From Oscillospiraceae bacterium (GTDB lineage Bacteria > Bacillota > Clostridia > Oscillospirales > Oscillospiraceae): 64,000 bases of DNA. Of this stretch, positions 1 through 64,000 are shown piece after piece. The stretch's first letter is position 1. Each line of letters starts with the position of its first letter. The translations under genes were made by a program, and so were the position numbers. The notes beneath the pieces are model-generated. The model did not search any database and was not told the DNA's origin. It worked only from the letters and a program-made list of their open reading frames with translations. The DNA is taken from positions 22,238-86,237 of the forward strand of contig JAFUNI010000006.1 of the NCBI GenBank assembly GCA_017482385.1, in the 5' to 3' direction.

Positions 1-946
1 TGTTGGTGTCCATCAGGAACTGCTTGCGGCCGTTTCGCATGACACCAGGCATCCGGGAGAGCCGGGACGGGTTCTTATTTTGGGTATCCACCGACAGTCC
101 ATTCTTTTTCAGAACGTTGTAGAGATAATCCACGCGCTTCCGGTATTCGTCATAGTTAGCTGCCTCGATTTTGACTATTGCATGAATGGATTTTCCACCG
201 CTGTATACAAGGCAAGCCACCGGCAGCTCTAATTCACGGATCATAGCATGTTGCTGCTCCAACTCCATACTGTCTGATTCCACCAACGCATAGCGGTAAT
301 CTGTGACATTTTCATTCTTGACACCGTTTCCGTCCAGCGGATTGAACCGGATCCACGCACCTACTTCCGGATTGCAGTCACCAAAGACACTGGCAATATC
401 GTGGTATTTGTTCAATTGCTGGATCAGCTCACCTGCAGTACGGTCGCACAATCCTTTGGAGGGAAAATGCTTGCCGTCCCTTTCCCAGCTCTCGGTCACA
501 TAACCCACATTCTCGGAGGCTTCAAACAGCACTTCCAAATACTTAGTTATGTCCTGCACGGGATCCCAGTTTGCCGGTTCATGGACATCCTTGCCCTCAA
601 GCCATCCTTTGTCCACTAAAACACCGTCACGGCTGCCGATGATATCATCCCACCCCAGTTCATAGCCTGGACCATCATTGTAGCTGGGCCGCCAACCGTG
701 ATCTTTGGCCATCTGGACCAAAGTTCCACCGGTGATGGGCGATGCAGCTCCCCGGAAGGTATTCCATTTCCTCTCGCATTCTCCAGTGTGGTACCGGGAA
801 TCGTTACGGCTCCACTCTTCCCAATCGGAGGCTGAATAGCCAGCCTCCTTTAGGGCCATACCGACATTGACCCACTCTTGATAGGTCAGTTCTGCGGGAG
901 GTATGTATGGAAGAAGGGAGAGTAAATCAATATCGTTCTGTGCCAT
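1..946 (-). CDS. Phage AEP-type DNA primase with PriCT_2-like N-terminus (3' end cut by window)
   Basis: About 315 codons are visible, starting at the ATG at 946 behind AAGGAGG. The N-terminus (LTYQEWVNVGMALKEAG and, further on, a CERKWNTF motif) resembles the PriCT_2 domain of phage primases. Downstream are features of the archaeo-eukaryotic primase fold: an acidic motif (ALVESDSM), SIHAIVKI matching the sxH motif, and NPSRLSRMPG. It probably makes primers for phage replication, with a helicase domain expected beyond the window edge. It starts 2 nt after the stop of the upstream helicase, so the two are probably translationally coupled. The family assignment rests on motifs and phage context. 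Confidence 0.8.
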   Translation of the reverse strand, partial: MAQNDIDLLSLLPYIPPAELTYQEWVNVGMALKEAGYSASDWEEWSRNDSRYHTGECERKWNTFRGAASPITGGTLVQMAKDHGWRPSYNDGPGYELGWDDIIGSRDGVLVDKGWLEGKDVHEPANWDPVQDITKYLEVLFEASENVGYVTESWERDGKHFPSKGLCDRTAGELIQQLNKYHDIASVFGDCNPEVGAWIRFNPLDGNGVKNENVTDYRYALVESDSMELEQQHAMIRELELPVACLVYSGGKSIHAIVKIEAANYDEYRKRVDYLYNVLKKNGLSVDTQNKNPSRLSRMPGVMRNGRKQFLMDTN

Positions 947-948
947 TG

Positions 949-2541
949 TTATGCCTCCTTGGGATCAAAGTACAGAGGGTCAATACCGCGGGGTATCTTC
1001 CAAGAATTTGCTGCGATTCTGTCAATAAGCCGCTTTGCTTCACCAAATTGCCACGTTCCTACATGCTGGAATCCGCGGCTCTCAAGAAAGCGAATCTGCT
1101 TAGGGGTGGTAAGCCCTGCAAGCCTGCGCTTGTCCAGCTTATCCAGCAACATAGCCGCCTTTCCTGCATTGTCAATTTCATCGGGGAATATACCCATCTT
1201 CTCCAAGGCGCTGCGTTGCTTGTCAGAAGCAGGACCCATTTCCCACCCAAAACTCGGGACATATCCTGCCAGATCTTCGGCTTGGATGGACATCTCAAAT
1301 TGTAAAGGGTCCACCAGTTTGCGCTGCCGTTTCTTCATCTCGGCCAGTTTCTGAGCCAAGGCGGCCTCTCTCTCTGCAATTACATCCTCACTGGCTCGTT
1401 GCTCTGCTTCCTCAATATCTACCGGACAGCCCGCTTCTTCTACATTCTTGGTCATTTTTGCCGCAACTTCCGGTGATTCGCAGATTAGGTGAGCAGGATG
1501 GCATAGATCGTGTCTGTCCGTGTGCCACAGGAAGTCCAACAGTAGAAGGTGGTCTTTTCCGGTTTCCGGACTAAGCCGTGTGCCGCGACCAACCATCTGA
1601 CAGTACAGACTGCGTACCTTTGTTGGGCGGAGCACCACAACACAATCAACAGAGGGGCAGTCCCAACCTTCAGTCAGAAGCATAGAATTGCAAAGCACAT
1701 TGTATTTGCCTGCTGCAAAATCTGCTTGGATCTGTGCGCGGTCTGTGCTGTTGCCGTTGACCTCTGCAGCCCGGAAGCCTTTTTGGTTGAGGATATCCCG
1801 AAATTTCTGTGAGGTGGCAACCAACGGCAGAAATACCACCGTTTTGCGATCAGCGCAGTGCTTCAGCATTTCATCTGCAATAGAGTGCAGATATGGATCC
1901 AATGCGGTACCCAAATCGCCGGCCTTGAAATCGCCGGATTGGACACCAACACCGGACAGATCCAGCTTGAGCGGAATGCTCAGTGCTTTAATTGGAGAAA
2001 GATACCCTTCTCGAATTGCTCTGGGAAGGCTGTATTCGTAGGCAAGGCTCTCAAAGTACTGTCCGAGGTTTCGCATATCGCCCCGGTCTGGGGTAGCGGT
2101 AACACCGAGTACCTTCGCTTCAGAGAAGTGGTTCAGTACCCGCTGATAGCTTTCGGACAGGCAATGATGGGCTTCGTCCACGATTATGGTATCGAAATAG
2201 TCAGGAGCGAACTGCTCCAGGCGTTTTTCACGCATAAGGGTCTGCACACTGCCAACGGTTACACGGAACCAACTACCAAGGCAGGTTTCTTCTGCTTTTT
2301 CCACTGCACAGTGCAGGCCAGTAGCTTTCAGCATCTTATCGGCCGCTTGATCCAGAAGTTCTCCCCGGTGAGCCATGATCAGCACTCGCTCACCTTCAGA
2401 CAGGACGTCTTCTGTCAATTTGCAAAAAACAATGGTCTTTCCGCAGCCTGTGGGGAGAACTAAGAGCGTCCGGCGTACACCGGACGCCCATTGTTCAAGA
2501 ATAGCGGCCTCTGCTTCTTTCTGATAGGGCCGCAGCTCCAT
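949..2541 (-). CDS. Phage DEAD/DEAH-box superfamily 2 helicase
   Basis: A 530-residue SF2 helicase. Walker A (TGCGKT) lies at residues 31-36, the DEAH box (VDEAHH) at about 121-126, motif III (VTATP) near 147, and an arginine-finger motif VI (MVGRGTR) in the C-terminal RecA lobe. After the helicase core comes a Lys/Arg/Glu-rich segment and a 100-residue tail of unknown role. Proteins of this type recur in Clostridia prophages between DUF669 and primase genes, where they presumably unwind DNA at the phage origin. The gene overlaps the DUF669 stop by one base and is 2 nt from the primase start, indicating one transcript. Confidence 0.9.
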   Translation of the reverse strand: MELRPYQKEAEAAILEQWASGVRRTLLVLPTGCGKTIVFCKLTEDVLSEGERVLIMAHRGELLDQAADKMLKATGLHCAVEKAEETCLGSWFRVTVGSVQTLMREKRLEQFAPDYFDTIIVDEAHHCLSESYQRVLNHFSEAKVLGVTATPDRGDMRNLGQYFESLAYEYSLPRAIREGYLSPIKALSIPLKLDLSGVGVQSGDFKAGDLGTALDPYLHSIADEMLKHCADRKTVVFLPLVATSQKFRDILNQKGFRAAEVNGNSTDRAQIQADFAAGKYNVLCNSMLLTEGWDCPSVDCVVVLRPTKVRSLYCQMVGRGTRLSPETGKDHLLLLDFLWHTDRHDLCHPAHLICESPEVAAKMTKNVEEAGCPVDIEEAEQRASEDVIAEREAALAQKLAEMKKRQRKLVDPLQFEMSIQAEDLAGYVPSFGWEMGPASDKQRSALEKMGIFPDEIDNAGKAAMLLDKLDKRRLAGLTTPKQIRFLESRGFQHVGTWQFGEAKRLIDRIAANSWKIPRGIDPLYFDPKEA

Positions 2542-3077
2542 CAGAACTTACCCGGCGTATAGCCTGTAGTTGCTGCAGGAGTGCTGCCCTGCGGCAGATT
2601 ATCAGTGCGGAAAGGCAGATCGCCATTTGCGGTGCCTAACTTAGGGGGGTAGAATTTATCGATGTCGTTTGCCCACAGGGTCTTGCCCGGCTCTTTATTG
2701 GATTCAAAGGACCGCTTAGATACCTTGCACCGACCTCTGGAACCGATTACCGCATTCCAGTTCATAGCAACACGCTGGCCGGACTGCCGCTGACCGATGG
2801 ATGTGAAGAATTCACACAGCTTCCATTCGGTTTTGGAGTGCAGGAACAGATTGTGCTTGATCTCGCAGGTACCGTCACCATCGGGGATCTCCAAGCGGAT
2901 GGTCAGCTTTGCTTGGTTACAGGGGGGCATTTTTGCGGAGCCTTGGAAGCGGCCGCGCTCGAATGCTGTGACTACGAAATCATAGTCGCCGGGTTCTGCT
3001 ACGATAAATTCTGAGCCTTCGTTCTCAATTTCCGAATCCCAGTCCAGCTCATAGCCCTTGTTTTCATAATCGCTCAT
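2541..3077 (-). CDS. DUF669 family phage protein (putative ssDNA-binding partner)
   Basis: 178 residues, acidic N-terminus, with the conserved DUF669 pattern FVVTAFERGRFQGS followed by KMPPCNQAKLTIRLEI and a WKLCEFFTSIGQ segment. DUF669 proteins are nearly always encoded beside Sak4-like ATPases and helicases in Firmicutes phages, and an OB-like single-strand DNA binding role has been suggested for them; that role is inference here. The C-terminus is low-complexity (PQGSTPAATTGYTP), as in the flexible tails of single-strand binding proteins. It is spaced one base from the ATPase stop. Confidence 0.85.
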   Translation of the reverse strand: MSDYENKGYELDWDSEIENEGSEFIVAEPGDYDFVVTAFERGRFQGSAKMPPCNQAKLTIRLEIPDGDGTCEIKHNLFLHSKTEWKLCEFFTSIGQRQSGQRVAMNWNAVIGSRGRCKVSKRSFESNKEPGKTLWANDIDKFYPPKLGTANGDLPFRTDNLPQGSTPAATTGYTPGKF

Positions 3078-3078
3078 A

Positions 3079-4119
3079 TCAGTTATTCTCCTTAATCAGT
3101 TGATAGACTTGCGGCCAGGCGCCCACAAGGACACCGGATACAAAGTCGGAATCATAGTTTTTGATGGGGGTTGTTTCGGGGTAGTAGCCTCTGCTGGCCA
3201 CTGCTTTTTGGATCTGCGCTTCTGTAACATTGTTCTGCTCCATCAGCTGGCGCAGTGCCGAAGGGATATCATCCTCAGAACGAGAGTTCCCATTCATCGT
3301 CTTCGACGGGGGTACAGAAGCTGTTGTAGGGTTTTCTTTTTTTACTTCCGTCTCTACAGGAGGCGTAGAAACAGGTGGCGCCATTGCAGCAGAAGGGGTT
3401 GCATTGAAGCAGTGGGCAATGTGAGAGAAGTCAAAAGGAAGCTTCTCGGGCAGTCCAAAGCGGTTCTTTGCGTCCCAACAGGGGTGATGGGTGGTGTACA
3501 TGACCCGCTTGCCGCCAGAAACTTTGTTCTTCTTGTCCTCATTTTTGATAACGAAGGTCTCATAGTTGGCAAACAGAACCATATCTGCCCACTCCTTGAG
3601 CATATTGGCAATACTGCATTTCTGTGCATTGATCAGCTTCAGCTCCCAACGGTCATAGGCGCCGGATTCGTCCGGCTGCTCGAATTTCCGCATAGCAGCA
3701 TGGGCGGTAATAATTACATTGATACCTCGATCTGTGACTTGATCCAGGAGGTTCAGCATTCTTCCGAAATCCTCAAACACATAACTGTAACCCTTGCCGT
3801 AGCCGAAATCTTCAAGACCGGCTTTTCTGTTCTTGGCGCACACACCGTCACGGCACAACCGCTCCGCCCAGTCTGCAGTATCCAACACAAGGGTCTGACA
3901 GACTGTGGGATCTGCGATGACATAGCGGATCTCTTCTTGGATCATTGTAAAGCTTGTGGGCGCAGGTAGTCGCCGGACATCCATTCGGGATGTACTGCCC
4001 TCTGTATCAATGAACAGAGGGCCGGGGGCCTGTGCTGCAAAGGTACTCTTGCCGATGCCTTCAGGGCCATAGACAACCACCTTAAGCGGGGTGGACAAAA
4101 CTCCGGATGTAATTTGCAT
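3079..4119 (-). CDS. Sak4-like RecA-fold ATPase (phage recombinase)
   Basis: 346 residues. Walker A GPEGIGKST is at residues 18-26, and a Walker B-like strand (TLVLDTADW) lies near 75-83. It belongs to the AAA_24/Sak4 type of single-domain RecA-like ATPases, which in phages assist single-strand annealing and replication-coupled recombination. The last 110 residues hold a Pro/Thr-rich linker and a short helical C-terminal domain. The start ATG overlaps the stop of the Rad50-like ATPase gene (ATGA-type junction), so the two are coupled. The annotation as Sak4 is by motif and gene neighbourhood; substrate preference cannot be read from sequence. Confidence 0.82.
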   Translation of the reverse strand: MQITSGVLSTPLKVVVYGPEGIGKSTFAAQAPGPLFIDTEGSTSRMDVRRLPAPTSFTMIQEEIRYVIADPTVCQTLVLDTADWAERLCRDGVCAKNRKAGLEDFGYGKGYSYVFEDFGRMLNLLDQVTDRGINVIITAHAAMRKFEQPDESGAYDRWELKLINAQKCSIANMLKEWADMVLFANYETFVIKNEDKKNKVSGGKRVMYTTHHPCWDAKNRFGLPEKLPFDFSHIAHCFNATPSAAMAPPVSTPPVETEVKKENPTTASVPPSKTMNGNSRSEDDIPSALRQLMEQNNVTEAQIQKAVASRGYYPETTPIKNYDSDFVSGVLVGAWPQVYQLIKENN

Positions 4120-5423
4120 TAAAACACACCTGCCTTCCAGTTAGAATTTGCCGCGGGGATCTCCGGCAATGCTTCACCAGCCACGTGACCGTCTTCAATG
4201 ATGATGGTGCACTCGGATCCGGTACTGACCCGGGTAGCAATGGCCTGCAGATTCTGTGTTTCAAGCCACTGCCCGAAGGTCTGCATAGTCTGCAGATCCA
4301 TCTGCTCCAACTTATCCAGCAGAACAAAGCCACACTCGGGATTGAGCGCACGAACAATAGCGGTTGCCACCTTCAGCTGGTCGCTACCACTCATACCATC
4401 CCACTTCTTACCGTGGTAGGTCAGTTCTCCGTCTTCTACAGACAGGCCCTCCAAGGGGAGCACAGCGTCTGCCAAAAGGTCGATCTTAGCTTTGCGGACA
4501 TTCTCAAGCTGATCTGTGAGATCGTCATATTGGCGGGCATGCTGTTCCGCATCCTGCTCAGCACGCTCACGGTCGCTGTTGGCACGAACCTTGACATTGA
4601 TAGCTTCGATGTTCTCCAGGTCCTGCTCAATCTGAGCGGTGGATTCGTCCTGCAACTCAGCGGCAGATTTTCGGGCAATTTCCAAATCAGTACAGAGAAT
4701 GTTGTATTGCTCCTGCAAATGAAGCAGCTCTTCCTCCAGAGATTCGATGCGTTGACGGGCGTTGTTGCACTGATATTCCAGCTGGGCTGCCTGCTGCCGC
4801 TTGCGCTGATTCTCGCCGTTGTGGGCAAGAATAGCCTGCTGCCGCTGGATCAGCTCATAGGCGGATACAGGCTCTGCCGGTGCATCCGGGTAATAAGGCA
4901 TTTCTAAAGCAAATTTCTTCTTTTGATCTGCGATTTGGCCAATAGCGTGGCGGCGGTTATACAGCTCGTTTTCCTGCAATTCCAGGGTGTGGAGCTGATC
5001 ACCAACACCGATAACCTGCAGGAGGGTTTCGGCCTTATCTCTGTTAGACTGCTCCATAAACTTGGGAAGATTCAGCGCCAACTCTTCTACAAAGCTGTTG
5101 AGCAGCTGCTGTCCCCTCTTCTGACCATTGGGATCTGTGACCTTAAGGGCACTGTTCTTACCAAATCGCTCTACGATCAGTCCATTGGACAGTGTGATTT
5201 TAATTCGCGGAGGAATGGTAGAGCCGTCCCTTGTAGGATTACTGGGCCGGTAGCGGTCGCCACCTAATGCCCAGGCAATAGTATCGAGAATACTGGTTTT
5301 CCCTTGATTGTTATTTCCGCCAATCACCGTAAGACCGGTGGGTGACGGTTCTAAGGATACTGCACGGATGCGCTTGACATTCTCGGCTTCAAGCGCAGCT
5401 ATCTTTACAGCACTCATTGACAT
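4119..5423 (-). CDS. Rad50/SMC-like AAA ATPase
   Basis: 434 residues with split ABC-type ATPase halves. The N-terminal half has a Walker A GNNNQGKTS at residues 36-44. A Glu/Gln-rich coiled coil occupies about residues 190-310. The C-terminal half carries a signature-like motif (MSGSDQLKVA) and a Walker B-like strand (CGFVLLDKLEQMD). Known relatives in phages accompany Sak4 and DUF669 and probably tether or process DNA ends during replication and recombination. No nuclease partner (Mre11/SbcD-like) is seen in the window. The start is supported by AAAGGAAA directly upstream. Confidence 0.85.
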   Translation of the reverse strand: MSMSAVKIAALEAENVKRIRAVSLEPSPTGLTVIGGNNNQGKTSILDTIAWALGGDRYRPSNPTRDGSTIPPRIKITLSNGLIVERFGKNSALKVTDPNGQKRGQQLLNSFVEELALNLPKFMEQSNRDKAETLLQVIGVGDQLHTLELQENELYNRRHAIGQIADQKKKFALEMPYYPDAPAEPVSAYELIQRQQAILAHNGENQRKRQQAAQLEYQCNNARQRIESLEEELLHLQEQYNILCTDLEIARKSAAELQDESTAQIEQDLENIEAINVKVRANSDRERAEQDAEQHARQYDDLTDQLENVRKAKIDLLADAVLPLEGLSVEDGELTYHGKKWDGMSGSDQLKVATAIVRALNPECGFVLLDKLEQMDLQTMQTFGQWLETQNLQAIATRVSTGSECTIIIEDGHVAGEALPEIPAANSNWKAGVF

Positions 5424-5501
5424 TTTCCTTTCTGTAGATTAAAATGAAGTCGGATTCAATCCATTGCCGCTTTTCGGTCTGCTACACCGGGAGCGGCATT
5501 T

Positions 5502-6206
5502 TTATTTATACAGATCTTTCAGTTTTCGTATGGTAGATCCGCCGTAGGCATTCTCTGTCAGATTGATGAAATCCGTAACCGTTGTTTCTCCACCCAGGGT
5601 CAATCCCCTGTCCTTTACGAAGGCATTTCTGCCGGCCATACAAGAGCCGGTCAACCGGTGATGCCAGTCGAACAGATCCTGGTTGGGATAGGGCTTGTCC
5701 TTGTCCGGGTGCGCCTTGACGAACTCAGCAATCCGATCTTCCTCCGGCATATCATCGAACATCTTATCCGTCAGCGCAGTCATAGCTTGGTGCAGATCGT
5801 CACCATGGGCAAAAAGATCGTTGCCCTTCACCACATAGCATGGTGTCATCGTCAGATCCGACCGAAGGATGAATCCCTTCGCAACATTGCCTTTGATGGA
5901 TGTAAAGATAGTGGGTACCTGATCAACCAGATACACAGTATGTCCGTTGATCTCAGCAAGACCGCCGTCGCCGGAGCCGGAGCCGGAGCCGTAGCCGGAG
6001 CCGTCGCCGGAGCCGGAGCCGTAGCCGGAGCCGTCGCCGTCGCCGGAGCCGTTGCCGTAGCCGGAGCCGTCGCCGGAGCCGTCGCCGGAGCCGTCGCCGG
6101 AGCCGGAGCCGGAGCCGTAGCCGGAGCCGTCGCCGGAGCCGTCGCCGTAGCCGTCGCTAATAGATAAGAATGCCTTGATCTTCTCCTGCAGCTTTACATC
6201 TTCCAT
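5502..6206 (-). CDS. Phage protein with N-terminal X-Gly tandem repeat (possibly DUF7666-like)
   Basis: 234 residues. Residues 1-17 form a short helix-prone leader, residues 18-82 are an almost uninterrupted X-Gly dipeptide repeat with X = Ser, Asp, Tyr or Asn, and residues 83-234 form a globular domain beginning LAEINGHTVYLVD. The globular part resembles a domain recurrent in phage early regions that I recall as DUF7666; I cannot verify that. At DNA level the repeat is a hexanucleotide array (GGC plus a variable codon plus GGC). It starts by overlapping the preceding gene and lies 78 bp before the ATPase gene. Function unknown. Confidence 0.75.
   Translation of the reverse strand: MEDVKLQEKIKAFLSISDGYGDGSGDGSGYGSGSGSGDGSGDGSGDGSGYGNGSGDGDGSGYGSGSGDGSGYGSGSGSGDGGLAEINGHTVYLVDQVPTIFTSIKGNVAKGFILRSDLTMTPCYVVKGNDLFAHGDDLHQAMTALTDKMFDDMPEEDRIAEFVKAHPDKDKPYPNQDLFDWHHRLTGSCMAGRNAFVKDRGLTLGGETTVTDFINLTENAYGGSTIRKLKDLYK
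5964..6156 (-). repeat. Hexanucleotide minisatellite encoding X-Gly repeats
   Basis: About 190 bp of 6-bp units on the minus strand (GGC followed by TCC, GAC, TAC or AAC). Nearly every Gly codon is GGC. Such an array is expected to change length by slippage in steps of two residues without breaking the frame. The unit order is irregular, with longer internal duplications such as GSGDGSGYGS recurring. Confidence 0.9.
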
Positions 6207-6481
6207 ACCGGCACCGCCTTGATGTTGGCCTCTGCCTCAGCAGTGGCAGGAATCACCTCAATGGCATCCAGCAAGGTGATAGATTCGGCAGTCAAAGTAA
6301 ATCTGCAGTCCTTGGGTCGCTTTACACCCTCGGTTGCGATCTGCAAACACTCGGTAGCTCCGTGCCACCGCCAAAGTCTGCGAACATTCTTCAGCACAAC
6401 CTTCTGACCTTCCTGGGATTCCAGGACACCGGCGAACACACCGCTGCGGTTACCTCTTACGATTACATACTTTCCGTTCAT
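6194..6481 (-). CDS. Small phage protein (DUF6948-like)
   Basis: 95 residues from the ATG at 6481, chosen because AAGGAGG lies 8 nt upstream; an upstream in-frame extension has no ribosome binding site. The sequence begins MNGKYVIVRGNRSGVFAG, has an internal KNVRRLWRWHGA motif and a Leu/Ile-rich C-terminus. This pattern is familiar from small proteins of Firmicutes prophage early regions (DUF6948 by recollection), where the product is thought to be an accessory to the replication module; no mechanism is known. The 3' end overlaps the start of the Gly-repeat gene by 13 bp. Confidence 0.7.
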   Translation of the reverse strand: MNGKYVIVRGNRSGVFAGVLESQEGQKVVLKNVRRLWRWHGATECLQIATEGVKRPKDCRFTLTAESITLLDAIEVIPATAEAEANIKAVPVWKM

Positions 6482-6498
6482 AATGTTTTCCTCCTTAA

Positions 6499-6741
6499 TT
6501 ATTTGAATGCTTGTTCCCATAACCTGCCAGCAAGAAAGCTTACCGCGCAGGTGATGATCTCGGATACGAATATCGACGGCACGGAAGGGATTGTTCCCAA
6601 CTGCCATAAGGTCAGATTAACTAACTCCACCCCCAGCAGGGCCACGATGACCAGCAAGGACCGCCTTGTCCCGTACATTTTCTTTCCAGTTGCTTCATAT
6701 CGTCCTGTCTCACCGCGGAACATCTGTTTTGTTTGTTTCAT
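6499..6741 (-). CDS. Small phage membrane protein
   Basis: 80 residues. After a basic N-terminus (KKMYGTRRS) come two hydrophobic stretches, roughly residues 28-50 and 58-75, separated by a short loop, so a two-span inner-membrane protein with both ends cytoplasmic is likely. It is preceded by AGGAAG and sits in the same leftward transcript as its neighbours. Small two-span proteins of this kind can be superinfection-exclusion factors or holins, but the early-region location argues against a lysis role. Function unknown. Confidence 0.6.
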   Translation of the reverse strand: MKQTKQMFRGETGRYEATGKKMYGTRRSLLVIVALLGVELVNLTLWQLGTIPSVPSIFVSEIITCAVSFLAGRLWEQAFK

Positions 6742-6904
6742 TTCGAACTTCCTTTCCTATGTGCTTAAATTCACCGGTAAACCGGTTTCTTACGATCATA
6801 CTGTTTTGGAATTCCTTTACCACTACCCACGAATGAGCCTTTAGCCCGTGCTTTTCCAGCACCTGCGCCTGCTCCCTCGTTGGCGTGGCATTCTTCTGCG
6901 CCAC
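6710..6904 (-). CDS. Small phage protein, DUF6906-like
   Basis: 64 residues from a GTG start at 6904, preferred over the in-frame ATG at 6931 because AGGAGG lies 7 nt upstream of the GTG and overlaps the stop codon of the HTH gene. The sequence has the TPTREQAQVLEKHGL motif and HSWVVVKEF, which match a family of very short phage proteins I recall as DUF6906. The 3' end overlaps the membrane protein gene by 32 bp. No function is established. Confidence 0.65.
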   Translation of the reverse strand: MAQKNATPTREQAQVLEKHGLKAHSWVVVKEFQNSMIVRNRFTGEFKHIGKEVRNETNKTDVPR

Positions 6905-6915
6905 TATTTCACCTC

Positions 6916-7122
6916 CTAATTCAGTTGCCATCCAATGGCAGCCCGTTCTTCTATCCAGTGTTTGAACCTTTCAATTGGGATCAGTCTCCGGTTTCCCAAT
7001 ACAATTACCGGGAAACCTTCTGTCCGGATAATTTGATACATAGCAGTTTTGCTGACTCCGAGAGCCTCTGCTGCTTCCACAACGCTGTATGTAAGCTTCG
7101 GAGTTTTGATTGTGTTTTCCAT
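6916..7122 (-). CDS. Excisionase-like helix-turn-helix protein
   Basis: 68 residues with a MerR-type winged helix pattern: SVVEAAEALGVSKTAMYQIIRT followed by the wing sequence RRLIPIERFKHWIEERA. This is the Xis/HTH_17 arrangement used by phage excisionases and small DNA-binding regulators, in which the wing and recognition helix bind direct repeats beside the attachment site. It is the second gene of the leftward early transcript, after the Cro-like gene, so it may be an early regulator rather than excisionase. An 11-bp gap precedes the next gene's start, consistent with one operon. Confidence 0.75.
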   Translation of the reverse strand: MENTIKTPKLTYSVVEAAEALGVSKTAMYQIIRTEGFPVIVLGNRRLIPIERFKHWIEERAAIGWQLN

Positions 7123-7176
7123 ACATCCTCCTTCCTGCTCAATGTTTTGCTCCCGTTTTATGGGACTGATTGATTG

Positions 7177-7398
7177 CTAATCTTGGGGTGTGTCAGGGAT
7201 ATCTAAGATTTCGCGGATAGCCTGTACAATATTAGGGGTATTTAACTGTCCCGTCATAACCTTGTACAGATACGACCCATCAAAAAAAAGCCCTGTTCTT
7301 TCTTTAACCTGTTCAATTAACCAAGCCTGCTTTTGCTCTAAGTCAACCAATCGCTTTTTTACCTCTTTGCCAAAAGGTGTTGTCTTCGTCTGCTCCAC
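7177..7398 (-). CDS. Cro-like small HTH regulator
   Basis: 73 residues, with sequence features (FGKEVKKRLVDLEQKQAWLIEQV, FDGSYLYKVMTGQL) of the short XRE-like proteins that lie divergent from CI-type repressors in many Firmicutes prophages. It is the first gene leftwards of the immunity region, is read from a promoter with TTGACA-N17-TAATAT, and should compete with the repressor for the operators at 7431-7554. The assignment as the lytic switch protein is inferred from position and the family resemblance. Confidence 0.75.
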   Translation of the reverse strand: MEQTKTTPFGKEVKKRLVDLEQKQAWLIEQVKERTGLFFDGSYLYKVMTGQLNTPNIVQAIREILDIPDTPQD

Positions 7399-7424
7399 AT
7401 GTTCACCGCCTTTCTATTTGGGTC

Positions 7425-7453
7425 TTGACAATTACGTAAATATGTAATATATT
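7425..7453 (+). promoter_or_regulatory. Rightward promoter for the CI-like repressor, operator embedded
   Basis: TTGACA at 7425-7430, 17-nt spacer, TATATT at 7448-7453. The spacer contains operator O1 (ATTACG-N6-TGTAAT). Transcription would start near 7460 and run through the opposing promoter before reaching the repressor gene at 7588, giving a leader of about 130 nt. Confidence 0.75.
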
Positions 7454-7554
7454 GTAGATACCACTCAACAAAACTTACGCCTTTACGTCCTGCTGGCTCT
7501 ATATTATTACGGAACGACGTAATTGTCAAGGGTTATTTACGGCTTTACGTAAAT
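7431..7554. promoter_or_regulatory. Four repressor operators, consensus (A/T)TTACG-N6-CGTAA(T/A)
   Basis: O1 7431-7448 (ATTACG-N6-TGTAAT), O2 7474-7491 (CTTACG-N6-CGTCCT, weak right half), O3 7506-7523 (ATTACG-N6-CGTAAT, perfect), O4 7535-7554 (ATTTACG-N6-CGTAAAT, perfect over 7 bp). Centres are 43, 32 and 30 bp apart. The dyads lie only in the divergent gap between the two regulators. Binding by the CI-like and Cro-like proteins is inferred. Confidence 0.75.
7501..7529 (-). promoter_or_regulatory. Leftward early promoter for the Cro-like operon, operator embedded
   Basis: On the minus strand TTGACA (7529-7524), 17-nt spacer, TAATAT (7506-7501). The spacer contains operator O3, a perfect ATTACG-N6-CGTAAT. 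The sequence mirrors the rightward promoter almost base for base, and the two promoters point at each other. Confidence 0.75.
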
Positions 7555-7587
7555 TTGGCGAAGTGTACAAGAAGGGGACTACTAAAT

Positions 7588-7959
7588 ATGTCTAATTTGT
7601 ACAATCGCATTGAAGAACTATGCAAAGAAAACAACGAAAGCATTACCACAATGTGCAAAGAAGCAGGCGTAAGCCGTGCTTCCCTATCTGATTTGAAGAT
7701 GGGGCGCAACCAAAGCTTATCCGCAGAGACCCTATCCAAGATTGCTGCGCACTTCGGAGTATCTGTGGATTACTTGCTTGGCGAAGAAAACAAAAAAGCG
7801 CCCACCAATGCTGGTGAGCGCAAAGTAAGTGACGATGATATTAAATTTGCCCTCTTTGGCGGCGACGGTGAAATCACCGACGAGATGTTTGACGAGGTAA
7901 AGAGATTTGCCGAAATGGTCAAGCTCCGGGAGGACACTAAGAAGAAAAAGGAGCAATAA
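7588..7959 (+). CDS. CI-like XRE-family prophage repressor
   Basis: 123 residues from the ATG at 7588; an AGAAGGGG ribosome binding site lies 9 nt upstream. Residues 1-68 form an XRE helix-turn-helix domain (ITTMCKEAGVSRASLSDLKMGR then FGVSVDYLLG). The remaining 55 residues form a charged, helical C-terminal tail ending in KKKKEQ. It lacks a LexA-type S24 peptidase domain, so inactivation probably depends on the adjacent ImmA protease, as with the ImmR-ImmA pair of ICEBs1. The gene overlaps ImmA by one base (TAATG). Confidence 0.88.
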   Translation: MSNLYNRIEELCKENNESITTMCKEAGVSRASLSDLKMGRNQSLSAETLSKIAAHFGVSVDYLLGEENKKAPTNAGERKVSDDDIKFALFGGDGEITDEMFDEVKRFAEMVKLREDTKKKKEQ

Positions 7960-8387
7960 TGGAAATCCGCACTCTCTATAGCCTTGCACAACAACAGAAT
8001 ATAGAGGTGCTTCAATTTCCTATGAACGAGAATGGCTCTATGTCGATTATGACCGAAGACGGATCCTGTTACATAGGTATAGACGAATCTGTCCAGGACG
8101 GCAATATCCAGGAGCGTGTCCACTTAGGCCACGAGCTTGGGCACTGCATTACCGGTAGCTTTTATAGCATCCATACAGCTGTGGACTGCCGGCAGCGGCA
8201 CGAAAACCGCGCAGATAAATGGGCGGTAAAACAGCTGATCCCGGTGGATGAACTGGATATCGCTGTTGCCAACGGCTGTACCGAAATATGGGAACTGGCG
8301 GAACACTTTGGTGTTACCGAGCAGTTTATGCGAAAGACCGTCTGCTATTATGTTCACGGGAATTTAGCAACAGAGTTATATTTTTAA
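7959..8387 (+). CDS. ImmA/IrrE-family metallopeptidase (anti-repressor)
   Basis: 142 residues with the zinc-peptidase motif HELGH at 58-62 and a downstream acidic motif (ENRADKWAV, near 82-90) that supplies the third zinc ligand in this family. ImmA proteins cleave their partner XRE repressor after a DNA-damage or cell-cell signal and so derepress the element. The stop/start overlap TAATG with the repressor gene implies coupled translation in fixed stoichiometry. The trigger cannot be inferred from sequence. Confidence 0.9.
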   Translation: MEIRTLYSLAQQQNIEVLQFPMNENGSMSIMTEDGSCYIGIDESVQDGNIQERVHLGHELGHCITGSFYSIHTAVDCRQRHENRADKWAVKQLIPVDELDIAVANGCTEIWELAEHFGVTEQFMRKTVCYYVHGNLATELYF

Positions 8388-8407
8388 TCAGAATCGAGGT
8401 AATATTT

Positions 8408-8902
8408 ATGAAAAGAGCATTGTTTGCACTCACTCTCGCCATCGCACTGTTACTTGCTGGCTGTGGAGAAGTGTCTACCACAAACGGTGGAGACTCTACT
8501 GGATCTGCTAAGCAGGAGGAATCCGCAAAAGAAAAGGTTATTTTTGATAATGACAAAGTAAAGGTTACATATACCGGAATAAAAGAAATTGATGTAAAAA
8601 CTGTTGGATACTCATATCTTAACCTCAAGATTGAAAACAAAACAGATACCGAAGTTCGGGTCATGATGCCCTACTGTAGTGTAGATGAAGAAGTTGTTCC
8701 TTTTGTAATACAAGGTGCAACAACAATATATATCAAACCGGGGAAAACATTCCCAGCTACTTTTGGTATACAGATGTTTAATTTGAGTATTGACAGCTTA
8801 AAGAATGCAAAAGAAATTGAATTTACACTTAAAGCCGTCGACAAGGATAATATTATAGATGTCATCTTTGAAGAAACGATGAAAATTGAATTTAATAAAT
8901 AA
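8408..8902 (+). CDS. Secreted lipoprotein, DUF4352/DUF5067-like (prophage cargo)
   Basis: 164 residues from the ATG at 8408. A basic N-terminus and hydrophobic stretch lead to a lipobox LLAGC with the lipidated Cys near residue 19. A Ser/Gly/Asp-rich linker follows, then a beta-rich domain (VKVTYTGIKEID, YLNLKIENKTD, IKPGKTFPATF) resembling the immunoglobulin-like fold of DUF4352/DUF5067 lipoproteins. It sits 20 bp after immA on the same strand, so it is likely expressed in the lysogen. No function can be assigned beyond cell-surface exposure. Confidence 0.7.
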   Translation: MKRALFALTLAIALLLAGCGEVSTTNGGDSTGSAKQEESAKEKVIFDNDKVKVTYTGIKEIDVKTVGYSYLNLKIENKTDTEVRVMMPYCSVDEEVVPFVIQGATTIYIKPGKTFPATFGIQMFNLSIDSLKNAKEIEFTLKAVDKDNIIDVIFEETMKIEFNK

Positions 8903-9082
8903 ATGCCATCATAACTGAGCCTGTCCGGCAACTGCCCTAAGAGCATTTCCGGTTACCGCCGCATGAAAACGCAAAACACAAAGAATTATCAATTACTCCA
9001 GGCTCTCGCTGCCGAGATGGGGCGGCAAATATAAAAGCGCCATATCCTACTGATAGCATGCAAAAGAAAAGAGGTACTAACT

Positions 9083-9922
9083 ATGTTCAAAAAAATCACA
9101 TCTATCATTCTTGCTATTCTTTTGATTTTGTCATTTGCAGGCTGTTCGCGCCCTGTCAATGGTCCCACCCCCGCTTCCAATGCAACAGAGCCTGCTGAGA
9201 CCATTATGGCTACCAGCGAGGCCGAAGCTTCTGAGACTACTGAAGGCACTAAGGCTACTGATCCCACCAAGGAGACCACTGCTACCAAAGCAACAACCGT
9301 TAAGCCCACTACGGCTAAGCCTACTGCTGCTGTTAAGCCAACTGCTGCTACCAAAGCAACCCAAGCTGTTACCAAGGCTACTAAGGCAACTATCGCCGCA
9401 ACCACTGCAACGAAAGATACAGCAACCGAAAGCACTTCCGCCCAAATTGAAACAGATGAAAAGCTCTTTTCTGTTGAGATCACGCTCCCAGCCTCTATAT
9501 TCGAAGGCGAAGATATGACCAAGTTTGATGCTAAAGCATATGCAAAAGAGCAGGGATTTACATCGGCGAAAGTAAACAAAGACGGATCTGTCACCGTTAC
9601 TATGACAAAAGCAAAGCACAAGGAGCTCCTCGATGAGATGGCTGATTCTCTCGATAAAAACTTTGCGGAATTTGTAAATGGCGAAGACACCCCATACATT
9701 AAGGAAATCAGCCACAATGACAATTTCACAGCTGTTACAATGAAGGTTGATAAGGCAGCATACGAAAATGCTTTTGACTTTACACCGTTTGCAATTGCTC
9801 TGTCCGTTTCTATGTACCAGGCATTTACAGAAACAGAATATCATGTGGAAGTCACCATTGTTGATGTAACCACCGGTGCAACAATTGATTCTATCACCTA
9901 CCCCGATGCGTTAAATAGTTAA
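9083..9922 (+). CDS. Secreted lipoprotein with Thr/Ala/Lys linker (prophage cargo)
   Basis: 279 residues. Signal peptide with lipobox SFAGC near residue 21, then a linker of about 100 residues made of KAT, TKAT and KPT repeats, then a mixed alpha/beta domain of about 140 residues (EKLFSVEITLPASIFEG to the C-terminus). A weak GAGG site precedes the ATG. The Thr-rich linker resembles O-glycosylated surface stalks and is very like those of chromosomal proteins at 17.4-20.4 kb and 53.4-55.5 kb. The C-terminal domain is not recognised. Confidence 0.7.
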   Translation: MFKKITSIILAILLILSFAGCSRPVNGPTPASNATEPAETIMATSEAEASETTEGTKATDPTKETTATKATTVKPTTAKPTAAVKPTAATKATQAVTKATKATIAATTATKDTATESTSAQIETDEKLFSVEITLPASIFEGEDMTKFDAKAYAKEQGFTSAKVNKDGSVTVTMTKAKHKELLDEMADSLDKNFAEFVNGEDTPYIKEISHNDNFTAVTMKVDKAAYENAFDFTPFAIALSVSMYQAFTETEYHVEVTIVDVTTGATIDSITYPDALNS

Positions 9923-9961
9923 TTAACAAAAGCTAAAAGCTGTGCAGAAGGAAATGATGAA

Positions 9962-11263
9962 ATGAGAAAACCAACAAAATGGATTGCCGCATTACTGGCG
10001 ATTGTGTTATTGCTTTCTGGATGCTCTGTATCCACCGTAGACGAAGCTACGAAGCCGACAGAAACCATCAATCTTACAGCGGTCACCTCTGCGCCAACAG
10101 AGGCTTCAACAACCGCCACGGCGGCATTAACGACCCAAACTGAGGCACCAACAACAAAGCCCACAACAGTGCCTACAACCGCACCCACTATTAAAACTGC
10201 ACCGACCACTACCCCTACAACCGTTCCCACAACACCGCCCGCAAAGACTTCCTTCAGTGTTCATTTCATTGATGTAGGCCAAGCGGATGCAGCATTGGTT
10301 GAATGTGACGGCCATTATATGCTGATCGATGGCGGCAACAAGGCCGACTCTAATGTCATCTACTCTGTACTGAAGAAGGCTGCCGTGCCTAAGCTGGACA
10401 TCGTGGTTGGTACCCACGCACACGAGGATCATATCGGTGGCTTGCCCGGTGCATTCAATTATACCACCGCAGATATTACACTCTGCCCGGTCAAGAACTA
10501 TGACAGCAATGCCTTTGAGGATTTTGCCAAATACGCAACACAAAAAGGCGGCGGCATTACTGTTCCTAAAAAGGGCGATACCTACTCCCTGGGAAGCGCA
10601 ACCGTAAAGATCCTTGGTGTCAATGGTGGCAGCGACACAAATGATACATCCATTGTCCTCCGGATTGACTACGGCAAGACATCCTTCCTGTTTACCGGCG
10701 ATGCTGAACGTGAAGCAGAGCAGGCTATTCTGAGCACCGGCGAAGATCTGTCCGCTACTGTTTTGAAAGTTGGACACCACGGCAGCGACACTAGCACTTC
10801 TTACCCCTTCCTGCGTGAGATTATGCCAAAGTATGCCGTGATCTCTGTCGGTACTGGCAACAGCTACGGACATCCGACAGAAGATACTTTGAGCCGCTTG
10901 CGCGATGCTGATGTGAAGGTGTTCCGGACGGATGTGCAAGGTGATATCTTCTGCACCAGCGACGGAAACGAAGTCACCTTCTCCGTTACCAGGAATGCCG
11001 GCGCAGATGTGTTCGGAGGTATTGGAGAGAACAGCACTCAGACCAAACCTACCACCGCTCCGACTACTCCACCTACCACCAAAGCCACTACAGAACCCGA
11101 AAACACTCCTGTAGTTGAACCCGTTGGAGATATGGTTTGGATTCCCAAAACCGGAAAGAAATATCACTCCAGTTCCAGCTGCAGCAATATGAAGAATCCC
11201 TCTAAGGTCACAAGATCGCAAGCTATTCAGATGGGTTACGACCCCTGCAAAAAGTGCTATTGA
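9962..11263 (+). CDS. Lipoprotein with ComEC-like metallo-beta-lactamase domain (prophage cargo)
   Basis: 433 residues. Lipobox LLSGC at about 18-21, a Thr/Pro-rich linker to about residue 95, then a metallo-beta-lactamase fold beginning FSVHFIDVGQADAALV. The metal ligands are visible: HAHEDH at 152-157, a downstream TGDAE and KVGHHGS. This is the MBL type fused to ComEC in DNA uptake, often found alone in clostridial lipoproteins. A second Thr/Pro linker leads to a C-terminal Cys motif (SSCSNMKN and DPCKKC), probably a small metal-binding module. Possible roles include extracellular nucleic acid or phosphoester hydrolysis. Confidence 0.85.
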   Translation: MRKPTKWIAALLAIVLLLSGCSVSTVDEATKPTETINLTAVTSAPTEASTTATAALTTQTEAPTTKPTTVPTTAPTIKTAPTTTPTTVPTTPPAKTSFSVHFIDVGQADAALVECDGHYMLIDGGNKADSNVIYSVLKKAAVPKLDIVVGTHAHEDHIGGLPGAFNYTTADITLCPVKNYDSNAFEDFAKYATQKGGGITVPKKGDTYSLGSATVKILGVNGGSDTNDTSIVLRIDYGKTSFLFTGDAEREAEQAILSTGEDLSATVLKVGHHGSDTSTSYPFLREIMPKYAVISVGTGNSYGHPTEDTLSRLRDADVKVFRTDVQGDIFCTSDGNEVTFSVTRNAGADVFGGIGENSTQTKPTTAPTTPPTTKATTEPENTPVVEPVGDMVWIPKTGKKYHSSSSCSNMKNPSKVTRSQAIQMGYDPCKKCY

Positions 11264-11268
11264 TTACT

Positions 11269-11478
11269 ATGTCTATTTTATATGACCGCATCTATTCCCT
11301 CTGCACCCAAAGCAACATCACTCCTTGCAAGATGTGCTCCGAGATAGGAATTAGTCGGAGCGCCATCACCGACCTTAAGGCCGGCCGCAAGAAAGACCTT
11401 AATGCCACCACTGCCTACAAGATCGCCAAGTACTTTGGTGTTTCGGTGGGATATCTGCTGGGGTTTGAGGACAAATAA
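11269..11478 (+). CDS. Second short XRE repressor-like protein
   Basis: 69 residues from the ATG at 11269; a GTG at 11254 is an alternative, and neither has a good ribosome binding site, so coupling to the preceding stop codon at 11263 is likely. The whole protein aligns to the first 69 residues of the CI-like repressor at 7588, with 37 identities by eye, including LYxRI, SRxxxxDLKxGR and FGVSVxYLLG. It lacks the charged tail of that repressor, so it has no obvious ImmA target. It may bind the same or related operators or be a regulatory remnant. Confidence 0.75.
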   Translation: MSILYDRIYSLCTQSNITPCKMCSEIGISRSAITDLKAGRKKDLNATTAYKIAKYFGVSVGYLLGFEDK

Positions 11479-11482
11479 AAAA

Positions 11483-11505
11483 CCGCCCCGGCGGTACCGG
11501 GGCGG
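11483..11505 (-). terminator. Terminator of the toxin gene
   Basis: A perfect 9-bp stem (CCGCCCCGG / CCGGGGCGG) with a 5-nt loop, followed on the minus strand by a T6 run. It lies just beyond the toxin stop codon at 11514 and just after the stop of the short repressor, so it separates convergent genes. Confidence 0.85.
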
Positions 11506-11513
11506 ACAGGAAA

Positions 11514-11963
11514 TCATATGTACTTCTCAAAATATTGCAAGGTTGAACACTGTAAGAGCTGCTTGTTTCGAGGGATTTCTGGATGTTCTTTGGCTTTTTT
11601 ATATTTCTTAATATACCGCTGAAGCTTCTGCACAACCTGATGCTCATCAATCTGCTTCAACACCTTGAATTCATTCGGGCGGACATACGGTTGCGTAGTT
11701 GATATGTATCGTGCGGGATTTTCGATCACCACAGCCTTTGTAACATCAATACCGCAATTATTATCCTTATCCGTCCAAATCGCAAACTCATGGTTATGCT
11801 TAATGTTAGACCGCAACGGAACAGCCCACACAACACCATTAATTACCACTTTAATCCTTATATAAGGACGATAATCTTTTTGCTCAATCTCGGTACACTT
11901 CTCATACCGCTTATAAAATTTCTCCGTAAGGAATACTATTTTCAACAACTTTCGACACCCCAT
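11514..11963 (-). CDS. Type III toxin-antitoxin endoribonuclease toxin (CptN/TenpN/ToxN-like)
   Basis: 149 residues as an ATG ORF; in-frame TTG codons at 11948 and 11945 are better placed behind GGGGTG and would give an N-terminus reading KIVFLTEKFYKRY, so the true start is uncertain. Features match my recollection of type III toxins: RPYIRIKVVINGV, a WAVPLRSNIKHNH strand, GIDVTKAVVI, and a helical C-terminus (KKAKEHPEIPRN). Such toxins cut RNA at A-rich sites and are held inactive by a processed repeat RNA. The genetic layout fits: a terminator sits directly before the gene and a repeat RNA upstream. Family subtype is tentative. Confidence 0.65.
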   Translation of the reverse strand: MGCRKLLKIVFLTEKFYKRYEKCTEIEQKDYRPYIRIKVVINGVVWAVPLRSNIKHNHEFAIWTDKDNNCGIDVTKAVVIENPARYISTTQPYVRPNEFKVLKQIDEHQVVQKLQRYIKKYKKAKEHPEIPRNKQLLQCSTLQYFEKYI

Positions 11964-11968
11964 TTAGT

Positions 11969-12153
11969 AAAAAACGGCCTGGAGGCCAGGCCGTCTTCTC
12001 AGTGAGCATTTTTTTGTTTACCCTCCTCACGCTCTATGAGGAGATCAACTCAGTGGGCATTCTTTATTTGCGACTTGCGCCCTACAAGTCTGGGCTGATG
12101 GTACAGACAGGATTGATGACGAAGTCATTTTCTTGTCAGGCGGATCTCTCCGC
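11969..12153 (-). ncRNA. Candidate type III antitoxin RNA with diverged tandem repeats
   Basis: Between a minus-strand extended -10 (12165-12160) and the terminator, the transcript carries repeating units. Two units share the order hairpin, A-rich tract, AATGC(C/T)CACTGAG-like start of the next unit. Their stems differ (GACTT/AAGTC at 12072-12090; CTCCTCA/TGAGGAG at 12023-12043) yet both pair perfectly and both loops read TAGRGCG on the minus strand. The 13-bp element CTCAGTGRGCATT (plus strand) recurs at 11998 and 12049, a 51-bp period. An upstream GCGGA/TCCGC hairpin may begin a third unit. Compensatory stem change argues for a functional RNA. Confidence 0.6.
11974..11994 (-). terminator. 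Internal terminator between antitoxin RNA and toxin
   Basis: Minus-strand 9-bp perfect stem (ACGGCCTGG / CCAGGCCGT), 3-nt loop, followed by six T residues (11974-11969). The toxin ATG is 6 nt beyond the T-run. A leaky terminator at this position is the hallmark of type III loci, giving much antitoxin RNA and little toxin mRNA. Confidence 0.85.
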
Positions 12154-12159
12154 ACTGTC

Positions 12160-12168
12160 ATTATATCA
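12160..12168 (-). promoter_or_regulatory. Extended -10 promoter for the antitoxin RNA
   Basis: On the minus strand TGATATAAT (TGN plus consensus TATAAT, 12165-12160). The -35 region at 17-bp spacing is weak (GTATCT), which is tolerated by extended -10 promoters. It is placed about 10 nt before the first hairpin of the repeat RNA. Confidence 0.6.
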
Positions 12169-12253
12169 TACATCGTCAAAAAAGATACTTGGAAAATTGT
12201 ACGAAATTTTGCAATGGTTACTTATGTTAACTTATGCTTTTTTGCACATTTTG

Positions 12254-12310
12254 TACCATTTGGGGCCATCGCGTGCCATTTTGTGCCGTTCCCTACCATT
12301 TGGTACCATT
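12254..12310. repeat. Six T(A/G)CC(A/G)TT-type repeats at exact 10-bp spacing
   Basis: Heptamers start at 12254 (TACCATT), 12264 (GGCCATC), 12274 (TGCCATT), 12284 (TGCCGTT), 12294 (TACCATT) and 12304 (TACCATT); a weak seventh (GCACATT) is at 12244. Spacing is exactly 10 bp, so all copies face the same side of the helix. The array lies 126 bp before the integrase start and about 90 bp behind the antitoxin promoter. Role unknown. Confidence 0.75.
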
Positions 12311-12381
12311 TAATGTGAATAACCGCCCCGGTGCGCCAACACCAGAGCGGTAAGATAGAACACCACCCACCAACCACGATA

Positions 12382-12418
12382 GGGGCAGTCTACCCTTTTA
12401 TATTATCACGACTGCCCC
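12382..12418 (+). promoter_or_regulatory. 9-bp inverted repeat in the integrase leader
   Basis: GGGGCAGTC at 12382-12390 pairs perfectly with GACTGCCCC at 12410-12418 across a 19-nt AT-rich loop. It ends 18 bp before the integrase ATG. It could be an mRNA hairpin limiting integrase translation or a DNA operator; the AT-rich loop could also carry a -10 element. Confidence 0.5.
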
Positions 12419-12435
12419 GGAAAGGCAAGGAAAAA

Positions 12436-13623
12436 ATGTCAAGAAAATCAGCAGCCGGTACCGGCACGATCCGGAAGAAAACCATTACCCGCAATGGCAA
12501 AGAATACACCTACTGGGAGGCTCGCTATACATTTGGCCGAGATCCTGGCACCGGCAAACAGATCCAACGCAGCATTACCGGCAAAACCCAAAAAGAAGTA
12601 TCTCAAAAGCTGAAGGCAGCCACCGCCGCCATTGACGAAGGCGCCTATACAGCCCCCAGTAAACTGACGGTCGGCCAGTGGTTGGATATTTGGACAGCAG
12701 AATACCTGGGCGGTGTAAAGCCCTCTACTGTCACCTCATATAAGGCTACCGTGCGGACACATCTCAAACCTGGACTTGGTGCAATCCGCCTTGAATCATT
12801 AACCGCGCATACCATCCAAGGGCTGTACAACAACCTGGGGGCACAGGAAAAAGGCGGCAAGTCTCTGTCAGCCAAAACTATAAAGAACGTCCACGGTGTT
12901 CTTCATAAGGCTCTGCAGCAAGCAGTGGCTAATGGCTATATCCGGTTTAATCCTACGGATTCCTGTGTGTTACCCCGGGTAATTAAAAAAGAGCTGCAGC
13001 CACTGGACGAAGATCAGATAACAGCCTTCCTGAAGGCTATCAAGGGCCACAGATTGGAAGATCTATTTATAACAACCTTATTCACCGGAATGCGTGAAGG
13101 CGAGGTCTGCGGCCTGCTCTGGGACTGCGTAGACCTAACTAAAGGCACTATAACAATCAATAAGCAGTTACAGTTGGTACGCAATACCCGGGGAGATCAC
13201 CAGCTCATGCCCACCAAGAACAGCAAAGGCCGCACTATTACCCTTGCTCCCTCTGTGGTGAAGGTTCTGCGCAATACCAAAAAGGCACAATTAGAGAATC
13301 GGCTCCGGTACGGTGAGTGCTGGACAGACAGTGGCTTTGTATTTACCGACGAGCTTGGACACTACCTAAAGCCCCAGGCTGTCCGCAGGGAATTCAAAAA
13401 GGTAGTTGTGGATATCGGTTGCCCGGATACAAGATTCCACGACCTACGGCACTCCTACGCCGTGGCTGCCCTTAAGTCCGGAGACGACATCAAGACCGTG
13501 CAGGAGAATTTGGGTCATGCTACAGCCTCATTTACCCTTGATATCTACGGCCACGTCACCGAGAAAATGAAGCAGGACAGTGCTAACCGGATGGAGCAAT
13601 TTATCAAGGCTGTAAACGCATAA
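12436..13623 (+). CDS. int: Tyrosine site-specific integrase
   Basis: 395 residues from the ATG at 12436; an in-frame extension to 12331 runs through the leader and lacks a ribosome binding site. An N-terminal arm-binding segment (GTGTIRKKT to YWEARYTFG) is followed by a SAM-like core-binding domain (about 65-150) and the catalytic domain. Catalytic residues are visible: Arg in FTGMREGEV, the HxxR box HDLRHS, His in LGHATA, and the nucleophile Tyr in DIYGHV near the C-terminus. It should integrate and, with an excisionase, excise the element at the tRNA-Gln 3' end just downstream. Confidence 0.95.
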   Translation: MSRKSAAGTGTIRKKTITRNGKEYTYWEARYTFGRDPGTGKQIQRSITGKTQKEVSQKLKAATAAIDEGAYTAPSKLTVGQWLDIWTAEYLGGVKPSTVTSYKATVRTHLKPGLGAIRLESLTAHTIQGLYNNLGAQEKGGKSLSAKTIKNVHGVLHKALQQAVANGYIRFNPTDSCVLPRVIKKELQPLDEDQITAFLKAIKGHRLEDLFITTLFTGMREGEVCGLLWDCVDLTKGTITINKQLQLVRNTRGDHQLMPTKNSKGRTITLAPSVVKVLRNTKKAQLENRLRYGECWTDSGFVFTDELGHYLKPQAVRREFKKVVVDIGCPDTRFHDLRHSYAVAALKSGDDIKTVQENLGHATASFTLDIYGHVTEKMKQDSANRMEQFIKAVNA

Positions 13624-13645
13624 GGGAAAACAAAAGGGAAAACAA
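13622..13645 (+). repeat. Two perfect 12-bp direct repeats at the integrase stop
   Basis: AAGGGAAAACAA occurs twice head to tail, overlapping the integrase stop codon and lying about 100-120 bp from the tRNA 3' end. Position and arrangement fit arm-type integrase binding sites next to the core attachment site; a sequence accident from the A-rich tail is possible. Confidence 0.5.
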
Positions 13646-13649
13646 AAAA

Positions 13650-13736
13650 CCGCCTTTCCCCAATTTAAACATTTCAAGGGGCAAAGCGGCAAAATTTAAA
13701 GAAAAAACCCGGTATCTATAACAGATTCCGGGTTTT
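13650..13736 (+). terminator. Terminator hairpins between integrase and tRNA-Gln
   Basis: Two hairpins. The first (13650-13689) is imperfect, CCGC...CCCC with GGGG...GCGG. The second is a clean 9-bp stem AAAACCCGG (13704-13712) with CCGGGTTTT (13728-13736), ending in four T residues. It would end integrase transcription and, in the other direction, transcription leaving the tRNA gene. Confidence 0.75.
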
Positions 13737-13741
13737 CCCAT

Positions 13742-13790
13742 TGGCAGAGGATGAGGGATTCGAACCCCCGCAAACGGAGTCAGAGTCCGG
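13742..13790. other. Probable attachment site (attR-side core in tRNA-Gln 3' half)
   Basis: The integrase reads toward the 3' end of the tRNA gene and stops 119 bp away, the classic layout for insertion into a tRNA 3' end with the gene restored by phage sequence. The core length cannot be set because the other end of the element is outside the window. Confidence 0.5.
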
Positions 13791-13815
13791 TGTGCTACCG
13801 TTACACTAATCCTCT
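13745..13815 (-). tRNA. tRNA-Gln (anticodon CUG), CCA encoded at 13742-13744
   Basis: Minus-strand cloverleaf: 7-bp acceptor AGAGGAT/ATCCTCT, discriminator G and encoded CCA; D arm GTG/CAC; anticodon stem CCGGA/TCCGT with loop CTCTGAC giving anticodon CTG; T arm GGGGG/CCCTC-type with TTCGAAT. The acceptor and T arm pair fully. It reads CAG glutamine codons and its 3' half is the probable phage attachment site. Confidence 0.93.
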
Positions 13816-13940
13816 ATCACACGGACAGGTTTTATTATAACCACGAAACGAAAAAAGTCAAGCATTTTTTTCGTTTTTTACCAGTTTTTTCTCCGTGGTT
13901 CGCAGGTAGTATTTCCATAATCAAAGATTTTATGCAGGAG

Positions 13941-13970
13941 ATTGCCACGGGCGCAAGCGCCCGTGGCAAT
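13941..13970. repeat. Perfect 30-bp palindrome
   Basis: Arms of 14 bp (ATTGCCACGGGCGC and its complement) flank AA. It lies between tRNA-Gln and the DUF5662 stop. There is no T-run on either side, so it is not a standard terminator; a REP-like dispersed palindrome or a processing hairpin are options. The rest of the 13816-13982 gap shows only a T-rich stretch (13860-13890). Confidence 0.8.
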
Positions 13971-13982
13971 GACAACAGAAAT

Positions 13983-14531
13983 TTATATTTCCCAAGGGAA
14001 GGGTTTGCCTTTTAAGACGGAACGTTTGATATAAGAAAAGGTCTCCTTCTCCCCTTTTTCCGCCAGCATTTCAAGCAGATAATCCAGTTCCTTTTGGGTC
14101 TGGGGGTGCATACGAAGCCTCTCCAAGCTCTTACGAAAATAGGCCAAGGCTGCGCCGTCGGTATAGGCTTTCCCCTGGTAGGTCATACAGGCCGCCCGGC
14201 GGTCCATCACCATCTCCACCAGGTATTTCCGGGGCATAGGGAGAGATTCATATTGCTTTGTTTCCAGGCTCAGATCCGTCCAATATTCATAATGGTGACG
14301 GTTGCGGCCTTTATGGTGCATCCAGGCCTCACTATAGCCCTTTTCCTCCCGCTCGGCGGTATTGGGGCTGCGGGTGCCTTGATAGTATTTTACGCCGCTC
14401 AAAAACTCCGTGGGGGAATATTTGGACAGGTCGTGGACCAGACCGCGCCAATATAGTCCCACCCGGAAGCAGCCGCCACACACGATCATGCGGTGCTTGG
14501 TGATGGTCACAAAATGTTTCAGAGCTTTCAA
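13983..14531 (-). CDS. DUF5662 family protein
   Basis: 182 residues if started at the TTG at 14531, which has GAGG 7 nt upstream and gives the family-like start LKALKHFVTITKHR; an in-frame ATG at 14582 directly after trpS would add 17 unconserved residues. The conserved block VGLYWRGLVHDLSKYSPTEF and a later HHKGRNRHHYEYWTD mark DUF5662, a family of His-rich small proteins in Clostridia and phages whose HD/HH residues suggest a metal-dependent hydrolase; this function is inference. It lies 50 bp after trpS and probably shares its transcript. Confidence 0.75.
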   Translation of the reverse strand: MKALKHFVTITKHRMIVCGGCFRVGLYWRGLVHDLSKYSPTEFLSGVKYYQGTRSPNTAEREEKGYSEAWMHHKGRNRHHYEYWTDLSLETKQYESLPMPRKYLVEMVMDRRAACMTYQGKAYTDGAALAYFRKSLERLRMHPQTQKELDYLLEMLAEKGEKETFSYIKRSVLKGKPFPWEI

Positions 14532-14584
14532 TGTTTTGCCCTCGCTTTCATGCAAAAGGGTGCGGCAAGCGCACCCTTTCATTT

Positions 14585-15592
14585 TTATCTTGCCAAGAAG
14601 CCGATCTTCTTATAGACCTTGCGGAGGGTCTTCTCAGCCTCATAAGCAGCCCGCTCGGCGCCGCCACGGTACACGCCTTCCAGGTATGCCTTATCCTTCA
14701 GCAGGCGACTGGCCTCCTCACGGATGGGCCGCAAGGTTTCGATAACAGCCTCGCCCACCTTGGGCTTGAACGCACCGTAGCCCTGGCCTGCAAACTCGGT
14801 TTCGATCTCTTCATAGGTCTTACCGGTGACGGCAGCATAAATGCTCATCAGATTGGCAACACCGGGCTTGTTCTCCGGGTCAAAACGGACACAGTTCTCG
14901 GTATCGGAATCGGTAATGGCCCGCTTAAACTTCCGCTGGATATCCTCGGGGCGCTCCATCAGGAACACGCAGCCCTCGGGCATAGATTTACTCATCTTGC
15001 TCTCCGGAGCATTCAGGCTCATGACCCGGGCGCCGGTCTCGGGGATGTAGGGCTCGGGGATCTTGAACACATCGCCATAGATGCTGTTAAACCGCTGGGC
15101 AACATCTCTCGTCAGCTCACAGTGCTGCTTCTGATCGTGGCCTACGGGCACCAGATCCGGCTGGTACAGCAAAATATCCGCCGCCATCAGTGCGGGGTAA
15201 GTAAACAGACCGCCGTTGATATTCTCCGCATTCTTGGCGGACTTATCCTTAAACTGGGTCATACGGCTCAGCTCGCCGAACATGGTATAGCAGTTCAGCA
15301 CCCAGCCAAGCTCTGCATGCTGGTGGACATGGCTCTGAACAAACAGGGTGTTCTTCTCCGGGTCTAAGCCGCAGGCAATGTACTGTGCCAGCTGCTCCAA
15401 GGTGCGGCGACGCAGGTCAGCAGGGGTCTGCCGGACGGTGATGGTGTGCATATCCGCCATAAAGTAGAAGCAGTCAAACTGCTCGGCACGACCGCTCCAA
15501 TTCTTAATAGCACCCAGGTAATTGCCCAAATGCAGGTCACCGCTGGGCTGGATGCCGGATAACATTCTCTTCTTCTGTACGATTTCTTCCAT
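14585..15592 (-). CDS. trpS: Tryptophanyl-tRNA synthetase
   Basis: 335 residues, the usual bacterial length. A class I synthetase: the HIGH-type motif is in GDLHLGNYLGA (residues 18-28), and the KMSKS loop is in ESKMSKSM. It charges tRNA-Trp in the cytoplasm. The ATG is preceded by AAGAGGAAAG. A promoter TTGCGT-N17-TAAAAT lies 33 bp upstream. No T-box leader is visible; the leader is too short for one. All recognisable active-site motifs are intact. Confidence 0.97.
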   Translation of the reverse strand: MEEIVQKKRMLSGIQPSGDLHLGNYLGAIKNWSGRAEQFDCFYFMADMHTITVRQTPADLRRRTLEQLAQYIACGLDPEKNTLFVQSHVHQHAELGWVLNCYTMFGELSRMTQFKDKSAKNAENINGGLFTYPALMAADILLYQPDLVPVGHDQKQHCELTRDVAQRFNSIYGDVFKIPEPYIPETGARVMSLNAPESKMSKSMPEGCVFLMERPEDIQRKFKRAITDSDTENCVRFDPENKPGVANLMSIYAAVTGKTYEEIETEFAGQGYGAFKPKVGEAVIETLRPIREEASRLLKDKAYLEGVYRGGAERAAYEAEKTLRKVYKKIGFLAR

Positions 15593-15624
15593 TTTGCTTT
15601 CCTCTTTTCCGGGAATTTCTTAAT

Positions 15625-15653
15625 ATTTTATCACAGCTGGCAGAAAAACGCAA
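15625..15653 (-). promoter_or_regulatory. trpS promoter
   Basis: Minus-strand TTGCGT (15653-15648), 17-nt spacer, TAAAAT (15630-15625), about 33 bp before the trpS ATG. It is divergent from the gltX promoter 8 bp away. Confidence 0.65.
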
Positions 15654-15660
15654 TGGGAAA

Positions 15661-15690
15661 TTGACTTTCCGGGGGGGAATATGGTATAGT
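15661..15690 (+). promoter_or_regulatory. gltX promoter
   Basis: TTGACT at 15661-15666, 18-nt spacer, extended TGGTATAGT with the -10 at 15685-15690; the ATG is 33 bp downstream. Confidence 0.7.
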
Positions 15691-15722
15691 AACAAAAAGA
15701 TTTTTAGATAGAGGTTGATAGT

Positions 15723-17366
15723 ATGGATTACAAAGCATTGGCTGATTTATTATTCCCGGGCGTTACCGACACTCCCGAGATGTTAGAAGAGAGATTCCCC
15801 CTGCGGAATTGTCCCGAGGGAGCTGTCATCACCCGTATGGCGCCGTCGCCCACCGGTTTTGTCCATTTGGGCAATTTGGTGCAGGGTCTCATTTCCGAGC
15901 GGATGGCCCACCAGAGCGGCGGCGTGCTGTTTTTGCGGGTGGAGGACACCGATGCCAAGCGGGAAGTTCCCGGCGCGGTGGAGGTTCTCATTGACACGCT
16001 GAAGCACTACGGTATTGCCTTTGACGAAGGCGCATCCCACAGCGGTGATTTTGGTGACTACGGTCCTTACCGGCAGCGCCAGAGAGCGGGTCTGTACCAT
16101 GTGTTTGCCAAGAAGCTGGTGGAAGAGGGCAAGGCATATCCCTGCTTCTGCACCGAAGAAGAGCTGACTGCTATGCGTGAGCAGCAGGAAGCAAACAAGG
16201 AGAATTTTGGTTACTATGGCAAGTACGCCATTTGGCGTGACCGGGCTATCGAGGACATCAAAGCACAAATCGCTGACGGCAAGCCCTGGGTGCTGCGTTT
16301 CCGCAGTGAGGGATCTATCGAGAATCAGTTCAAATTTGACGATGTGGTCAAGGGCAAGCTGACCATCACCGAAAATGACATTGATCACGTGCTACTCAAG
16401 TCCGACGGCATTCCCACCTATCACTTTGCCCACGCGGTGGACGATCACTTGATGCGCACTACCCACGTGGTTCGTGGCGACGAATGGATGGCTACCCTGC
16501 CCTTCCACATCCAGCTGTTCAAGGCCTTGGGCTTTAAGCTGCCCAAGTATGTCCACATCGGACCGCTGATGAAGATGGACGGCAATTCCAAGCGCAAGCT
16601 CTCCAAGCGGAAAGACCCGGAGCTGGCACTTACCTTCTACAAGGCCGAGGGCTTCCCTGTTGCGGCAGTTTATGAGTACATTATGACACTCCTGAACTCC
16701 AACTATGAGGATTGGCGTCGGGCTAATCCCACCGCTCCCGCCACCGACTTCCCCTTCAGTGCCAAGAAGCTGAACCCCGCCGGCAATCTGTTCGATTATG
16801 CAAAGCTGACAGATGTTAGCAAGAATGTAATTGCCATGATGGATGCTGAAACTGTCTACGATCTACTCACCGAATGGGCTAAGGAGTTCGATGCTGACTT
16901 TGCCGAAAAATTAGAGCGTGATCCTGCCTACACCAAGTCCATTTTGGCTATTGGCCGGGGCGGCAAGAAGCCCAGAAAGGACATTGCTGTCTGGACTGAG
17001 GCCAAGGCATATATGGGCTTCTTCTACGACGAGTATTTGGAAAAGCCTGTATTTGACGAAAAGTTCAGCGCTGACACTGTGAAGACTGTGCTGGCCAAGT
17101 TCTTAGAGAAATTTGACATTGCTGACGATTCTTCTGCCTGGTTTGACAAGGTCAAGGCCATCACCGAAGAGATTGGTTTCACCACCGATATGAAGGCCTA
17201 CAAGGCTGACCCCACCGCCTTCCCCGGCACTGTGGCAGATGTATCCACCTTCATCCGGCAGGCTGTTACCGGCAAGACAAATTCTCCTGATCTTTACACC
17301 GTTATGCAGATCCTCGGCTGTGACAGGACCGTAGCAAGAATCAAAGCAGTTATGGAAACTCTGTAA
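15723..17366 (+). CDS. gltX: Glutamyl-tRNA synthetase
   Basis: 547 residues, longer than the usual 470-490, because of a 40-residue N-terminal extension (LLFPGVTDTPEMLEERFPLR) and a longer anticodon-binding half. The class I motifs are PSPTGFVHLGN (HIGH) at about 41-51 and KLSKRKD (KMSKS) near residue 296. LRVEDTD matches the family motif LRIEDTD. This is the divergent GluRS form common in Clostridia. It charges tRNA-Glu, and may misacylate tRNA-Gln if a GatCAB route is used; that cannot be told from the sequence. Preceded by GAGGTTG. Confidence 0.95.
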   Translation: MDYKALADLLFPGVTDTPEMLEERFPLRNCPEGAVITRMAPSPTGFVHLGNLVQGLISERMAHQSGGVLFLRVEDTDAKREVPGAVEVLIDTLKHYGIAFDEGASHSGDFGDYGPYRQRQRAGLYHVFAKKLVEEGKAYPCFCTEEELTAMREQQEANKENFGYYGKYAIWRDRAIEDIKAQIADGKPWVLRFRSEGSIENQFKFDDVVKGKLTITENDIDHVLLKSDGIPTYHFAHAVDDHLMRTTHVVRGDEWMATLPFHIQLFKALGFKLPKYVHIGPLMKMDGNSKRKLSKRKDPELALTFYKAEGFPVAAVYEYIMTLLNSNYEDWRRANPTAPATDFPFSAKKLNPAGNLFDYAKLTDVSKNVIAMMDAETVYDLLTEWAKEFDADFAEKLERDPAYTKSILAIGRGGKKPRKDIAVWTEAKAYMGFFYDEYLEKPVFDEKFSADTVKTVLAKFLEKFDIADDSSAWFDKVKAITEEIGFTTDMKAYKADPTAFPGTVADVSTFIRQAVTGKTNSPDLYTVMQILGCDRTVARIKAVMETL

Positions 17367-17378
17367 AAATATCCCAAT

Positions 17379-17412
17379 AAAAAAGGAACGACCAAATGGT
17401 CGTTCCTTTTTT
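17379..17412. terminator. Bidirectional terminator between gltX and the surface protein gene
   Basis: AAAAAAGGAACGACC (17379-17393), loop AAAT, GGTCGTTCCTTTTTT (17398-17412). A/T runs on both sides serve the two convergent genes. Confidence 0.92.
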
Positions 17413-17418
17413 GTTTAC

Positions 17419-20400
17419 TTAAGCTTCGGGGTCGTCGTTCAATTCTTGGATTTCCTCGGGTTCTTCAGCTGCTTCAGGAGCAGTTGCAGGAACTGCAGGC
17501 TTTTTCTTCGCCAGGAAGAACCAAGTCAGACCGCCGGCAACAGCCAAAACTGCCACAGCAATGCCAACAATCAAAATTACATTGTTGTCCTTTGATGCCT
17601 TAGGTTCCTCATCAGAGCCCCGGGTTTCCTCAGGAGCTAAGGTTTCATCAGGCGCCAAGGTTTCATCAGGTGCCATAACCTCTGTCGTAGCATCCGGTGC
17701 TAAGGTTTCTCCGGGTGCCAAAGTCTCACCGGGTTTTGTGGACTGGGTGGGTGCCTTAGTCGCCTTGGTAGCGGAAGTTGCCTTGCTGGCTCTGGTGGGC
17801 TTTGTAAGCGGAGCCTTGGTTTCTTTGGTTGCCTTGGTTGCAGTGCTGCCGCTTGTCGGCCTTACATTCTCCTCTTCACCGGAATTGGAGTCTACACCAG
17901 GCACAGTCGGCTTTGTGGGCATCTCACCTGTTCCATCGTCCAGGTAAATTCGCATCTTCTTGCTCTTATTCTGCACAGTGCCAACCACCACGCCGTCATC
18001 GCCGGGCTCCATAGTCACAGTGGCGACCACAGATTCAGAGGTCAATGTATTGTTGCTGTCATAGAAGGCAGCCTTTACCTTGATGGTCTGCTTCTTAGCA
18101 GTTGCATTCAGCCAGGACAGACGGTAAGCAATCTCTGCCTTTTCATGCTTATTGTAGGCGATCAGATCCTCGCCGCCGTAGACATCATAGACCGACAGGT
18201 CTGCAGCCAATCCTGTGGGATAGAGCTTATAGTCATCGACCAGCGCCTGGGTGGTCAGATCGGCACAGGAAATGCTGATTTTCTCAACAGGTAACGAGAT
18301 TTTTACCATATCTACATTGGCTACCTGCTTCAGCTGCTTGCCATCAGCATAGACAGTGTAAGTGCAGGTACCTTCATCAAAGTCTATATCCCGCTTGAAG
18401 GTATATTTCTTTCCGGTGGCAAGGGTCACGCCGGAAAGCTCTTTGTATTCGCCGTAATCATCGTAGAATACCTTGTCACCTTCTAACTTAATACCGCCAT
18501 CCTTAGCGGTATTGAGCAGAACCACCTTGGCGCCGCTGTTCATTGCTTGCGGCAAAGTGACAGAAACCTCCCATGCCTGCTGCAGGGCATATGTATCACC
18601 GGCAGTAATATTCTTGGGCAGCTTCACATTTTCCAAAACTGCTGTGCCGGTGAGGGCCAATGCCTTACCGCCATCGTGGGCAGTGATGACCATATCGTTG
18701 TTTACATTAAACTTCCAGGTCTGCGGCAGTGCCAAATTGCCCTCATTCAATACCGTGCCGGTTTTATAGCTCTCAAAATCCTCCAGATAGGAAGGATTCT
18801 CGCTATAGCGGTCGGCATCGCGGGTGACAACAGGATTCACATTCTTGGCGGTTTCTACCCAGTAACCGGTGCTGCCCAAAGTTACAGAGCCCTCCTTGAG
18901 GATCTTGCCACCGGGGAAGGTAACGGTTGTACCGTTGATCTTAAAGGTAGGATCACTGTCCTTGATCTTAAAGCTTTCCTTTGTTGTGCCGCTGGTAGTA
19001 TCCGGGGTAATACGCCAGATATTCCGGCCGTTTGCATACATACCGGTCAGCACATATCCGTCATTCCAGTTTGCAGGAACATAAATCGGCTTGCGGTCGG
19101 AGTAGCCGGCAACACGGGTCAGTTCACTTAATGCCTCAGACATATACTTCAGCCGCTCGTCATAACCTGCCTGGCCACCGCCCTCCTTTACTGTCATGTA
19201 GACTAAGAAAGGTTGGGGGTCCATCATGCCGTAGTGATACAAAGATTCAGTATAATAGGCAGTGTTGCCCTTATAAGAGGTATCTCTGCCATAGTCGAAT
19301 CTTGAGATCCAAACGCTGATCTTCTTGCTGTCGGTTGCGTCGTAGATGTTCTTCATCTTGTTGATGTTCCACAGCAGCATGCCGTAGGGATCATCGTCAT
19401 AGACCGCGTTATTGTAGCTTGCAGGGTTCTGGTAGAGGTAAGTACTGCCATCCTTAAAATAGCTTGCATTGGGCAGGTGGGAATAGTCGTTGGTATTGGA
19501 CACATTGCCCGTCTTCATACCGTTGGTATAGCTATGAAGATTCTTATACCAGGTTCCGCTCTCATAAGACTGATAATCAGACAAGGTCGCATTGGGATAA
19601 AGCGCTTTCATCGGTTCATAGATAGCATAGTCAAAGTACATTGCGATCCGGTTGTACATGACCCGATTCCATATCTCATAGCAGCCAGTGTATTTAGCTG
19701 TATGCTCTGCCAGCGCATCGCCCTTCATAACCTGCTTAATGGTCTGCGGGGGATACATACTCCAAATTTCAGATCTGTCGCCACCAATATTTTCATAGAA
19801 CTTAAAGCCAGCCTCCTCCAGCATGGGACGCAGTTGGGTTTTATACTGGGGGTGGGCAACTACATCATGGTAGAAATTCCGGTTGCTGCCGGCAGGCGCA
19901 TTCTTCTCATAATGTCCGCCGTATGGGGAGCCATACAGATACCAGCTGCCCATATAAATATATTCGGTATCCAGGATCACACCGTCCAGCTTGCCACCTA
20001 TATCCTTATAGGCATCCAGAAATTCATCGAAGATTTTCTTCAATGCCTTGACGCCCTTGTCTGCATAAATAACCAAGTCGGCGTCCCATTCCAACGCCTC
20101 CGCAGTATCAAACAGACGGATGTACTTCATACCTTCCGGCCGGGAATCCAAAGCATTCTTTACGGTCTGCGCCAGTTTTGCCGAATCCGTTTGGCCGTTA
20201 AATGTAAGCTGATCGCCAAGAGGTTTCACTATAAGCACGTACGCTCTGTCAATGTTGCTGAACTTCTCACCTTCCAGAGGGTCCCAGGTCAGCGCATAGA
20301 AGGGCTTGGATGTGACTGCTGCATCGGCAACTGTTCCTACGGAAGGTGCCACAGACAGCAGGATCACGAGGGTCAAAATTGTTGCCAAAAATCTTTTCAT
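17419..20400 (-). CDS. Large surface-anchored protein with C-terminal stalk and membrane anchor
   Basis: 993 residues. Signal peptide (about 1-27, cleaved near ADAA). Residues about 30-500 form an unrecognised globular domain with TIM-barrel-like character (GKLDGVILDTEYIYMGSW, KKISVWISRFDYG), possibly a glycoside hydrolase relative. Residues about 525-720 resemble a concanavalin-type jelly roll (PSYLEDFESYKTG start). A Thr/Lys/Pro stalk (KATKATKAPT, then TLAPGE/TLAPDE repeats) leads to one transmembrane helix near 940-963 and a short acidic cytoplasmic tail. It starts 11 bp after the PFL gene, so it may be co-transcribed. Confidence 0.75.
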   Translation of the reverse strand: MKRFLATILTLVILLSVAPSVGTVADAAVTSKPFYALTWDPLEGEKFSNIDRAYVLIVKPLGDQLTFNGQTDSAKLAQTVKNALDSRPEGMKYIRLFDTAEALEWDADLVIYADKGVKALKKIFDEFLDAYKDIGGKLDGVILDTEYIYMGSWYLYGSPYGGHYEKNAPAGSNRNFYHDVVAHPQYKTQLRPMLEEAGFKFYENIGGDRSEIWSMYPPQTIKQVMKGDALAEHTAKYTGCYEIWNRVMYNRIAMYFDYAIYEPMKALYPNATLSDYQSYESGTWYKNLHSYTNGMKTGNVSNTNDYSHLPNASYFKDGSTYLYQNPASYNNAVYDDDPYGMLLWNINKMKNIYDATDSKKISVWISRFDYGRDTSYKGNTAYYTESLYHYGMMDPQPFLVYMTVKEGGGQAGYDERLKYMSEALSELTRVAGYSDRKPIYVPANWNDGYVLTGMYANGRNIWRITPDTTSGTTKESFKIKDSDPTFKINGTTVTFPGGKILKEGSVTLGSTGYWVETAKNVNPVVTRDADRYSENPSYLEDFESYKTGTVLNEGNLALPQTWKFNVNNDMVITAHDGGKALALTGTAVLENVKLPKNITAGDTYALQQAWEVSVTLPQAMNSGAKVVLLNTAKDGGIKLEGDKVFYDDYGEYKELSGVTLATGKKYTFKRDIDFDEGTCTYTVYADGKQLKQVANVDMVKISLPVEKISISCADLTTQALVDDYKLYPTGLAADLSVYDVYGGEDLIAYNKHEKAEIAYRLSWLNATAKKQTIKVKAAFYDSNNTLTSESVVATVTMEPGDDGVVVGTVQNKSKKMRIYLDDGTGEMPTKPTVPGVDSNSGEEENVRPTSGSTATKATKETKAPLTKPTRASKATSATKATKAPTQSTKPGETLAPGETLAPDATTEVMAPDETLAPDETLAPEETRGSDEEPKASKDNNVILIVGIAVAVLAVAGGLTWFFLAKKKPAVPATAPEAAEEPEEIQELNDDPEA

Positions 20401-20411
20401 CGGTTATCTCC

Positions 20412-21770
20412 TTAATTTTTAAGACTCTGCAGGGGTGCAGGGATACGGCCGCCACGGGCTATAAACTGGGCAGCAGATTCATTATGTACCGGCATTACCG
20501 GAGCACTGCCCAACAAGCCGCCCATCTCCACCATATCGCCAACGGTTTTGCCGGGGGCAGGGATGATGCGGACGGCAGTTGTTTTGGAATTGACCATGCC
20601 GATTGCGGCTTCATCGGCAATGATTGCGGAAATGGTATCTGCGCTGGTATCACCGGGGACAGCGATCATATCCAAGCCCACGGAGCAGACGCAGGTCATA
20701 GCCTCCAGCTTATCCAGGGTCAAAGTGCCGGACAAGGCTGCGGCGATCATGCCCTCGTCCTCGGACACGGGAATAAATGCGCCGCTGAGACCGCCAACAT
20801 GGTTAGATGCCATAACGCCGCCCTTTTTCACCGCATCGTTGAGCATAGCCAGGGCTGCTGTCGTACCGTGCGTGCCACAGACCTCTAAGCCGATCTCCTC
20901 CAAAATACGGGCAACGGAGTCGCCCACAGCGGGTGTGGGTGCTAAGCTCAAGTCCACGATACCGAAAGGTACGCCCAGCCGCTTACCGGCTTCTACGCCA
21001 ACCATCTGACCCATACGGGTGATCCGGAAGGCGGTTTTCTTAATAGTCTCAGCCACCACATCAAAGGGCTGACCCTTTACGCTCTGCAGGGCATGGTACA
21101 CCACGCCAGGACCGGAAACGCCCACATTCAGCTCGCATTCCGGCTCGCCCACACCGTGGAAGGCGCCTGCCATAAAGGGATTGTCTTCAACTGCGTTTGC
21201 AAAAACAACCAACTTTGCACAGCCCAAACCGTCGTTATCAGCGGTCAGTTCTGCAGTTTTCTTAATAATTTGGCCCATTTTGGCAACGGCGTCCATATTG
21301 ATGCCGGCCTTGGTAGAGCCCACATTAACGCTGGAGCAGACCAGGTCCGTAGCCTTCATCGCCTCGGGGATGGAATCCATCAGCACCCAATCACCCTTGG
21401 TACAGCCCTTCTGCACCAGCGCAGAAAAGCCGCCGATGAAGTTGACACCGCACTCTTTAGCGGCCTTATCCATGGCAATAGCCAACGGCACATAGGAATC
21501 GGTGTTGCAGCTATTGCCCACGATGGCAATAGGGGTCACGGAGATCCGCTTATTCACGATGGGAATGCCAAACTCCCACTCGATCTCCTCGCCAACCTTC
21601 ACCAAATTTTCCGCTCGGCGGGTGATCTTATCATAGATCCGCTGGGCGCAGATGTTGACATCCTCATGGGCGCAATCCAGCAGGCTAATGCCCATGGTGA
21701 TGGTACGCACATCCAGGTGACGCTTGTCGATCATATCCTGGGTGGCTAAAATATCCTTAAAATCCAACAT
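20412..21770 (-). CDS. PFL/UPF0210 (DUF711) family protein
   Basis: 452 residues, the typical length of UPF0210. It begins [20 protein letters not shown] and shows the family blocks [27 protein letters not shown] and the Gly-rich C-terminus ([17 protein letters not shown]). The family is related in fold to glycyl-radical enzymes by some annotations but lacks a proven reaction. It is nearly always paired with an ACT-domain UPF0237 protein, here 5 bp upstream, which suggests amino-acid-responsive regulation of its activity. Confidence 0.92.
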
Positions 21771-21774
21771 ACGC

Positions 21775-22044
21775 TTACACCCTATGCATTGCCTGGAAGA
21801 TTTCTTCTCTCTGCAGGCGGATGGAAAGACCCATTTCCTTGCCTTTTTCCTCTAACTTTTGGGCAAGCTCAGCCACGGGCACTGTAGCGCCGGACACTTC
21901 CACCACCATCATCATGGTGAAATAGCCCTGCATAACAGTCTGGCTGATATCCAGCACATTGACCTGGAATCCGGCCAGGTCCGTACACACCTCGGCAATG
22001 ATACCCACCCGGTCCTTGCCGACAACTGTTACAACCGCTTTCAT
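21775..22044 (-). CDS. ACT-domain protein, UPF0237
   Basis: 89 residues comprising a single ACT fold ([21 protein letters not shown] at the N-terminus, then a [10 protein letters not shown] strand). ACT domains bind small ligands, usually amino acids. It is the standard partner of PFL/UPF0210 and lies 5 bp before that gene, so the two are co-translated and probably interact. The ligand is not known. Confidence 0.93.
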
Positions 22045-22046
22045 AC

Positions 22047-22328
22047 TTACACCTCGTAGTCAGCGCAGACGCGGGTATTCAGGAAGTTCCAGAAATGCTC
22101 CTTGGCTGCCAGGTGGGCAGGATGGGTCGCGTAATTCGTCAGTGCTTCCTTGCTTTCGAATTCAGAATACAACGCATAGTCCACGCCATTGTAAGCAGCC
22201 CGGATCTCCATAGCCTGCAGACCAGGGATCACACCTACCAGTGGCTCCAGCTGGGCCTTGATGATGGCCACGGCCTCTGCCTTGTCAACATTTTCTTTCA
22301 ATGTGTACAGAACAATGTGCTTTACCAT
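22047..22328 (-). CDS. Dabb (stress-responsive A/B barrel) domain protein
   Basis: 93 residues from the ATG at 22328, which has AAGGAGAG 7 nt upstream; the longer frame to 22406 lacks a site and overlaps the neighbouring terminator. It begins KHIVLYTLKE and has the family pattern with YALYSEFESKEAL and YATHPAHLA. Dabb domains form dimeric ferredoxin-like barrels; some are enzymes, many have no assigned role. It is 2 bp from the ACT gene, so it is in that operon. Confidence 0.88.
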   Translation of the reverse strand: MVKHIVLYTLKENVDKAEAVAIIKAQLEPLVGVIPGLQAMEIRAAYNGVDYALYSEFESKEALTNYATHPAHLAAKEHFWNFLNTRVCADYEV

Positions 22329-22367
22329 AATATCTCTCCTTATTTGCTTGCGGGTATTTACGACAAA

Positions 22368-22395
22368 TACCGGGGCCGATTTTTCGGTCCCGGTA
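22368..22395 (-). terminator. Hairpin after ispH-rpsA
   Basis: A long stem with one mismatch (TACCGGGACCGA / TCGGCCCCGGTA on the minus strand) and an A-rich loop, 12 bp after the fusion gene stop. The following T-run is short (TATTTG), so termination may be partial. Confidence 0.6.
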
Positions 22396-22406
22396 TGTAC
22401 TGTCAA

Positions 22407-24398
22407 TTAAGCCTCTTCGGTAACTTCCTCAGTTGCCTCTGCAGCTTCCTCAGCTTCCTCTTCGGTCTCCTCTGCAACGGGCTCCAGCAGAGCGCGGATG
22501 GACAGGGAGATACGCTTATTCTCAGCGTCGATATCGGTGATCTTCACCTGGACTTCCTGGCCCTCAGCCAGCACATCCTCGGGCTTGCCGATACGCTTGT
22601 CTGCAATCTGGGAAATATGGATCAGGCCGTCAACACCGGGAATGATCTCAGCGAATGCACCGAAGGTCATCAGCTTCACGACCTTAGCGGTGACAACATC
22701 GCCTGCATTGTAGGTGGTCATAAACTGATTCCAGGGGTTCATCTCAGCAGTCTTGTAACCCAGGGAGATCTTGCGCTTCTCGGCGTCGAAGGAGATGACA
22801 TAAACATCGATCTCGTCGCCAACACTCACGACCTCAGCGGGGTTCTTAATGCGGTTCCAGCTCAGCTCGGAAACGTGAACCATACCGTCCACACCGCCGA
22901 TGTCCACAAATGCGCCGTAAGAAGTCAGAGACTTAACAGTGCCGTGGTACTTTGCGCCAACCTCGATCTCGCTCCACAGCTTCTCCTGTGCAGCCTTGCG
23001 GCCCTCAGCAGTAACAGCACGGATAGAGCCGATCACACGGCGACGGGCGCGGTTGACCTCAGTGATCTTCAGCTGGGTGGTAGTGCCAACCAGAGCTGCC
23101 ATATCGCCGCCCTTGGCAACACCGGACTGAGAAGCGGGGATGAACACGCGGATGCCCTTAACAGTAGCAACCAGGCCGCCCTTATTCTCTTCGGTGATAA
23201 CGCCTTCCACGGTAGCCTTCTCTTCGCACCAGGTAGCCATCTCATCCCAAACCTTGATGCCGTCCAGCTTCTTCTTGGACAGCTGGCAGGTACCTTCCTG
23301 ATCGTTGACGCGGACCACAAATACTTCGATCTCGTCGCCTACCTTCAGAATATCCTCAGGCTTTACGGAAGGATCTGCGCTGACTTCATCATACGGAATA
23401 TAGCCGGCGTGCTTGGTGCCCAGGTCGATCTGGACTTCAGTGGTGCCAATACCGGTAACGATACCGATAACCTTATCTCCTGTATTTAAAGTCTTGATGG
23501 ACTGCTCAAGAAGTGCCTCAAAGCTTTCCTCCTGTACAGCCTCAACATTCATAATTTCGCTCATTGTCTTATTGACCTCCTTTATAATCCACGCCGGGGT
23601 TGATGCACCGGCAGTGATTCCAACATCACGCACACCGCGAAACAGCTCGGGATCTATCTCGGTGGCATTGTCCACCAACATGACCCGGTCGCAGTGCTCC
23701 CGGCAAATCATTGCCAGACGGCCGGTATTGGAAGAATGGGTATCTCCCACCACCACCATTGCCTGACTGGTCTTGCTGAGGCTTGCCGCCTCATTCTGCC
23801 GGGATTCAGTCGCTCTGCATATTGTATCAAAAATTTTTACATTAGTAAACACTTTTTTTGCAATTTTTTTGCAAAAATTCCAAAGAGCTTCGGTGGAAGT
23901 TGTCTGACAGACCATACTGATGGGCAAATCGGAAGAAATCTCTCCGGATTCAGCCCAGCTTTGGAGCTCTTCGGGGGTTTCGAAAACCTTACAATTGCTG
24001 CACCAGCCGGCGATCCCCTCCACCTCCGGGTGGGCGCGGGTACCGATAATCACCGGCAAGCGGCCTTCCTCCTCTGCCCGGCTGACAATGCCGTGGATCC
24101 GCTTGACAAAGGGACAGGTGGCATCCACCACCTTGGCACCTCTTGCTTCCAAAGCCTCCTGCACCGCCCGGGTCACGCCGTGGGAACGGATGATGACCGT
24201 TTGGCCCGGTTGCGCTTCCTCAGGAGATTCGATCACCTTCACGCCCATTTGACGAAAATGCTCCACGGCGTGTCTGTTGTGGATGATAGGTCCAAGGGTG
24301 CAGACCTGCCGGTCTGTGGCCGCAGCCTGCTCTACCAATTCCACTGCCCGGTTCACACCGAAACAAAAGCCAGCGCTTTCCGCTACGCGAATGCTCAT
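22407..24398 (-). CDS. ispH: IspH - ribosomal protein S1 fusion
   Basis: 663 residues. Residues 1-285 are 4-hydroxy-3-methylbut-2-enyl diphosphate reductase, the last step of the MEP isoprenoid pathway; the three [4Fe-4S] ligand cysteines are visible in GFCFGV, DATCPFV and TICRAT. Residues about 305-640 hold four S1 RNA-binding repeats, for example YGAFVDIGGVDGMVHVSELSW and FGAFAEIIPGVDGLIHISQI. The tail is Glu/Ala-rich. The fusion is known in Clostridia; why the two activities are joined is not known. The start overlaps cmk by 4 bp. Confidence 0.95.
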   Translation of the reverse strand: MSIRVAESAGFCFGVNRAVELVEQAAATDRQVCTLGPIIHNRHAVEHFRQMGVKVIESPEEAQPGQTVIIRSHGVTRAVQEALEARGAKVVDATCPFVKRIHGIVSRAEEEGRLPVIIGTRAHPEVEGIAGWCSNCKVFETPEELQSWAESGEISSDLPISMVCQTTSTEALWNFCKKIAKKVFTNVKIFDTICRATESRQNEAASLSKTSQAMVVVGDTHSSNTGRLAMICREHCDRVMLVDNATEIDPELFRGVRDVGITAGASTPAWIIKEVNKTMSEIMNVEAVQEESFEALLEQSIKTLNTGDKVIGIVTGIGTTEVQIDLGTKHAGYIPYDEVSADPSVKPEDILKVGDEIEVFVVRVNDQEGTCQLSKKKLDGIKVWDEMATWCEEKATVEGVITEENKGGLVATVKGIRVFIPASQSGVAKGGDMAALVGTTTQLKITEVNRARRRVIGSIRAVTAEGRKAAQEKLWSEIEVGAKYHGTVKSLTSYGAFVDIGGVDGMVHVSELSWNRIKNPAEVVSVGDEIDVYVISFDAEKRKISLGYKTAEMNPWNQFMTTYNAGDVVTAKVVKLMTFGAFAEIIPGVDGLIHISQIADKRIGKPEDVLAEGQEVQVKITDIDAENKRISLSIRALLEPVAEETEEEAEEAAEATEEVTEEA

Positions 24399-25075
24399 AC
24401 GGGAATCTTCTCCTTGATAATAGCTTCAATGGCGGCAATAACACCGTCGATATCCAGTTCAGAAGTATCTACCTTAACGGAATCCCGGGCCAGCTTCAGC
24501 GGTGCGATCTCCCGGTGGGTATCCTGGTAGTCACGCTGAATGATATCCTTAAGGACCTGCTCGTAATTCACCTTCTGACCCTTTGCCAGCAGCTCGTCGC
24601 AACGGCGCTTTGCCCGGACTTCGGGGGTCGCGGTGAGGAAGATCTTTACATCTGCCTTGGGCAGAACCACAGTGCCGATGTCCCGGCCGTCCATAATGAC
24701 ATTATGGGCCTTGGCCACATCCCGCTGCATATCCAGCAGCACTTCCCGGACCACAGGTTGGGCAGACACCAGGCTGGCTTTCTGTGAGATGTCCTGGGTG
24801 CGGATCTCGTCGGTCACATCCATGCCGTTCATCAGCATATGCTGCTTGCCTTCTTCGTCGTATTCGATTTGGATGGTCAGCTCGTCAATGTAGCGCTCCA
24901 CCCCATCGGAATCCTTGGGGCTGACGCCCAAAAGATCCATAAAGTATGCCACAGTGCGGTAGATCGCACCGGTATCCACGTAATGATAGCCCAACTCCTT
25001 TGCCAGTCGCTTGGCAATGGTACTTTTACCTGCGCCGGCAGGGCCGTCAATGGCGATCGCATAAGTTTTAGCCAT
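24395..25075 (-). CDS. cmk: Cytidylate kinase
   Basis: 226 residues, the usual length. The P-loop GPAGAGKSTIAK is at about 11-22; the NMP-binding region includes GRDIGTVVLP, and the LID region has RDYQDTHREIAPL. It phosphorylates CMP and dCMP to the diphosphates. The stop overlaps the ispH start (ATGA), and it follows the second sigma-like gene by 10 bp. The order cmk-ispH/rpsA is a conserved clostridial arrangement. Confidence 0.96.
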   Translation of the reverse strand: MAKTYAIAIDGPAGAGKSTIAKRLAKELGYHYVDTGAIYRTVAYFMDLLGVSPKDSDGVERYIDELTIQIEYDEEGKQHMLMNGMDVTDEIRTQDISQKASLVSAQPVVREVLLDMQRDVAKAHNVIMDGRDIGTVVLPKADVKIFLTATPEVRAKRRCDELLAKGQKVNYEQVLKDIIQRDYQDTHREIAPLKLARDSVKVDTSELDIDGVIAAIEAIIKEKIPV

Positions 25076-25085
25076 AGTATCCTCC

Positions 25086-26114
25086 TTATTTACGAAGCTT
25101 GCTCAATGCCGCAGCTTCCATATTCACGGCTTCCTCCGCCGTTAATCCCAATATTTCACCGGCTTGTTGCGCCGTTTTAGGCAAGCCTCCATCCAGGCCA
25201 AAACGCAGGGTCAAAAGCTTTGCCTCCTGCTCTGACAAAGTAGACAGCATATCCAGCACCCGCTGACGAGCCTGGAAATAAGCTGTGTCCTCCACTGCTT
25301 GATTATCGTCGGGCGTTTCCTCTTTCGGCTCACGGGAGAGCACCGTCTGCTGGCGAAGCTTGGCCTGGGTGAGCATTTCCGCCACCACAGCCGCTTCTTC
25401 CGGGGTGATATGAATTGCCTCTGCAATTTCCTCCAAAGTGGGATTGCGGCCCAGCTCGCCCAAAAGCTGCTGGTCCATATCCCGGAAATCTTCCAGGGCT
25501 GTTTTCATCTTTTCTCCAATGCCGCTGGACCGGGCTTGCATCAGCGCAGCCTTAGCCAAATACTGCCGGATCCACCAATCGATATGCGAATCAAAATCGC
25601 CGCCTGTATAGCGCAAGATTCCCTGCCACAGGCCCAAGCTGCCCTCTTGGATCAAGTCCAAAAGCAGAATGCCACGGCCTGTATACCCGCAGGCGGTTTC
25701 CACCACCCGGCTGAGGCACAGGTTTGTAAGAGTCTGCAATACATCCTCATTGCCGGCGGCGTACTGCTCTGCCAAGGCCTGTGCATCACCTGCCACGGGA
25801 ATATTTGACAATTCCTGCAAATAAAGGCCTAAGGGATCATTTTCATCCAGGCCTGCCAAGAGGTTGCCGGATTTCACCATCTGCTGCTCCTGCCGCAGAC
25901 GCAGAGCGGCTTCGCCGCTGCCGGAGTCCATAGGCAGGTCGGTTATATCCAGGGTGATCCCCTGCTCTTCCAATGCTAAGAGAGCCTCTTCTGCCTCCTC
26001 GTCGGACATTTCTTCCATAAGGATCAATGCCCTTGCCGCAGGCAGCACATCGCCGGGACGCAGCATTTTCAAAGCCTGTTCCCAGGCGGATTCTTCAAAT
26101 GTAAATTCCATCAT
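25086..26114 (-). CDS. Degenerate sigma-70-like protein, tandem partner of the RpoD-like factor
   Basis: 342 residues. Residues 1-85 are an acidic, unrecognised N-terminal domain ([18 protein letters not shown]). Residues about 95-200 resemble sigma region 1.2-2 ([27 protein letters not shown]) but the DNA-binding and melting residues have drifted ([20 protein letters not shown]). Region 3 ([13 protein letters not shown]) and region 4 ([36 protein letters not shown]) are present, the latter weakened. The reading frame is intact and overlaps the preceding gene by 4 bp, so it is not a simple pseudogene. It may be an alternative sigma or a core-binding modulator. Confidence 0.75.
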
Positions 26115-26980
26115 TCCAGGAAGTCCTCCAATCCCAGGCCGGTTCCCAACTGCTGCAGCTTGCTAATAGCCTGGCGCTCTAACTGCCGGGCTCGTTCCTT
26201 GGAAACGCCCAGCTTTTCACCAATGGCCTCCAAATGCCAGCAAGTGCCATCCTCCATACCGAAACGCAGCCGCAATAGATACTGCTGCCGCTCCGGCAGC
26301 TGTCCAAGAAGGGCATCCATGGTATGCTCCAACTCCCGGCGCACCAAGGCTTCCTGGGGTTGGGGCGCTTGTAAGTCCTCCAAAAGCAGGCGCAGCGCAC
26401 TGTCTGCATCCTCGCCGGCAGCTGCATCCAAAGAGCAGACCTCCGGGATCAGCGACAGGTATTCCAGCACTTTCTTCTCCGAAAATCCGGTGCTTTCTGC
26501 CAGTTCCCTCACAGTAGGTTCCCGTTCCAGATCCTGCTGCAGGGCCGTTTTTACAGCCAACACCTTCCGAATCCGCTCAGCGGTATGGACCGGCACGCGG
26601 ATGAGCCCCGCGTGGTTCAAAATGCACCGGGTAACACCTTGGCGTATCCACTTGGTGGCATAGGTAGAAAACCGGTAATCTAAGGTATAATCAAATTTTT
26701 TCGCTGCGGTAAGAAGGCCGATACTGCCCTCCTGTATGAGATCCATCAGCGGCACGCCACGGCCTGCATATTCTTTGGCCACGGACACCACCAGCCGCAA
26801 ATTGGCACTGACCATCTTCCGGATGGCCTCTTCATCGCCGGCGGCGCATTCCTTTGCCAAAGCCCGTTCTTGCTCTGCTGTCAGCCGGGGAATTGCCCGG
26901 ATCTGCTGCAAATACTGCTGGGCCTCGTCTTCTCCGTGGCTAACAGTAACTTCAGTTTCGTCCTGTAGGGTCAGGGTCAT
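26111..26980 (-). CDS. RpoD-family sigma factor (short form)
   Basis: 289 residues with regions 1.2 ([17 protein letters not shown]), 2 ([45 protein letters not shown]), 3 ([16 protein letters not shown]) and 4 ([33 protein letters not shown]). Region 1.1 is absent. The position after dnaG matches rpoD in the macromolecular synthesis operon, but region 2.4/3.0 ([20 protein letters not shown]) departs from the strict RpoD consensus, so it could be an RpoD-like alternative factor. It overlaps dnaG by 4 bp. Confidence 0.88.
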
Positions 26981-28728
26981 AGTTTTGTTCCCTTACTTTC
27001 CTTAAGCTTATTCCGGAAGGCAAGCAGATCATCGTCGGTACTGACCCGGCGGCTTTGCTGCTCACCCAACACGATCTTGACACAATCCCGGAATGCAGTT
27101 TCGTTCACCGGGCCTGTTTGCTTTTGGCAAATGCCAGCCAGGTGGGACATCTCCTCTGCAGATACCTCTTCCAACACCCGCAAAGATACTTCCATACCTT
27201 TGCCATGCCGCTGCTGCAGCTGGGTAAATACCTTGCCCAAAAGGGGCACGGAGAACTGTTCTCCGGTGAGGCTGCCACAGCTATCCAGCAAGGCAGGCTC
27301 CCGCAGAATTTGCGAGATGATACTCTCTTCCGCCAAAGCGGATTTCATATTGTCATAGCGAATAGACCGCTCTTTGGGCTGCAAAGCCTTCATGGGGTCT
27401 AAGTCGATTTTTTCCTGCTTCTTTTTCTCCCGGGCAATGCGCCGCTTAAAGGCTTTGTTCACCTCTAACTTCATTGCCTCCGGGCTGATCGCGGCAGATT
27501 CCGCCACACGGCCGCCGTAGACCTCCCGCTTGATGGCGCTGTCCAAGGTGCAGATCAGCTCCGCCGCCTCCTGGACATAGCGGACCTTTTGCTCGTCGAT
27601 CCGCAGGTCATATTTGGCGCGGATGGCATTTATCTGATACTCCACCCGGTCAGAGGATTCTGCCAGCAGAAGCCGGAACTTATCCGGGCCGAATTTCTTC
27701 AAGAATTCATCCGGGTCCTTGGCATCGTGAACATGCAGAACCTTTACCCGCAGACCGGCTTTTTCCAAAATGGGAATGGCACGCTGGGTTGCATTTTGAC
27801 CTGCCTTATCCGAGTCATACAGCAAAATGACCTGCTCCACATACCGGGTGATGAGCGCAGCCTGTTCCTCCGTAAGCGATGTGCCCAAAGAGGCTACTGC
27901 ATTGTTGAAACCGTACTGATGCAGAGCCACCACATCCACATTGCCTTCCACCAAAATCAAGCTGTTTTCCTTGGTCTTTTTCGCAAGGTTCAAACCAAAA
28001 AGATTTTTACGCTTATTAAAAATAGCGGTTTCCGGAGAGTTTAAGTATTTGGCAACATCATCGTCTTTTTTCATGGTTCTGCCGCTGAACGCAATCACAT
28101 AGCCCCGCACATCAATCACGGGGAACATGAGCCGATCCCGGAACCGGTCAAAAATATTGCCGTTTTTCTGGGATTTGGTCACAAGGCCGGAATCGATCAA
28201 TTCCTGTTCCGTATAGCCCTTGGCCTTCATCGCCTTGATCAAAGAATCCCAGCTATCGGGGGCATAGCCCACACCGAACTGGGTGAGGATCGCCTTATTC
28301 ATTCCTCTGCCCAGGGCATAGTCCAAAGCAGCCTTGCCCACGGGGGCATACAGCTGAGAATGGAAGAAGCGGGCAGCCTCCTTATGGAGCGCCCACAGCC
28401 GTTCCTGGGCGCGATAGCGGCTCTGGTACTGCTCGTCCTCGGGCACTTCCATACCCACTCGCTTGGCAAGAGAACGTACTGCATCCGGGTAGCTTAAACC
28501 CTCCAGCTCCATCATAAAATTGATGGCGCTGCCGCCCTTATGGCAGCCGAAACAGTAGTAGATGCCCTTATCGGGGGCTACGGAAAAGGAGGCGGTCTTT
28601 TCCCCATGGAAGGGGCACAGACCAAACATATTGGCGCCGGAACGTTTTAAGGTAACATACTGGCCTACCACATCCTCAATGGGATTGCGGGCCATGAGCT
28701 CATCGATAAATGATGCCGGGAATGCCAT
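26977..28728 (-). CDS. dnaG: DNA primase
   Basis: 583 residues. The CHC2 zinc ribbon has ligands C38, H41, C59 and C62 ([11 protein letters not shown] ... YYCFGCH). The TOPRIM catalytic core includes [15 protein letters not shown], and [14 protein letters not shown] carries the metal-binding DxD-type residues. The C-terminal helicase-binding region is present. It synthesises RNA primers for chromosome replication. Upstream is an extended -10 promoter (TGATATAAT at 28766-28758). The next gene in the transcript is the sigma factor, by 4-bp overlap. Confidence 0.97.
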
Positions 28729-28757
28729 CTGTCTTCCCCCTTTCCTGTAATTGATTT

Positions 28758-28766
28758 ATTATATCA
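28758..28766 (-). promoter_or_regulatory. Extended -10 promoter for dnaG
   Basis: Minus-strand TGATATAAT with the TATAAT at 28763-28758. The -35 region is weak. It sits in the 40-bp gap after the dGTPase gene, 30 bp before the dnaG ATG. Confidence 0.6.
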
Positions 28767-28768
28767 TA

Positions 28769-29782
28769 CTATCCCCGAACTTGCCATCCCATCGGGATAA
28801 AAAGCTCGGTATATTTGTCTACGGCATAATTATCGGTCATACCGGCAATATAGTCACAGACAGTACGCCCCATTCCCTCTAAAGACATTTGGGGCTGGAA
28901 GTCCTCGGGGAGGGCTTCCGGGTGATTATAGTAGTATTCATACATCCGCTTGAGCATATCCTTGGCCTTGGCTTCTTCGCCCTTGGCCACAGGGTTACGG
29001 TAGACCCGCTCAAACATAAATTCCCGCAATGTATTCAGCGCCTTTTCCACAGGCTCTGACAGGGTGATATTCCCTGCCTCCCGGGAGGTGACGATCATAT
29101 CGCACACCAGGGTGTTGATCCGGGCGGAATGGGTAATACCCAAGGTCTTCTGCACAACTTTTGGCAAGTCCTCCCTTGCCAAAATACCGGCCCGGATCGC
29201 ATCGTCAATATCGTGATTTACATAGGCGATCCGGTCTGCCCAACGGACGATTTGACCTTCCATAGTTTCCGGAATGCGAGGTCCGGTATGACCCAAAATG
29301 CCCATACGCACTTCATAAGTAAGGTTCAGACCTGCGCCTTCATTTTCCAGAATATCCACCACCCGCAGGCTCTGCTCATTGTGGCAGAAAGGCTGTCCCA
29401 TTGCCTCGGACAGGGCCGTTTCACCGGCATGACCAAAAGGGGTATGACCCAGGTCGTGACCCATTGCGATGGCCTCTGAAAGGTCTTCGTTCAGGTTCAG
29501 CGCCTTGGCAATGGTACGGGCAATTCTTGCCACCTCCAAGGTGTGGGTCATCCGGGTGCGGTAGTGGTCGCCCTCCGGACGGAGGAACACCTGGGTTTTG
29601 TGCATTAAGCGGCGGAACGCCTTGCAGTGGACGATCTTATCCGTGTCCCGCTGGTAGGCAGTACGGACATCGGTGACTTTAGGCTCTTCCGGTCGGAGTC
29701 TACCTCTGGTTTCGTTGGCAAAAGCTGCCCGTCTGTCCAGCTGGGTATGCTCCAACGCTTCCAATTCTTCCCGTACGGTCAT
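28769..29782 (-). CDS. dGTPase-like HD-domain triphosphohydrolase
   Basis: 337 residues from the ATG at 29782, which follows GGAGGTGGAG; the longer frame starts inside the preceding gene. HD-domain metal ligands are visible in RMTHTLEVARIARTIA and AMGHDLGHTPFGHAGE. The N-terminus has YQRDTDKIVHCKAFRRL, typical of the deoxyguanosinetriphosphate triphosphohydrolase-like family, which breaks dNTPs to deoxynucleoside and triphosphate. The C-terminal helical region is intact. It is 1 bp from yigZ and in the leftward hflX-dnaG run. Confidence 0.93.
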   Translation of the reverse strand: MTVREELEALEHTQLDRRAAFANETRGRLRPEEPKVTDVRTAYQRDTDKIVHCKAFRRLMHKTQVFLRPEGDHYRTRMTHTLEVARIARTIAKALNLNEDLSEAIAMGHDLGHTPFGHAGETALSEAMGQPFCHNEQSLRVVDILENEGAGLNLTYEVRMGILGHTGPRIPETMEGQIVRWADRIAYVNHDIDDAIRAGILAREDLPKVVQKTLGITHSARINTLVCDMIVTSREAGNITLSEPVEKALNTLREFMFERVYRNPVAKGEEAKAKDMLKRMYEYYYNHPEALPEDFQPQMSLEGMGRTVCDYIAGMTDNYAVDKYTELFIPMGWQVRG

Positions 29783-29783
29783 T

Positions 29784-30416
29784 TTACTCCACCTCCACCG
29801 GGAATGCCCGGTACTCAAGTCCTGTTTCCAATCCCTCCACTGTGCCGGAGGTCATATCGGTGATCTTATCCAAAAAAGGTTTGGCGTCGGCCTGGGCAAC
29901 CAAAATTTCCAATTCCACTTCACTGGTAAACTGGGTATCCCGGATAATGCCGCCAAAGGCCGCAACCTCTAATTTCATCCGCTCATAGTAGGTATAGGGG
30001 CAGGGTATGTACAGCACGCTCCACACCCGCTTCATGGACTTACCCGCTGCATCAATGGCGACCTTCGCCCCCTTGGTATAGGCTCTCACCAGGCCGCCGG
30101 CGCCCAAAAGGACGCCGCCAAAATACCGGGTCACAACACAGCAGACATTGTAAATATTTTCTCTTTGCAGCACCTGCATCATGGGGTTTCCGGCCGTGCC
30201 GCCGGGCTCGCCGTCATCAGAAAACCGCATAGGGCCGTCCTTGATCACATATGCCCAGCAGTTATGGGTGGCATCGTAGTGCTGTTTTTTCATAGCCTGG
30301 ATGCAGGCCAAGGCCTCTTCTTCCGTTTCTACAGGCCAGACACGGCCAATAAACCTGGATTTTTTCTCTGTAAATTCGTCCTCACCGAACTGGGTGGGTA
30401 CCAGATATTCGTCCAA
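29784..30416 (-). CDS. YigZ/IMPACT (UPF0029) family protein
   Basis: 210 residues. It has the N-terminal UPF0029 motif block (EKKSRFIGRVWPV, THNCWAYVI, SDDGEPGGTAGNPMM, VTRYFGGVLLGAGGLVRAYT) and a C-terminal ferredoxin-like DUF1949 region. Relatives of yeast IMPACT bind the translation machinery; the bacterial role is unresolved. It lies 3 bp after hflX and 1 bp before the dGTPase gene. Confidence 0.94.
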   Translation of the reverse strand: MDEYLVPTQFGEDEFTEKKSRFIGRVWPVETEEEALACIQAMKKQHYDATHNCWAYVIKDGPMRFSDDGEPGGTAGNPMMQVLQRENIYNVCCVVTRYFGGVLLGAGGLVRAYTKGAKVAIDAAGKSMKRVWSVLYIPCPYTYYERMKLEVAAFGGIIRDTQFTSEVELEILVAQADAKPFLDKITDMTSGTVEGLETGLEYRAFPVEVE

Positions 30417-30419
30417 GTC

Positions 30420-31688
30420 TTAACACTCCTTTGTGATAAACTCCCGTAATTTGCCATACAGAACCGGGTCAACGATGGTTTCCACCACAATACCCTCACC
30501 GGTATAATCCACATTCAGCACCTGGGCGCCGGAATGGAGGGTGTCCAGCATACCGCCCATGGAATAGGGCAAGGTTACGATAATATGGTGGCGACCCTGG
30601 TCTAAGGTCTTTTCAATCGCTTTCAGCAGGTCGTCCATACCGAATCCCTGCTTGGCAGACATCCGCACCACATCCTCCCCAATGGGAATTTCCTCAGGGC
30701 TGACCAGGTCTGCCTTATTGTAGCAGCGCAGGGTCTTGGTGCCGGGTTTTGCCAACTTATCGATCAGCTTCTCCACCACCTGGATATGCTCTTCCCTGTT
30801 GGGATCGGCAGAGTCAATCACATGGAGCAGCAAATCCGCATATTCCAATTCTTCCAAAGTTGCCCGGAATGCATCCACCAAATGGTGGGGAAGTTTTGCG
30901 ATAAATCCAACGGTATCGGATAGGATCACATCCAAATTGTCAGAAACCTTCAGCTGCCGGGATGTGGTATCCAGCGTATCAAACAGCCGGTTATTGGCAG
31001 GAATGCCTGCATCGGTGAGCTTATTGAGAAGCGTGGATTTGCCTGCATTGGTATAGCCCACGATGGCTACCACAGGCACGGAGTTTTTCTGCCGCCGTTC
31101 CCGCTGAACACCACGAACCTGGCGCACCTGTTCCAACTCGTGTTCCAAGCGGGCGATCCGTTCCCGGATATGCCGGCGGTCAGATTCCAGCTTGGTCTCA
31201 CCGGGGCCACGGGTGCCGATACCACCTCCCTGCCGGGAGAGATTTTTGCCCATACCGGACAGGCGGGGCAGCAAGTATTTATACTGCGCCAGCTCCACCT
31301 GCAGGCGGCCCTCTTTGGTCTTGGCCCGCTGGGCAAAGATATCCAAAATCAAGGCGCTGCGGTCAAGGACCGGCAAACCCAGAATTTCTTCCAAGGCCCG
31401 GATATGGCCGGGAGAAAGCTCATTATCAAAGACAACCATAGTCGCCTCGGTAGCCTCCGCCAGCATCCGCACCTCCTCAGCCTTGCCTTCGCCGATAAAG
31501 CTGTGGGCATCGGGGGCATGGCGATTTTGCAGGATCTTGCCGGTGCAAAAACCGCCGGCGGTCTCTAAAAGGGCCTCTAATTCCTCTATGGTCTCATCGG
31601 TGGCAGTCTGCTCCCGGGTGAAGCAATCTGCATTCAGACCTACAAGCACTGCCCGTTCTATTACCTTTTCGTCAAAATTTTGTTCCAT
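30420..31688 (-). CDS. hflX: GTPase HflX
   Basis: 422 residues. The N-terminal HflX domain (NRHAPDAHSFIGEGKAEE) and a coiled linker (RRHIRERIARLEHELEQV) precede a GTPase domain with G1 GYTNAGKSTLLN, G3 DTVGF and a G4 NKAD. HflX splits stalled or stress-inactivated 70S ribosomes. It is the first gene of the leftward hflX-yigZ-dGTPase transcript, behind TGGAGGGTG, and a promoter TTGTGC-N18-TATACT lies upstream. Confidence 0.96.
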   Translation of the reverse strand: MEQNFDEKVIERAVLVGLNADCFTREQTATDETIEELEALLETAGGFCTGKILQNRHAPDAHSFIGEGKAEEVRMLAEATEATMVVFDNELSPGHIRALEEILGLPVLDRSALILDIFAQRAKTKEGRLQVELAQYKYLLPRLSGMGKNLSRQGGGIGTRGPGETKLESDRRHIRERIARLEHELEQVRQVRGVQRERRQKNSVPVVAIVGYTNAGKSTLLNKLTDAGIPANNRLFDTLDTTSRQLKVSDNLDVILSDTVGFIAKLPHHLVDAFRATLEELEYADLLLHVIDSADPNREEHIQVVEKLIDKLAKPGTKTLRCYNKADLVSPEEIPIGEDVVRMSAKQGFGMDDLLKAIEKTLDQGRHHIIVTLPYSMGGMLDTLHSGAQVLNVDYTGEGIVVETIVDPVLYGKLREFITKEC

Positions 31689-31719
31689 ACACCCTCCAGG
31701 TGATACTTCTTTACCTTAT

Positions 31720-31749
31720 AGTATAACACAAATACAGGTATTTGCACAA
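31720..31749 (-). promoter_or_regulatory. hflX promoter
   Basis: Minus-strand TTGTGC (31749-31744), 18-nt spacer, TATACT (31725-31720), about 32 bp before the start codon. Confidence 0.6.
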
Positions 31750-31787
31750 CAAAAATCTTTCAAAAAGTGGGAAAAACTACAAGAAAA

Positions 31788-31817
31788 AGTCCGTACCACT
31801 TACTTGCGGTACGGACT
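31788..31817 (-). terminator. rpmE terminator
   Basis: Minus-strand stem AGTCCGTACC / GGTACGGACT with a 10-nt loop followed by TTTTTC, 6 bp after the rpmE stop. Confidence 0.85.
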
Positions 31818-31823
31818 GCATTC

Positions 31824-32024
31824 TTACTTCAGATTGAATCTCTTGTTGAAACGGTCAACACGTCCACCGGTGTCAACCAGCTTCTGCTTGCCGGTATAGA
31901 AAGGGTGGCACTTGGAGCAGATTTCAACCTTGATGTCTTTCTTAGTGGAACCAGTGGTAAACTCGTTGCCACAAGCGCAACGGATGGTGGTCTGTTCGTA
32001 AGTGGGATGGATGCCTTCCTTCAT
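31824..32024 (-). CDS. rpmE: Ribosomal protein L31 (zinc-binding form)
   Basis: 66 residues from the ATG at 32024, which gives the family-typical [10 protein letters not shown] and has AGAGG 8 nt upstream; a GTG three codons earlier is too close to that site. The zinc ligands are CACG and CSKC, marking the C+ form that requires zinc. It is a late-joining 50S protein bridging to the 30S head. It is a single-gene transcript between its own promoter and terminator. Confidence 0.96.
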
Positions 32025-32093
32025 TTCATTCACCTCTTTCTTGTAGTCAGCTAAAAGGGCGCAATTGCCCTAGCAATTCTTAATCGCCCGGAT

Positions 32094-32122
32094 ATCATAC
32101 CACACAGATACACATAATGCAA
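32094..32122 (-). promoter_or_regulatory. rpmE promoter and leader
   Basis: Minus-strand TTGCAT (32122-32117), 17-nt spacer, TATGAT (32099-32094). The leader of about 60 nt contains a short palindrome (AGGGC-GCAATT-GCCCT, around 32056-32071) that could be an autoregulatory hairpin. Confidence 0.65.
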
Positions 32123-32153
32123 GTGTTTTTTTCGATTTTTTAGAAAATTTTTA

Positions 32154-33377
32154 TCAAAACGCCCAGTTTCCCTTCCGGAAGATGGGAACAACCTTGCCGT
32201 CACGGGTGATGGCATCGATATTCATAGAGTCACAGCCGATCATAAAATCCTCGTGGATCATAGAGTCATTTATGCCCAACTGGCGGCACTCCTCAAGGGT
32301 TTTGTTGTGGTGGTCGGCGATGGTATCGGCATAGCCCATGCCCAAAGCCAGATGGCAGGCGGCGTTTTCATCAAAGAGGGTGTTATAGAAGAGGATACCG
32401 CTTTCCGCAATGGGACTTCTCTCCGGCACTAAGGCGCATTCTCCCAAATAGGCCGCACCTTCATCCATAGAGATCATCGTGTTCAGCAGGTCTTCACCCA
32501 CTTCGGCCTTGGTCTCCACTGTCCTACCCTTTTCAAAGCGGATAGAGAACTTGTCGATGATCTGTCCCTGGTAGGACAGGGGCTTGGTGGAATAGACGAT
32601 GCCCTCTGCCTCTCCCCGCTTGGGGGAAATGAAGCATTCTTCTGTGGGGATATTGGGATTGAAATAAACGCCCTGGCGGGTGGTCTCCCCACCGCCGCAG
32701 AACAGTGCTTCCGGAATCATACCCACAGTTAGGTCTGTGCCGTTATCGGCAGTATAGTGGAGCTTTTCAATTCCTAAGCTGTTGAGATACGCACAGCGGT
32801 CGTGGAGGTTTTTGTTATGCTCCTCCCAGGCGGCAAGGGGATCATCGGTAACACGGGAGGTAAAGAGAATGGCCTCCCACAGTTTTTCAATTGCAGTGCT
32901 TGTACGCAGGCCTGGGAACACCTTCTTTGCCCAGGCAGCACCGGGGACAGCTGCGATACACCACTGCTGATTGCCCTCTCTTTGGTCAATATAGGGCTTT
33001 AAGATGGGATAGGACATTTGCCTGGCCTTTGCAAGCTTCTCGGTGTTCATACCCTTGAGGCCATCCGGGTCTTCGGAAATCAAGTGAATGCGGGCAGGCA
33101 TGGTATCGCACCAGTGCTGCTGACGGGCCTTTTGCAATTCGGTAACTGTTCCCAAGGTCTTTACAGATTGGTTGCGCACATGGATCTTATCCAAAGGCTG
33201 ATAACTCCACTCCACTGTAACCTTTTTGGCTTTGGCCTTATAGGCTTCCTCCACCACCAGCTTTACAAATTCCGGCTGATCCAGCTCCGCAAAAATCAAA
33301 ACCTCCTGCCCCTTCTGCACATTCACGCCCCGTCTGACAATGAGTTGCGCATAGGATCTTAAGCGAGTCTTATTCAT
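32154..33377 (-). CDS. M29-family aminopeptidase
   Basis: 407 residues, standard for peptidase family M29 (AmpS/PepS/aminopeptidase T). Family blocks: an N-terminal GVNVQKGQEVLI, the catalytic-side ECFISPKRGEAEGIVY, GAAYLGECALVP with a metal-binding Glu, and NTLFDENAACHLALGMGYA with a His ligand. A cytoplasmic dinuclear metal exopeptidase with broad specificity. No signal peptide. It is monocistronic, with AAGGAGC before the ATG. Confidence 0.94.
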   Translation of the reverse strand: MNKTRLRSYAQLIVRRGVNVQKGQEVLIFAELDQPEFVKLVVEEAYKAKAKKVTVEWSYQPLDKIHVRNQSVKTLGTVTELQKARQQHWCDTMPARIHLISEDPDGLKGMNTEKLAKARQMSYPILKPYIDQREGNQQWCIAAVPGAAWAKKVFPGLRTSTAIEKLWEAILFTSRVTDDPLAAWEEHNKNLHDRCAYLNSLGIEKLHYTADNGTDLTVGMIPEALFCGGGETTRQGVYFNPNIPTEECFISPKRGEAEGIVYSTKPLSYQGQIIDKFSIRFEKGRTVETKAEVGEDLLNTMISMDEGAAYLGECALVPERSPIAESGILFYNTLFDENAACHLALGMGYADTIADHHNKTLEECRQLGINDSMIHEDFMIGCDSMNIDAITRDGKVVPIFRKGNWAF

Positions 33378-33439
33378 AGTATTGCTCCTTCGCAGTTTTT
33401 CTTTATTTTAACAGTTTCCCCAAACTTCGTCAATCTATG

Positions 33440-33468
33440 TTGCCTTTTTTCTTTGACGAGGTTATAAT
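33440..33468 (+). promoter_or_regulatory. Promoter of the methyltransferase gene
   Basis: TTGCCT at 33440-33445, 17-nt spacer, TATAAT at 33463-33468, 20 bp before the ATG at 33489. Confidence 0.7.
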
Positions 33469-33488
33469 AAGGCAAAGGATGTGATACT

Positions 33489-34358
33489 ATGCTCACCAAA
33501 CAGGAATTTTCCGCATTTTTAGAAAAAACCGTTTTGCTGGACGGTGCTACCGGTTCTGAGCTGCAAAAGGCCGGTATGCCCCGGGGCTGCTGCACCGAGG
33601 AATGGATCTTAGCTAATCCGGATGCTCTCATCAGTCTGCAAAGGCGCTATGTGCAAGCAGGCAGCAACATTTTGTACGCGCCTACCTTCCAGGCTCAGCC
33701 CATTGCCTTAGAGCGGGTGAATCTTCACAAGCAGGCCGAGACCATCAACGCCCATTTGGTAGCGCTGACCAAAGCTGCCGCTGAGGGTGCTTTGGTTGCC
33801 GGCAACTTAACGACCTTAGCCGCTTTCTGCGACAGCTTTGACCCGGAGAAATTTGATCTGCTGGTAGAAAACTACCGGGTGCAGATCGGTGGCCTTTTGG
33901 AAGGCGGTGCGGATCTGTTGGCTGCGGAAACCTTGATGTATCCCCAGGAGGCTGAGGCCATCTTCACTGCCGCACAGTTAGAAGGTGCGGAGGCTATGCT
34001 GTTCACCTTTACCATGCAGCCCGACGGCAGCCTGTTTTCCGGTATGGATGCTGCCCCGGTTTTGCAGGAACTGGAAGAAGCCGGCGCTTGCGCCGTGGGC
34101 TTTAACTGCGTAGCCGCGGACAATATGACCGCGGGACTGGTCAGCCGTTTGCGCCGCTATGTGAAAGGCCCGCTGGTTTGCAAGCCCAACGCAGGCAATC
34201 CGGTGATCGGAGAAAACAATCTGCCCATCTATCCTATGGGCCCTCAGGAATTTGCAGAAATCGTTGCCGATTGCCGACAAATGGGCGCAAGCGTCTTAGG
34301 TGGTTGCTGCGGCACTACCCCGGAACACATTGCCGCTGTGAAGAAAAAGCTCGTCTGA
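33489..34358 (+). CDS. Homocysteine S-methyltransferase family protein
   Basis: 289 residues forming the single Zn-dependent methyltransferase barrel. The N-terminus LLDGATGSELQKAGMP and the zinc ligands, a Cys in VGFNCVAADN and the pair GGCCGTTPEHI near the C-terminus, match the homocysteine-binding domain of MetH/MmuM. It probably moves a methyl group to homocysteine. There is no folate or cobalamin domain, so the donor (S-methylmethionine or a partner protein) is unclear. Ends in a terminator overlapping its stop codon. Confidence 0.9.
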   Translation: MLTKQEFSAFLEKTVLLDGATGSELQKAGMPRGCCTEEWILANPDALISLQRRYVQAGSNILYAPTFQAQPIALERVNLHKQAETINAHLVALTKAAAEGALVAGNLTTLAAFCDSFDPEKFDLLVENYRVQIGGLLEGGADLLAAETLMYPQEAEAIFTAAQLEGAEAMLFTFTMQPDGSLFSGMDAAPVLQELEEAGACAVGFNCVAADNMTAGLVSRLRRYVKGPLVCKPNAGNPVIGENNLPIYPMGPQEFAEIVADCRQMGASVLGGCCGTTPEHIAAVKKKLV

Positions 34359-34371
34359 TGACGAGCTTTTT
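34344..34371 (+). terminator. Terminator overlapping the methyltransferase stop codon
   Basis: AAAAAGCTCGTC (34344-34355), loop TGAT containing the TGA stop, GACGAGCTTTTT (34360-34371). The stem's 5' arm encodes the last three codons. Confidence 0.9.
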
Positions 34372-34412
34372 GCTATATCCACAGTTTTATTGTCTGTCAT
34401 CGGCAATAAAAC

Positions 34413-34435
34413 AGCCCCCTTTTAGGCAGGGGGGC
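34413..34435 (-). terminator. Terminator of the cdaA-rsgA operon
   Basis: Minus-strand GCCCCCC, 9-nt loop, GGGGGC followed by TGTTTTATTG, just after the rsgA stop at 34443. Confidence 0.75.
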
Positions 34436-34442
34436 CATTATT

Positions 34443-35330
34443 TTATTTGGTTTCCCATTTTTTGATTTGGCTGGCCTTTTCGTAAAGGCGCAGGTAGCTG
34501 TCATACCGGGTAGGCTCTAATCCTCCTGCATCCAATGCCTGCCGCACAGCGCAGCCCGGCTCTGCCCGGTGGGAGCAGTCATGGAACTGGCATTTGCCCA
34601 AATAGGGAGCAAAATCCGGGAAGGTATACTGCAGGTTCTCCTTTAAGATCACGTCCATCTGATCTGTGTCAAACGAAGAAAATCCCGGCGTATCTGCCAC
34701 GAAGGTATCTTCGTCGATTTTATAAAGCTCCACATGGCGGGTAGTATGCCGGCCACGGCCCAATTTCTGGGATACCTCACCGGTTGCTAACTGCAATTCC
34801 GGGCACAGGGCATTGAGCATACTGCTCTTGCCCACACCGGTATTGCCGGTAAATGCGGTAAGCTTGCCCTTTAGCAGCTGCCGCAGCTGCTCCACACCTT
34901 CGCCGGTGACAGCGCTGGCTTGGATCACAGGAAAACCTGCATTGCGGTAGATTCGGGCCAAGTCGGTACCTGCATCCAAGTCGCATTTATTCACGCAGAT
35001 GTGGACCTCCACATCCTGGTTGCCGGCAATGGCTGCCACCCGGTCGATAAGGAACGGTTCTGTCACCGGATTCACATTGGAGCAGAACACCACCAACGCA
35101 TCCACATTGGCAACCGCAGGACGGATAAACCGGTTTCGGCGGGGAAGAATTTTCTCCACCATTCCCTTTCCCTGGGCTACGGTTATCTCCACCATATCGC
35201 CGGTAAGGGGAATTTCCTGGCCTTTGCGCAGGTGTCCGCGGCCCCGGCAGGTGATCACACCTTCCGGGGTCTGCACATCATAAAAACCGCTCAAGGAGCG
35301 GACAATACGTCCGGTCAAGCGTTTATCCAT
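34443..35330 (-). CDS. rsgA: Ribosome small-subunit-dependent GTPase A
   Basis: 295 residues from the ATG at 35330; the track-long frame begins inside the kinase gene. OB-fold N-terminus (GRIVRSLSGFYDVQ), then a circularly permuted GTPase with G4 NKCD before G1 GNTGVGKSS and G3 DTPGF, and a C-terminal zinc finger (CQFHDCSHRAEPGC). It checks late 30S assembly. It overlaps the PASTA kinase stop by 8 bp, with AGGAGG 12 nt upstream, and ends the 14-gene run. Confidence 0.95.
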   Translation of the reverse strand: MDKRLTGRIVRSLSGFYDVQTPEGVITCRGRGHLRKGQEIPLTGDMVEITVAQGKGMVEKILPRRNRFIRPAVANVDALVVFCSNVNPVTEPFLIDRVAAIAGNQDVEVHICVNKCDLDAGTDLARIYRNAGFPVIQASAVTGEGVEQLRQLLKGKLTAFTGNTGVGKSSMLNALCPELQLATGEVSQKLGRGRHTTRHVELYKIDEDTFVADTPGFSSFDTDQMDVILKENLQYTFPDFAPYLGKCQFHDCSHRAEPGCAVRQALDAGGLEPTRYDSYLRLYEKASQIKKWETK

Positions 35331-37593
35331 TGGGCGTTGTTGCCTCCTGAGTTGCCTCTGTGGGATTTGTTTCCTCTGCAAAATCCTCAATATGCGTCCA
35401 GGTCTCTGTATCGTTGATCACAATGGTATAATAAACCATTCCTGCGCCCTCTTCGTCGATGAGTTCCACAGAAGGCGTCCCCTTGGGAACAGACAGATCA
35501 ATGTCCTTCTTGCCCTCCCGTTTGATGGTTACGCCACATCTGTTTTCATCAGCACGGCCCTTCAGATCGATCACCACATTTTTTGTGACCGTCTTGGGCA
35601 CGAGAGAGCCGTCAGACACTTCCAGGGTGATCTCCACGCCCAGTTCATATTCCAGTTCTTCCTTGGGCAGCTGGGATACAACAGTATCCTTTGCTTCCAC
35701 GCCGGGAGAATATTTGACCACAGGCTCTTTTGTGAAGCCCAGCTCTTTCAGTTTTTCCTTCGCTTCTGTCAGACTCATACCGACCATAGTGGGCATCGGC
35801 TTCATTTCAATGCCCTTGCTGACCCGGATGGTCACCTTATCATTGGCCTTCAATCCCACACCGCGATCCGGTTCAGAAGATACAACAATACCTGCCGCAA
35901 CGGAAGGATCAAAGACCTCCTCCACCACGATCTGCAGATTCATCTTCTGATTCTTCAAGATCTCCTCTGCCTTTTCTTTGGTTTCACCCACCACATTGGG
36001 CATACCGCCCAGTGTGGTTATCTTTTGACCCTTGCTGACAAACAGCTTGATCTTGGTATCCTTGGTCAGAGAAGCGCCAACCGCAGGATCTGTGCTGATC
36101 ACCGCGCCCACAGGGACATTATCATCATTCTTCTCTTCGATCTCAGGGATAAACCCAAGCTGGCTCAACGCAGACAAAGCTTCATCCTTGGTCTTATTGG
36201 TTAGGTCCGGCATTTCGATCGCCACAGGCTTGGGTCCTAAGCTGACTACCACTTCTATATAGCTTTCCCGCATCACTTCTTTGCCAGGTTCTATTTTTTG
36301 GCTGATGATCTCGCCAGCGGGAATAGTCTCGTCGTACACCGTTTCCTTCATAAGTTTCAATTCTTTGTACTCCGAAACCTCTGAGAACTGCTTGCCAACA
36401 AAGGTAGGAACCTCTACCACCTTTTTATCGGTATCCTTTCCCTTGCTGCTGAACGCCACGATCAGACAGATAATGATTGCGACAGCTGCCACCGCAGAGC
36501 AAATAATAAGCGCCATCTTGGTGCCACGGCTATGGGCCCAGCCAAAATTCTGAGACCGCTCCTGTTGCTGTCTGAACCGCTCGGGATCCCGTATGGGTGG
36601 GGGTGCAGGTACAGGAGGCGTGGGCGGTGTTGGAGGAATCGGAATGCCAGCGTAATCCGACTCCAACTCGGCATTTTGTTCTGCAGCTTCCTTTTCGCTG
36701 AGCACCTTCTGCACCCGGATGGCCGCATCCAAAGGAAGACCGGTATAATCAAACAGCATGGTGGGATCCTTGCGGAACTCATCCATATCCGCAAGCATTC
36801 TGGTAGCGGAAGGATAGCGGTCAGAAAGATTCCGGGCCATTGCCTTCATAATGATCTGCTCCAGGCCGCCGGGAATATTGGGATTCAGGAGCGAGGGCAG
36901 GGATGCGCCGCCATTGATATGCTGGATCGCCACCGCCACGGGAGATTCTCCGTCATAGGGCGGACGGCCGGCCATCATTTCGTACATCACAACGCCCAAA
37001 GAGTAAATATCGGAACGGTCGTCGATCCGGCCGCCTCTTGCCTGCTCGGGGGAAATATAGTGGACAGAGCCCAACGCTTCTTTGGTCAGGGTATTGCCGT
37101 GAGAGATCAGACGGGCAATACCAAAGTCCATCACCTTTACAGAGCCGTTTTTCAGCACCATCACATTATGGGGCTTGATGTCCCGGTGGACAATGCCCTT
37201 GCTGTGGGCGTGCTCCAAAGCCTTTGCGATCTGCATGGCAAAGTGGAGGGTCTCCTTCCAATTGAGCATACCCTTCTTAGCCATATACTGCTTTAAGGTA
37301 ATACCCTCGATCAGCTCCATTACGATGTAATCCGCCATCACGGAAGTGGACACATCGTAGACATTCACGATATTGGGGTGGCTGAGCATAGCAACAGCCT
37401 GGCTTTCCGCATGGAAACGGCGGCGGAAATCCTCGTCCTCCAAATTGTCATCCTTCAGGATCTTGATAGCCACCAACCGATTGAGTCGGTGACAACGGGC
37501 CTTATACACCACTGCCATACCGCCGGTGCCGATGACCTCCAAGATCTCGTATCGGTTATCCAGCATACGGCCTATGTATTTATCCTTCTCCAT
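35323..37593 (-). CDS. prkC: PASTA-domain Ser/Thr protein kinase
   Basis: 756 residues from the ATG at 37593 (AAGGAG upstream). Cytoplasmic kinase domain: Gly loop IGTGGMAVVY, catalytic VHRDIKPHNVM, DFG in VMDFGIARL, activation loop GSVHYISPEQARGG. A Pro-rich juxtamembrane segment, one transmembrane helix (LIICSAVAAVAIIICLIV), four extracellular PASTA repeats that bind muropeptide/cell-wall fragments, then a Glu/Thr-rich tail. It should sense cell-wall state and phosphorylate growth and division proteins. The partner phosphatase lies directly upstream. Confidence 0.97.
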   Translation of the reverse strand: MEKDKYIGRMLDNRYEILEVIGTGGMAVVYKARCHRLNRLVAIKILKDDNLEDEDFRRRFHAESQAVAMLSHPNIVNVYDVSTSVMADYIVMELIEGITLKQYMAKKGMLNWKETLHFAMQIAKALEHAHSKGIVHRDIKPHNVMVLKNGSVKVMDFGIARLISHGNTLTKEALGSVHYISPEQARGGRIDDRSDIYSLGVVMYEMMAGRPPYDGESPVAVAIQHINGGASLPSLLNPNIPGGLEQIIMKAMARNLSDRYPSATRMLADMDEFRKDPTMLFDYTGLPLDAAIRVQKVLSEKEAAEQNAELESDYAGIPIPPTPPTPPVPAPPPIRDPERFRQQQERSQNFGWAHSRGTKMALIICSAVAAVAIIICLIVAFSSKGKDTDKKVVEVPTFVGKQFSEVSEYKELKLMKETVYDETIPAGEIISQKIEPGKEVMRESYIEVVVSLGPKPVAIEMPDLTNKTKDEALSALSQLGFIPEIEEKNDDNVPVGAVISTDPAVGASLTKDTKIKLFVSKGQKITTLGGMPNVVGETKEKAEEILKNQKMNLQIVVEEVFDPSVAAGIVVSSEPDRGVGLKANDKVTIRVSKGIEMKPMPTMVGMSLTEAKEKLKELGFTKEPVVKYSPGVEAKDTVVSQLPKEELEYELGVEITLEVSDGSLVPKTVTKNVVIDLKGRADENRCGVTIKREGKKDIDLSVPKGTPSVELIDEEGAGMVYYTIVINDTETWTHIEDFAEETNPTEATQEATTPNG

Positions 37594-37610
37594 TTCGGTC
37601 AACTCCTTTC

Positions 37611-38342
37611 TCACAATGCCACAAGCACACTGGTCACATTATCCGGTGCGCCCCGCTTTTTTGCAATGTCCAGCAGCCGCTGGCAGCAATCTCCTCTGTC
37701 CTGGCTGTGGGCAATTTCAAACAAAATTTCCTGGTCGTCCATCAGATTGGACAAGCCGTCTGTACACAAAAGAATACAAGTTTCTTTCCCAACATCTAAG
37801 CTGAATACATCGCATTCCACCTGCTCCTCCGTGCCGATGGCCCGGGTGATCAGGTTTTTACCGGGGTAGCGCTTTGCCTTTTCCGGTGTCAGTTCGCCCC
37901 GGGCGATCATCATCTGCACCAGGGAATGATCCGTGGTGATCTGCCGGATGCCGTCGTTGGTTATAAAATAGGCACGGCTGTCGCCCACATTGACGATGCT
38001 CGCCTTTTTCCCCCGGATCAGTGCAGCCACCAAGGTCGTGCCCATACCGCTATAGTCCTCGACCTGCTGGGCTTGGTCATAGACGGTGAAATTCGCCAGC
38101 TTTACCGCGCCCCGGAGTATTTGCTCCAGGCGGTCGCCGGAAAGATCCGATGACCAGGCTCGCTTGACTTCCTTGGTGAATGCCTCAGCTGCCAGCGTAC
38201 TGGCAACATTGCCGGCCTTTGCGCCACCCATACCGTCGCACACCACGCACAAAAGGGTGTTTTTATCTAATTTTTCCACCCGGTAGGTGTCCTGATTTTG
38301 GGCGCGGACTGCGCCCAGGTCTGTAGAGGCCCAATATTGCAT
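37611..38342 (-). CDS. PP2C-family protein phosphatase
   Basis: 243 residues. PP2C motifs are complete: RAQNQDTY (motif 1), VVCDGMGGAKAG (metal-binding DGMGG), GDSRAYF, TDHSL, ILLCTDGLSNL and GAPDNVTSVLV at the C-terminus. It reverses phosphorylation by the PASTA kinase encoded 17 bp downstream, a conserved Firmicutes pair (PrpC/Stp with PrkC/Stk). Confidence 0.96.
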   Translation of the reverse strand: MQYWASTDLGAVRAQNQDTYRVEKLDKNTLLCVVCDGMGGAKAGNVASTLAAEAFTKEVKRAWSSDLSGDRLEQILRGAVKLANFTVYDQAQQVEDYSGMGTTLVAALIRGKKASIVNVGDSRAYFITNDGIRQITTDHSLVQMMIARGELTPEKAKRYPGKNLITRAIGTEEQVECDVFSLDVGKETCILLCTDGLSNLMDDQEILFEIAHSQDRGDCCQRLLDIAKKRGAPDNVTSVLVAL

Positions 38343-38362
38343 AAGACTTCACATCCTTCTCT

Positions 38363-39391
38363 TTATCGCTGTTGGGTATACTTTCTGCGGAGCTGGCCGC
38401 AGGAGGCATCAATATCGCTGCCCAAGGTGCGGCGCACTGTGGCGGTAACGCCACCCTGCTCCAACAGGTTCTGAAAGGCCGCAACTGCGGCTTTTGTACT
38501 GGGTTTTAAGGGGCTTTCTTCCACATGGTTAAGGGGAATTAAATTCACATGGGCAGGCAAGCCCTTCAACAGAGCCAGTAATTCCTTTGCCTGCTCGGGG
38601 CTGTCATTGAGCCCGTTTATCATAGCGTACTCAAAATGAATACGCCGGGAAGTTTTATCATAGTACCGGCGGCAGGCGGCGATCAGCTCCTCCACGGGAT
38701 AGGCCTTGTTCACCGGCATAATCTTGTTGCGGATCTCATTATTGGGTCCGTGAAGAGATATGGCTAAGCTGATCTGCAGCTTGTGCTCTGCCAATTCGTC
38801 GATTTTGGGAACCAGACCGCAAGTGGAAAGGCTGATGTGGCGCATGGAGATGTTCATACCCTCCTCGCTGTTCACCAAAACCAAAAAACGCAGTACATTG
38901 GGTAGATTATCCAAGGGCTCACCAATACCCATCAGCACGATGTGGGATACGGGCAGGCCGGAATCTACTTGGGTGAAAAGCACCTGGTCCAGCATTTCAT
39001 AGGGCTCCAGCGGACGCACCAGGCCGCCCAAGGTGGAGGCGCAGAAAGCGCAGCCCATTTTGCAGCCCACCTCTGTGGAAATACAGACAGTATTACCATA
39101 GTGATAACGCATAAGTACGGTTTCCACACAGTTGCCGTCGGACAGTTTCCAAAGGTATTTGATCGTACCGTCCTTTTGGGACTCCTGTTTGCGCACCACC
39201 TCCGGAGCGCAGATAGGATACTTCTCCTGCAGGGTATCCCGCAGTGCTTTGGGGAGATTTGTCATCTCCTCGTAGCTGCGCACGCCCTTGTGGAGCCAGG
39301 AATAGACCTGCTTGGCCCGGAAGGCAGGCTGGCCCAGTTCCTTCAATATGACCCCGATTTCCGGGATTGTCATAGATTTTAGTTTGTTCAT
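38363..39391 (-). CDS. rlmN: Dual-specificity rRNA/tRNA adenine C2-methyltransferase RlmN
   Basis: 342 residues, a radical SAM enzyme with the cluster motif CKMGCAFC and family blocks SMTIPEIGV, KQVYSWLHKGV and GEPLDNLPNV. The C-terminal Cys that takes the methyl group lies in the conserved tail (DIDASCGQL). It methylates A2503 of 23S rRNA and A37 of some tRNAs. The start overlaps the rsmB stop by 4 bp. Confidence 0.97.
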   Translation of the reverse strand: MNKLKSMTIPEIGVILKELGQPAFRAKQVYSWLHKGVRSYEEMTNLPKALRDTLQEKYPICAPEVVRKQESQKDGTIKYLWKLSDGNCVETVLMRYHYGNTVCISTEVGCKMGCAFCASTLGGLVRPLEPYEMLDQVLFTQVDSGLPVSHIVLMGIGEPLDNLPNVLRFLVLVNSEEGMNISMRHISLSTCGLVPKIDELAEHKLQISLAISLHGPNNEIRNKIMPVNKAYPVEELIAACRRYYDKTSRRIHFEYAMINGLNDSPEQAKELLALLKGLPAHVNLIPLNHVEESPLKPSTKAAVAAFQNLLEQGGVTATVRRTLGSDIDASCGQLRRKYTQQR

Positions 39392-40695
39392 ACTTTTCTC
39401 CGCAGACGGCAGATAAAGAAGCCGTCTGTGTCATATTCTCCCGGCACCAAAGCCAGCATTCCCCTTTTGTTCTTAGGGAAAACTGCCGGCAGAGGCAGGG
39501 GTTCGGTGGTAAATTCCGGGTGGGTATGGAGGAACAACTCCACAACTCCCTCATTTTCCCCCTGCACCAAAGTACAGGTGGAGTACAAAAGCAAGCCGCC
39601 AGGCTTTACATAGCGGGCTGCATTGTTGATGATTTCTTGCTGCAAAGCAGGAAGCTCCGCTGCCTCCCTTAAGGATTTATAGCGGATATCCGGCTTTTTC
39701 CGAATAATGCCGAAGCCGGAACAGGGCACATCGGTGATGACCGTGTCCATTTTTTCTTCCCAATCCGGGTTAAAAACGGTAGCATCCTGCTCCATGGGAT
39801 GTATCTGAGGCAGGCCCAACCGGGCTGCGCCCTTGGCAATTAAATCAATTTTATGGGGGTGGATATCACAGGAAGTGATCTCCCCCGCACCGGCCATTGC
39901 CGCCGCAAAGCTCTTGCCACCGGGGGCTGCGCAGCAATCCAGCACCTTTTGGCCGGGGGTAATTTCTGCGCACAGCACACTCAGCTTAGCCGCCGGGTCC
40001 TGGATATAGAACAGGCCCTCCCGGAAGCTATTAAGCTGCTCCATACTGCCTGTACCGGACAGGATCAGACAATTGGGAAGCCATGGGTGAAGCTGCGCCG
40101 TAACGCCCTCCCCCGCTAATCTTTGGAGTAAATCTTCACTGGTGGTACGCAAAGTATTCACCTGGGCGAAGATAGGCGCAACAGCATTGTTGGCTTTGAG
40201 CATGGGCTCAATGCGCTCCTTGCCCACATAGCTCTTGAGTAAGTTGATTAAGTCACCGGGGTGGCTGTACTTATCCTCCCAGGAAACAGGCTCCTGGAGG
40301 CTCTCCTTGGTGCGAACAGCATTCCGCAGGACCGCATTCACAAGGCCGCTGGCATTGCGCTGCTTGCGGCAGTACTTTTTTGCCAGCTCCACCGACTCGT
40401 TGACAGCGGCGGATTCGGGAATTTTGTCCATTTGGTACATCTGATAAAGACCCAAATGGAGAATGTCCCGCAGCACCGGATGCAAATCTTTCAACTTACC
40501 TGTGAGCAGCTGCTTTAGGTAAAAATCCAAATAGTTGCGGTTTTGCAAAACACCGTAGGAAAGTCTTGCTGCTAAGGCGCTGTCCCGGCTGTCTAAGCGA
40601 TCCCGGGCAGTGTAAGCTTTCAACACGCTATTGGACCAACCGCCCTCCTTCCGGCAGGCGATCAGCACATTCAGCGCGGTTTCTCTGGCGCCCAT
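39388..40695 (-). CDS. rsmB: 16S rRNA m5C967 methyltransferase
   Basis: 435 residues from the ATG at 40695 (GGAGG 8 nt upstream); the longer frame is out of context. An N-terminal NusB-like RNA-binding domain (ALNVLIACRKEGG to about 140) precedes a SAM methyltransferase with VLDCCAAPGGKSFAAA and the catalytic-cysteine motif DVPCSGFG, plus a second Cys in LYSTCTL. It lies 1 bp after fmt. Confidence 0.96.
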   Translation of the reverse strand: MGARETALNVLIACRKEGGWSNSVLKAYTARDRLDSRDSALAARLSYGVLQNRNYLDFYLKQLLTGKLKDLHPVLRDILHLGLYQMYQMDKIPESAAVNESVELAKKYCRKQRNASGLVNAVLRNAVRTKESLQEPVSWEDKYSHPGDLINLLKSYVGKERIEPMLKANNAVAPIFAQVNTLRTTSEDLLQRLAGEGVTAQLHPWLPNCLILSGTGSMEQLNSFREGLFYIQDPAAKLSVLCAEITPGQKVLDCCAAPGGKSFAAAMAGAGEITSCDIHPHKIDLIAKGAARLGLPQIHPMEQDATVFNPDWEEKMDTVITDVPCSGFGIIRKKPDIRYKSLREAAELPALQQEIINNAARYVKPGGLLLYSTCTLVQGENEGVVELFLHTHPEFTTEPLPLPAVFPKNKRGMLALVPGEYDTDGFFICRLRRKV

Positions 40696-40696
40696 A

Positions 40697-41611
40697 TCAG
40701 GCCTCCAGAGGGTGTCCCCGGAAATAATCGGGGGCTGCCATCCGTTTGCCGCCCTCTGCTTGAAGGACACGGATCTCCACAGCGCCCTCGCCGCAGGCGA
40801 TCTGCAAACCGGTTTTTGTCAAGCCCAAAATCGTACCTGCCGGAGCATTGGTGGGATTTTCCACCAGGGCTGTGGTATATACCTTAAACTGCTTGCCGCC
40901 GATCTGGGCGGTGGCCACCGGCCAGGGATTTAAGCCCCGGACCTTGTTGTGGACAGCCTTAGCAGTTTGGGTAAAATCTATGGGACACATTAATTTATCC
41001 AACATAGGCGCGAAAGTCACTTGGCTCTCGTCCTGGGTCATGGGGATCAATGTGTTGTTTTTGAGTTTTACAAGGGTTTCGTATAAAAGGTCAGCGCCCA
41101 AAACTGCCAATCTGTCCAGCAGCTCACCGGCAGTTTCGTCAGGGCCGATGGGGGTCTTGGCAACACCGACCACGTCTCCTGCATCCATTTGCCGCACCAT
41201 AAACTGGGCGGAAACACCGGTCTCCTCCAGTCCGTCCAGCACAGCCCACTGGTAAGGAGCAGAGCCCCGGTACTGGGGCAAAATGCTTGCGTGGATATTG
41301 ATAAAGCGGTTGGGGGCAATGTCCAGCACCGCTTGGGGCAGGATGCGGCCATAGGCCACTACCGCCACAGCATCGGGCTGCAAATCCCGCAGCTGCTGCA
41401 CAGTTTCCTCTTCCCGGAAGTTTTCCGGCTGAAAAACAGGAATATTATGCTGGAGCGCCACTTCCTTCACAGGAGAAAACTGCATTTTCATACCCCGGCC
41501 CTTGGGTCGGTCCGGTTGGGTGTACACACCCACGATTTCCATATTCTCGGAAAGCAGCTTTTTTAAGCAGGTCGCCGCAATATCCGGCGTACCCATAAAT
41601 ACGATGCGCAT
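40697..41611 (-). CDS. fmt: Methionyl-tRNA formyltransferase
   Basis: 304 residues from the ATG at 41611, with the family start MRIVFMGTPDIAA. The active-site block INIHASILPQYRG and the SLLP-type loop are present, and GAPYQWAVLDG follows. The C-terminal OB-like domain ends near the stop. It formylates initiator Met-tRNA; the deformylase gene is 11 bp upstream, an ancient pairing. Confidence 0.97.
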   Translation of the reverse strand: MRIVFMGTPDIAATCLKKLLSENMEIVGVYTQPDRPKGRGMKMQFSPVKEVALQHNIPVFQPENFREEETVQQLRDLQPDAVAVVAYGRILPQAVLDIAPNRFINIHASILPQYRGSAPYQWAVLDGLEETGVSAQFMVRQMDAGDVVGVAKTPIGPDETAGELLDRLAVLGADLLYETLVKLKNNTLIPMTQDESQVTFAPMLDKLMCPIDFTQTAKAVHNKVRGLNPWPVATAQIGGKQFKVYTTALVENPTNAPAGTILGLTKTGLQIACGEGAVEIRVLQAEGGKRMAAPDYFRGHPLEA

Positions 41612-41622
41612 AGGGTATCTCC

Positions 41623-42093
41623 TTAGTATTCCATCAGTTCCTCTTCGGTGAGCAGGCGCTCCATCACCTGGGTGTAGAGAATGCCATCCAGGTGGTCCAG
41701 CTCGTGGCAGAAGCAACGGGCGGTCAGCTCCTCACCGTCTGTCTCAAACCAGTTGCCGTAACGGTCCTGGGCACGGACCTTTGCATAATTTGGCCGTTTC
41801 ACCAAGCCATACTTGCCCGGTACGCTCAGACATCCCTCGGCGCCGATCTGTTCGCCGGAGGTTTCCAGCAAGGTGGGGTTTATCAGTTCCAAAATCTTCT
41901 CGCCGTTGTCCACCAGCACCACCCGGCGCAGAATGCCCACCTGGGGTGCTGCCAGGCCCACGCCATCGGAATCGATCAGCGTTTCCCGCATATCGTTCAG
42001 CAGCTTATGGAGCTTCTCGTCAAAGTTTTCCACCGGCTTACATACCTTATGCAAAGCCGGGTCCTTATCATTCAAAATCTTACGCAAACCCAT
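41623..42093 (-). CDS. def: Peptide deformylase
   Basis: 156 residues. The three deformylase motifs are present: GVGLAAPQVG, EGCLSVPG (metal Cys) and HELDHLDG (HExxH-type with two His ligands). It removes the formyl group from nascent proteins. It sits between priA (15 bp) and fmt (11 bp) in the same transcript. Confidence 0.97.
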   Translation of the reverse strand: MGLRKILNDKDPALHKVCKPVENFDEKLHKLLNDMRETLIDSDGVGLAAPQVGILRRVVLVDNGEKILELINPTLLETSGEQIGAEGCLSVPGKYGLVKRPNYAKVRAQDRYGNWFETDGEELTARCFCHELDHLDGILYTQVMERLLTEEELMEY

Positions 42094-42108
42094 AATCTAT
42101 TTTCCTCT

Positions 42109-44556
42109 TTATTCGTAACCGTTTATATCTATGAAAGCCGAAACGCCGCGGTTTTCTCTGTCCTGGGCGAATTGCCGCAGCAGATGGGCAAGCAGCTGCC
42201 GCAGGGGCGGATTCATCTTGCACCGCAGAGTCAGGCGGTATCGGTAATTATAATTGATCTTGGGCACAGCGCAGGGCGCAGGACCCAAAACGCTGTAGCT
42301 TTGGCCGGCATATTCCGGCAGCTTCAGCAGGTTTTGCAGGCTGTCTTTCAGCTTGGCAGCGCCATGGAGCACCCGGGCCTCTTCCTGACCGGTGAGGGTG
42401 ATCACCGTCAGATCGCCGAAGGGCGGTGTCTGCAGCTGTTTGCGCAGGCCGATCTCCAAATTATAAAAGCTGTCATAATCCTGCTTGGCAGCCAAGGTGA
42501 TCACCGCATGGTCGGGAAGCATCGTCTGGATCATCGCACGGCCTTCCGTATCACCACGGCCCGCACGGCCCACCACCTGGGTCAGCATATTAAAGGTGGT
42601 TTCTGCAGCCCGGTAGCTATCGGTATACAATCCCAAATCGCCATCCAGCACGCCCACCAAGGTCACATCCGGTAGATTCAAGCCCTTGGCAACCATTTGG
42701 GTGCCAATAAGTACAGGGATATGTTCCTTTTGAAACCGTTCCAGGATCATCTCATGGGTGTTGGAGGCAGATACGGTATCTGCATCCATTCGCTCCACAG
42801 CAATGTCCGAAAATTGGGTCTGCAGTTCCTGCTGCACCCGCTGGGTGCCGGTGCCGATACGCTTCATAGGGCCGCCACAATCGGGGCATCGGCTGGGGGC
42901 AGGTATGGAGTTGCCGCAATAGTGGCACATCAGCCGCTCGTTGGCGCTGTGATAGGTCATTCTTGCATTACAGCGGGGACACTCCGGAGATTGCCGGCAA
43001 TCCACACACACCAGCGCCCGGCTGTTGCCCCGGCGGTTTAAGAACAAAATGGCTTGCTTTCCCGCCTGCTCCGTATCCCGGATGGCATTTTGCAAGGCAT
43101 TGCTCATAGATAGGTCGTTGCCCAGCTTCAGCTCCTGGCGCATATCCACGATCTCCACTTTGGGCATCTTGCGGCCGCCGAAGCGGTTAGGCAGCTGATA
43201 GAGCCGGTGAATGCCGGATTTGGCATAGAACATTCTCTCTATGCTGGGAGTCGCAGACCCCAACAGCACCAAAGCATCTTCCTTCACGCCCCGCCACAGG
43301 GCCACTTCCCTTGCATGGTAGCGGGGGGTATTTTCCGATTTATAGGAATGCTCCTGTTCCTCATCCAAAATCACAAGGCCCAGGTTTTGGCAGGGAGCAA
43401 ACACCGCAGAGCGTGTTCCCACCACCAGCTTTGCCTCCCCGGAACGAACACGCTTCCACTGGTCGTATCGTTCCGTCACCGGCAGGCTGCTGTGGAGAAC
43501 GGCCACCCGGTCGCCGAAATAGGCTACCATCAATCCCAAAAGCTGGGGTGTCAGCGCAATTTCCGGCACCAAAAGAATGGCCTGCTTGCCATCTGCTATG
43601 CATTTTTCGATCAGTTTGATATACACGGAGGTCTTGCCCGAACCGGTAACGCCGTACAAAAGGGCCGTACCGGGAATCTTTTCCTCCATTTGGGCGCAGA
43701 GACCTTCAAAAACCGTCTGCTGCTGGGGATTGAGGGTCAAAGGTCCATCCAGCTGGACCGGGCGAATCTCCCGGCAGCGGAGCAGTTCCTTTTCCGTAAG
43801 GGCAATATAACCCAGGTCCGCCAGGCGGCGAACCGTTGCCGGCTTGGCGCCGGTAAAATAGCAGATCTCCTTCACCGGGGCAGAGCCGATACCGCAAAGC
43901 AGCTCCAACACCGTCCGCTGCATTGCTGCTGCCCGGGAACGGGTGGCTGCAAACTCCTGGGCCTCCTCGGTGGGAACGGCCAGGGTTGCAATCAACTGTT
44001 GCTTATCGCCGGTCCGGCGGGCAAAATTCCTTTGGGCGGTGATCCACTTCTTCCCCAAAAGGTAGGCGATTGCCTTTTCAAATCTTTCCTCCTCCGAGAC
44101 GATCTCCCGGAGGGAATTGTCATCTGCACTGCCGCCAACGGAAAGCAAATGCTCCAAAATGGCTTTGCCATCGGCCTGCCGCAGAGTTTTCTCCTGCCAG
44201 GAACGGTCCTCCGTCAGAGTAAAGGTATCCTTACTGCGAAACCACAGGCCTGCCGGCAGCATAGCACGAATCGCATCGTACAAGGTGCAGAAATACCGCC
44301 TATGCATAAAGCCTGCCAAATGGAGCATCGTTTCGCTGAGCATGGGCTCATCGTCCAGAGATTGGGCAACGGGCTTTAAGCCATCGCTGCTTCCCTCCTC
44401 CAATGCCAGCACCACGCCCTCTGTATGGCGGTTGCTGCGGCCGAAGGGGACCATCACCCGCATACCGGGTTGCAAAACAAGCTCTGCGGGGACAGAGTAG
44501 GAATAGGGCTTGTCTATGGCAAAAGTGGCCGCTGATACGGCAATTTTCGCGATCAT
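42109..44556 (-). CDS. priA: Primosomal protein N' (replication restart helicase)
   Basis: 815 residues. The N-terminal 3'-DNA binding and winged helix regions precede an SF2 helicase core with Walker A GVTGSGKTSVY, DEEQ in ILDEEQEHSYKSE, and motif VI QVVGRAGRGD. Eight zinc-binding cysteines form two clusters (CVDCRQSPECPRC and CHYC...CPDC). It reloads the replicative helicase at collapsed forks. Length and motifs are complete. Confidence 0.96.
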   Translation of the reverse strand: MIAKIAVSAATFAIDKPYSYSVPAELVLQPGMRVMVPFGRSNRHTEGVVLALEEGSSDGLKPVAQSLDDEPMLSETMLHLAGFMHRRYFCTLYDAIRAMLPAGLWFRSKDTFTLTEDRSWQEKTLRQADGKAILEHLLSVGGSADDNSLREIVSEEERFEKAIAYLLGKKWITAQRNFARRTGDKQQLIATLAVPTEEAQEFAATRSRAAAMQRTVLELLCGIGSAPVKEICYFTGAKPATVRRLADLGYIALTEKELLRCREIRPVQLDGPLTLNPQQQTVFEGLCAQMEEKIPGTALLYGVTGSGKTSVYIKLIEKCIADGKQAILLVPEIALTPQLLGLMVAYFGDRVAVLHSSLPVTERYDQWKRVRSGEAKLVVGTRSAVFAPCQNLGLVILDEEQEHSYKSENTPRYHAREVALWRGVKEDALVLLGSATPSIERMFYAKSGIHRLYQLPNRFGGRKMPKVEIVDMRQELKLGNDLSMSNALQNAIRDTEQAGKQAILFLNRRGNSRALVCVDCRQSPECPRCNARMTYHSANERLMCHYCGNSIPAPSRCPDCGGPMKRIGTGTQRVQQELQTQFSDIAVERMDADTVSASNTHEMILERFQKEHIPVLIGTQMVAKGLNLPDVTLVGVLDGDLGLYTDSYRAAETTFNMLTQVVGRAGRGDTEGRAMIQTMLPDHAVITLAAKQDYDSFYNLEIGLRKQLQTPPFGDLTVITLTGQEEARVLHGAAKLKDSLQNLLKLPEYAGQSYSVLGPAPCAVPKINYNYRYRLTLRCKMNPPLRQLLAHLLRQFAQDRENRGVSAFIDINGYE

Positions 44557-44591
44557 AGAACCCTCTCCTCTCTTTGTGCGGTTATTATAAC

Positions 44592-44798
44592 TTAGCGCTT
44601 ATACTCTTCCTTCAGATCGGCAGTCAGTTTGCCATCAGCTACTTCACGGATAGCCAGGGTCACAGGCTTCTCGGTAAGCGTTTCCTGAGCCTCTTCTGCC
44701 TCAGTGGCAATGGCTCTTGCCCGCTGGGCAACCACATTCACCAGCAAATAACGGCTGCCTACATTTTTAAGCAGTTCTGCTACGGGGGGGTACAACAT
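44592..44798 (-). CDS. rpoZ: RNA polymerase omega subunit
   Basis: 68 residues from the ATG at 44798, chosen because GGAGG lies 8 nt upstream; the upstream ATG two codons earlier is only 3 nt from that site. It begins MLYPPVAELLK and contains SRYLLVNVVAQRAR and VTLAIREVADGKL, the omega signature. It helps assemble the beta-prime subunit. The placement directly after gmk is conserved across Firmicutes. Confidence 0.92.
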   Translation of the reverse strand: MLYPPVAELLKNVGSRYLLVNVVAQRARAIATEAEEAQETLTEKPVTLAIREVADGKLTADLKEEYKR

Positions 44799-44817
44799 AA
44801 TCATTTCCTCCAATTCA

Positions 44818-45372
44818 TCAATTCGCCTCACGGGCGATAATTTCCAAAATTTCTGCGGCGCAGCGCTCCACAATGTCATTGACTACCACATAGTCGTATT
44901 GCTTGCTCTGCTCCATCTCCCAGGCCACTCTTGCCTGGCGGATCGCAATTTGCTCCTCCGAGGTATCGCCACGGCTGCGAAGCCGTCGCTCCAGTTCCTC
45001 CAAAGAAGGGGGCGCAATGAAGATCAGCACAGCATCGTCTTTTTCCTTACGGACATTGAATGCACCGTTGGGCTCAACATCCAGGATCACACTGCCGGTT
45101 TGGAGTTTTTCCTCCAGCTGCGCCTTGGGTGTGCCGTAATAATTGTCCATGTGGGCATCGTATTCCAAGAATTCGTGCTTTTCTATCATATCCAGGAACT
45201 TGTCCTTGGAAACAAAGTAATAGCTTTCGCCGTCCACCTCGCCATCCCGGATCTTACGGGTGGTGGCAGATACGGAAAAGCGCAGGTCGGGTCTTTCGCC
45301 CATCACCTTGGCCAGCACCGTGCTTTTGCCCACACCGGAAGCACCGGAGATCACAAACAGTTTATTAGGCAT
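44818..45372 (-). CDS. gmk: Guanylate kinase
   Basis: 184 residues from the ATG at 45372 (AGGAGG upstream). P-loop SGASGVGKSTVL, the GMP-binding SATTRKIRDGEVDG and Tyr-rich YYFVSKDKF region, and the LID RLRSRGDTSEEQI are intact. It converts GMP to GDP. Its start overlaps the remA stop by 8 bp. Confidence 0.96.
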   Translation of the reverse strand: MPNKLFVISGASGVGKSTVLAKVMGERPDLRFSVSATTRKIRDGEVDGESYYFVSKDKFLDMIEKHEFLEYDAHMDNYYGTPKAQLEEKLQTGSVILDVEPNGAFNVRKEKDDAVLIFIAPPSLEELERRLRSRGDTSEEQIAIRQARVAWEMEQSKQYDYVVVNDIVERCAAEILEIIAREAN

Positions 45373-45622
45373 TCTCTTTCTCCTCCTGGGCATCTTCCCA
45401 ACGGGCGGACAGGGTTTCTGTGGTCAGCGCCGAAAGGATCACATGGTCGGTATCCATCAAAATAACAGATTTTGTTGCCCGGCCATAGGACGCATCAATG
45501 AGCATTCCTCTCTCCTTGGCCTCGGCTACCACCCGCTTGATAGGGGCAGAGTCCGGGTCCATAATGGCAAGGACACGCTGGGCAGCCAGCATACTGCCAA
45601 AGCCGATTCCAATCAGTTTCAT
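45365..45622 (-). CDS. remA: RemA-like DUF370 DNA-binding regulator
   Basis: 85 residues from the ATG at 45622 (GAGGCGG upstream), starting MKLIGIGFGSML. DUF370 blocks include DSAPIKRVVAEAKERGMLIDASYGRATKSV and DHVILSALTTETL. RemA of Bacillus activates matrix and osmoprotection genes as a ring-shaped oligomer. The yicC-remA-gmk-rpoZ order is conserved in Firmicutes. Targets here are unknown. Confidence 0.93.
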   Translation of the reverse strand: MKLIGIGFGSMLAAQRVLAIMDPDSAPIKRVVAEAKERGMLIDASYGRATKSVILMDTDHVILSALTTETLSARWEDAQEEKENA

Positions 45623-45629
45623 AGCCGCC

Positions 45630-46508
45630 TCACTCAATATTCTGGGTCTGTTCCCGGATCTTCTCCAGTTCAGCCTTGATATCCACAACAATACGGGCCA
45701 AGGCTACATCCGTGCACTTGGATCCGATGGTATTGGCCTCCCGGTTCATCTCCTGGAGCAGGAAGTCCAACTTCCGGCCCACAGCGCCGCCGGCAGTGAG
45801 CATATCGTTCATCTGCTGCAGATGGCTGCGCAGGCGGACAGTTTCCTCGTCCACGGCCACCTTGTCCGCAAAGATCGCAGCCTCGGTAAGGATGCGGCTT
45901 TCGTCCAATGCGGTGTTTGCCAGCACTTCTTTCAGTTTATTTTCCAGCCGGGTGCGGTAGTCGATAACGGTCTGTACATTGCCCTCCTCAACCTTTGCAA
46001 CCAGCTGCAAAATGGTTTCGCCACGGCTGCGCAGGTCTTTGTCCAAAGCCTCGCCCTCGGCAGCACGCATAGCGTTGTAGCCTTCCAGGGCCTTGTCTAC
46101 CACGCCCATCAGGTCAGCTAAGAGCTGTTCCTCATCTACCTGGGGCTTCTCCAGGGAGAACACCTCCGGCAGCCGGGACACAGAAGATGCGCTGATGTCA
46201 TCTGCCACGCCATATTCATTTACCATCTGATGCATAGCTTCCAGGTAGCTTTCCAGTACGGCCTTATTGAGGGTTACCTGGACTTCGTCGCCACCTTCGC
46301 TGCGCACAGAAATGAACACATCCACCTTGCCCCGGGAAATGGCATTCTTTACCGCCTGCTTCACAGCATCCTCACCAAAGGAAAGGATGCGGGGCAGCCG
46401 GACGGAGCAATCCAGGTAGCGGTTATTTACCGAACGGACTTCTACGGTAAATTCCCGTCCGTTTACTGTTTCCACAGCCCGGCCGTAGCCGGTCATACTC
46501 TTAATCAA
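45630..46508 (-). CDS. YicC-family endoribonuclease
   Basis: 292 residues, the usual length. Starts IKSMTGYGRA and contains SVNNRYLDCSVRLPR, and the C-terminal EMNREANTIGSKC block with conserved acidic and His/Cys positions. YicC proteins form hexameric endoribonucleases that act on small RNAs and mRNAs; the substrate here is unknown. It lies 7 bp before remA. Confidence 0.94.
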   Translation of the reverse strand: MIKSMTGYGRAVETVNGREFTVEVRSVNNRYLDCSVRLPRILSFGEDAVKQAVKNAISRGKVDVFISVRSEGGDEVQVTLNKAVLESYLEAMHQMVNEYGVADDISASSVSRLPEVFSLEKPQVDEEQLLADLMGVVDKALEGYNAMRAAEGEALDKDLRSRGETILQLVAKVEEGNVQTVIDYRTRLENKLKEVLANTALDESRILTEAAIFADKVAVDEETVRLRSHLQQMNDMLTAGGAVGRKLDFLLQEMNREANTIGSKCTDVALARIVVDIKAELEKIREQTQNIE

Positions 46509-46537
46509 AGTGATTTCCTCTTTTCTATGTTTTCCCT

Positions 46538-47830
46538 TTATTTCTGGGGTGCTGCTTTTGCATTTATCTTGACATCCAGCATCACTTTATGGTCACCGCT
46601 GGTAACCGCAACCTTGGGATATTTTTCGCAGGTGATCTGGGCTGTCAGCTCGTTGCGGCCCTCTGTCACATTGGTGCAATCCACTTGAGCCTGCAGATCA
46701 GAGCCACTCATCCACCGAATCGCCTCTTTCGGGCCACGTACAGTTACGGTAATTCCCTCTGCCTGGCTGGCTATTTGAACGCCTTCCGGTATATTCACGG
46801 CTTTTACCGGTATGGTAAACTCCGCAATTGCAACACCTGTAAACTCCAGGGTCACTTCAACCTGGGCTTTGCCCGTATGGATCTCCATACCGCTCAAATC
46901 TATACCAATATCGTTTAGATCTACTTCAAAGGTGCCGTTTTCAAAATGCTCGCCCAAATCGATTGGGATCGCTACAGTGGCCGGCAGTGCCTCCACCCGG
47001 TCCTTTTCACCCCGGATAACGATGGACTGCTGTCCCAAAGTTACCTTTGCATTACTCTCCTCAGCCCCCTTACCGGGAATGATCTGAGATGTGATTTCAA
47101 TGGTCTTTTCTTTCAAAATCCGCAAGGTCACCTGGACCACATCCACGTTGGTGGTCACCTTTTCCGCATTGACAGCCTTGCCGTCTTCGTCACAAAGGGT
47201 GTAGACCTCGGTCTTCTCTTCAAGGCTCTTGAGGTTGGTATTTAAGTCTACATCGATAACCGCTTGGGTAATTTGACTGATGACCGTTTCCGGGCCGGAT
47301 ATCTCCACATCCGTAACGGCAACAGGCTGATTATCGTGCCGGGTAGTAAACTCAGCCTTGCTCAGGTCAGTAAAATACTCCTCAGGCAGTTTGGAATCCT
47401 GCTTTGCCACCAGTACAATGGGAACTTTTTTTGTGACACGGTTTTCAACCTTTAAGGTAATCATCTCCGTAGAGCTGCTCTGCACAGAAACAGAGCCGGA
47501 GGAAATATTACCCGGATATGAGATGTCATAGGACAAATCGTGGGTGCCCGCAGTTTCCACATTGGTCAAATTTACAAGGACATTGATATTGTTCTCATTC
47601 AAATCGTTGAGGATCGTCCGGTCACTTTTCAGCGACAGGGTGACCTTGGGGGTGTCACTGACCACCATAAGTCCCCGCTGCTCCAAAACATCCTTGTTCT
47701 GCAGCACCACAGGAATATCGAAATAGGTCTTTTCAGATTCAGGACTGACAACGGTGATCACAAACAGCCATAGGCCAAAGGCCACCACCACAGAAAAAGC
47801 CGCTGCAAGGAATTTATTTTTCATGATCAT
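46538..47830 (-). CDS. cdaR: CdaR, YbbR-domain regulator of c-di-AMP synthesis
   Basis: 430 residues. One N-terminal transmembrane helix (FLAAAFSVVVAFGLWLFVI) is followed by four extracellular YbbR repeats (recognisable by VTKKVPIVLV- and FTIPVKAVNI-like segments). CdaR binds CdaA and tunes c-di-AMP production in response to the envelope. The start overlaps the cdaA stop by 17 bp; a Met two codons in is an equally possible start. Confidence 0.93.
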   Translation of the reverse strand: MIMKNKFLAAAFSVVVAFGLWLFVITVVSPESEKTYFDIPVVLQNKDVLEQRGLMVVSDTPKVTLSLKSDRTILNDLNENNINVLVNLTNVETAGTHDLSYDISYPGNISSGSVSVQSSSTEMITLKVENRVTKKVPIVLVAKQDSKLPEEYFTDLSKAEFTTRHDNQPVAVTDVEISGPETVISQITQAVIDVDLNTNLKSLEEKTEVYTLCDEDGKAVNAEKVTTNVDVVQVTLRILKEKTIEITSQIIPGKGAEESNAKVTLGQQSIVIRGEKDRVEALPATVAIPIDLGEHFENGTFEVDLNDIGIDLSGMEIHTGKAQVEVTLEFTGVAIAEFTIPVKAVNIPEGVQIASQAEGITVTVRGPKEAIRWMSGSDLQAQVDCTNVTEGRNELTAQITCEKYPKVAVTSGDHKVMLDVKINAKAAPQK

Positions 47831-48743
47831 TTTCGTTTCCTCCCTTGCTCTTTTGCTGCTTTATTTTTTCCACCAGCTTGTTCTGTTTCATCTTCTGGAG
47901 CAATTCGCTCTGCTTGATCTTTTGGACCAGCTTTACCTCCAGGGTTTGCTCCTGGTCATCCTCCTCCGGACATAGTTCATTACGCAGCAGCCGTTCCAAG
48001 GTCTGGGGCGCCAGGTGGCGCTTGAGCATACCGCCCACTGCAACAGAAATGGCACCGGTTTCCTCAGAAACCACAACCACCACAGCATCGGATACTTCGC
48101 TCATACCCACAGCTGCACGGTGACGGGTACCCAGGTCCAGGTTCAGCCGTTCACTGTCAGACAGCGGCAGCACACAGCCTGCTGCGGCCACACGGCCATC
48201 CCGGACGATCATTGCGCCGTCGTGGAGGGCTGCCTTGGGGAAGAAGATATTCCGGATCAAACGCTCGGACACCTGTGCATCGATCATTGTACCGTTTTTG
48301 AAATGCTCATCCAGACGGTTATCCCGGGCAAATACGATCAGCGCACCGATCTTCTCCTGGCTCATCGTTTCGCAGGCGCGGACGGTGTGGGTAATGACAG
48401 GCTCCATATCCTGGCTATGCTTTTTCCGGAAAATATCCGCCAACTTCATATTGCTGAGGTGGTCGATCATACGGCGCAGCTCCGGCTGGAACAGCACAAC
48501 CAGCGCCAGCAGTCCGATCGCCAGTATCTCCGAGAAAATATAACTCAGCGCATGCATATTCATCGCATCCGTCAGCCACGCAACCGCTATAATGACACCT
48601 ACCACCCACGCAATGCGGGAGGTTCCCGTAGAGCGGAAAAGGGGCAATAGTTTATAGATTAGAAATGCGACGATAATGATGTCAAAATAATCCGACCACC
48701 GCATCGCCTGTATTTGTTGCCAGATAGATCCAAAAATTCCCAT
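47814..48743 (-). CDS. cdaA: Diadenylate cyclase CdaA
   Basis: 309 residues. Three N-terminal membrane helices (about residues 17-37, 41-61 and 64-84) are followed by a DAC domain with the DGA motif in LHDGAMIV and the RHR motif in GTRHRAAVGMSE. It condenses two ATP to c-di-AMP, which controls potassium and osmolyte transport and cell-wall balance. The C-terminal 50 residues are Lys/Gln-rich helices. First gene of the long leftward run. Confidence 0.96.
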   Translation of the reverse strand: MGIFGSIWQQIQAMRWSDYFDIIIVAFLIYKLLPLFRSTGTSRIAWVVGVIIAVAWLTDAMNMHALSYIFSEILAIGLLALVVLFQPELRRMIDHLSNMKLADIFRKKHSQDMEPVITHTVRACETMSQEKIGALIVFARDNRLDEHFKNGTMIDAQVSERLIRNIFFPKAALHDGAMIVRDGRVAAAGCVLPLSDSERLNLDLGTRHRAAVGMSEVSDAVVVVVSEETGAISVAVGGMLKRHLAPQTLERLLRNELCPEEDDQEQTLEVKLVQKIKQSELLQKMKQNKLVEKIKQQKSKGGNENDHEK

Positions 48744-48825
48744 ATCTGCCCCTTCTTTCCGTGTTTTTTATATCGCAATGCCATGCTTTTCGCGTTTTTG
48801 GCATACCAAGCCTATTATCTATCCT

Positions 48826-48854
48826 ATTATAGCGGATTTGTGAACTGATAGCAA
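48826..48854 (-). promoter_or_regulatory. Promoter of the cdaA-to-rsgA run
   Basis: Minus-strand TTGCTA (48854-48849), 17-nt spacer, perfect TATAAT (48831-48826), about 80 bp before the cdaA ATG. No other strong promoter was noticed down to rsgA, but internal ones cannot be excluded. Confidence 0.7.
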
Positions 48855-48872
48855 TAGCTATTCATAAAATTT

Positions 48873-49979
48873 TTACGATTGACGGACCAATTTTTCGACT
48901 TCCTGCGCCAGCATTCCCGTCTGCCAGGGCGCAGCATCGTGGCCGAAGCTGATGCGTACTGTGCCGGTATCCAGTGTGCCTGCGCTTTCGTGGGCCAGTG
49001 GGGCGCAATGCAGGCCCGCACGCACACCAATTCCCTGTTCTGCCAAAAGCCGGGCAGCCTCCTCGCAATCCATATTGGGAACAAACGATACCGTGCCGCT
49101 TTGGTTCTCCCCGAAAAACACACAAAATCCCAACTTTCCCAGTGCATCTGCGCAGCGGCGAGCCTCCCGGCACTCCCGTTCCAAAATCCGCTGGGGCGTC
49201 TGCTCCAGCACATAGGCAAGGCCGGCAGACAACCCCGCTATACCCGGCACATTCAAGGTACCTGCCTCCAGGCTATCCGGCAGAAAATCCGGCATGTCCT
49301 GCAAAGCAGACAGGCTGCCGGTCCCACCTTGCAATAAGGGCATCGGCTCTCTTGCGCATAGCAAAAGGCCTGTTCCCTGGGGGCCAAGCAGGCCCTTGTG
49401 GCCGGGCATCGCAATAAAATCTGCCCCTAATTTTTGAAGATCGATAGGCAGCATTCCCGCCGATTGGGCAGCATCTATTGCAAAGGGCACGCCATACTGC
49501 CGGCAAAGCTCCGCCATCTCATACACCGGCAGAATATAACCAAACACGTTGGAAACATGGGTAAATACCGCCGCATCCGCACCCTTTTTCAATGCATTTT
49601 CAAATGTTTCCAGGGTGTCCTCCCAGCAGAACAGCTTTCGCCCGGCAACTGTGATCTGTGCCTTTCTTGCGTGAAGCGGACGGGTCACAGCATTGTGCTC
49701 AAAGCCGGAGATTACCACCTTGCTCCCCGGTTTTACCAAGGTGTTGATGGCAATATTTAAACCGTGGGTGCAATTAGAGGTCATCACGACCTGCTCCGGC
49801 ATGCAATGGAACAGGCTTGCTGCCCGCTCCCGGCAACGCAAAACTGTCTTGGCAGCAGCCATGGCGGCGGGATAGCCGCCACGGCCCGGATTGGCGCAGT
49901 TGTCCAAGGCGCACCGCATTGCCCGGTAGACCGTTTCCGGTTTGTGAAAGGATGTTGCGCCGTTATCCAGATAGATCAT
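48873..49979 (-). CDS. Class V aminotransferase, cysteine desulfurase-like
   Basis: 368 residues, PLP-dependent. The Lys Schiff base is in MPGHKGLLGPQG, the cofactor-binding Asp in AIDAAQSAG, and SNCTHGLNIAI and SGFEHNAVTRP are family blocks. It resembles the cysteine desulfurase subfamily that sits with DUF3343 in Clostridia. The catalytic Cys is plausibly in the loop LHCAPLAH. It may feed sulfur or selenium to the DUF3343 carrier encoded by the overlapping upstream gene. Confidence 0.88.
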   Translation of the reverse strand: MIYLDNGATSFHKPETVYRAMRCALDNCANPGRGGYPAAMAAAKTVLRCRERAASLFHCMPEQVVMTSNCTHGLNIAINTLVKPGSKVVISGFEHNAVTRPLHARKAQITVAGRKLFCWEDTLETFENALKKGADAAVFTHVSNVFGYILPVYEMAELCRQYGVPFAIDAAQSAGMLPIDLQKLGADFIAMPGHKGLLGPQGTGLLLCAREPMPLLQGGTGSLSALQDMPDFLPDSLEAGTLNVPGIAGLSAGLAYVLEQTPQRILERECREARRCADALGKLGFCVFFGENQSGTVSFVPNMDCEEAARLLAEQGIGVRAGLHCAPLAHESAGTLDTGTVRISFGHDAAPWQTGMLAQEVEKLVRQS

Positions 49980-50230
49980 AGGCGCAGCTCCTCCGGTGTT
50001 CCGTCATCCCGCAAGGTATAGGCCCTGCGAAAGTGTATTCCCGCCTGCCGCAAAAATGCCGCCGAAGTCATAATATCCCGGCAATTAAGCCGCAGACTGT
50101 AGCCGCAACCCTTTTCTTCCATCCACTTGGGTGTGCGCTGTATACTGCATTCCACTCCCGCCCGGCGCAAGACCTCCTCTGCCCGCTGGGCCGGGGTCAC
50201 GGAGCGGAAGGTTATGATACAATTTTTCAT
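49976..50230 (-). CDS. DUF3343 putative sulfur/selenium carrier
   Basis: 84 residues from the ATG at 50230; the longer frame starts in ispF. It begins CIITFRSVTPAQRAEEVLRRAG and contains GCGYSLRLNC, the DUF3343 pattern of a small TusA-like partner for cysteine desulfurase-type enzymes. Its stop overlaps the desulfurase start. The Shine-Dalgarno (GGGAGGG) lies in the 3' arm of a hairpin just upstream, so translation may be gated. Confidence 0.85.
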   Translation of the reverse strand: MKNCIITFRSVTPAQRAEEVLRRAGVECSIQRTPKWMEEKGCGYSLRLNCRDIMTSAAFLRQAGIHFRRAYTLRDDGTPEELRL

Positions 50231-50235
50231 AAAGA

Positions 50236-50269
50236 AACCCTCCCGAACCAGTTTATGTCCGGGAGGGTT
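50236..50269 (-). terminator. Hairpin after ispF that masks the DUF3343 ribosome binding site
   Basis: Minus-strand 10-bp stem AACCCTCCCG / CGGGAGGGTT with a 14-nt loop and a short T-rich tail. It follows the ispF stop and contains the GGGAGGG Shine-Dalgarno of the next gene, whose ATG is 6 nt after the stem. It can act as an attenuator or a translational gate. Confidence 0.7.
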
Positions 50270-50282
50270 ATTCTGTGTAGTT

Positions 50283-50756
50283 TTAGATTTCTTCCAACAG
50301 GCAGACTGCATGGCAGGACATACCGCTGCCGTCGCCGGTGAAGCCGAGATGTTCCTCGGTGGTTGCCTTCACATTCACCTGCTGTTCCGAAATTTTCAGG
50401 GTTTCGGCGATATTCTTCCGCATTTGGGGAATGTAATCCTTCAGCTTGGGTCTTTGGGCAATCATAGTCACATCCACATTGCCCACACGATAGCCCGCTG
50501 CGTGGATCTTATCCACAACTACAGCAAGGAGCTTTCGGGAGTCCGCACCCTTATAGGCAGGATCTGTATCGGGGAAATGCACGCCGATATCTCCCAGGCC
50601 TGCAGCGCCCAGCAGCGCATCGGACACCGCATGGAGCAGCACATCCGCATCGGAATGGCCCAGCAAGCCCTTCTCAAAGGGAATCTGCACGCCGCCCAAT
50701 ATCAAATCCCGGCATTCCACCAGCCGATGTACATCATATCCGTGTCCGATCCTCAT
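50283..50756 (-). CDS. ispF: 2-C-methyl-D-erythritol 2,4-cyclodiphosphate synthase
   Basis: 157 residues from the ATG at 50756, which overlaps the ispD stop by 4 bp. Starts [11 protein letters not shown] with the zinc ligands (GYDVH), [12 protein letters not shown] and the [10 protein letters not shown] motif. Fifth MEP pathway step. A longer frame upstream lies inside ispD and is rejected. Confidence 0.96.
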
Positions 50757-51475
50757 TGCATTTCCTCCAACAGCAGTTCTGCGATCCGCAGGTCCATAGG
50801 GGTAGTGACTTTGATGTTCCGCTCGTCGCCTTCCACGATCCGCACAGCCATTCCCATCCGCTCCACAGCGGAACAATCGTCGGTAATGGCCGCTTTATCA
50901 TCCTTTGCTTTTTTCAATGCGCCTTTCAGCAGGTCATAATCAAATACCTGGGGGGTCTGAATCGCCTGCAAAGTGCTTCTGTCCGGTGTTGCTTCCACCA
51001 CGCCGCCCCCCACGATCTTCACGGTGTCCTTTACCGGCACACCGGGTGCTGCAGCAGCATAAATATGGGCAGTACGCACCGCTCTGTCAATCACTTCTTG
51101 GGTTATAAGGGGTCTTGCACCATCGTGGACAGCCGCCAAACGCACCTTTTTCGACAGGGCTTTTAAGCCGTTATTCACAGACCCCGCCCGGTCTGCACCA
51201 CCGGCTACCACAGCTTTGACCTTGGTGAAATCCGCGCAAAGCTCCTTGATCTTATCGATCAGATCCGGACGGGTGACAATTACGATTTCCCGGATCACAT
51301 TGCTTTCCTGGAAGGTGCGGACCGTACGAACGATCATCGGTTCGCCCCCAAGCTGGGCCATCACTTTATCGATGCCGCCCATACGGGAGGCATTTCCCGC
51401 CGCCACGATCACCGCACCGCAATACTTTACCGGCAGGAGCTTACGCAAGGCCGAGGACACTTTGGAAATTTTCAT
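50753..51475 (-). CDS. ispD: 2-C-methyl-D-erythritol 4-phosphate cytidylyltransferase
   Basis: 240 residues. N-terminal cytidylyltransferase motif [12 protein letters not shown] and the block [29 protein letters not shown] matches the substrate loop. Third MEP pathway step. It sits between murD (1 bp) and ispF (4-bp overlap); together with ispH 27 kb away this gives three MEP genes in the window. Confidence 0.95.
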
Positions 51476-51476
51476 A

Positions 51477-52838
51477 TTACAGCTCCTTAATCAGCTTCTT
51501 GAAGTAGTCGCCTCTGACCATAAAATTCTTAAACTGGTCAAAAGCCGCCGAGGCAGGACTCATCAGCACCACATCGCCCTCTTTGGCATCTGCCGCCGCC
51601 CGGTATGTAGCATCGGTAAAGTCTGCGCAATCGATGATCTCGGGGTTTCCGGGAGAATACTGCGGGGCATTTTCCACCGCTTGACGAATCTGCTGGGCTG
51701 TTGCGCCATTGACATAGAGTTTTTTCACCTTGGCGCAGACCACAGGTCCAAGAACATCGTAGGGAATATGCTTATCGTAGCCGCCGGCAATCAGCAAAAC
51801 CTTTTGGTCAAAGCTATTGAGACCTGCAATGGTACGGCTGGGGGAGGATGCGATGGAATCGTTATAGAATTTCACACCGTCTTTTACCCGCACCAACTCA
51901 ATGCGGTGCTCCACACCGCCAAACTCCCGGGCCACCTTGCGGATCACTTCGTCGGATGCAAGGCCCTCCACAGCGCCAATGGCAGCCATATAATTTTCAA
52001 TATTATGCACGCCGGGGATCACAATATCCCGGGTATCCAGCACCGGGGTTTCGCCGCGGTAAATGACGGTTCCCCGCAGGTGGATATATCCTTCTCCTTG
52101 TCGAGAGAAGAATTGGGTCGTACCGTTGCCCCGGAGCTTTGCCGTGATGGCATTGTCAGCATTGAGGATCAAAGAATCTGTTTCCGATTGGAAACGGAAG
52201 ATATTCTTCTTCGCCTCCACATATTCTTCCATATCCTTATGGACATCCAAATGGTTGGGCGCCAAATTTGTCACCACCGCCACGGAAGGACTGCGGTGCA
52301 TATCCATCAGCTGGAAGGAGCTGAGCTCCACCACAGCATAGTCGGTAGCTTTCATATCATCCAGCTTGGGCAGCAGGGGCGTGCCGATATTGCCGCCCAG
52401 CCACACAGTCTTTCCGGCGGCTTTCAGTATTTCGGAAATGAGGGTGGTGGTAGTGGTCTTGCCGTCAGAGCCGGTGACCGCCAAAATCCTACAGGGGCAC
52501 AGTTCAAAGAAAATCTCCATTTCGCTGGTGACTTCCGCGCCGTTCTGCCGCAGACCCTCCAAGGCAGGATTGCCCGGGTGCATTCCGGGAGTGCGGAACA
52601 CCAAGTCCGCAGAGAGATCATCAAGATAGCTCTCCCCTACCTGCAATTTACAGCCCAGTTTTTCTAACTCTAACAGTTCTGCATCCAGCTTTTCCCGTGG
52701 AGTTTTATCACAACCGGTAACACTGCAGCCATAGCGCAAAAGCAAACGCACCAACGGACGATTGCTCACACCCAGACCCAGCACCACAATATGCTTCCCT
52801 CTCAGGGATGTAAAATAAGTTTCCAAAATACTTGCCAT
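51477..52838 (-). CDS. murD: UDP-N-acetylmuramoylalanine-D-glutamate ligase
   Basis: 453 residues from the ATG at 52838 (AGAGGA about 12 nt upstream; an ATG seven codons earlier has no site). N-terminal UDP-binding domain (VVLGLGVSNRPLVRLLL), ATP-binding VTGSDGKTTTTTLI, and the Mur ligase Lys and His in LAPNHLDVHKDMEEY. C-terminal domain ends YFKKLIKEL. It adds D-Glu to UDP-MurNAc-L-Ala in peptidoglycan synthesis. Confidence 0.96.
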   Translation of the reverse strand: MASILETYFTSLRGKHIVVLGLGVSNRPLVRLLLRYGCSVTGCDKTPREKLDAELLELEKLGCKLQVGESYLDDLSADLVFRTPGMHPGNPALEGLRQNGAEVTSEMEIFFELCPCRILAVTGSDGKTTTTTLISEILKAAGKTVWLGGNIGTPLLPKLDDMKATDYAVVELSSFQLMDMHRSPSVAVVTNLAPNHLDVHKDMEEYVEAKKNIFRFQSETDSLILNADNAITAKLRGNGTTQFFSRQGEGYIHLRGTVIYRGETPVLDTRDIVIPGVHNIENYMAAIGAVEGLASDEVIRKVAREFGGVEHRIELVRVKDGVKFYNDSIASSPSRTIAGLNSFDQKVLLIAGGYDKHIPYDVLGPVVCAKVKKLYVNGATAQQIRQAVENAPQYSPGNPEIIDCADFTDATYRAAADAKEGDVVLMSPASAAFDQFKNFMVRGDYFKKLIKEL

Positions 52839-52887
52839 AATCAAGGTCTTCCTCTCCATAATGGGGATTTCTACTTTCTTACTTTAT

Positions 52888-52916
52888 AGTATATCCTTTC
52901 TGCCGCAATTTTGCAA
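52888..52916 (-). promoter_or_regulatory. murD promoter
   Basis: Minus-strand TTGCAA (52916-52911), 17-nt spacer, TATACT (52893-52888). It is divergent from the rnpB promoter, with 5 bp between their -35 elements. Confidence 0.7.
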
Positions 52917-52921
52917 GATAT

Positions 52922-52950
52922 TTGACAATTGGCGTGCAATGGGTTACAAT
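52922..52950 (+). promoter_or_regulatory. rnpB promoter
   Basis: Consensus TTGACA (52922-52927), 17-nt spacer, TACAAT (52945-52950). Transcription would start near 52957, the first base of the RNase P RNA. Confidence 0.85.
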
Positions 52951-52957
52951 ATTCGGG

Positions 52958-53303
52958 CGACCGGGTCGGACAGCCGCGGCTGAGCCCCCAACGGGACTCA
53001 GGTGAGGAAAGTCCGGGCTCCACAGGGCAAGGATAACGGGTAACGCCCGCCGGGGGTGACCCCAGGACAAGTGCAACAGAGATATACCGCCCAAAGATTC
53101 TTTGGGCAAGGGTGAAAAGGTGGGGTAAGAGCCCACCCGGCCCATAGAGATATGGGTTTTACGATGTAAACTCTATCCGGAGCAACGCCGTGGAGGAACA
53201 ACAGGTTTGCCCGACCGTTCCGAGGAGGCGGCTGCATTCCGTGAGCAATTGCGGAAGTAGATAGATGGCTGTCAAGACAGAACCCGGCTTATAGACCCGA
53301 TCG
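52958..53303 (+). ncRNA. rnpB: RNase P RNA, class A
   Basis: 346 nt. The universally conserved P4 5' strand region (GAGGAAAGTCCGGGCT) lies at 53003-53018, and the 3' end carries ACAGAACCCGGCTTAT. The terminal P1 helix pairs CGACCGGGTC (52958-52967) with GACCCGATCG (53294-53303). It cleaves 5' leaders of pre-tRNAs together with the RnpA protein. A clear promoter and terminator flank it. Confidence 0.97.
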
Positions 53304-53306
53304 TAT

Positions 53307-53336
53307 AAAAAAGCACCGCAATTGCGGTGCTTTTTT
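53307..53336 (+). terminator. rnpB terminator
   Basis: Perfect palindrome: AAAAAAGCACCGCAA and its complement ending in six T residues; loop closed at AATT. Confidence 0.93.
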
Positions 53337-53369
53337 ATTTTTCCTATTCCTTTTTGGGGGTATCAATGC

Positions 53370-53375
53370 TATAAT
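53370..53375 (+). promoter_or_regulatory. Promoter of the alkaline phosphatase gene
   Basis: Extended -10 (TGCTATAAT with TATAAT at 53370-53375); -35 at 17-bp spacing is weak (TTCCTT). The ATG is at 53409, preceded by GAAAGGGG. Confidence 0.6.
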
Positions 53376-53408
53376 AAAAGTATTCTATCACAGAGAAAGG
53401 GGATTTTT

Positions 53409-55547
53409 ATGAACCATAAACATTGGCTCGTCAGATGGGTCGCTTTGATTCTGGCGTTTTCCCTTCTGACGCTTCCCGGCTGCACGAAGACTGCACCCTC
53501 CGCTGACTCCACCGCCACTACCGCAGCGACCGCAGTCCCCACGGAAGAATCCACAGCCCCCACTGAAACGGAATCGCCTGACGCATCCGCAGAGCCTACC
53601 GAAGGTGCTGATTCCACCGAATCTACCGAGCCCTCGGCAACGAAAAAGCCTGCCGTTACCCGGCCTGCTGCAACAAAAAAGCCTGCTGTAACAGCAACCA
53701 AAAAGCCTGCTGAAACCAAGGCGACTGCTGCCACCAAGCCCTCCGAAACCAAGGCACCCACTACCTCCACCAAACCTGCGACTACCACGAAGCCCACTGT
53801 TGCAGTTTCCAAGGAAGGTGTCAAAAATGTGATCTTTATGATTGCTGACGGTGGCGGCTATGATAATTTCACTTTGGCTAACAAAGTCAAGCAGACGATG
53901 CAGGCTCAAGGCATCAACAAACTCACCGGTGCAAAGACCCAGGTCACCGATAATCTGCTGTCCGGACTGGGCAAGAGCAAGGTTGATGGCCTGTACTTAA
54001 ATGAACTGCTGGTAGGTTCTGCCAACACCCTGCTGACCGTCAACCACGGTGCTGAAAACAACCCCAAATCCTACATAACTGACTCCGCTGCTGCCGGCAC
54101 TGCCCTGGCAACCGGCTACAAAACCCAGTATACTTTCCTGGGTCTGAATGAAAAGAAAAAGCCCAAGGCATCCATCACGGAGCTTGCCCGGATGAACGGT
54201 ATGGCTACCGGCCTTGTGACCACCAAATCCTATATGGACGCAACCCCCCAGGCCTTCTTCACCAGCCACTCCATCTACCGCTATGAGTACCAAGACAACA
54301 GCTTCCAAAGTCTGCTCAGCGGCATTGATGTGGTCATCGGCGAAGGCACGCTCTATGGTGATAAGTACAAGGAATATCCCACTTCCCATCCCGACCTTTC
54401 CGCCTCCACCATGGGTTACACCATTGCACGGAACAAAACTGAGCTTTTGGCAAAAGCCAACAGCTCTACCACCAAAAAGCTTTGGGCTGCCATCTTGGGC
54501 GCAGGCAAAACCACAGAAAATGACCGGGCCGGCGACCGCATCACCTACGATGTGGATGCAGCCGAATCCGCTGAACAGCCCTCCCTGCTGGATATGACCA
54601 AAGCCGCACTGAAGGTTTTGGGCGACAATATCAATGACCCGGACGGCTTCTTCCTGATGATTGAAGGCGGCGCATTGGACAATGCCGCTGAGGGAGGTTG
54701 TCTGCGTGGTGCTGTGGGTGAATACTTAGCCTACGACGAGGCTTTCGGCTACTGCGTTAACTGGGCTGAAAAACGGGGTGACACCATCGTTATCGCTGTC
54801 CCCGACCACGATTCCGGCGGATTCTCCGGCATTGAAGCCTGCGAAAAAGCCCTCATTGAAAGCATTATCACCGGCAAAGTGGGCAACACCGCCGTCACCA
54901 GTGAAACCGGCTTCACCGCTTATAAGGATCTGCTGACCAAGGCCGGCGCAGACACCTCCAAAATGGCCTTGCAAGGTGAACATACCGATATGGCTGTTCC
55001 CATCAGCCTGTATGCCCCGGCAGAGGTCCGGAACGATCTGCTCACCGCTATGGGTCTTCCCACTGCAGCAGGTAAAATCCGCACCGGCTCTAACGAATAC
55101 TACGCAAAGAACGAAAGCGGCGATATGACTTGGTATGAATCCTCTGCGCTGAACAACGACTACACCATTGACAACACCAAGATCGCCCCCGCCCTTACCA
55201 AGGTATTGAAGCTGGGTTCTTTGGACTCCGCTACCGCCACTTTGTTTGTTGCGGTCGGCAAGAATAGCGGCTCCACCTTTACGGGAAATTACGGCGGCGA
55301 GCTGATTTTTGCAGACACCACCCACGAAAACTACTACGCGAAGTACAACTGCAACACCTACAAAAACGGTGGACTTGCCATCAGCCGCAATGCTACCACC
55401 TATACTTTGAACGGTGTTACAAAGGATATCCCCAAGATCGGCAATGCCATTCCCAAGGCACTTTTCGTACTGGACAGCTCCGAGCAGGCTACTAAGGGAA
55501 CTTTCTATGTACCCTACAGCGTTCTGAAAGACGCCGGATTGAAATAA
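53409..55547 (+). CDS. Secreted alkaline phosphatase lipoprotein
   Basis: 712 residues from the ATG at 53409. Signal peptide with lipobox LTLPGC (Cys near residue 25), a Thr/Ala/Lys/Pro linker of about 110 residues, then an alkaline phosphatase domain. Catalytic features: NVIFMIADGGG (metal Asp), TDSAAAGTALATG (nucleophile Ser), DHDSGG and GEHTD (zinc ligands). The C-terminal 170 residues form an extra beta-rich region. It probably releases phosphate outside the membrane. The gene is monocistronic. Confidence 0.93.
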   Translation: MNHKHWLVRWVALILAFSLLTLPGCTKTAPSADSTATTAATAVPTEESTAPTETESPDASAEPTEGADSTESTEPSATKKPAVTRPAATKKPAVTATKKPAETKATAATKPSETKAPTTSTKPATTTKPTVAVSKEGVKNVIFMIADGGGYDNFTLANKVKQTMQAQGINKLTGAKTQVTDNLLSGLGKSKVDGLYLNELLVGSANTLLTVNHGAENNPKSYITDSAAAGTALATGYKTQYTFLGLNEKKKPKASITELARMNGMATGLVTTKSYMDATPQAFFTSHSIYRYEYQDNSFQSLLSGIDVVIGEGTLYGDKYKEYPTSHPDLSASTMGYTIARNKTELLAKANSSTTKKLWAAILGAGKTTENDRAGDRITYDVDAAESAEQPSLLDMTKAALKVLGDNINDPDGFFLMIEGGALDNAAEGGCLRGAVGEYLAYDEAFGYCVNWAEKRGDTIVIAVPDHDSGGFSGIEACEKALIESIITGKVGNTAVTSETGFTAYKDLLTKAGADTSKMALQGEHTDMAVPISLYAPAEVRNDLLTAMGLPTAAGKIRTGSNEYYAKNESGDMTWYESSALNNDYTIDNTKIAPALTKVLKLGSLDSATATLFVAVGKNSGSTFTGNYGGELIFADTTHENYYAKYNCNTYKNGGLAISRNATTYTLNGVTKDIPKIGNAIPKALFVLDSSEQATKGTFYVPYSVLKDAGLK

Positions 55548-55552
55548 TTCCA

Positions 55553-55590
55553 TAAAAGAAGTCGCTGACGATTGTCAGCGACTTCTTTTA
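55553..55590. terminator. Bidirectional terminator between phosphatase and ABC permease
   Basis: 17-bp stem (TAAAAGAAGTCGCTGAC and complement) with loop GATT; A/T-rich ends on both sides. The permease stop codon lies in the 3' arm. Confidence 0.9.
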
Positions 55591-56468
55591 TTTTGAAATT
55601 GATTCAGCAGGATGTATACGGCTATCAAAATTATAATTGTTGCCACAAGAATGCCGTACATTGCCGGCAACCTCACCTGTTTTTCAAAGAAATACAGGTT
55701 GCAATCCAAGGCATCTTTCAGCTCTTCAATCAGTTTTGCCGGGATGCCTTCTGTTTCCATTTCCGCCAATGCGCCCCGCATGGCGTGGTTGCGGGTCAGT
55801 GCCGTTCCGTAAGTGCCGGGCAGGAAAGAGATCACCTTCTGCAGACCCGGACTAAAGGAAGAAATGGGCATATATGCGCCGCAGATAAATCCGTATCCGG
55901 AGCTGACGATGGTACCCACCGCAGAAATTTGTCCCTGAGAAGACAGGAACAGGTTGATGACCGAAGATAGAGCCGTTCCAAACAGCACCAACAGTACCAC
56001 ATCCAGCAGCAGGTACAGCACATCGCTTACGGACAAATACCAGCCTGTTGCTGCCAAATAGCCCAGGCAAAGCCCGGTTGCCACCAGGCAGATCAGCAAG
56101 GTGGAAATCAGTGCTGCAATGTAGTAGCTTAAGGACAGGGTCGATGCTTTCACCGGGGATATCCGTAGATCTTTGATGGTGCCGATGGCCTTATCCTGCA
56201 CCATCAAAAAGTTGGAGCAGAAAGCCACGGTCACGCAGGACACCGCCAGCAAGGAAGAGATCAGCTGACCGCCTACCAAGCCGTCCAACAGTTTTTCCGG
56301 AAGTTTCACCGTTTCCGGCAGATTCATCGTGAAGGAATCCCGGTAGACATTTCCTAAGAACGTAGCATACAGCACCAGCAAAATGGCCGGGGTGATCAAG
56401 GCCGTGAGAAACATCCCCTTATCCTTAAAAAACAGCTTTACATTCCGTTTAATCAAGATTTTCAGCAT
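55575..56468 (-). CDS. ABC-2 type transporter permease
   Basis: 297 residues from the ATG at 56468 (GGGGGAA upstream). Six membrane segments are expected: an N-terminal helix after KDKGMFLTALI, a large extracellular loop, and five helices from about residue 60 on. The C-terminal ABC-2 motif GAYMPISSFSPGLQKVISFLPGTYG is clear. It pairs with the ATPase encoded directly upstream. Such exporters move drugs, lantibiotics or polysaccharide precursors; substrate unknown. Confidence 0.9.
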   Translation of the reverse strand: MLKILIKRNVKLFFKDKGMFLTALITPAILLVLYATFLGNVYRDSFTMNLPETVKLPEKLLDGLVGGQLISSLLAVSCVTVAFCSNFLMVQDKAIGTIKDLRISPVKASTLSLSYYIAALISTLLICLVATGLCLGYLAATGWYLSVSDVLYLLLDVVLLVLFGTALSSVINLFLSSQGQISAVGTIVSSGYGFICGAYMPISSFSPGLQKVISFLPGTYGTALTRNHAMRGALAEMETEGIPAKLIEELKDALDCNLYFFEKQVRLPAMYGILVATIIILIAVYILLNQFQNKRSR

Positions 56469-57378
56469 TTCCCCCACCCCCTTCTAATTTTTTGCCTGTG
56501 ACATTCAAGAACACATCGTCCATTTTTCCCTTTGTGATCTCGTAATCGGTGAAAATATGGGGATGCTTCACAATCAGTTCCGTGGCCTGGGCAGTATTGG
56601 ACACCTGCAGACGGAAAGCATCCCGCAAGGCAGTATACGCAACGCCCAAGTCCTTAACAGCCAATTCGTCCACCCCGTAAAGGGTGACAAAATCGCCGGT
56701 GTAGGTGTTCTTGAGTTCCAGGGGTGTGCCTTCGGCGGCAATCTTACCGCTGTCCAGGATCACCACATAATCTGCCTCTGCTGCCTCCTCCATATAATGG
56801 GTGGTGAGGAAGACTGTCATACTTTCCTCCTGCCGCAGCCGGGAGATCACATTCCAAAGCAGCTTCCGGGTCTGGGGATCCAGGCCTGTGGTGGGCTCGT
56901 CCAGAACAAGAATTTTGGGGCTGTGGAGCAGCGCCCGGGCAATATCGATTCTTCTGCGCTGGCCGCCGGAGAGCTTACCCACAGGCCGCTTCAGCAGATT
57001 CCCAAAGTCCAACAGCTGCGAGAGTTCTGCCAGCCTTTTCTGAAAACGCTCGCCGGTAATGTCATACAGGGCCGCCCGGCTTTGCAGATTATCATACACA
57101 CTAAGCGCCTTGTCCAGCACAGAATCCTGGAACACAACACCCAGGATACCCTTGATCTTATTCACATTTTTGTCCAGGTCCGTGCCGTCAATTTCCACCT
57201 TGCCGCCGTCCTTGGACAGCTGTCCGCACAGAATGTTAATGGTAGTGGATTTACCTGCGCCGTTCACACCCAAAAAGGCAAACAGCTCCCCCGTCTTCAC
57301 CCGGAAGCTCAGGTCCTGCACCGCCTTTACCTCTCCAAAGGCCTTGAAAAGCCTGTCAATTTTGATGATATCTTCCAT
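56449..57378 (-). CDS. ABC transporter ATP-binding protein
   Basis: 309 residues from the ATG at 57378, 6 nt after AGGAGG. Walker A GVNGAGKST, Q-loop GVVFQDSV, signature LSGGQRRR, Walker B ILVLDEPTTGLDP, and H-loop TTHYMEEA. The DrrA-like C-terminal extension is present. It overlaps the permease start. Together they form a complete two-gene exporter. Confidence 0.94.
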   Translation of the reverse strand: MEDIIKIDRLFKAFGEVKAVQDLSFRVKTGELFAFLGVNGAGKSTTINILCGQLSKDGGKVEIDGTDLDKNVNKIKGILGVVFQDSVLDKALSVYDNLQSRAALYDITGERFQKRLAELSQLLDFGNLLKRPVGKLSGGQRRRIDIARALLHSPKILVLDEPTTGLDPQTRKLLWNVISRLRQEESMTVFLTTHYMEEAAEADYVVILDSGKIAAEGTPLELKNTYTGDFVTLYGVDELAVKDLGVAYTALRDAFRLQVSNTAQATELIVKHPHIFTDYEITKGKMDDVFLNVTGKKLEGGGGNAENLD

Positions 57379-57417
57379 TGACACCCTCCTAAGAATGTTT
57401 GATAAGTCTTTTATAAC

Positions 57418-57446
57418 ACAAAGGGGTTGCTTTTCGCAACCCCTTT
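57418..57446 (-). terminator. Terminator of the DUF1538/P-II operon
   Basis: Stem AAGGGGTTGC / GCAACCCCTT with a 5-nt loop, 25 bp after the last P-II stop. A TTGCGA-N18-TATAAA promoter for the ABC genes may overlap its downstream edge on the minus strand. Confidence 0.75.
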
Positions 57447-57470
57447 TTCCTATTTGGTCATTTCCTAAGG

Positions 57471-57803
57471 TTATTCGGCTTCGTTTTGGTGCTGAACCAA
57501 ACCGGCAACATCGCTCACAGGCAAACTGAAAGCAATGCCCTTGGCTTTTTTGTCCATACCCATTTCCTTGTAGATGGCATTGAGGACATCGTCACGAATA
57601 TCCTTCTCCACCACCATCATCAGAATTTCTTTGTCCGCATGGAGAGTAATGCCAAAGAAGGCCGCTGCATCTTCATTCACAACGCCGCGGGCATTGAGGA
57701 TCGTACCGCCCCGGGCACCCTGGGTCTTGGCAACCGCCATTACATCGTCGGCAAAGCCGGAATTGACAATGGCAAACACCACTTCAAAATTATCTGTTTT
57801 CAT
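57471..57803 (-). CDS. P-II-like nitrogen-regulator protein 2
   Basis: 110 residues from the ATG at 57803 (GGAGGG upstream). It shows the P-II fold pattern: a first strand EVVFAIVNSG, GARGGTILNARG in the T-loop position, and a C-terminal strand IAFSLPV. The T-loop lacks the Tyr of classical GlnB, so uridylylation is not expected. It is the last gene of the operon, 4 bp after its paralogue. Confidence 0.85.
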   Translation of the reverse strand: MKTDNFEVVFAIVNSGFADDVMAVAKTQGARGGTILNARGVVNEDAAAFFGITLHADKEILMMVVEKDIRDDVLNAIYKEMGMDKKAKGIAFSLPVSDVAGLVQHQNEAE

Positions 57804-57807
57804 AGCT

Positions 57808-58173
57808 TTACTCCCTCCCCATCTGATTGTCACTTAAAAAGCGGTAGAGATTCACACCGATCACACTGCTGAAAGGAACTGCAAAGGCAATGCCCTTGCC
57901 GCCCCGGATGGTGGCAAATTTATCCTCTAAGGTCTGCATAATGGTGTCCACCAAGTCCTCGCGAACCACGCTGAGGATCACCGTCTTGTGGGGCTCCAGG
58001 CCCAACAGGTCCACTATCTCAGAGGTAGCTGTGCCCAAACCGCCTACTGCCAACTGGCAATTCACATGGAACTGACTGATCACATCCAAATAAAACTCAC
58101 CCTTGGGGCGGTCTACCACGGTAAACAGCAGTTTCAGCTTTTTGATGGCAGAATCGTTTACTGTATTGCTCAT
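57808..58173 (-). CDS. P-II-like nitrogen-regulator protein 1
   Basis: 121 residues with a ferredoxin-like P-II pattern (KLLFTVVDRPKGEFYLDVISQ, GGLGTATSEIVDLLGL, ILSVVREDLVDTIMQTL, GKGIAFAVPF). It is divergent from its neighbour, and both lack the classical T-loop Tyr. AGGAGGGG precedes the ATG. It lies 12 bp after the DUF1538 gene. A sensor of nucleotides or small ions controlling the membrane protein is likely but unproven. Confidence 0.82.
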   Translation of the reverse strand: MSNTVNDSAIKKLKLLFTVVDRPKGEFYLDVISQFHVNCQLAVGGLGTATSEIVDLLGLEPHKTVILSVVREDLVDTIMQTLEDKFATIRGGKGIAFAVPFSSVIGVNLYRFLSDNQMGRE

Positions 58174-58185
58174 ACGCCCCTCCTG

Positions 58186-59709
58186 TTATAGAAAGTTTAT
58201 GATCTGCTGATCGTCAGCATCCAAAATGCGTTTCATAGCCCGGCGTTCACTGCGTCTGTCCGCCACAATGCCACGGAATCCCAAAAGCTGAATGGTGATC
58301 AGCGGTGCCATAGCAACCAGTGCCACCACGCCAAAAGCATCCCGCAGCACCGCATCCGGGCCTTGCAGGCTGACACAGCAGCCCACCGCCAAAGGCAGGA
58401 TGAAGCCGGAGGTCATCGGGCCACTGGCCACGCCGCCGGAGTCGAAAGCGATACCGGTATAGATAGGCGGCACAAACAGGCTCAGCGCCAAAGAAATAAA
58501 GTAGCCGGGAATTACATAGTACACCAGGGAAAAATCGTAGATAATGCGAATAATGGACAAGCCCAAGGCCGCGCCTACGCCTATGCACAGGCCAATGAGC
58601 ATGGATTTTTTCTTTACAAGGCCGCCGGTTACTTCCTCCACCTGGCTGTTCAGCACATGGATCGCCGGCTCAGCCAGCACGACCAGCACGCCAGCCACTA
58701 CGCCAAAGAGAACTAAGAAGGGTTTGCTGATCTTTGCCAGTTCAGAACCCAACTTATAACCGATAGGCATAAAGCCCACATTGACACCTGTAAGAAATAC
58801 TACCAGGCCAATGTAAGTAAACACCACGCCGATGGCAATGCGCAGCAGCTGGCGCTTAGACAATTTCAGAAAGAAGATATTGCACACCAGGAAGAACAGC
58901 ACGATCATTCCCAGCGCAATAGCAACCTCTTTGCTGGTATGGATCAATGTGTTTGTAAATGCGCCTGCAACATCTTCACTGACCGTGTAATCCGGAACGG
59001 TGTAGGTCAGGTCATTTTTAGAAAACACGCCCAACAGCAGCACTGCCAAAATTGGGCCTACCGAACACAGGGCAACCAAGCCAAAGGAGTTATCCTTACT
59101 GCGGCGGTCACCCAAAATAGCAGAGATACCAACACCCAGCGCCATAATAAAGGGCACTGTAATTGGGCCGGTGGTAACACCGCCGGAGTCAAAGGCTACA
59201 GGCAGCAGCGATGCATTCCCCCGCACCACAAGCAAAAGCGCCAGGGCAAACAGGAGCATATAAAACAGCATCAAAATGTGGGACAGAGATTTGCGGAACA
59301 CGATCTTCAGCACCGAAACCACCAAGAATGCGCCCACACCAAAGCCAACTGCGTAAATGAGAACTGTGCCGTTCATTACTGCTTTGACTTGATTTGCCAA
59401 CACCTGCAGATCCGGCTCAGCCACTGTAATCAGCAGCCCCAAGCCAAAGCAAGCACCTAACAACAGCGGCAAATTCTTCTGCCGGGAAAGGCCGGAACCC
59501 ACATGGGTACCGATGGGGGTCATTGCCAGGTCTGCGCCCATATTAAAAAGACCGATGCCCAAAACCAGCATCACAGCGCCCACAGTAAAGGTAATCAGCT
59601 CTGCACCGGAAAAGTTAAACCAAGGTGTCAGGCTTAACAAATACACAATGGCGGTAATCGGCAGCGCAGAGATCAGCGCTTCTATAATTTTCGACTTCAG
59701 TTCTTTCAA
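58186..59709 (-). CDS. DUF1538 membrane protein (internally duplicated)
   Basis: 507 residues, start codon TTG at 59709 behind AGGTG. About 12 hydrophobic segments in two homologous halves: AFDSGGVTTGPITVPF in the first matches AFDSGGVASGPMTSGF in the second, and LGLLITVAEPDLQVLANQV matches GVLVVLAEPAIHVLNSQV. Such inverted or direct duplication is typical of transporters. No substrate is known. It heads an operon with two P-II-like genes. Confidence 0.9.
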   Translation of the reverse strand: MKELKSKIIEALISALPITAIVYLLSLTPWFNFSGAELITFTVGAVMLVLGIGLFNMGADLAMTPIGTHVGSGLSRQKNLPLLLGACFGLGLLITVAEPDLQVLANQVKAVMNGTVLIYAVGFGVGAFLVVSVLKIVFRKSLSHILMLFYMLLFALALLLVVRGNASLLPVAFDSGGVTTGPITVPFIMALGVGISAILGDRRSKDNSFGLVALCSVGPILAVLLLGVFSKNDLTYTVPDYTVSEDVAGAFTNTLIHTSKEVAIALGMIVLFFLVCNIFFLKLSKRQLLRIAIGVVFTYIGLVVFLTGVNVGFMPIGYKLGSELAKISKPFLVLFGVVAGVLVVLAEPAIHVLNSQVEEVTGGLVKKKSMLIGLCIGVGAALGLSIIRIIYDFSLVYYVIPGYFISLALSLFVPPIYTGIAFDSGGVASGPMTSGFILPLAVGCCVSLQGPDAVLRDAFGVVALVAMAPLITIQLLGFRGIVADRRSERRAMKRILDADDQQIINFL

Positions 59710-59743
59710 TATTTCACCTACTCCCGAACAAGCATTTTTATAT

Positions 59744-59749
59744 ATTATA
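59744..59749 (-). promoter_or_regulatory. Promoter of the DUF1538/P-II operon
   Basis: Minus-strand TGCTATAAT (extended -10, TATAAT at 59749-59744) with TGGTCA at 17-bp spacing, about 35 bp before the TTG start. Confidence 0.6.
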
Positions 59750-59792
59750 GCAGAAGAAAGCTATTTTGACCATAGCCAAATTGTAAACAAAA

Positions 59793-59820
59793 GATCCTCC
59801 AGTCCGAAGACTGGAGGATC
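59793..59820 (-). terminator. Terminator of the nitrilase-GDPD gene
   Basis: 12-bp stem (GATCCTCCAGTC / GACTGGAGGATC) closed by a C-UUCG-G tetraloop on the minus strand, followed by TTTTGTTT. The core of this hairpin is identical to the one at 63362. Confidence 0.88.
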
Positions 59821-59823
59821 TGC

Positions 59824-61416
59824 TCATCTTTCCACCACTTGAGAAATCAGGTTATAATCGTTGGTCAGAATGGTGTCAATGCCCATTTCTCGGAAACGCT
59901 TGGTCTCTTCCGGGTCATCGGACCAGAACACATTGCAAAGGATACCGTGAGCATGGGCTTTTTTCACCGTTTCTTCGTTGAAATAGGGCTTGAACAGCTG
60001 CACCTTATAAGCGCCCAGCTGGATGGCTCTGTCCACCATAGACATGGAATCTTTGTTGCCGTCCCATCCCACGCAGCAGCGGATATCCGGGGCATATTCC
60101 ATGACCTGCCGGATGATCTTATCGTTGGTGGTCATAAAATAGGCATGCTCCTGGGCATCGTATTTGCGGATCAATGCCACAATTTGTTCGATCATAGGGT
60201 CAGCAAAATCACAATCCCAAAGTTTTACATGGATGTTCATAATGACCTGCCCGGCAAATTTGCGCAGGATATCCTCAAAGGTGGGGATTTTCAAGCCCTT
60301 GAACTTCTCACCGTGCTTTTCACCAAAATCCAGTTCCAGCAGTTCTGCATAGGAATGCTCATAGATCTTTCCATGGCCGTTGCTGACCCGGTCCAGGGTG
60401 GAATCATGGCAGGACACCAGCACACCGTCGGTGGTGGGCCACAGGTCAAATTCGATCTCCTCCGCACCCATAGCCACTGCCGCACCAAAGGCAGGCATAC
60501 TGTTTTCCGGGGCGATGGTATTAAAGCCTCTGTGGGCACAGACACGGGGATATGGCATTTTTGCATCGGACAAGGTTACGGACGGACCGCAGGCCCGGTA
60601 CTGCCAAGGTGATCTGCCCATATTCACATATTCCCAATGGGCCATATGGGGGTTGCCGTAACCGCCGGGCTTCAAATGTTTTTTGTGGGGATCAAACTCT
60701 GCGCTGGCAACACCGAATTTGCCACCCATATTGGCCAGCACCTTCCCCTCGGGAGAAACGATCATACTGGCGCCACAGACGGTGGAATCCTCGTCAAAGC
60801 TTACAGAGGACCGCAGCACATAGGCGTTGGTATTGTATGCTAAGAATTTGCACATGGTTTCAATGGCATCGTGGCCGTCACTGCGCTGCAAGGAGCAGCC
60901 GATGATGATATCCACCTTCTCTTGGGCAATGCGAGGAAATGCCTCATAGAAATAGAAATCATAGCAGGTCAAAAAGCCGTAACGCAGGCCGTCCAGCTCC
61001 AAAACAAAGGGCTTGTCCGCCTCATAAGTATAGGTGCTGTCCAACCCCATATCCAGTTCCAGGGGCGGCAAATGCTTTTTGAAATACTTGCCTGCCAGGT
61101 TACCGGAACGGTCGAAGCAGTAAGTTGTATTGCGGTAGCCGGCTTCTTCCTTGGACAGCGCATTCACAAACAAGTGGGCGTTGCAGCGTTTTGCGGTTTC
61201 GGCGCATTTTTTCAGTAAGGTGTCGATGTACTTATTGTGGAAATACAGAGTTTCCTCCATCGTGGCTGTGGCGCAAGGCACATCACTGTACTCCGGCAGG
61301 ACAATGATATCCATATCCGTGCCGCACTGATCCAGCATTTTCATTTTCTCCGCAAAATTAGCATCCGAGAAGGCGGTATCCCGGGAATAAGGCGGTTGCA
61401 TCACACAGGCTTTCAT
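59824..61416 (-). CDS. Nitrilase-superfamily amidase fused to glycerophosphodiester phosphodiesterase
   Basis: 530 residues from the ATG at 61416 (GGAGGAG upstream). Residues 1 to about 265 are a carbon-nitrogen hydrolase with the Glu-Lys-Cys triad: Glu in IVLPEYSD, Lys in KYFKKHLPP, Cys in FLTCYDFY. Residues about 293-530 are a GDPD TIM barrel: AHRGFNTIAPENS, GAEEIEFDLWPTTDG and VSCHDSTLDR carry the metal and catalytic His/Glu/Asp residues. No signal peptide, so it acts in the cytoplasm. The fusion suggests a substrate with both an amide and a phosphodiester, such as an N-acyl glycerophosphoethanolamine; this is speculation. Confidence 0.88.
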   Translation of the reverse strand: MKACVMQPPYSRDTAFSDANFAEKMKMLDQCGTDMDIIVLPEYSDVPCATATMEETLYFHNKYIDTLLKKCAETAKRCNAHLFVNALSKEEAGYRNTTYCFDRSGNLAGKYFKKHLPPLELDMGLDSTYTYEADKPFVLELDGLRYGFLTCYDFYFYEAFPRIAQEKVDIIIGCSLQRSDGHDAIETMCKFLAYNTNAYVLRSSVSFDEDSTVCGASMIVSPEGKVLANMGGKFGVASAEFDPHKKHLKPGGYGNPHMAHWEYVNMGRSPWQYRACGPSVTLSDAKMPYPRVCAHRGFNTIAPENSMPAFGAAVAMGAEEIEFDLWPTTDGVLVSCHDSTLDRVSNGHGKIYEHSYAELLELDFGEKHGEKFKGLKIPTFEDILRKFAGQVIMNIHVKLWDCDFADPMIEQIVALIRKYDAQEHAYFMTTNDKIIRQVMEYAPDIRCCVGWDGNKDSMSMVDRAIQLGAYKVQLFKPYFNEETVKKAHAHGILCNVFWSDDPEETKRFREMGIDTILTNDYNLISQVVER

Positions 61417-61447
61417 AGTCAAGCTCCTCCCGTTTTTATGATGTCAC

Positions 61448-61476
61448 ATTATATCACAGCAAATGAACGATGTAAA
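61448..61476 (-). promoter_or_regulatory. Promoter of the nitrilase-GDPD gene
   Basis: Minus-strand TTTACA (61476-61471), 17-nt spacer, TGATATAAT with TATAAT at 61453-61448. Confidence 0.7.
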
Positions 61477-61539
61477 CCGATAGCGCAAGATTGGGCAACT
61501 TTCATTTGGGCTCAAAAAACTGTATCGCCTGCAGGTTGC

Positions 61540-61568
61540 TTGACTCCATTGCAAAAGGTCCTTATAAT
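61540..61568 (+). promoter_or_regulatory. Promoter of the DUF4838 gene
   Basis: TTGACT (61540-61545), 17-nt spacer, TATAAT (61563-61568), 27 bp before the ATG. It is divergent from the nitrilase-GDPD promoter. Confidence 0.75.
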
Positions 61569-61595
61569 AAAAATATATCTTGCAAGGAGTTTTTT

Positions 61596-63329
61596 ATGGC
61601 ACATTTTATCATTGCGGAAAACGGCGAGAGCGTTTATCACATCACCGCCCATCAATACGCAGACGAAACTGTTCGCTACGCAGCATCTGAACTGCAAAAG
61701 TATCTTCTGAAATCCACAAATGCCGCCATCCCCTATCACTCTGACAGATGCCCGCAAAGGGGCCCTGAAATCCGAATCGGACAAAATGTTCGCGGTACCG
61801 CGTACATTCCTGCCGGCGCAGAAGAGGAAAGCTACCGGATTTTTTCCCGCGGCGAGGACATTTACATTGTAGGTAATACCGCAAGAGGCGTTCTTTACGG
61901 TGTTTACGGTTTTTTGGAGAGATTTTGCGGTTTTCGGTGCTTTACAAAAGATGTGGAGGTTATCGACCGTCACCCAGTACTAAAAATTGAACTGGACGAT
62001 ATTTGCGTCGAACCCGCCTTTGAATTCCGGGATACCTACTTCCGGTTTGCCTTCGACGGAGATTTTTGTGCGAAAAACCACTCCAACACCAGCTTGGGAG
62101 ATTTATCAAAAGCCAAGGGCGGCCGCACCAAATGGTTTAACTTTCACCATTCTTTTTTCGATCTTGTTTCACCGGATCTATATTTTGCAGAACACCCTGA
62201 GTATTTTTCCCAGGTAAACGGCATCCGTATTTCCGACGGTCAGCTTTGCCTTACAAATCCGCAGGTAGCGCAGATCGCCGAGAAAACCTTGCGCAGGTGG
62301 ATCCGGGAAAACCCGGAATGCACAGTTTTTTCCATTGCGCAAAACGACAATTACAAGCGCTGCGCCTGTGAACGCTGCCGCGCATTGGAAGAAAAAGAAG
62401 GCAGTCCCGCCGGCCCGATCATCCACTTCGTCAACACCCTTGCTGACAGGATCAAGGACGAATTCCCCCGCGCGCTTCTTCACACCTTCGCATACCAATA
62501 TTCACTTCCCGCGCCCAAATATGCCATTGCAAGAGATAATGTGATCGTCCGTCTTTGTTCCATTTCCTGCCGGTTTGACAAGCCCTTTCAGGTTCTTGCA
62601 GCCGAAGGCTCCCCTGCTGAAGCGGAGTTTGTGGATGCCCTTCACAATTGGGCAAAGCACGCATCCCGCCTTTATGTTTGGGATTACGCTGTGAATTTTT
62701 ATCACTATCCCCAGCCTTTCCTGCACCTGCGGGTACTGCAGGAAAATATCAAGCTCTTCAAAAAGACGAGTATCAGAGGTGTGCTGCAGCAAGGCAATTT
62801 TGCCTACGGCGGCGGTGTCTCGTTGGATGAGCTGAAGGCATATATTATCAGCAGGCTTTTATGGGATCCCGATTCTGATATAATGCAAGATGTCCACCAT
62901 TTCTGCTGCGCTGTTTACGGAGAAGCGGCCGGCGCCAAAATGGAGGAGTATATCGCTTTGACGAATACCCTTTGCGAAAGCGCTCCGTTGGAAATTTTTC
63001 AGCATCCGGACGCCCAATATATCACAGACGACTACATTGCGCAAGCAGATAAGATCTTCACAGAAGCTATGGCCCTGGCCGAAAACAATACCCATCGCCA
63101 GCGGATCGAAAAGGAATACCTGTCTATTCGTTTCTTAAAATTAGCCCGTATGCCCATAGATACGCCAAACCGAGAAACACTTGTAGACGACTTTTTTAAC
63201 GATCTGAAGCGCTTTGGTATTACCGAGATCAGCGAGCGGTATCCCTTGGCCGTATCCAAGAAGATCATGCTGAACACGCCTTATATGAAAGACCGTTCCG
63301 GTTATAAGCTGTACTACATTATGCAATAA
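61596..63329 (+). CDS. DUF4838 glycoside-hydrolase-like protein
   Basis: 577 residues from the ATG at 61596 (AAGGAG upstream); a longer frame crosses the promoter. Residues 1-125 form an alpha/beta domain like the N-terminal domain of hexosaminidases (ETVRYAASELQKYL, GVLYGVYGFLERFCG). DUF4838 follows with PEYFSQVNG, CLTNPQVAQIA, SIAQNDNYKRCACERC and a Trp/Tyr-rich barrel. Relatives lie in polysaccharide gene clusters and are likely glycosidases. No signal peptide, so it should act on imported oligosaccharides. Codon use looks more AT-rich and irregular than its neighbours. Confidence 0.85.
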   Translation: MAHFIIAENGESVYHITAHQYADETVRYAASELQKYLLKSTNAAIPYHSDRCPQRGPEIRIGQNVRGTAYIPAGAEEESYRIFSRGEDIYIVGNTARGVLYGVYGFLERFCGFRCFTKDVEVIDRHPVLKIELDDICVEPAFEFRDTYFRFAFDGDFCAKNHSNTSLGDLSKAKGGRTKWFNFHHSFFDLVSPDLYFAEHPEYFSQVNGIRISDGQLCLTNPQVAQIAEKTLRRWIRENPECTVFSIAQNDNYKRCACERCRALEEKEGSPAGPIIHFVNTLADRIKDEFPRALLHTFAYQYSLPAPKYAIARDNVIVRLCSISCRFDKPFQVLAAEGSPAEAEFVDALHNWAKHASRLYVWDYAVNFYHYPQPFLHLRVLQENIKLFKKTSIRGVLQQGNFAYGGGVSLDELKAYIISRLLWDPDSDIMQDVHHFCCAVYGEAAGAKMEEYIALTNTLCESAPLEIFQHPDAQYITDDYIAQADKIFTEAMALAENNTHRQRIEKEYLSIRFLKLARMPIDTPNRETLVDDFFNDLKRFGITEISERYPLAVSKKIMLNTPYMKDRSGYKLYYIMQ

Positions 63330-63361
63330 CCCGTCCCCCGAAGCTTAGCGCCGGGGCGCAA

Positions 63362-63393
63362 AAAACCTCCAGTCCGAAGACTGGAGGTTTTTG
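63362..63393. terminator. Terminator shared by the DUF4838 gene and tuf
   Basis: AAAAACCTCCAGTC / GACTGGAGGTTTTT with a CGAA loop (UUCG on the minus strand) and T-runs on both sides. It ends both convergent genes. Confidence 0.92.
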
Positions 63394-63411
63394 TTTTTAG
63401 AAAGCTATTGA

Positions 63412-64000
63412 TTACTCGTAGATCTCGGTAACAACGCCGGAACCAACGGTACGGCCGCCTTCACGGATAGCGAAACGCAGGCCCTTCTCGATAGCGATGG
63501 GGGTAATCAGCTCAACGTTCATAACAACGTTATCGCCGGGCATGCACATCTCAGTGCCCTCGGGCAGGTTGATGATGCCGGTAACGTCGGTGGTACGGAA
63601 GTAGAACTGAGGACGGTAGTTGTTGAAGAAGGGAGTATGACGGCCGCCTTCTTCCTTGGACAGGACGTAAACCTGGCCAGCGAACTTGGTCAGAGGCTTG
63701 ATGGAACCGGGCTGGCACAGAACCTGGCCGCGCTCGATTTCCTTCTTGTCAACACCACGCAGCAGAGCGCCGATGTTGTCGCCAGCTTCTGCGTAGTCCA
63801 GCAGCTTGTGGAACATCTCGATATCGGTGCAGACGGTTTCCTTCTTCTCTTCGCGCAGACCGACGATCTCGATCTTGTCGTTCTTGTTGATAACGCCACG
63901 CTCAACACGACCGGTAGCAACAGTACCACGGCCGGAGATGGTGAAGACGTCCTCAACGGGCATCAGGAAGGGCATATCAGCCTTACGGTCGGGAGTGGGG
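63412..64000 (-). CDS. tuf: Elongation factor Tu (5' part outside window)
   Basis: About 195 C-terminal residues are visible, covering the end of the linker, domain 2 ([20 protein letters not shown]) and domain 3 ([41 protein letters not shown]). Domain 1 with the GTP-binding motifs lies beyond the window edge. EF-Tu delivers aminoacyl-tRNA to the ribosome. A strong terminator follows the stop. Confidence 0.97.

What the first reader, a model, noticed from the sequence alone, without database searches (positions are those of the whole stretch)
11483..12170. Candidate type III toxin-antitoxin locus carried by the prophage
Seen directly: an extended -10 promoter, an RNA region with diverged tandem units, a perfect terminator, then a 149-codon ORF starting 6 nt after the T-run. 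Two units keep the same order (stem-loop, A-rich tract, AATGC start of the next unit). Their stems share no sequence yet both pair fully, and both loops read TAGRGCG. Known: type III systems (ToxIN, CptIN, TenpIN) have this layout, with the toxin RNase cutting its own antitoxin at A-rich junctions between repeats. The protein has motifs I associate with these toxins. Inference: a phage-borne anti-phage or stabilising system, possibly of an unusual subtype because repeats are few and diverged.
Basis: partly seen in the sequence, partly recalled or inferred. Interest (0 to 1): 0.82.

Follow-up and report, generated by a model that had tools for sequence, protein, structure and literature searches.

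The report
Prophage-borne type III toxin-antitoxin pair
A virus dormant in a bacterial genome carries a known kind of gene pair, a predicted RNA-cutting toxin held in check by a knotted RNA, and look-alike copies of that RNA without the toxin turn up in other phage sequences, where they might act as antidotes.

Summary
Confirmed, and ordinary in kind: the minus-strand locus 12168-11483 is a TenpIN type III toxin-antitoxin system in a prophage. The ORF scores 129.4 bits against the curated TenpIN model (cut-off 90). RNA unit 2 scores 62 bits against Rfam 6A (RF02925, cut-off 41.2), a family typed only "sRNA". The layout recurs in 13 further loci (one with a broken toxin frame), nearly always with two units, so it is not an unusual subtype. 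Correction: "AATGC" does not start the next unit; it ends the same unit by pairing with the loop, making each unit an H-type pseudoknot. That second stem pairs in 30 of 30 aligned units, and 3 of its 4 pairs covary among unit-1-type sequences. The A-rich tract is the crossing loop. New lead: 10 of 16 viral records with 6A units show no TenpN (records may be fragments). There the RNA lies among head and packaging genes at four different placements, and the GAAGA that follows the last unit in 12 of 14 toxin-linked arrays is absent in 7 of 7 loci examined. They may be natural anti-TenpIN RNA decoys. No function was tested.

The parts
12160..12168 (-). extended -10 promoter element TGATATAAT
   Evidence: read; no -35 match
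12092..12159 (-). leader with two small hairpins (GCGGA/TCCGC and ATGAC/GTCAT)
   Evidence: fold, z -1.51
12049..12091 (-). antitoxin unit 1: stem 1 12090-12085 with 12077-12072; stem 2 (pseudoknot) GGGC 12082-12079 with GCCC 12058-12055; crossing loop 12071-12059
   Evidence: 6A match 18.8 bits, below cut-off; stem 2 covaries in relatives
11998..12046 (-). antitoxin unit 2: stem 1 12043-12037 with 12029-12023; stem 2 (pseudoknot) GAGC 12034-12031 with GCTC 12007-12004; crossing loop 12022-12008
   Evidence: Rfam RF02925 6A, 62 bits, cut-off 41.2; pair counts
11970..11998 (-). intrinsic terminator between antitoxin and toxin
   Evidence: 13 pairs, -20.6 kcal/mol, z -4.77
11514..11963 (-). TenpN toxin gene (ATG 11963; likelier start TTG 11948)
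   Evidence: NF047358 129.4 bits, cut-off 90; phrog_8049 81.7 bits
11483..11505 (-). terminator after the toxin gene
   Evidence: 10 pairs
12436..13623 (+). prophage integrase (setting)
   Evidence: phrog_1, 248 bits
11275..11478 (+). repressor-like gene (setting)
   Evidence: phrog_8

Best explanation
A TenpIN type III toxin-antitoxin locus of a prophage. One promoter makes an RNA with two pseudoknotted antitoxin units; the terminator lets only part of the transcripts run on into the toxin gene. TenpN is expected to be an endoribonuclease that cuts the antitoxin transcript near the unit ends (candidate GAAGA/GTTGA junctions) and is then held inactive by the pseudoknots. When phage infection or loss of the prophage stops antitoxin synthesis, freed TenpN would cut cellular and viral RNA. 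Lying between integrase and repressor-type genes, it probably protects the lysogen from other phages and/or helps keep the prophage. Shown: toxin homology, layout, pseudoknot covariation, prophage setting. Inferred: expression, RNase activity, processing site, neutralisation, biological role.
For: TenpIN profile well over cut-off; 18 invariant columns in 14 relatives; Rfam 6A match; TenpN directly downstream of 6A in four of four distinct genomes found by 6A; same order of parts in 13 further loci; stem 2 pairs in 19 of 19 and 11 of 11 units; integrase, repressor-like, excisionase-like genes around it. Published: type III loci are defined by toxin homologue, terminator and tandem repeats, and TenpIN of Photorhabdus aborts some phages (PMC5086642 and PMC5377504, passages).
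Against: No Pfam or PADLOC match. Unit 1 is below the 6A cut-off. Hairpin energies are near those of shuffles. No expression or activity data. No fold could be predicted. No attachment repeat was found.
Confidence: 0.88

Rival explanations
1. The RNA is a cis-acting leader or free-standing small RNA with another job, and its place before TenpN is secondary.
For: Rfam types 6A as 'sRNA' with no function in the line printed. 10 of 16 viral records with 6A units show no TenpN.
Against: Four of four distinct genomes found by 6A have TenpN directly downstream. Other TenpN loci without 6A (L012-L016) also have two repeat units that read as pseudoknots before a terminator (by eye). The units have the published form of type III antitoxins (PMC5086642, passages).
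Confidence: 0.05
2. The system is a decayed remnant: the toxin or antitoxin no longer works.
For: Only two units, unit 1 shorter and below the 6A cut-off; L007 shows that such loci do break.
Against: Open frame with the invariant columns kept; both stems intact; same two-unit form in relatives of 58-82% protein identity in which the frame is open.
Confidence: 0.07
3. About the toxin-less phage copies only: they are remnants of TenpIN loci that lost the toxin, not decoys.
For: Group A keeps both units and a terminator like a whole array, and its array is 89% identical over 71 nt to a genomic TenpIN array. No host or activity is known. Records may be fragments.
Against: Four different placements among head and packaging genes on their strand; stems intact in the copies examined; in group B the DNA just upstream of the unit differs between phages while the unit and the DNA after it are kept.
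Confidence: 0.4

Closest known systems
TenpIN type III toxin-antitoxin family (type member from Photorhabdus luminescens)
   Same: toxin homology over the curated cut-off; tandem RNA units, terminator, toxin in that order
   Different: sits in a prophage beside the integrase; its unit belongs to Rfam 6A, which only part of the TenpN loci seen here have (2 of 7)
Rfam RF02925 6A RNA
   Same: unit 2 matches over the full model, 62 bits
   Different: the Rfam structure line printed has one hairpin; relatives show a second, pseudoknot stem
ToxIN and CptIN antitoxins
   Same: H-type pseudoknot units, toxin downstream of a terminator (PMC5086642, passages)
   Different: toxin matches the TenpIN model, not those families; unit sequence differs
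pseudo-ToxI of phage PhiTE, and RNA anti-CRISPRs (for the toxin-less copies)
   Same: phage DNA resembling a defence system's RNA unit, without the system
   Different: wild-type PhiTE has 1.5 repeats, no full pseudoknot, and escapes only after expansion (PMC3475682, passages); here whole pseudoknots stand in natural phage contigs. RNA anti-CRISPRs mimic CRISPR repeats, not antitoxins (PMC10651486, passages)

Membership tests
TenpIN type III TA | toxin homologous to TenpN | tested here: met
   NF047358 129.4 bits, cut-off 90; Pfam and PADLOC have no match
TenpIN type III TA | intrinsic terminator just before the toxin gene | tested here: met
   11998-11970, z -4.77
TenpIN type III TA | tandem RNA repeats before the terminator | tested here: met
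   two units sharing loop, A-rich loop and tail, stems diverged
TenpIN type III TA | units fold as pseudoknots | tested here: met
   by covariation, not by experiment: stem 2 in 30 of 30 units, 3 of 4 pairs covarying in unit-1-type sequences
TenpIN type III TA | single promoter for both parts | tested here: inconclusive
   extended -10 at 12168-12160, read from sequence only
TenpIN type III TA | toxin is an endoribonuclease that processes the antitoxin | not testable with these tools
   needs biochemistry; fold prediction was off
TenpIN type III TA | RNA neutralises the toxin; abortive infection in some members | not testable with these tools
   needs experiment
Rfam RF02925 6A | score at or above the gathering threshold | tested here: met
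   unit 2: 62 bits, threshold 41.2; unit 1: 18.8 bits, not met on its own
ToxIN / CptIN | profile match of the toxin | tested here: not met
   no match up to E 10 in Pfam-A or PADLOC; in NCBIfam only TenpIN and one sub-cut-off unrelated family

The most novel reading that the evidence does not exclude
Phages carry natural, whole 6A/TenpI antitoxin pseudoknots without the toxin, built into their head and packaging regions, and use them as RNA decoys that hold host or prophage TenpN inactive during lytic growth. Lacking the GAAGA end, they may even be uncuttable inhibitors. Rfam 6A would then be one RNA used on both sides: antitoxin in prophage defence, anti-defence in rival phages.
Probability: 0.4. 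Interest if true: 0.72.

Novelty: new member of a known kind. Interest (0 to 1): 0.45.

Why it matters
The locus ties Rfam 6A, for which the tools print no function, to TenpIN toxins and supplies a second stem that the Rfam structure line lacks, giving a consensus structure for one branch of TenpI antitoxins; a sequence search of the PDB with this toxin found no relative. The same search turned up antitoxin pseudoknots without toxin in phage head and packaging regions, which makes natural RNA-based evasion of type III systems directly testable.

Tried and rejected
Pfam-A and PADLOC profiles: nothing. Named phage genomes: no protein match, no DNA match to the unit. Plasmids: 7 records with remote TenpN-like places under 60% identity, no match to the unit. 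'Unusual subtype': rejected, 13 of the 14 toxin-linked 6A arrays have two units (L056 has three; the first unit of L208 is read by eye). 'Cut at the A-rich tract': not favoured, the tract is the crossing loop. L057 (32.4 bits, below cut-off) and L130 judged chance matches by eye. The looser pattern added no unit beyond those already known (by eye). Attachment repeat: no shared stretch of 13 nt or more between window 13601-13850 and the contig to its left. Group B's longer stretch: z -0.22 and -0.37, no support from energy for further structure. Prophages of group A or B in bacterial genomes (250 of the family, 245 of the order): none seen; matches were the 6A units of TenpIN arrays (G000, G974, G1041) and short matches elsewhere, so the hosts of the toxin-less phages are unknown. 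Weinberg 2017 (thought from recall to be a possible source of 6A) is not held. Searches for 6A listed no paper that I could tell to be on Rfam 6A; the three look like chance or m6A hits.

Full report
What is there. On the minus strand an extended -10 element (12168-12160) is followed by a leader with small hairpins, two RNA units (12091-12049 and 12046-11998), a strong terminator (11998-11970, -20.6 kcal/mol, z -4.77) and a 149-codon ORF (11963-11514) with its own terminator behind it (11505-11483).

The protein. It matches NCBIfam NF047358, the curated TenpIN toxin model, at 129.4 bits over a cut-off of 90, and phrog_8049, a phage family of unknown function, at 81.7 bits. Pfam-A and PADLOC have no match; no solved structure is related by sequence. 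Fourteen aligned proteins share 18 invariant columns.

The RNA. Unit 2 matches Rfam RF02925, '6A RNA' (62 bits, cut-off 41.2); unit 1 scores 18.8, below cut-off. The whole genome has one match. The Rfam structure line has one hairpin. Relatives show a second stem: four loop bases pair with four bases after the A-rich tract. The pairs are GAGC/GCTC in window unit 2, GGGC/GCCC in window unit 1, GGAC/GTCC in L005 unit 1 and L022 unit 1, GGAT/ATCC in L100 unit 1. On 19 unit-2-type sequences 99.5% of cells pair and 8 of 11 pairs change on both sides (0 of 500 shuffles as high on either); stem 2 pairs in 19 of 19, with one of its four pairs covarying. On 11 unit-1-type sequences 95.4% of cells pair and 8 of 10 pairs change on both sides (0 of 500); stem 2 pairs in 11 of 11, with 3 of 4 pairs covarying. 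One measure, the number of pair types, was not exceptional (38 and 208 of 500 shuffles). Sliding the partners by 1-3 columns drops pairing to 27-49%. Caveats: related sequences can beat shuffles without structure; the single covarying stem-2 pair comes from L205, which I found with a pattern that already asked for GGGC and GCCC, as I did L208; the covariation rests mainly on units picked through their toxin, through Rfam or through the neighbouring unit 2, without regard to stem 2. Rows left out: exact duplicates (L031, L036, L037, L046, second unit of L056), L208 unit 1, and the later L217 and L219. The units thus read as H-type pseudoknots, the form published for ToxI and CptI (PMC5086642, passages).

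Junctions. GAAGA follows the last unit in 12 of 14 toxin-linked 6A arrays (not in L208, L219). After the first unit the window and seven other loci have GTTGATC instead; L010, L056 and L100 have GAAGA; L054 and L219 neither; L208 was not scored. This is a candidate processing site. In the window it overlaps the 5' arm of the terminator, so part of its conservation may have that cause.

Relatives. Over-cut-off 6A matches: 2 of 99 relatives, 2 of 394 genomes of the order, 2 of 398 of the phylum, the window's own genome counted each time; a third match (G827) is below cut-off and lies in coding DNA by eye. That makes four distinct genomes, TenpN directly downstream in 4 of 4. TenpN over cut-off: 3 of 101 genomes of the genus and 7 of 394 of the order. 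Of those 7 only 2 have an over-cut-off 6A match, and the loci of the other five (L012-L016) gave no 6A hit up to E 0.5: 6A marks one branch of TenpIN. L012-L016 have other unit sequences that also read as two pseudoknots before a terminator (by eye). L003 (genus), L217 and L219 (family) are further 6A-TenpN loci. The named relative L007 (Flintibacter muris) has a broken toxin frame.

Setting. Around the locus lie an integrase (phrog_1), repressor-like genes (phrog_8, twice), a phage metallo-protease family gene (phrog_87) and an excisionase-like gene (phrog_66, weak), and a tRNA-Gln. ORFs of the size and look of phage structural genes lie further left on the contig (by eye). No attachment repeat was found on the contig. 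In viral contigs L008 and L009 the locus likewise lies between an integrase and an ImmA/IrrE-like gene plus repressor; L027, L054 and L100 differ (by eye).

Toxin-less copies. A pattern that does not ask for stem 2 found 36 viral stretches, 13 of them with units by eye and script. All 13 records score over the 6A cut-off; 4 of 13 have TenpN. L100, L205 and L208 came; TenpN is on L100 and L208, not L205 (these three were not put to the 6A model). So 10 of 16 records show no TenpN: group A (L022, L031, L037, L046, identical where the held pieces overlap), group B (L025, L026, L036, L047), L034 and L205. The records are 4.4 to 56 kb and may be fragments, so absence is not proved. In group A two units and a terminator lie between a gene of a phage regulator family (phrog_36) and exonuclease, TerS and TerL genes; in group B one unit lies downstream of a head-protein gene in L025; in L205 it lies 1.3 kb before TerL; in L034 it lies between ORFs that look like portal and scaffold (by eye). 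In each it is on the strand of those genes. L022 and L034 are related phages (70.8% over 2.7 kb) that carry the unit at different places, so these are four placements rather than four unrelated lineages. In group B the few hundred bases just upstream of the unit differ between phages while the unit and what follows are kept, and homology resumes further upstream. Of 7 loci examined (L031, L037, L046 left out as copies of L022) none has GAAGA after the last unit. They could be decoys against TenpN, as expanded pseudo-ToxI is in PhiTE escape mutants (PMC3475682, passages), or remnants. Against decoys: no host, expression or activity is known, and a single aligned pseudo-ToxI repeat did not suppress ToxN in that paper's over-expression assay, which matters because group B, L034 and L205 have one unit. 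Also TenpIN with toxin in L027 sits near phage genes outside a clear lysogeny module.

Literature. I read passages only, of PMC5086642, PMC5377504, PMC10853763, PMC3475682, PMC12804078, PMC8040213, PMC10651486 and PMC12548467. In the listings (titles and abstract starts, capped lists) I saw no paper naming 6A as a TenpI antitoxin or describing natural stand-alone TenpI units in phages. The library lacks most subscription papers; Rfam's own page was not seen. PMC8040213 reports candidate RNAs upstream of ToxN in Clostridiales and Leptotrichia, so such antitoxins have been met from the RNA side before. A 2025 review there notes that phages may carry compatible antitoxins, citing PhiTE (PMC12548467).

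Verdict. A sound, conserved TenpIN system: a new member of a known kind, with a corrected RNA structure, an assignment for Rfam 6A, and a testable lead in phages.

Noticed in passing
L022 5072-5160, L025 2366-2410, L026 2279-2327, L034 2998-3048, L205 1725-1770: 6A/TenpI antitoxin pseudoknots without a TenpN gene on the record, among phage head and packaging genes.
   Followed up: partly
L025 2364-2547 and L047 849-1033; L026 2277-2417: Group B unit is followed by about 90-140 nt of kept sequence with a hairpin AAGAACCCA...TGGGTTCTT; the whole may be a longer phage RNA of unknown role, though fold energy gives no support.
   Followed up: partly
L018 1040-1926 and L006 1486-1977: TenpN-like proteins below the curated cut-off; L018 has upstream repeats of another make, possibly a further type III branch.
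   Followed up: no
window 11514-11963 against phrog_8049: A PHROG family of unknown function matches the TenpN toxin at 81.7 bits and could be named.
   Followed up: no
window 9962-11263 (+): Prophage gene with a metallo-beta-lactamase-like HAHEDH motif (recalled) and a threonine-rich stretch; matches phrog_14556 of unknown function at 333 bits.
   Followed up: no
window 5502-6206 (-): Predicted protein with a long GDGSG-type glycine-rich repeat near its start.
   Followed up: no
L040 22-9834: Viral contig piece dense in tRNA genes.
   Followed up: no
window 52958-53307 (+): Bacterial RNase P RNA, class A.
   Followed up: no
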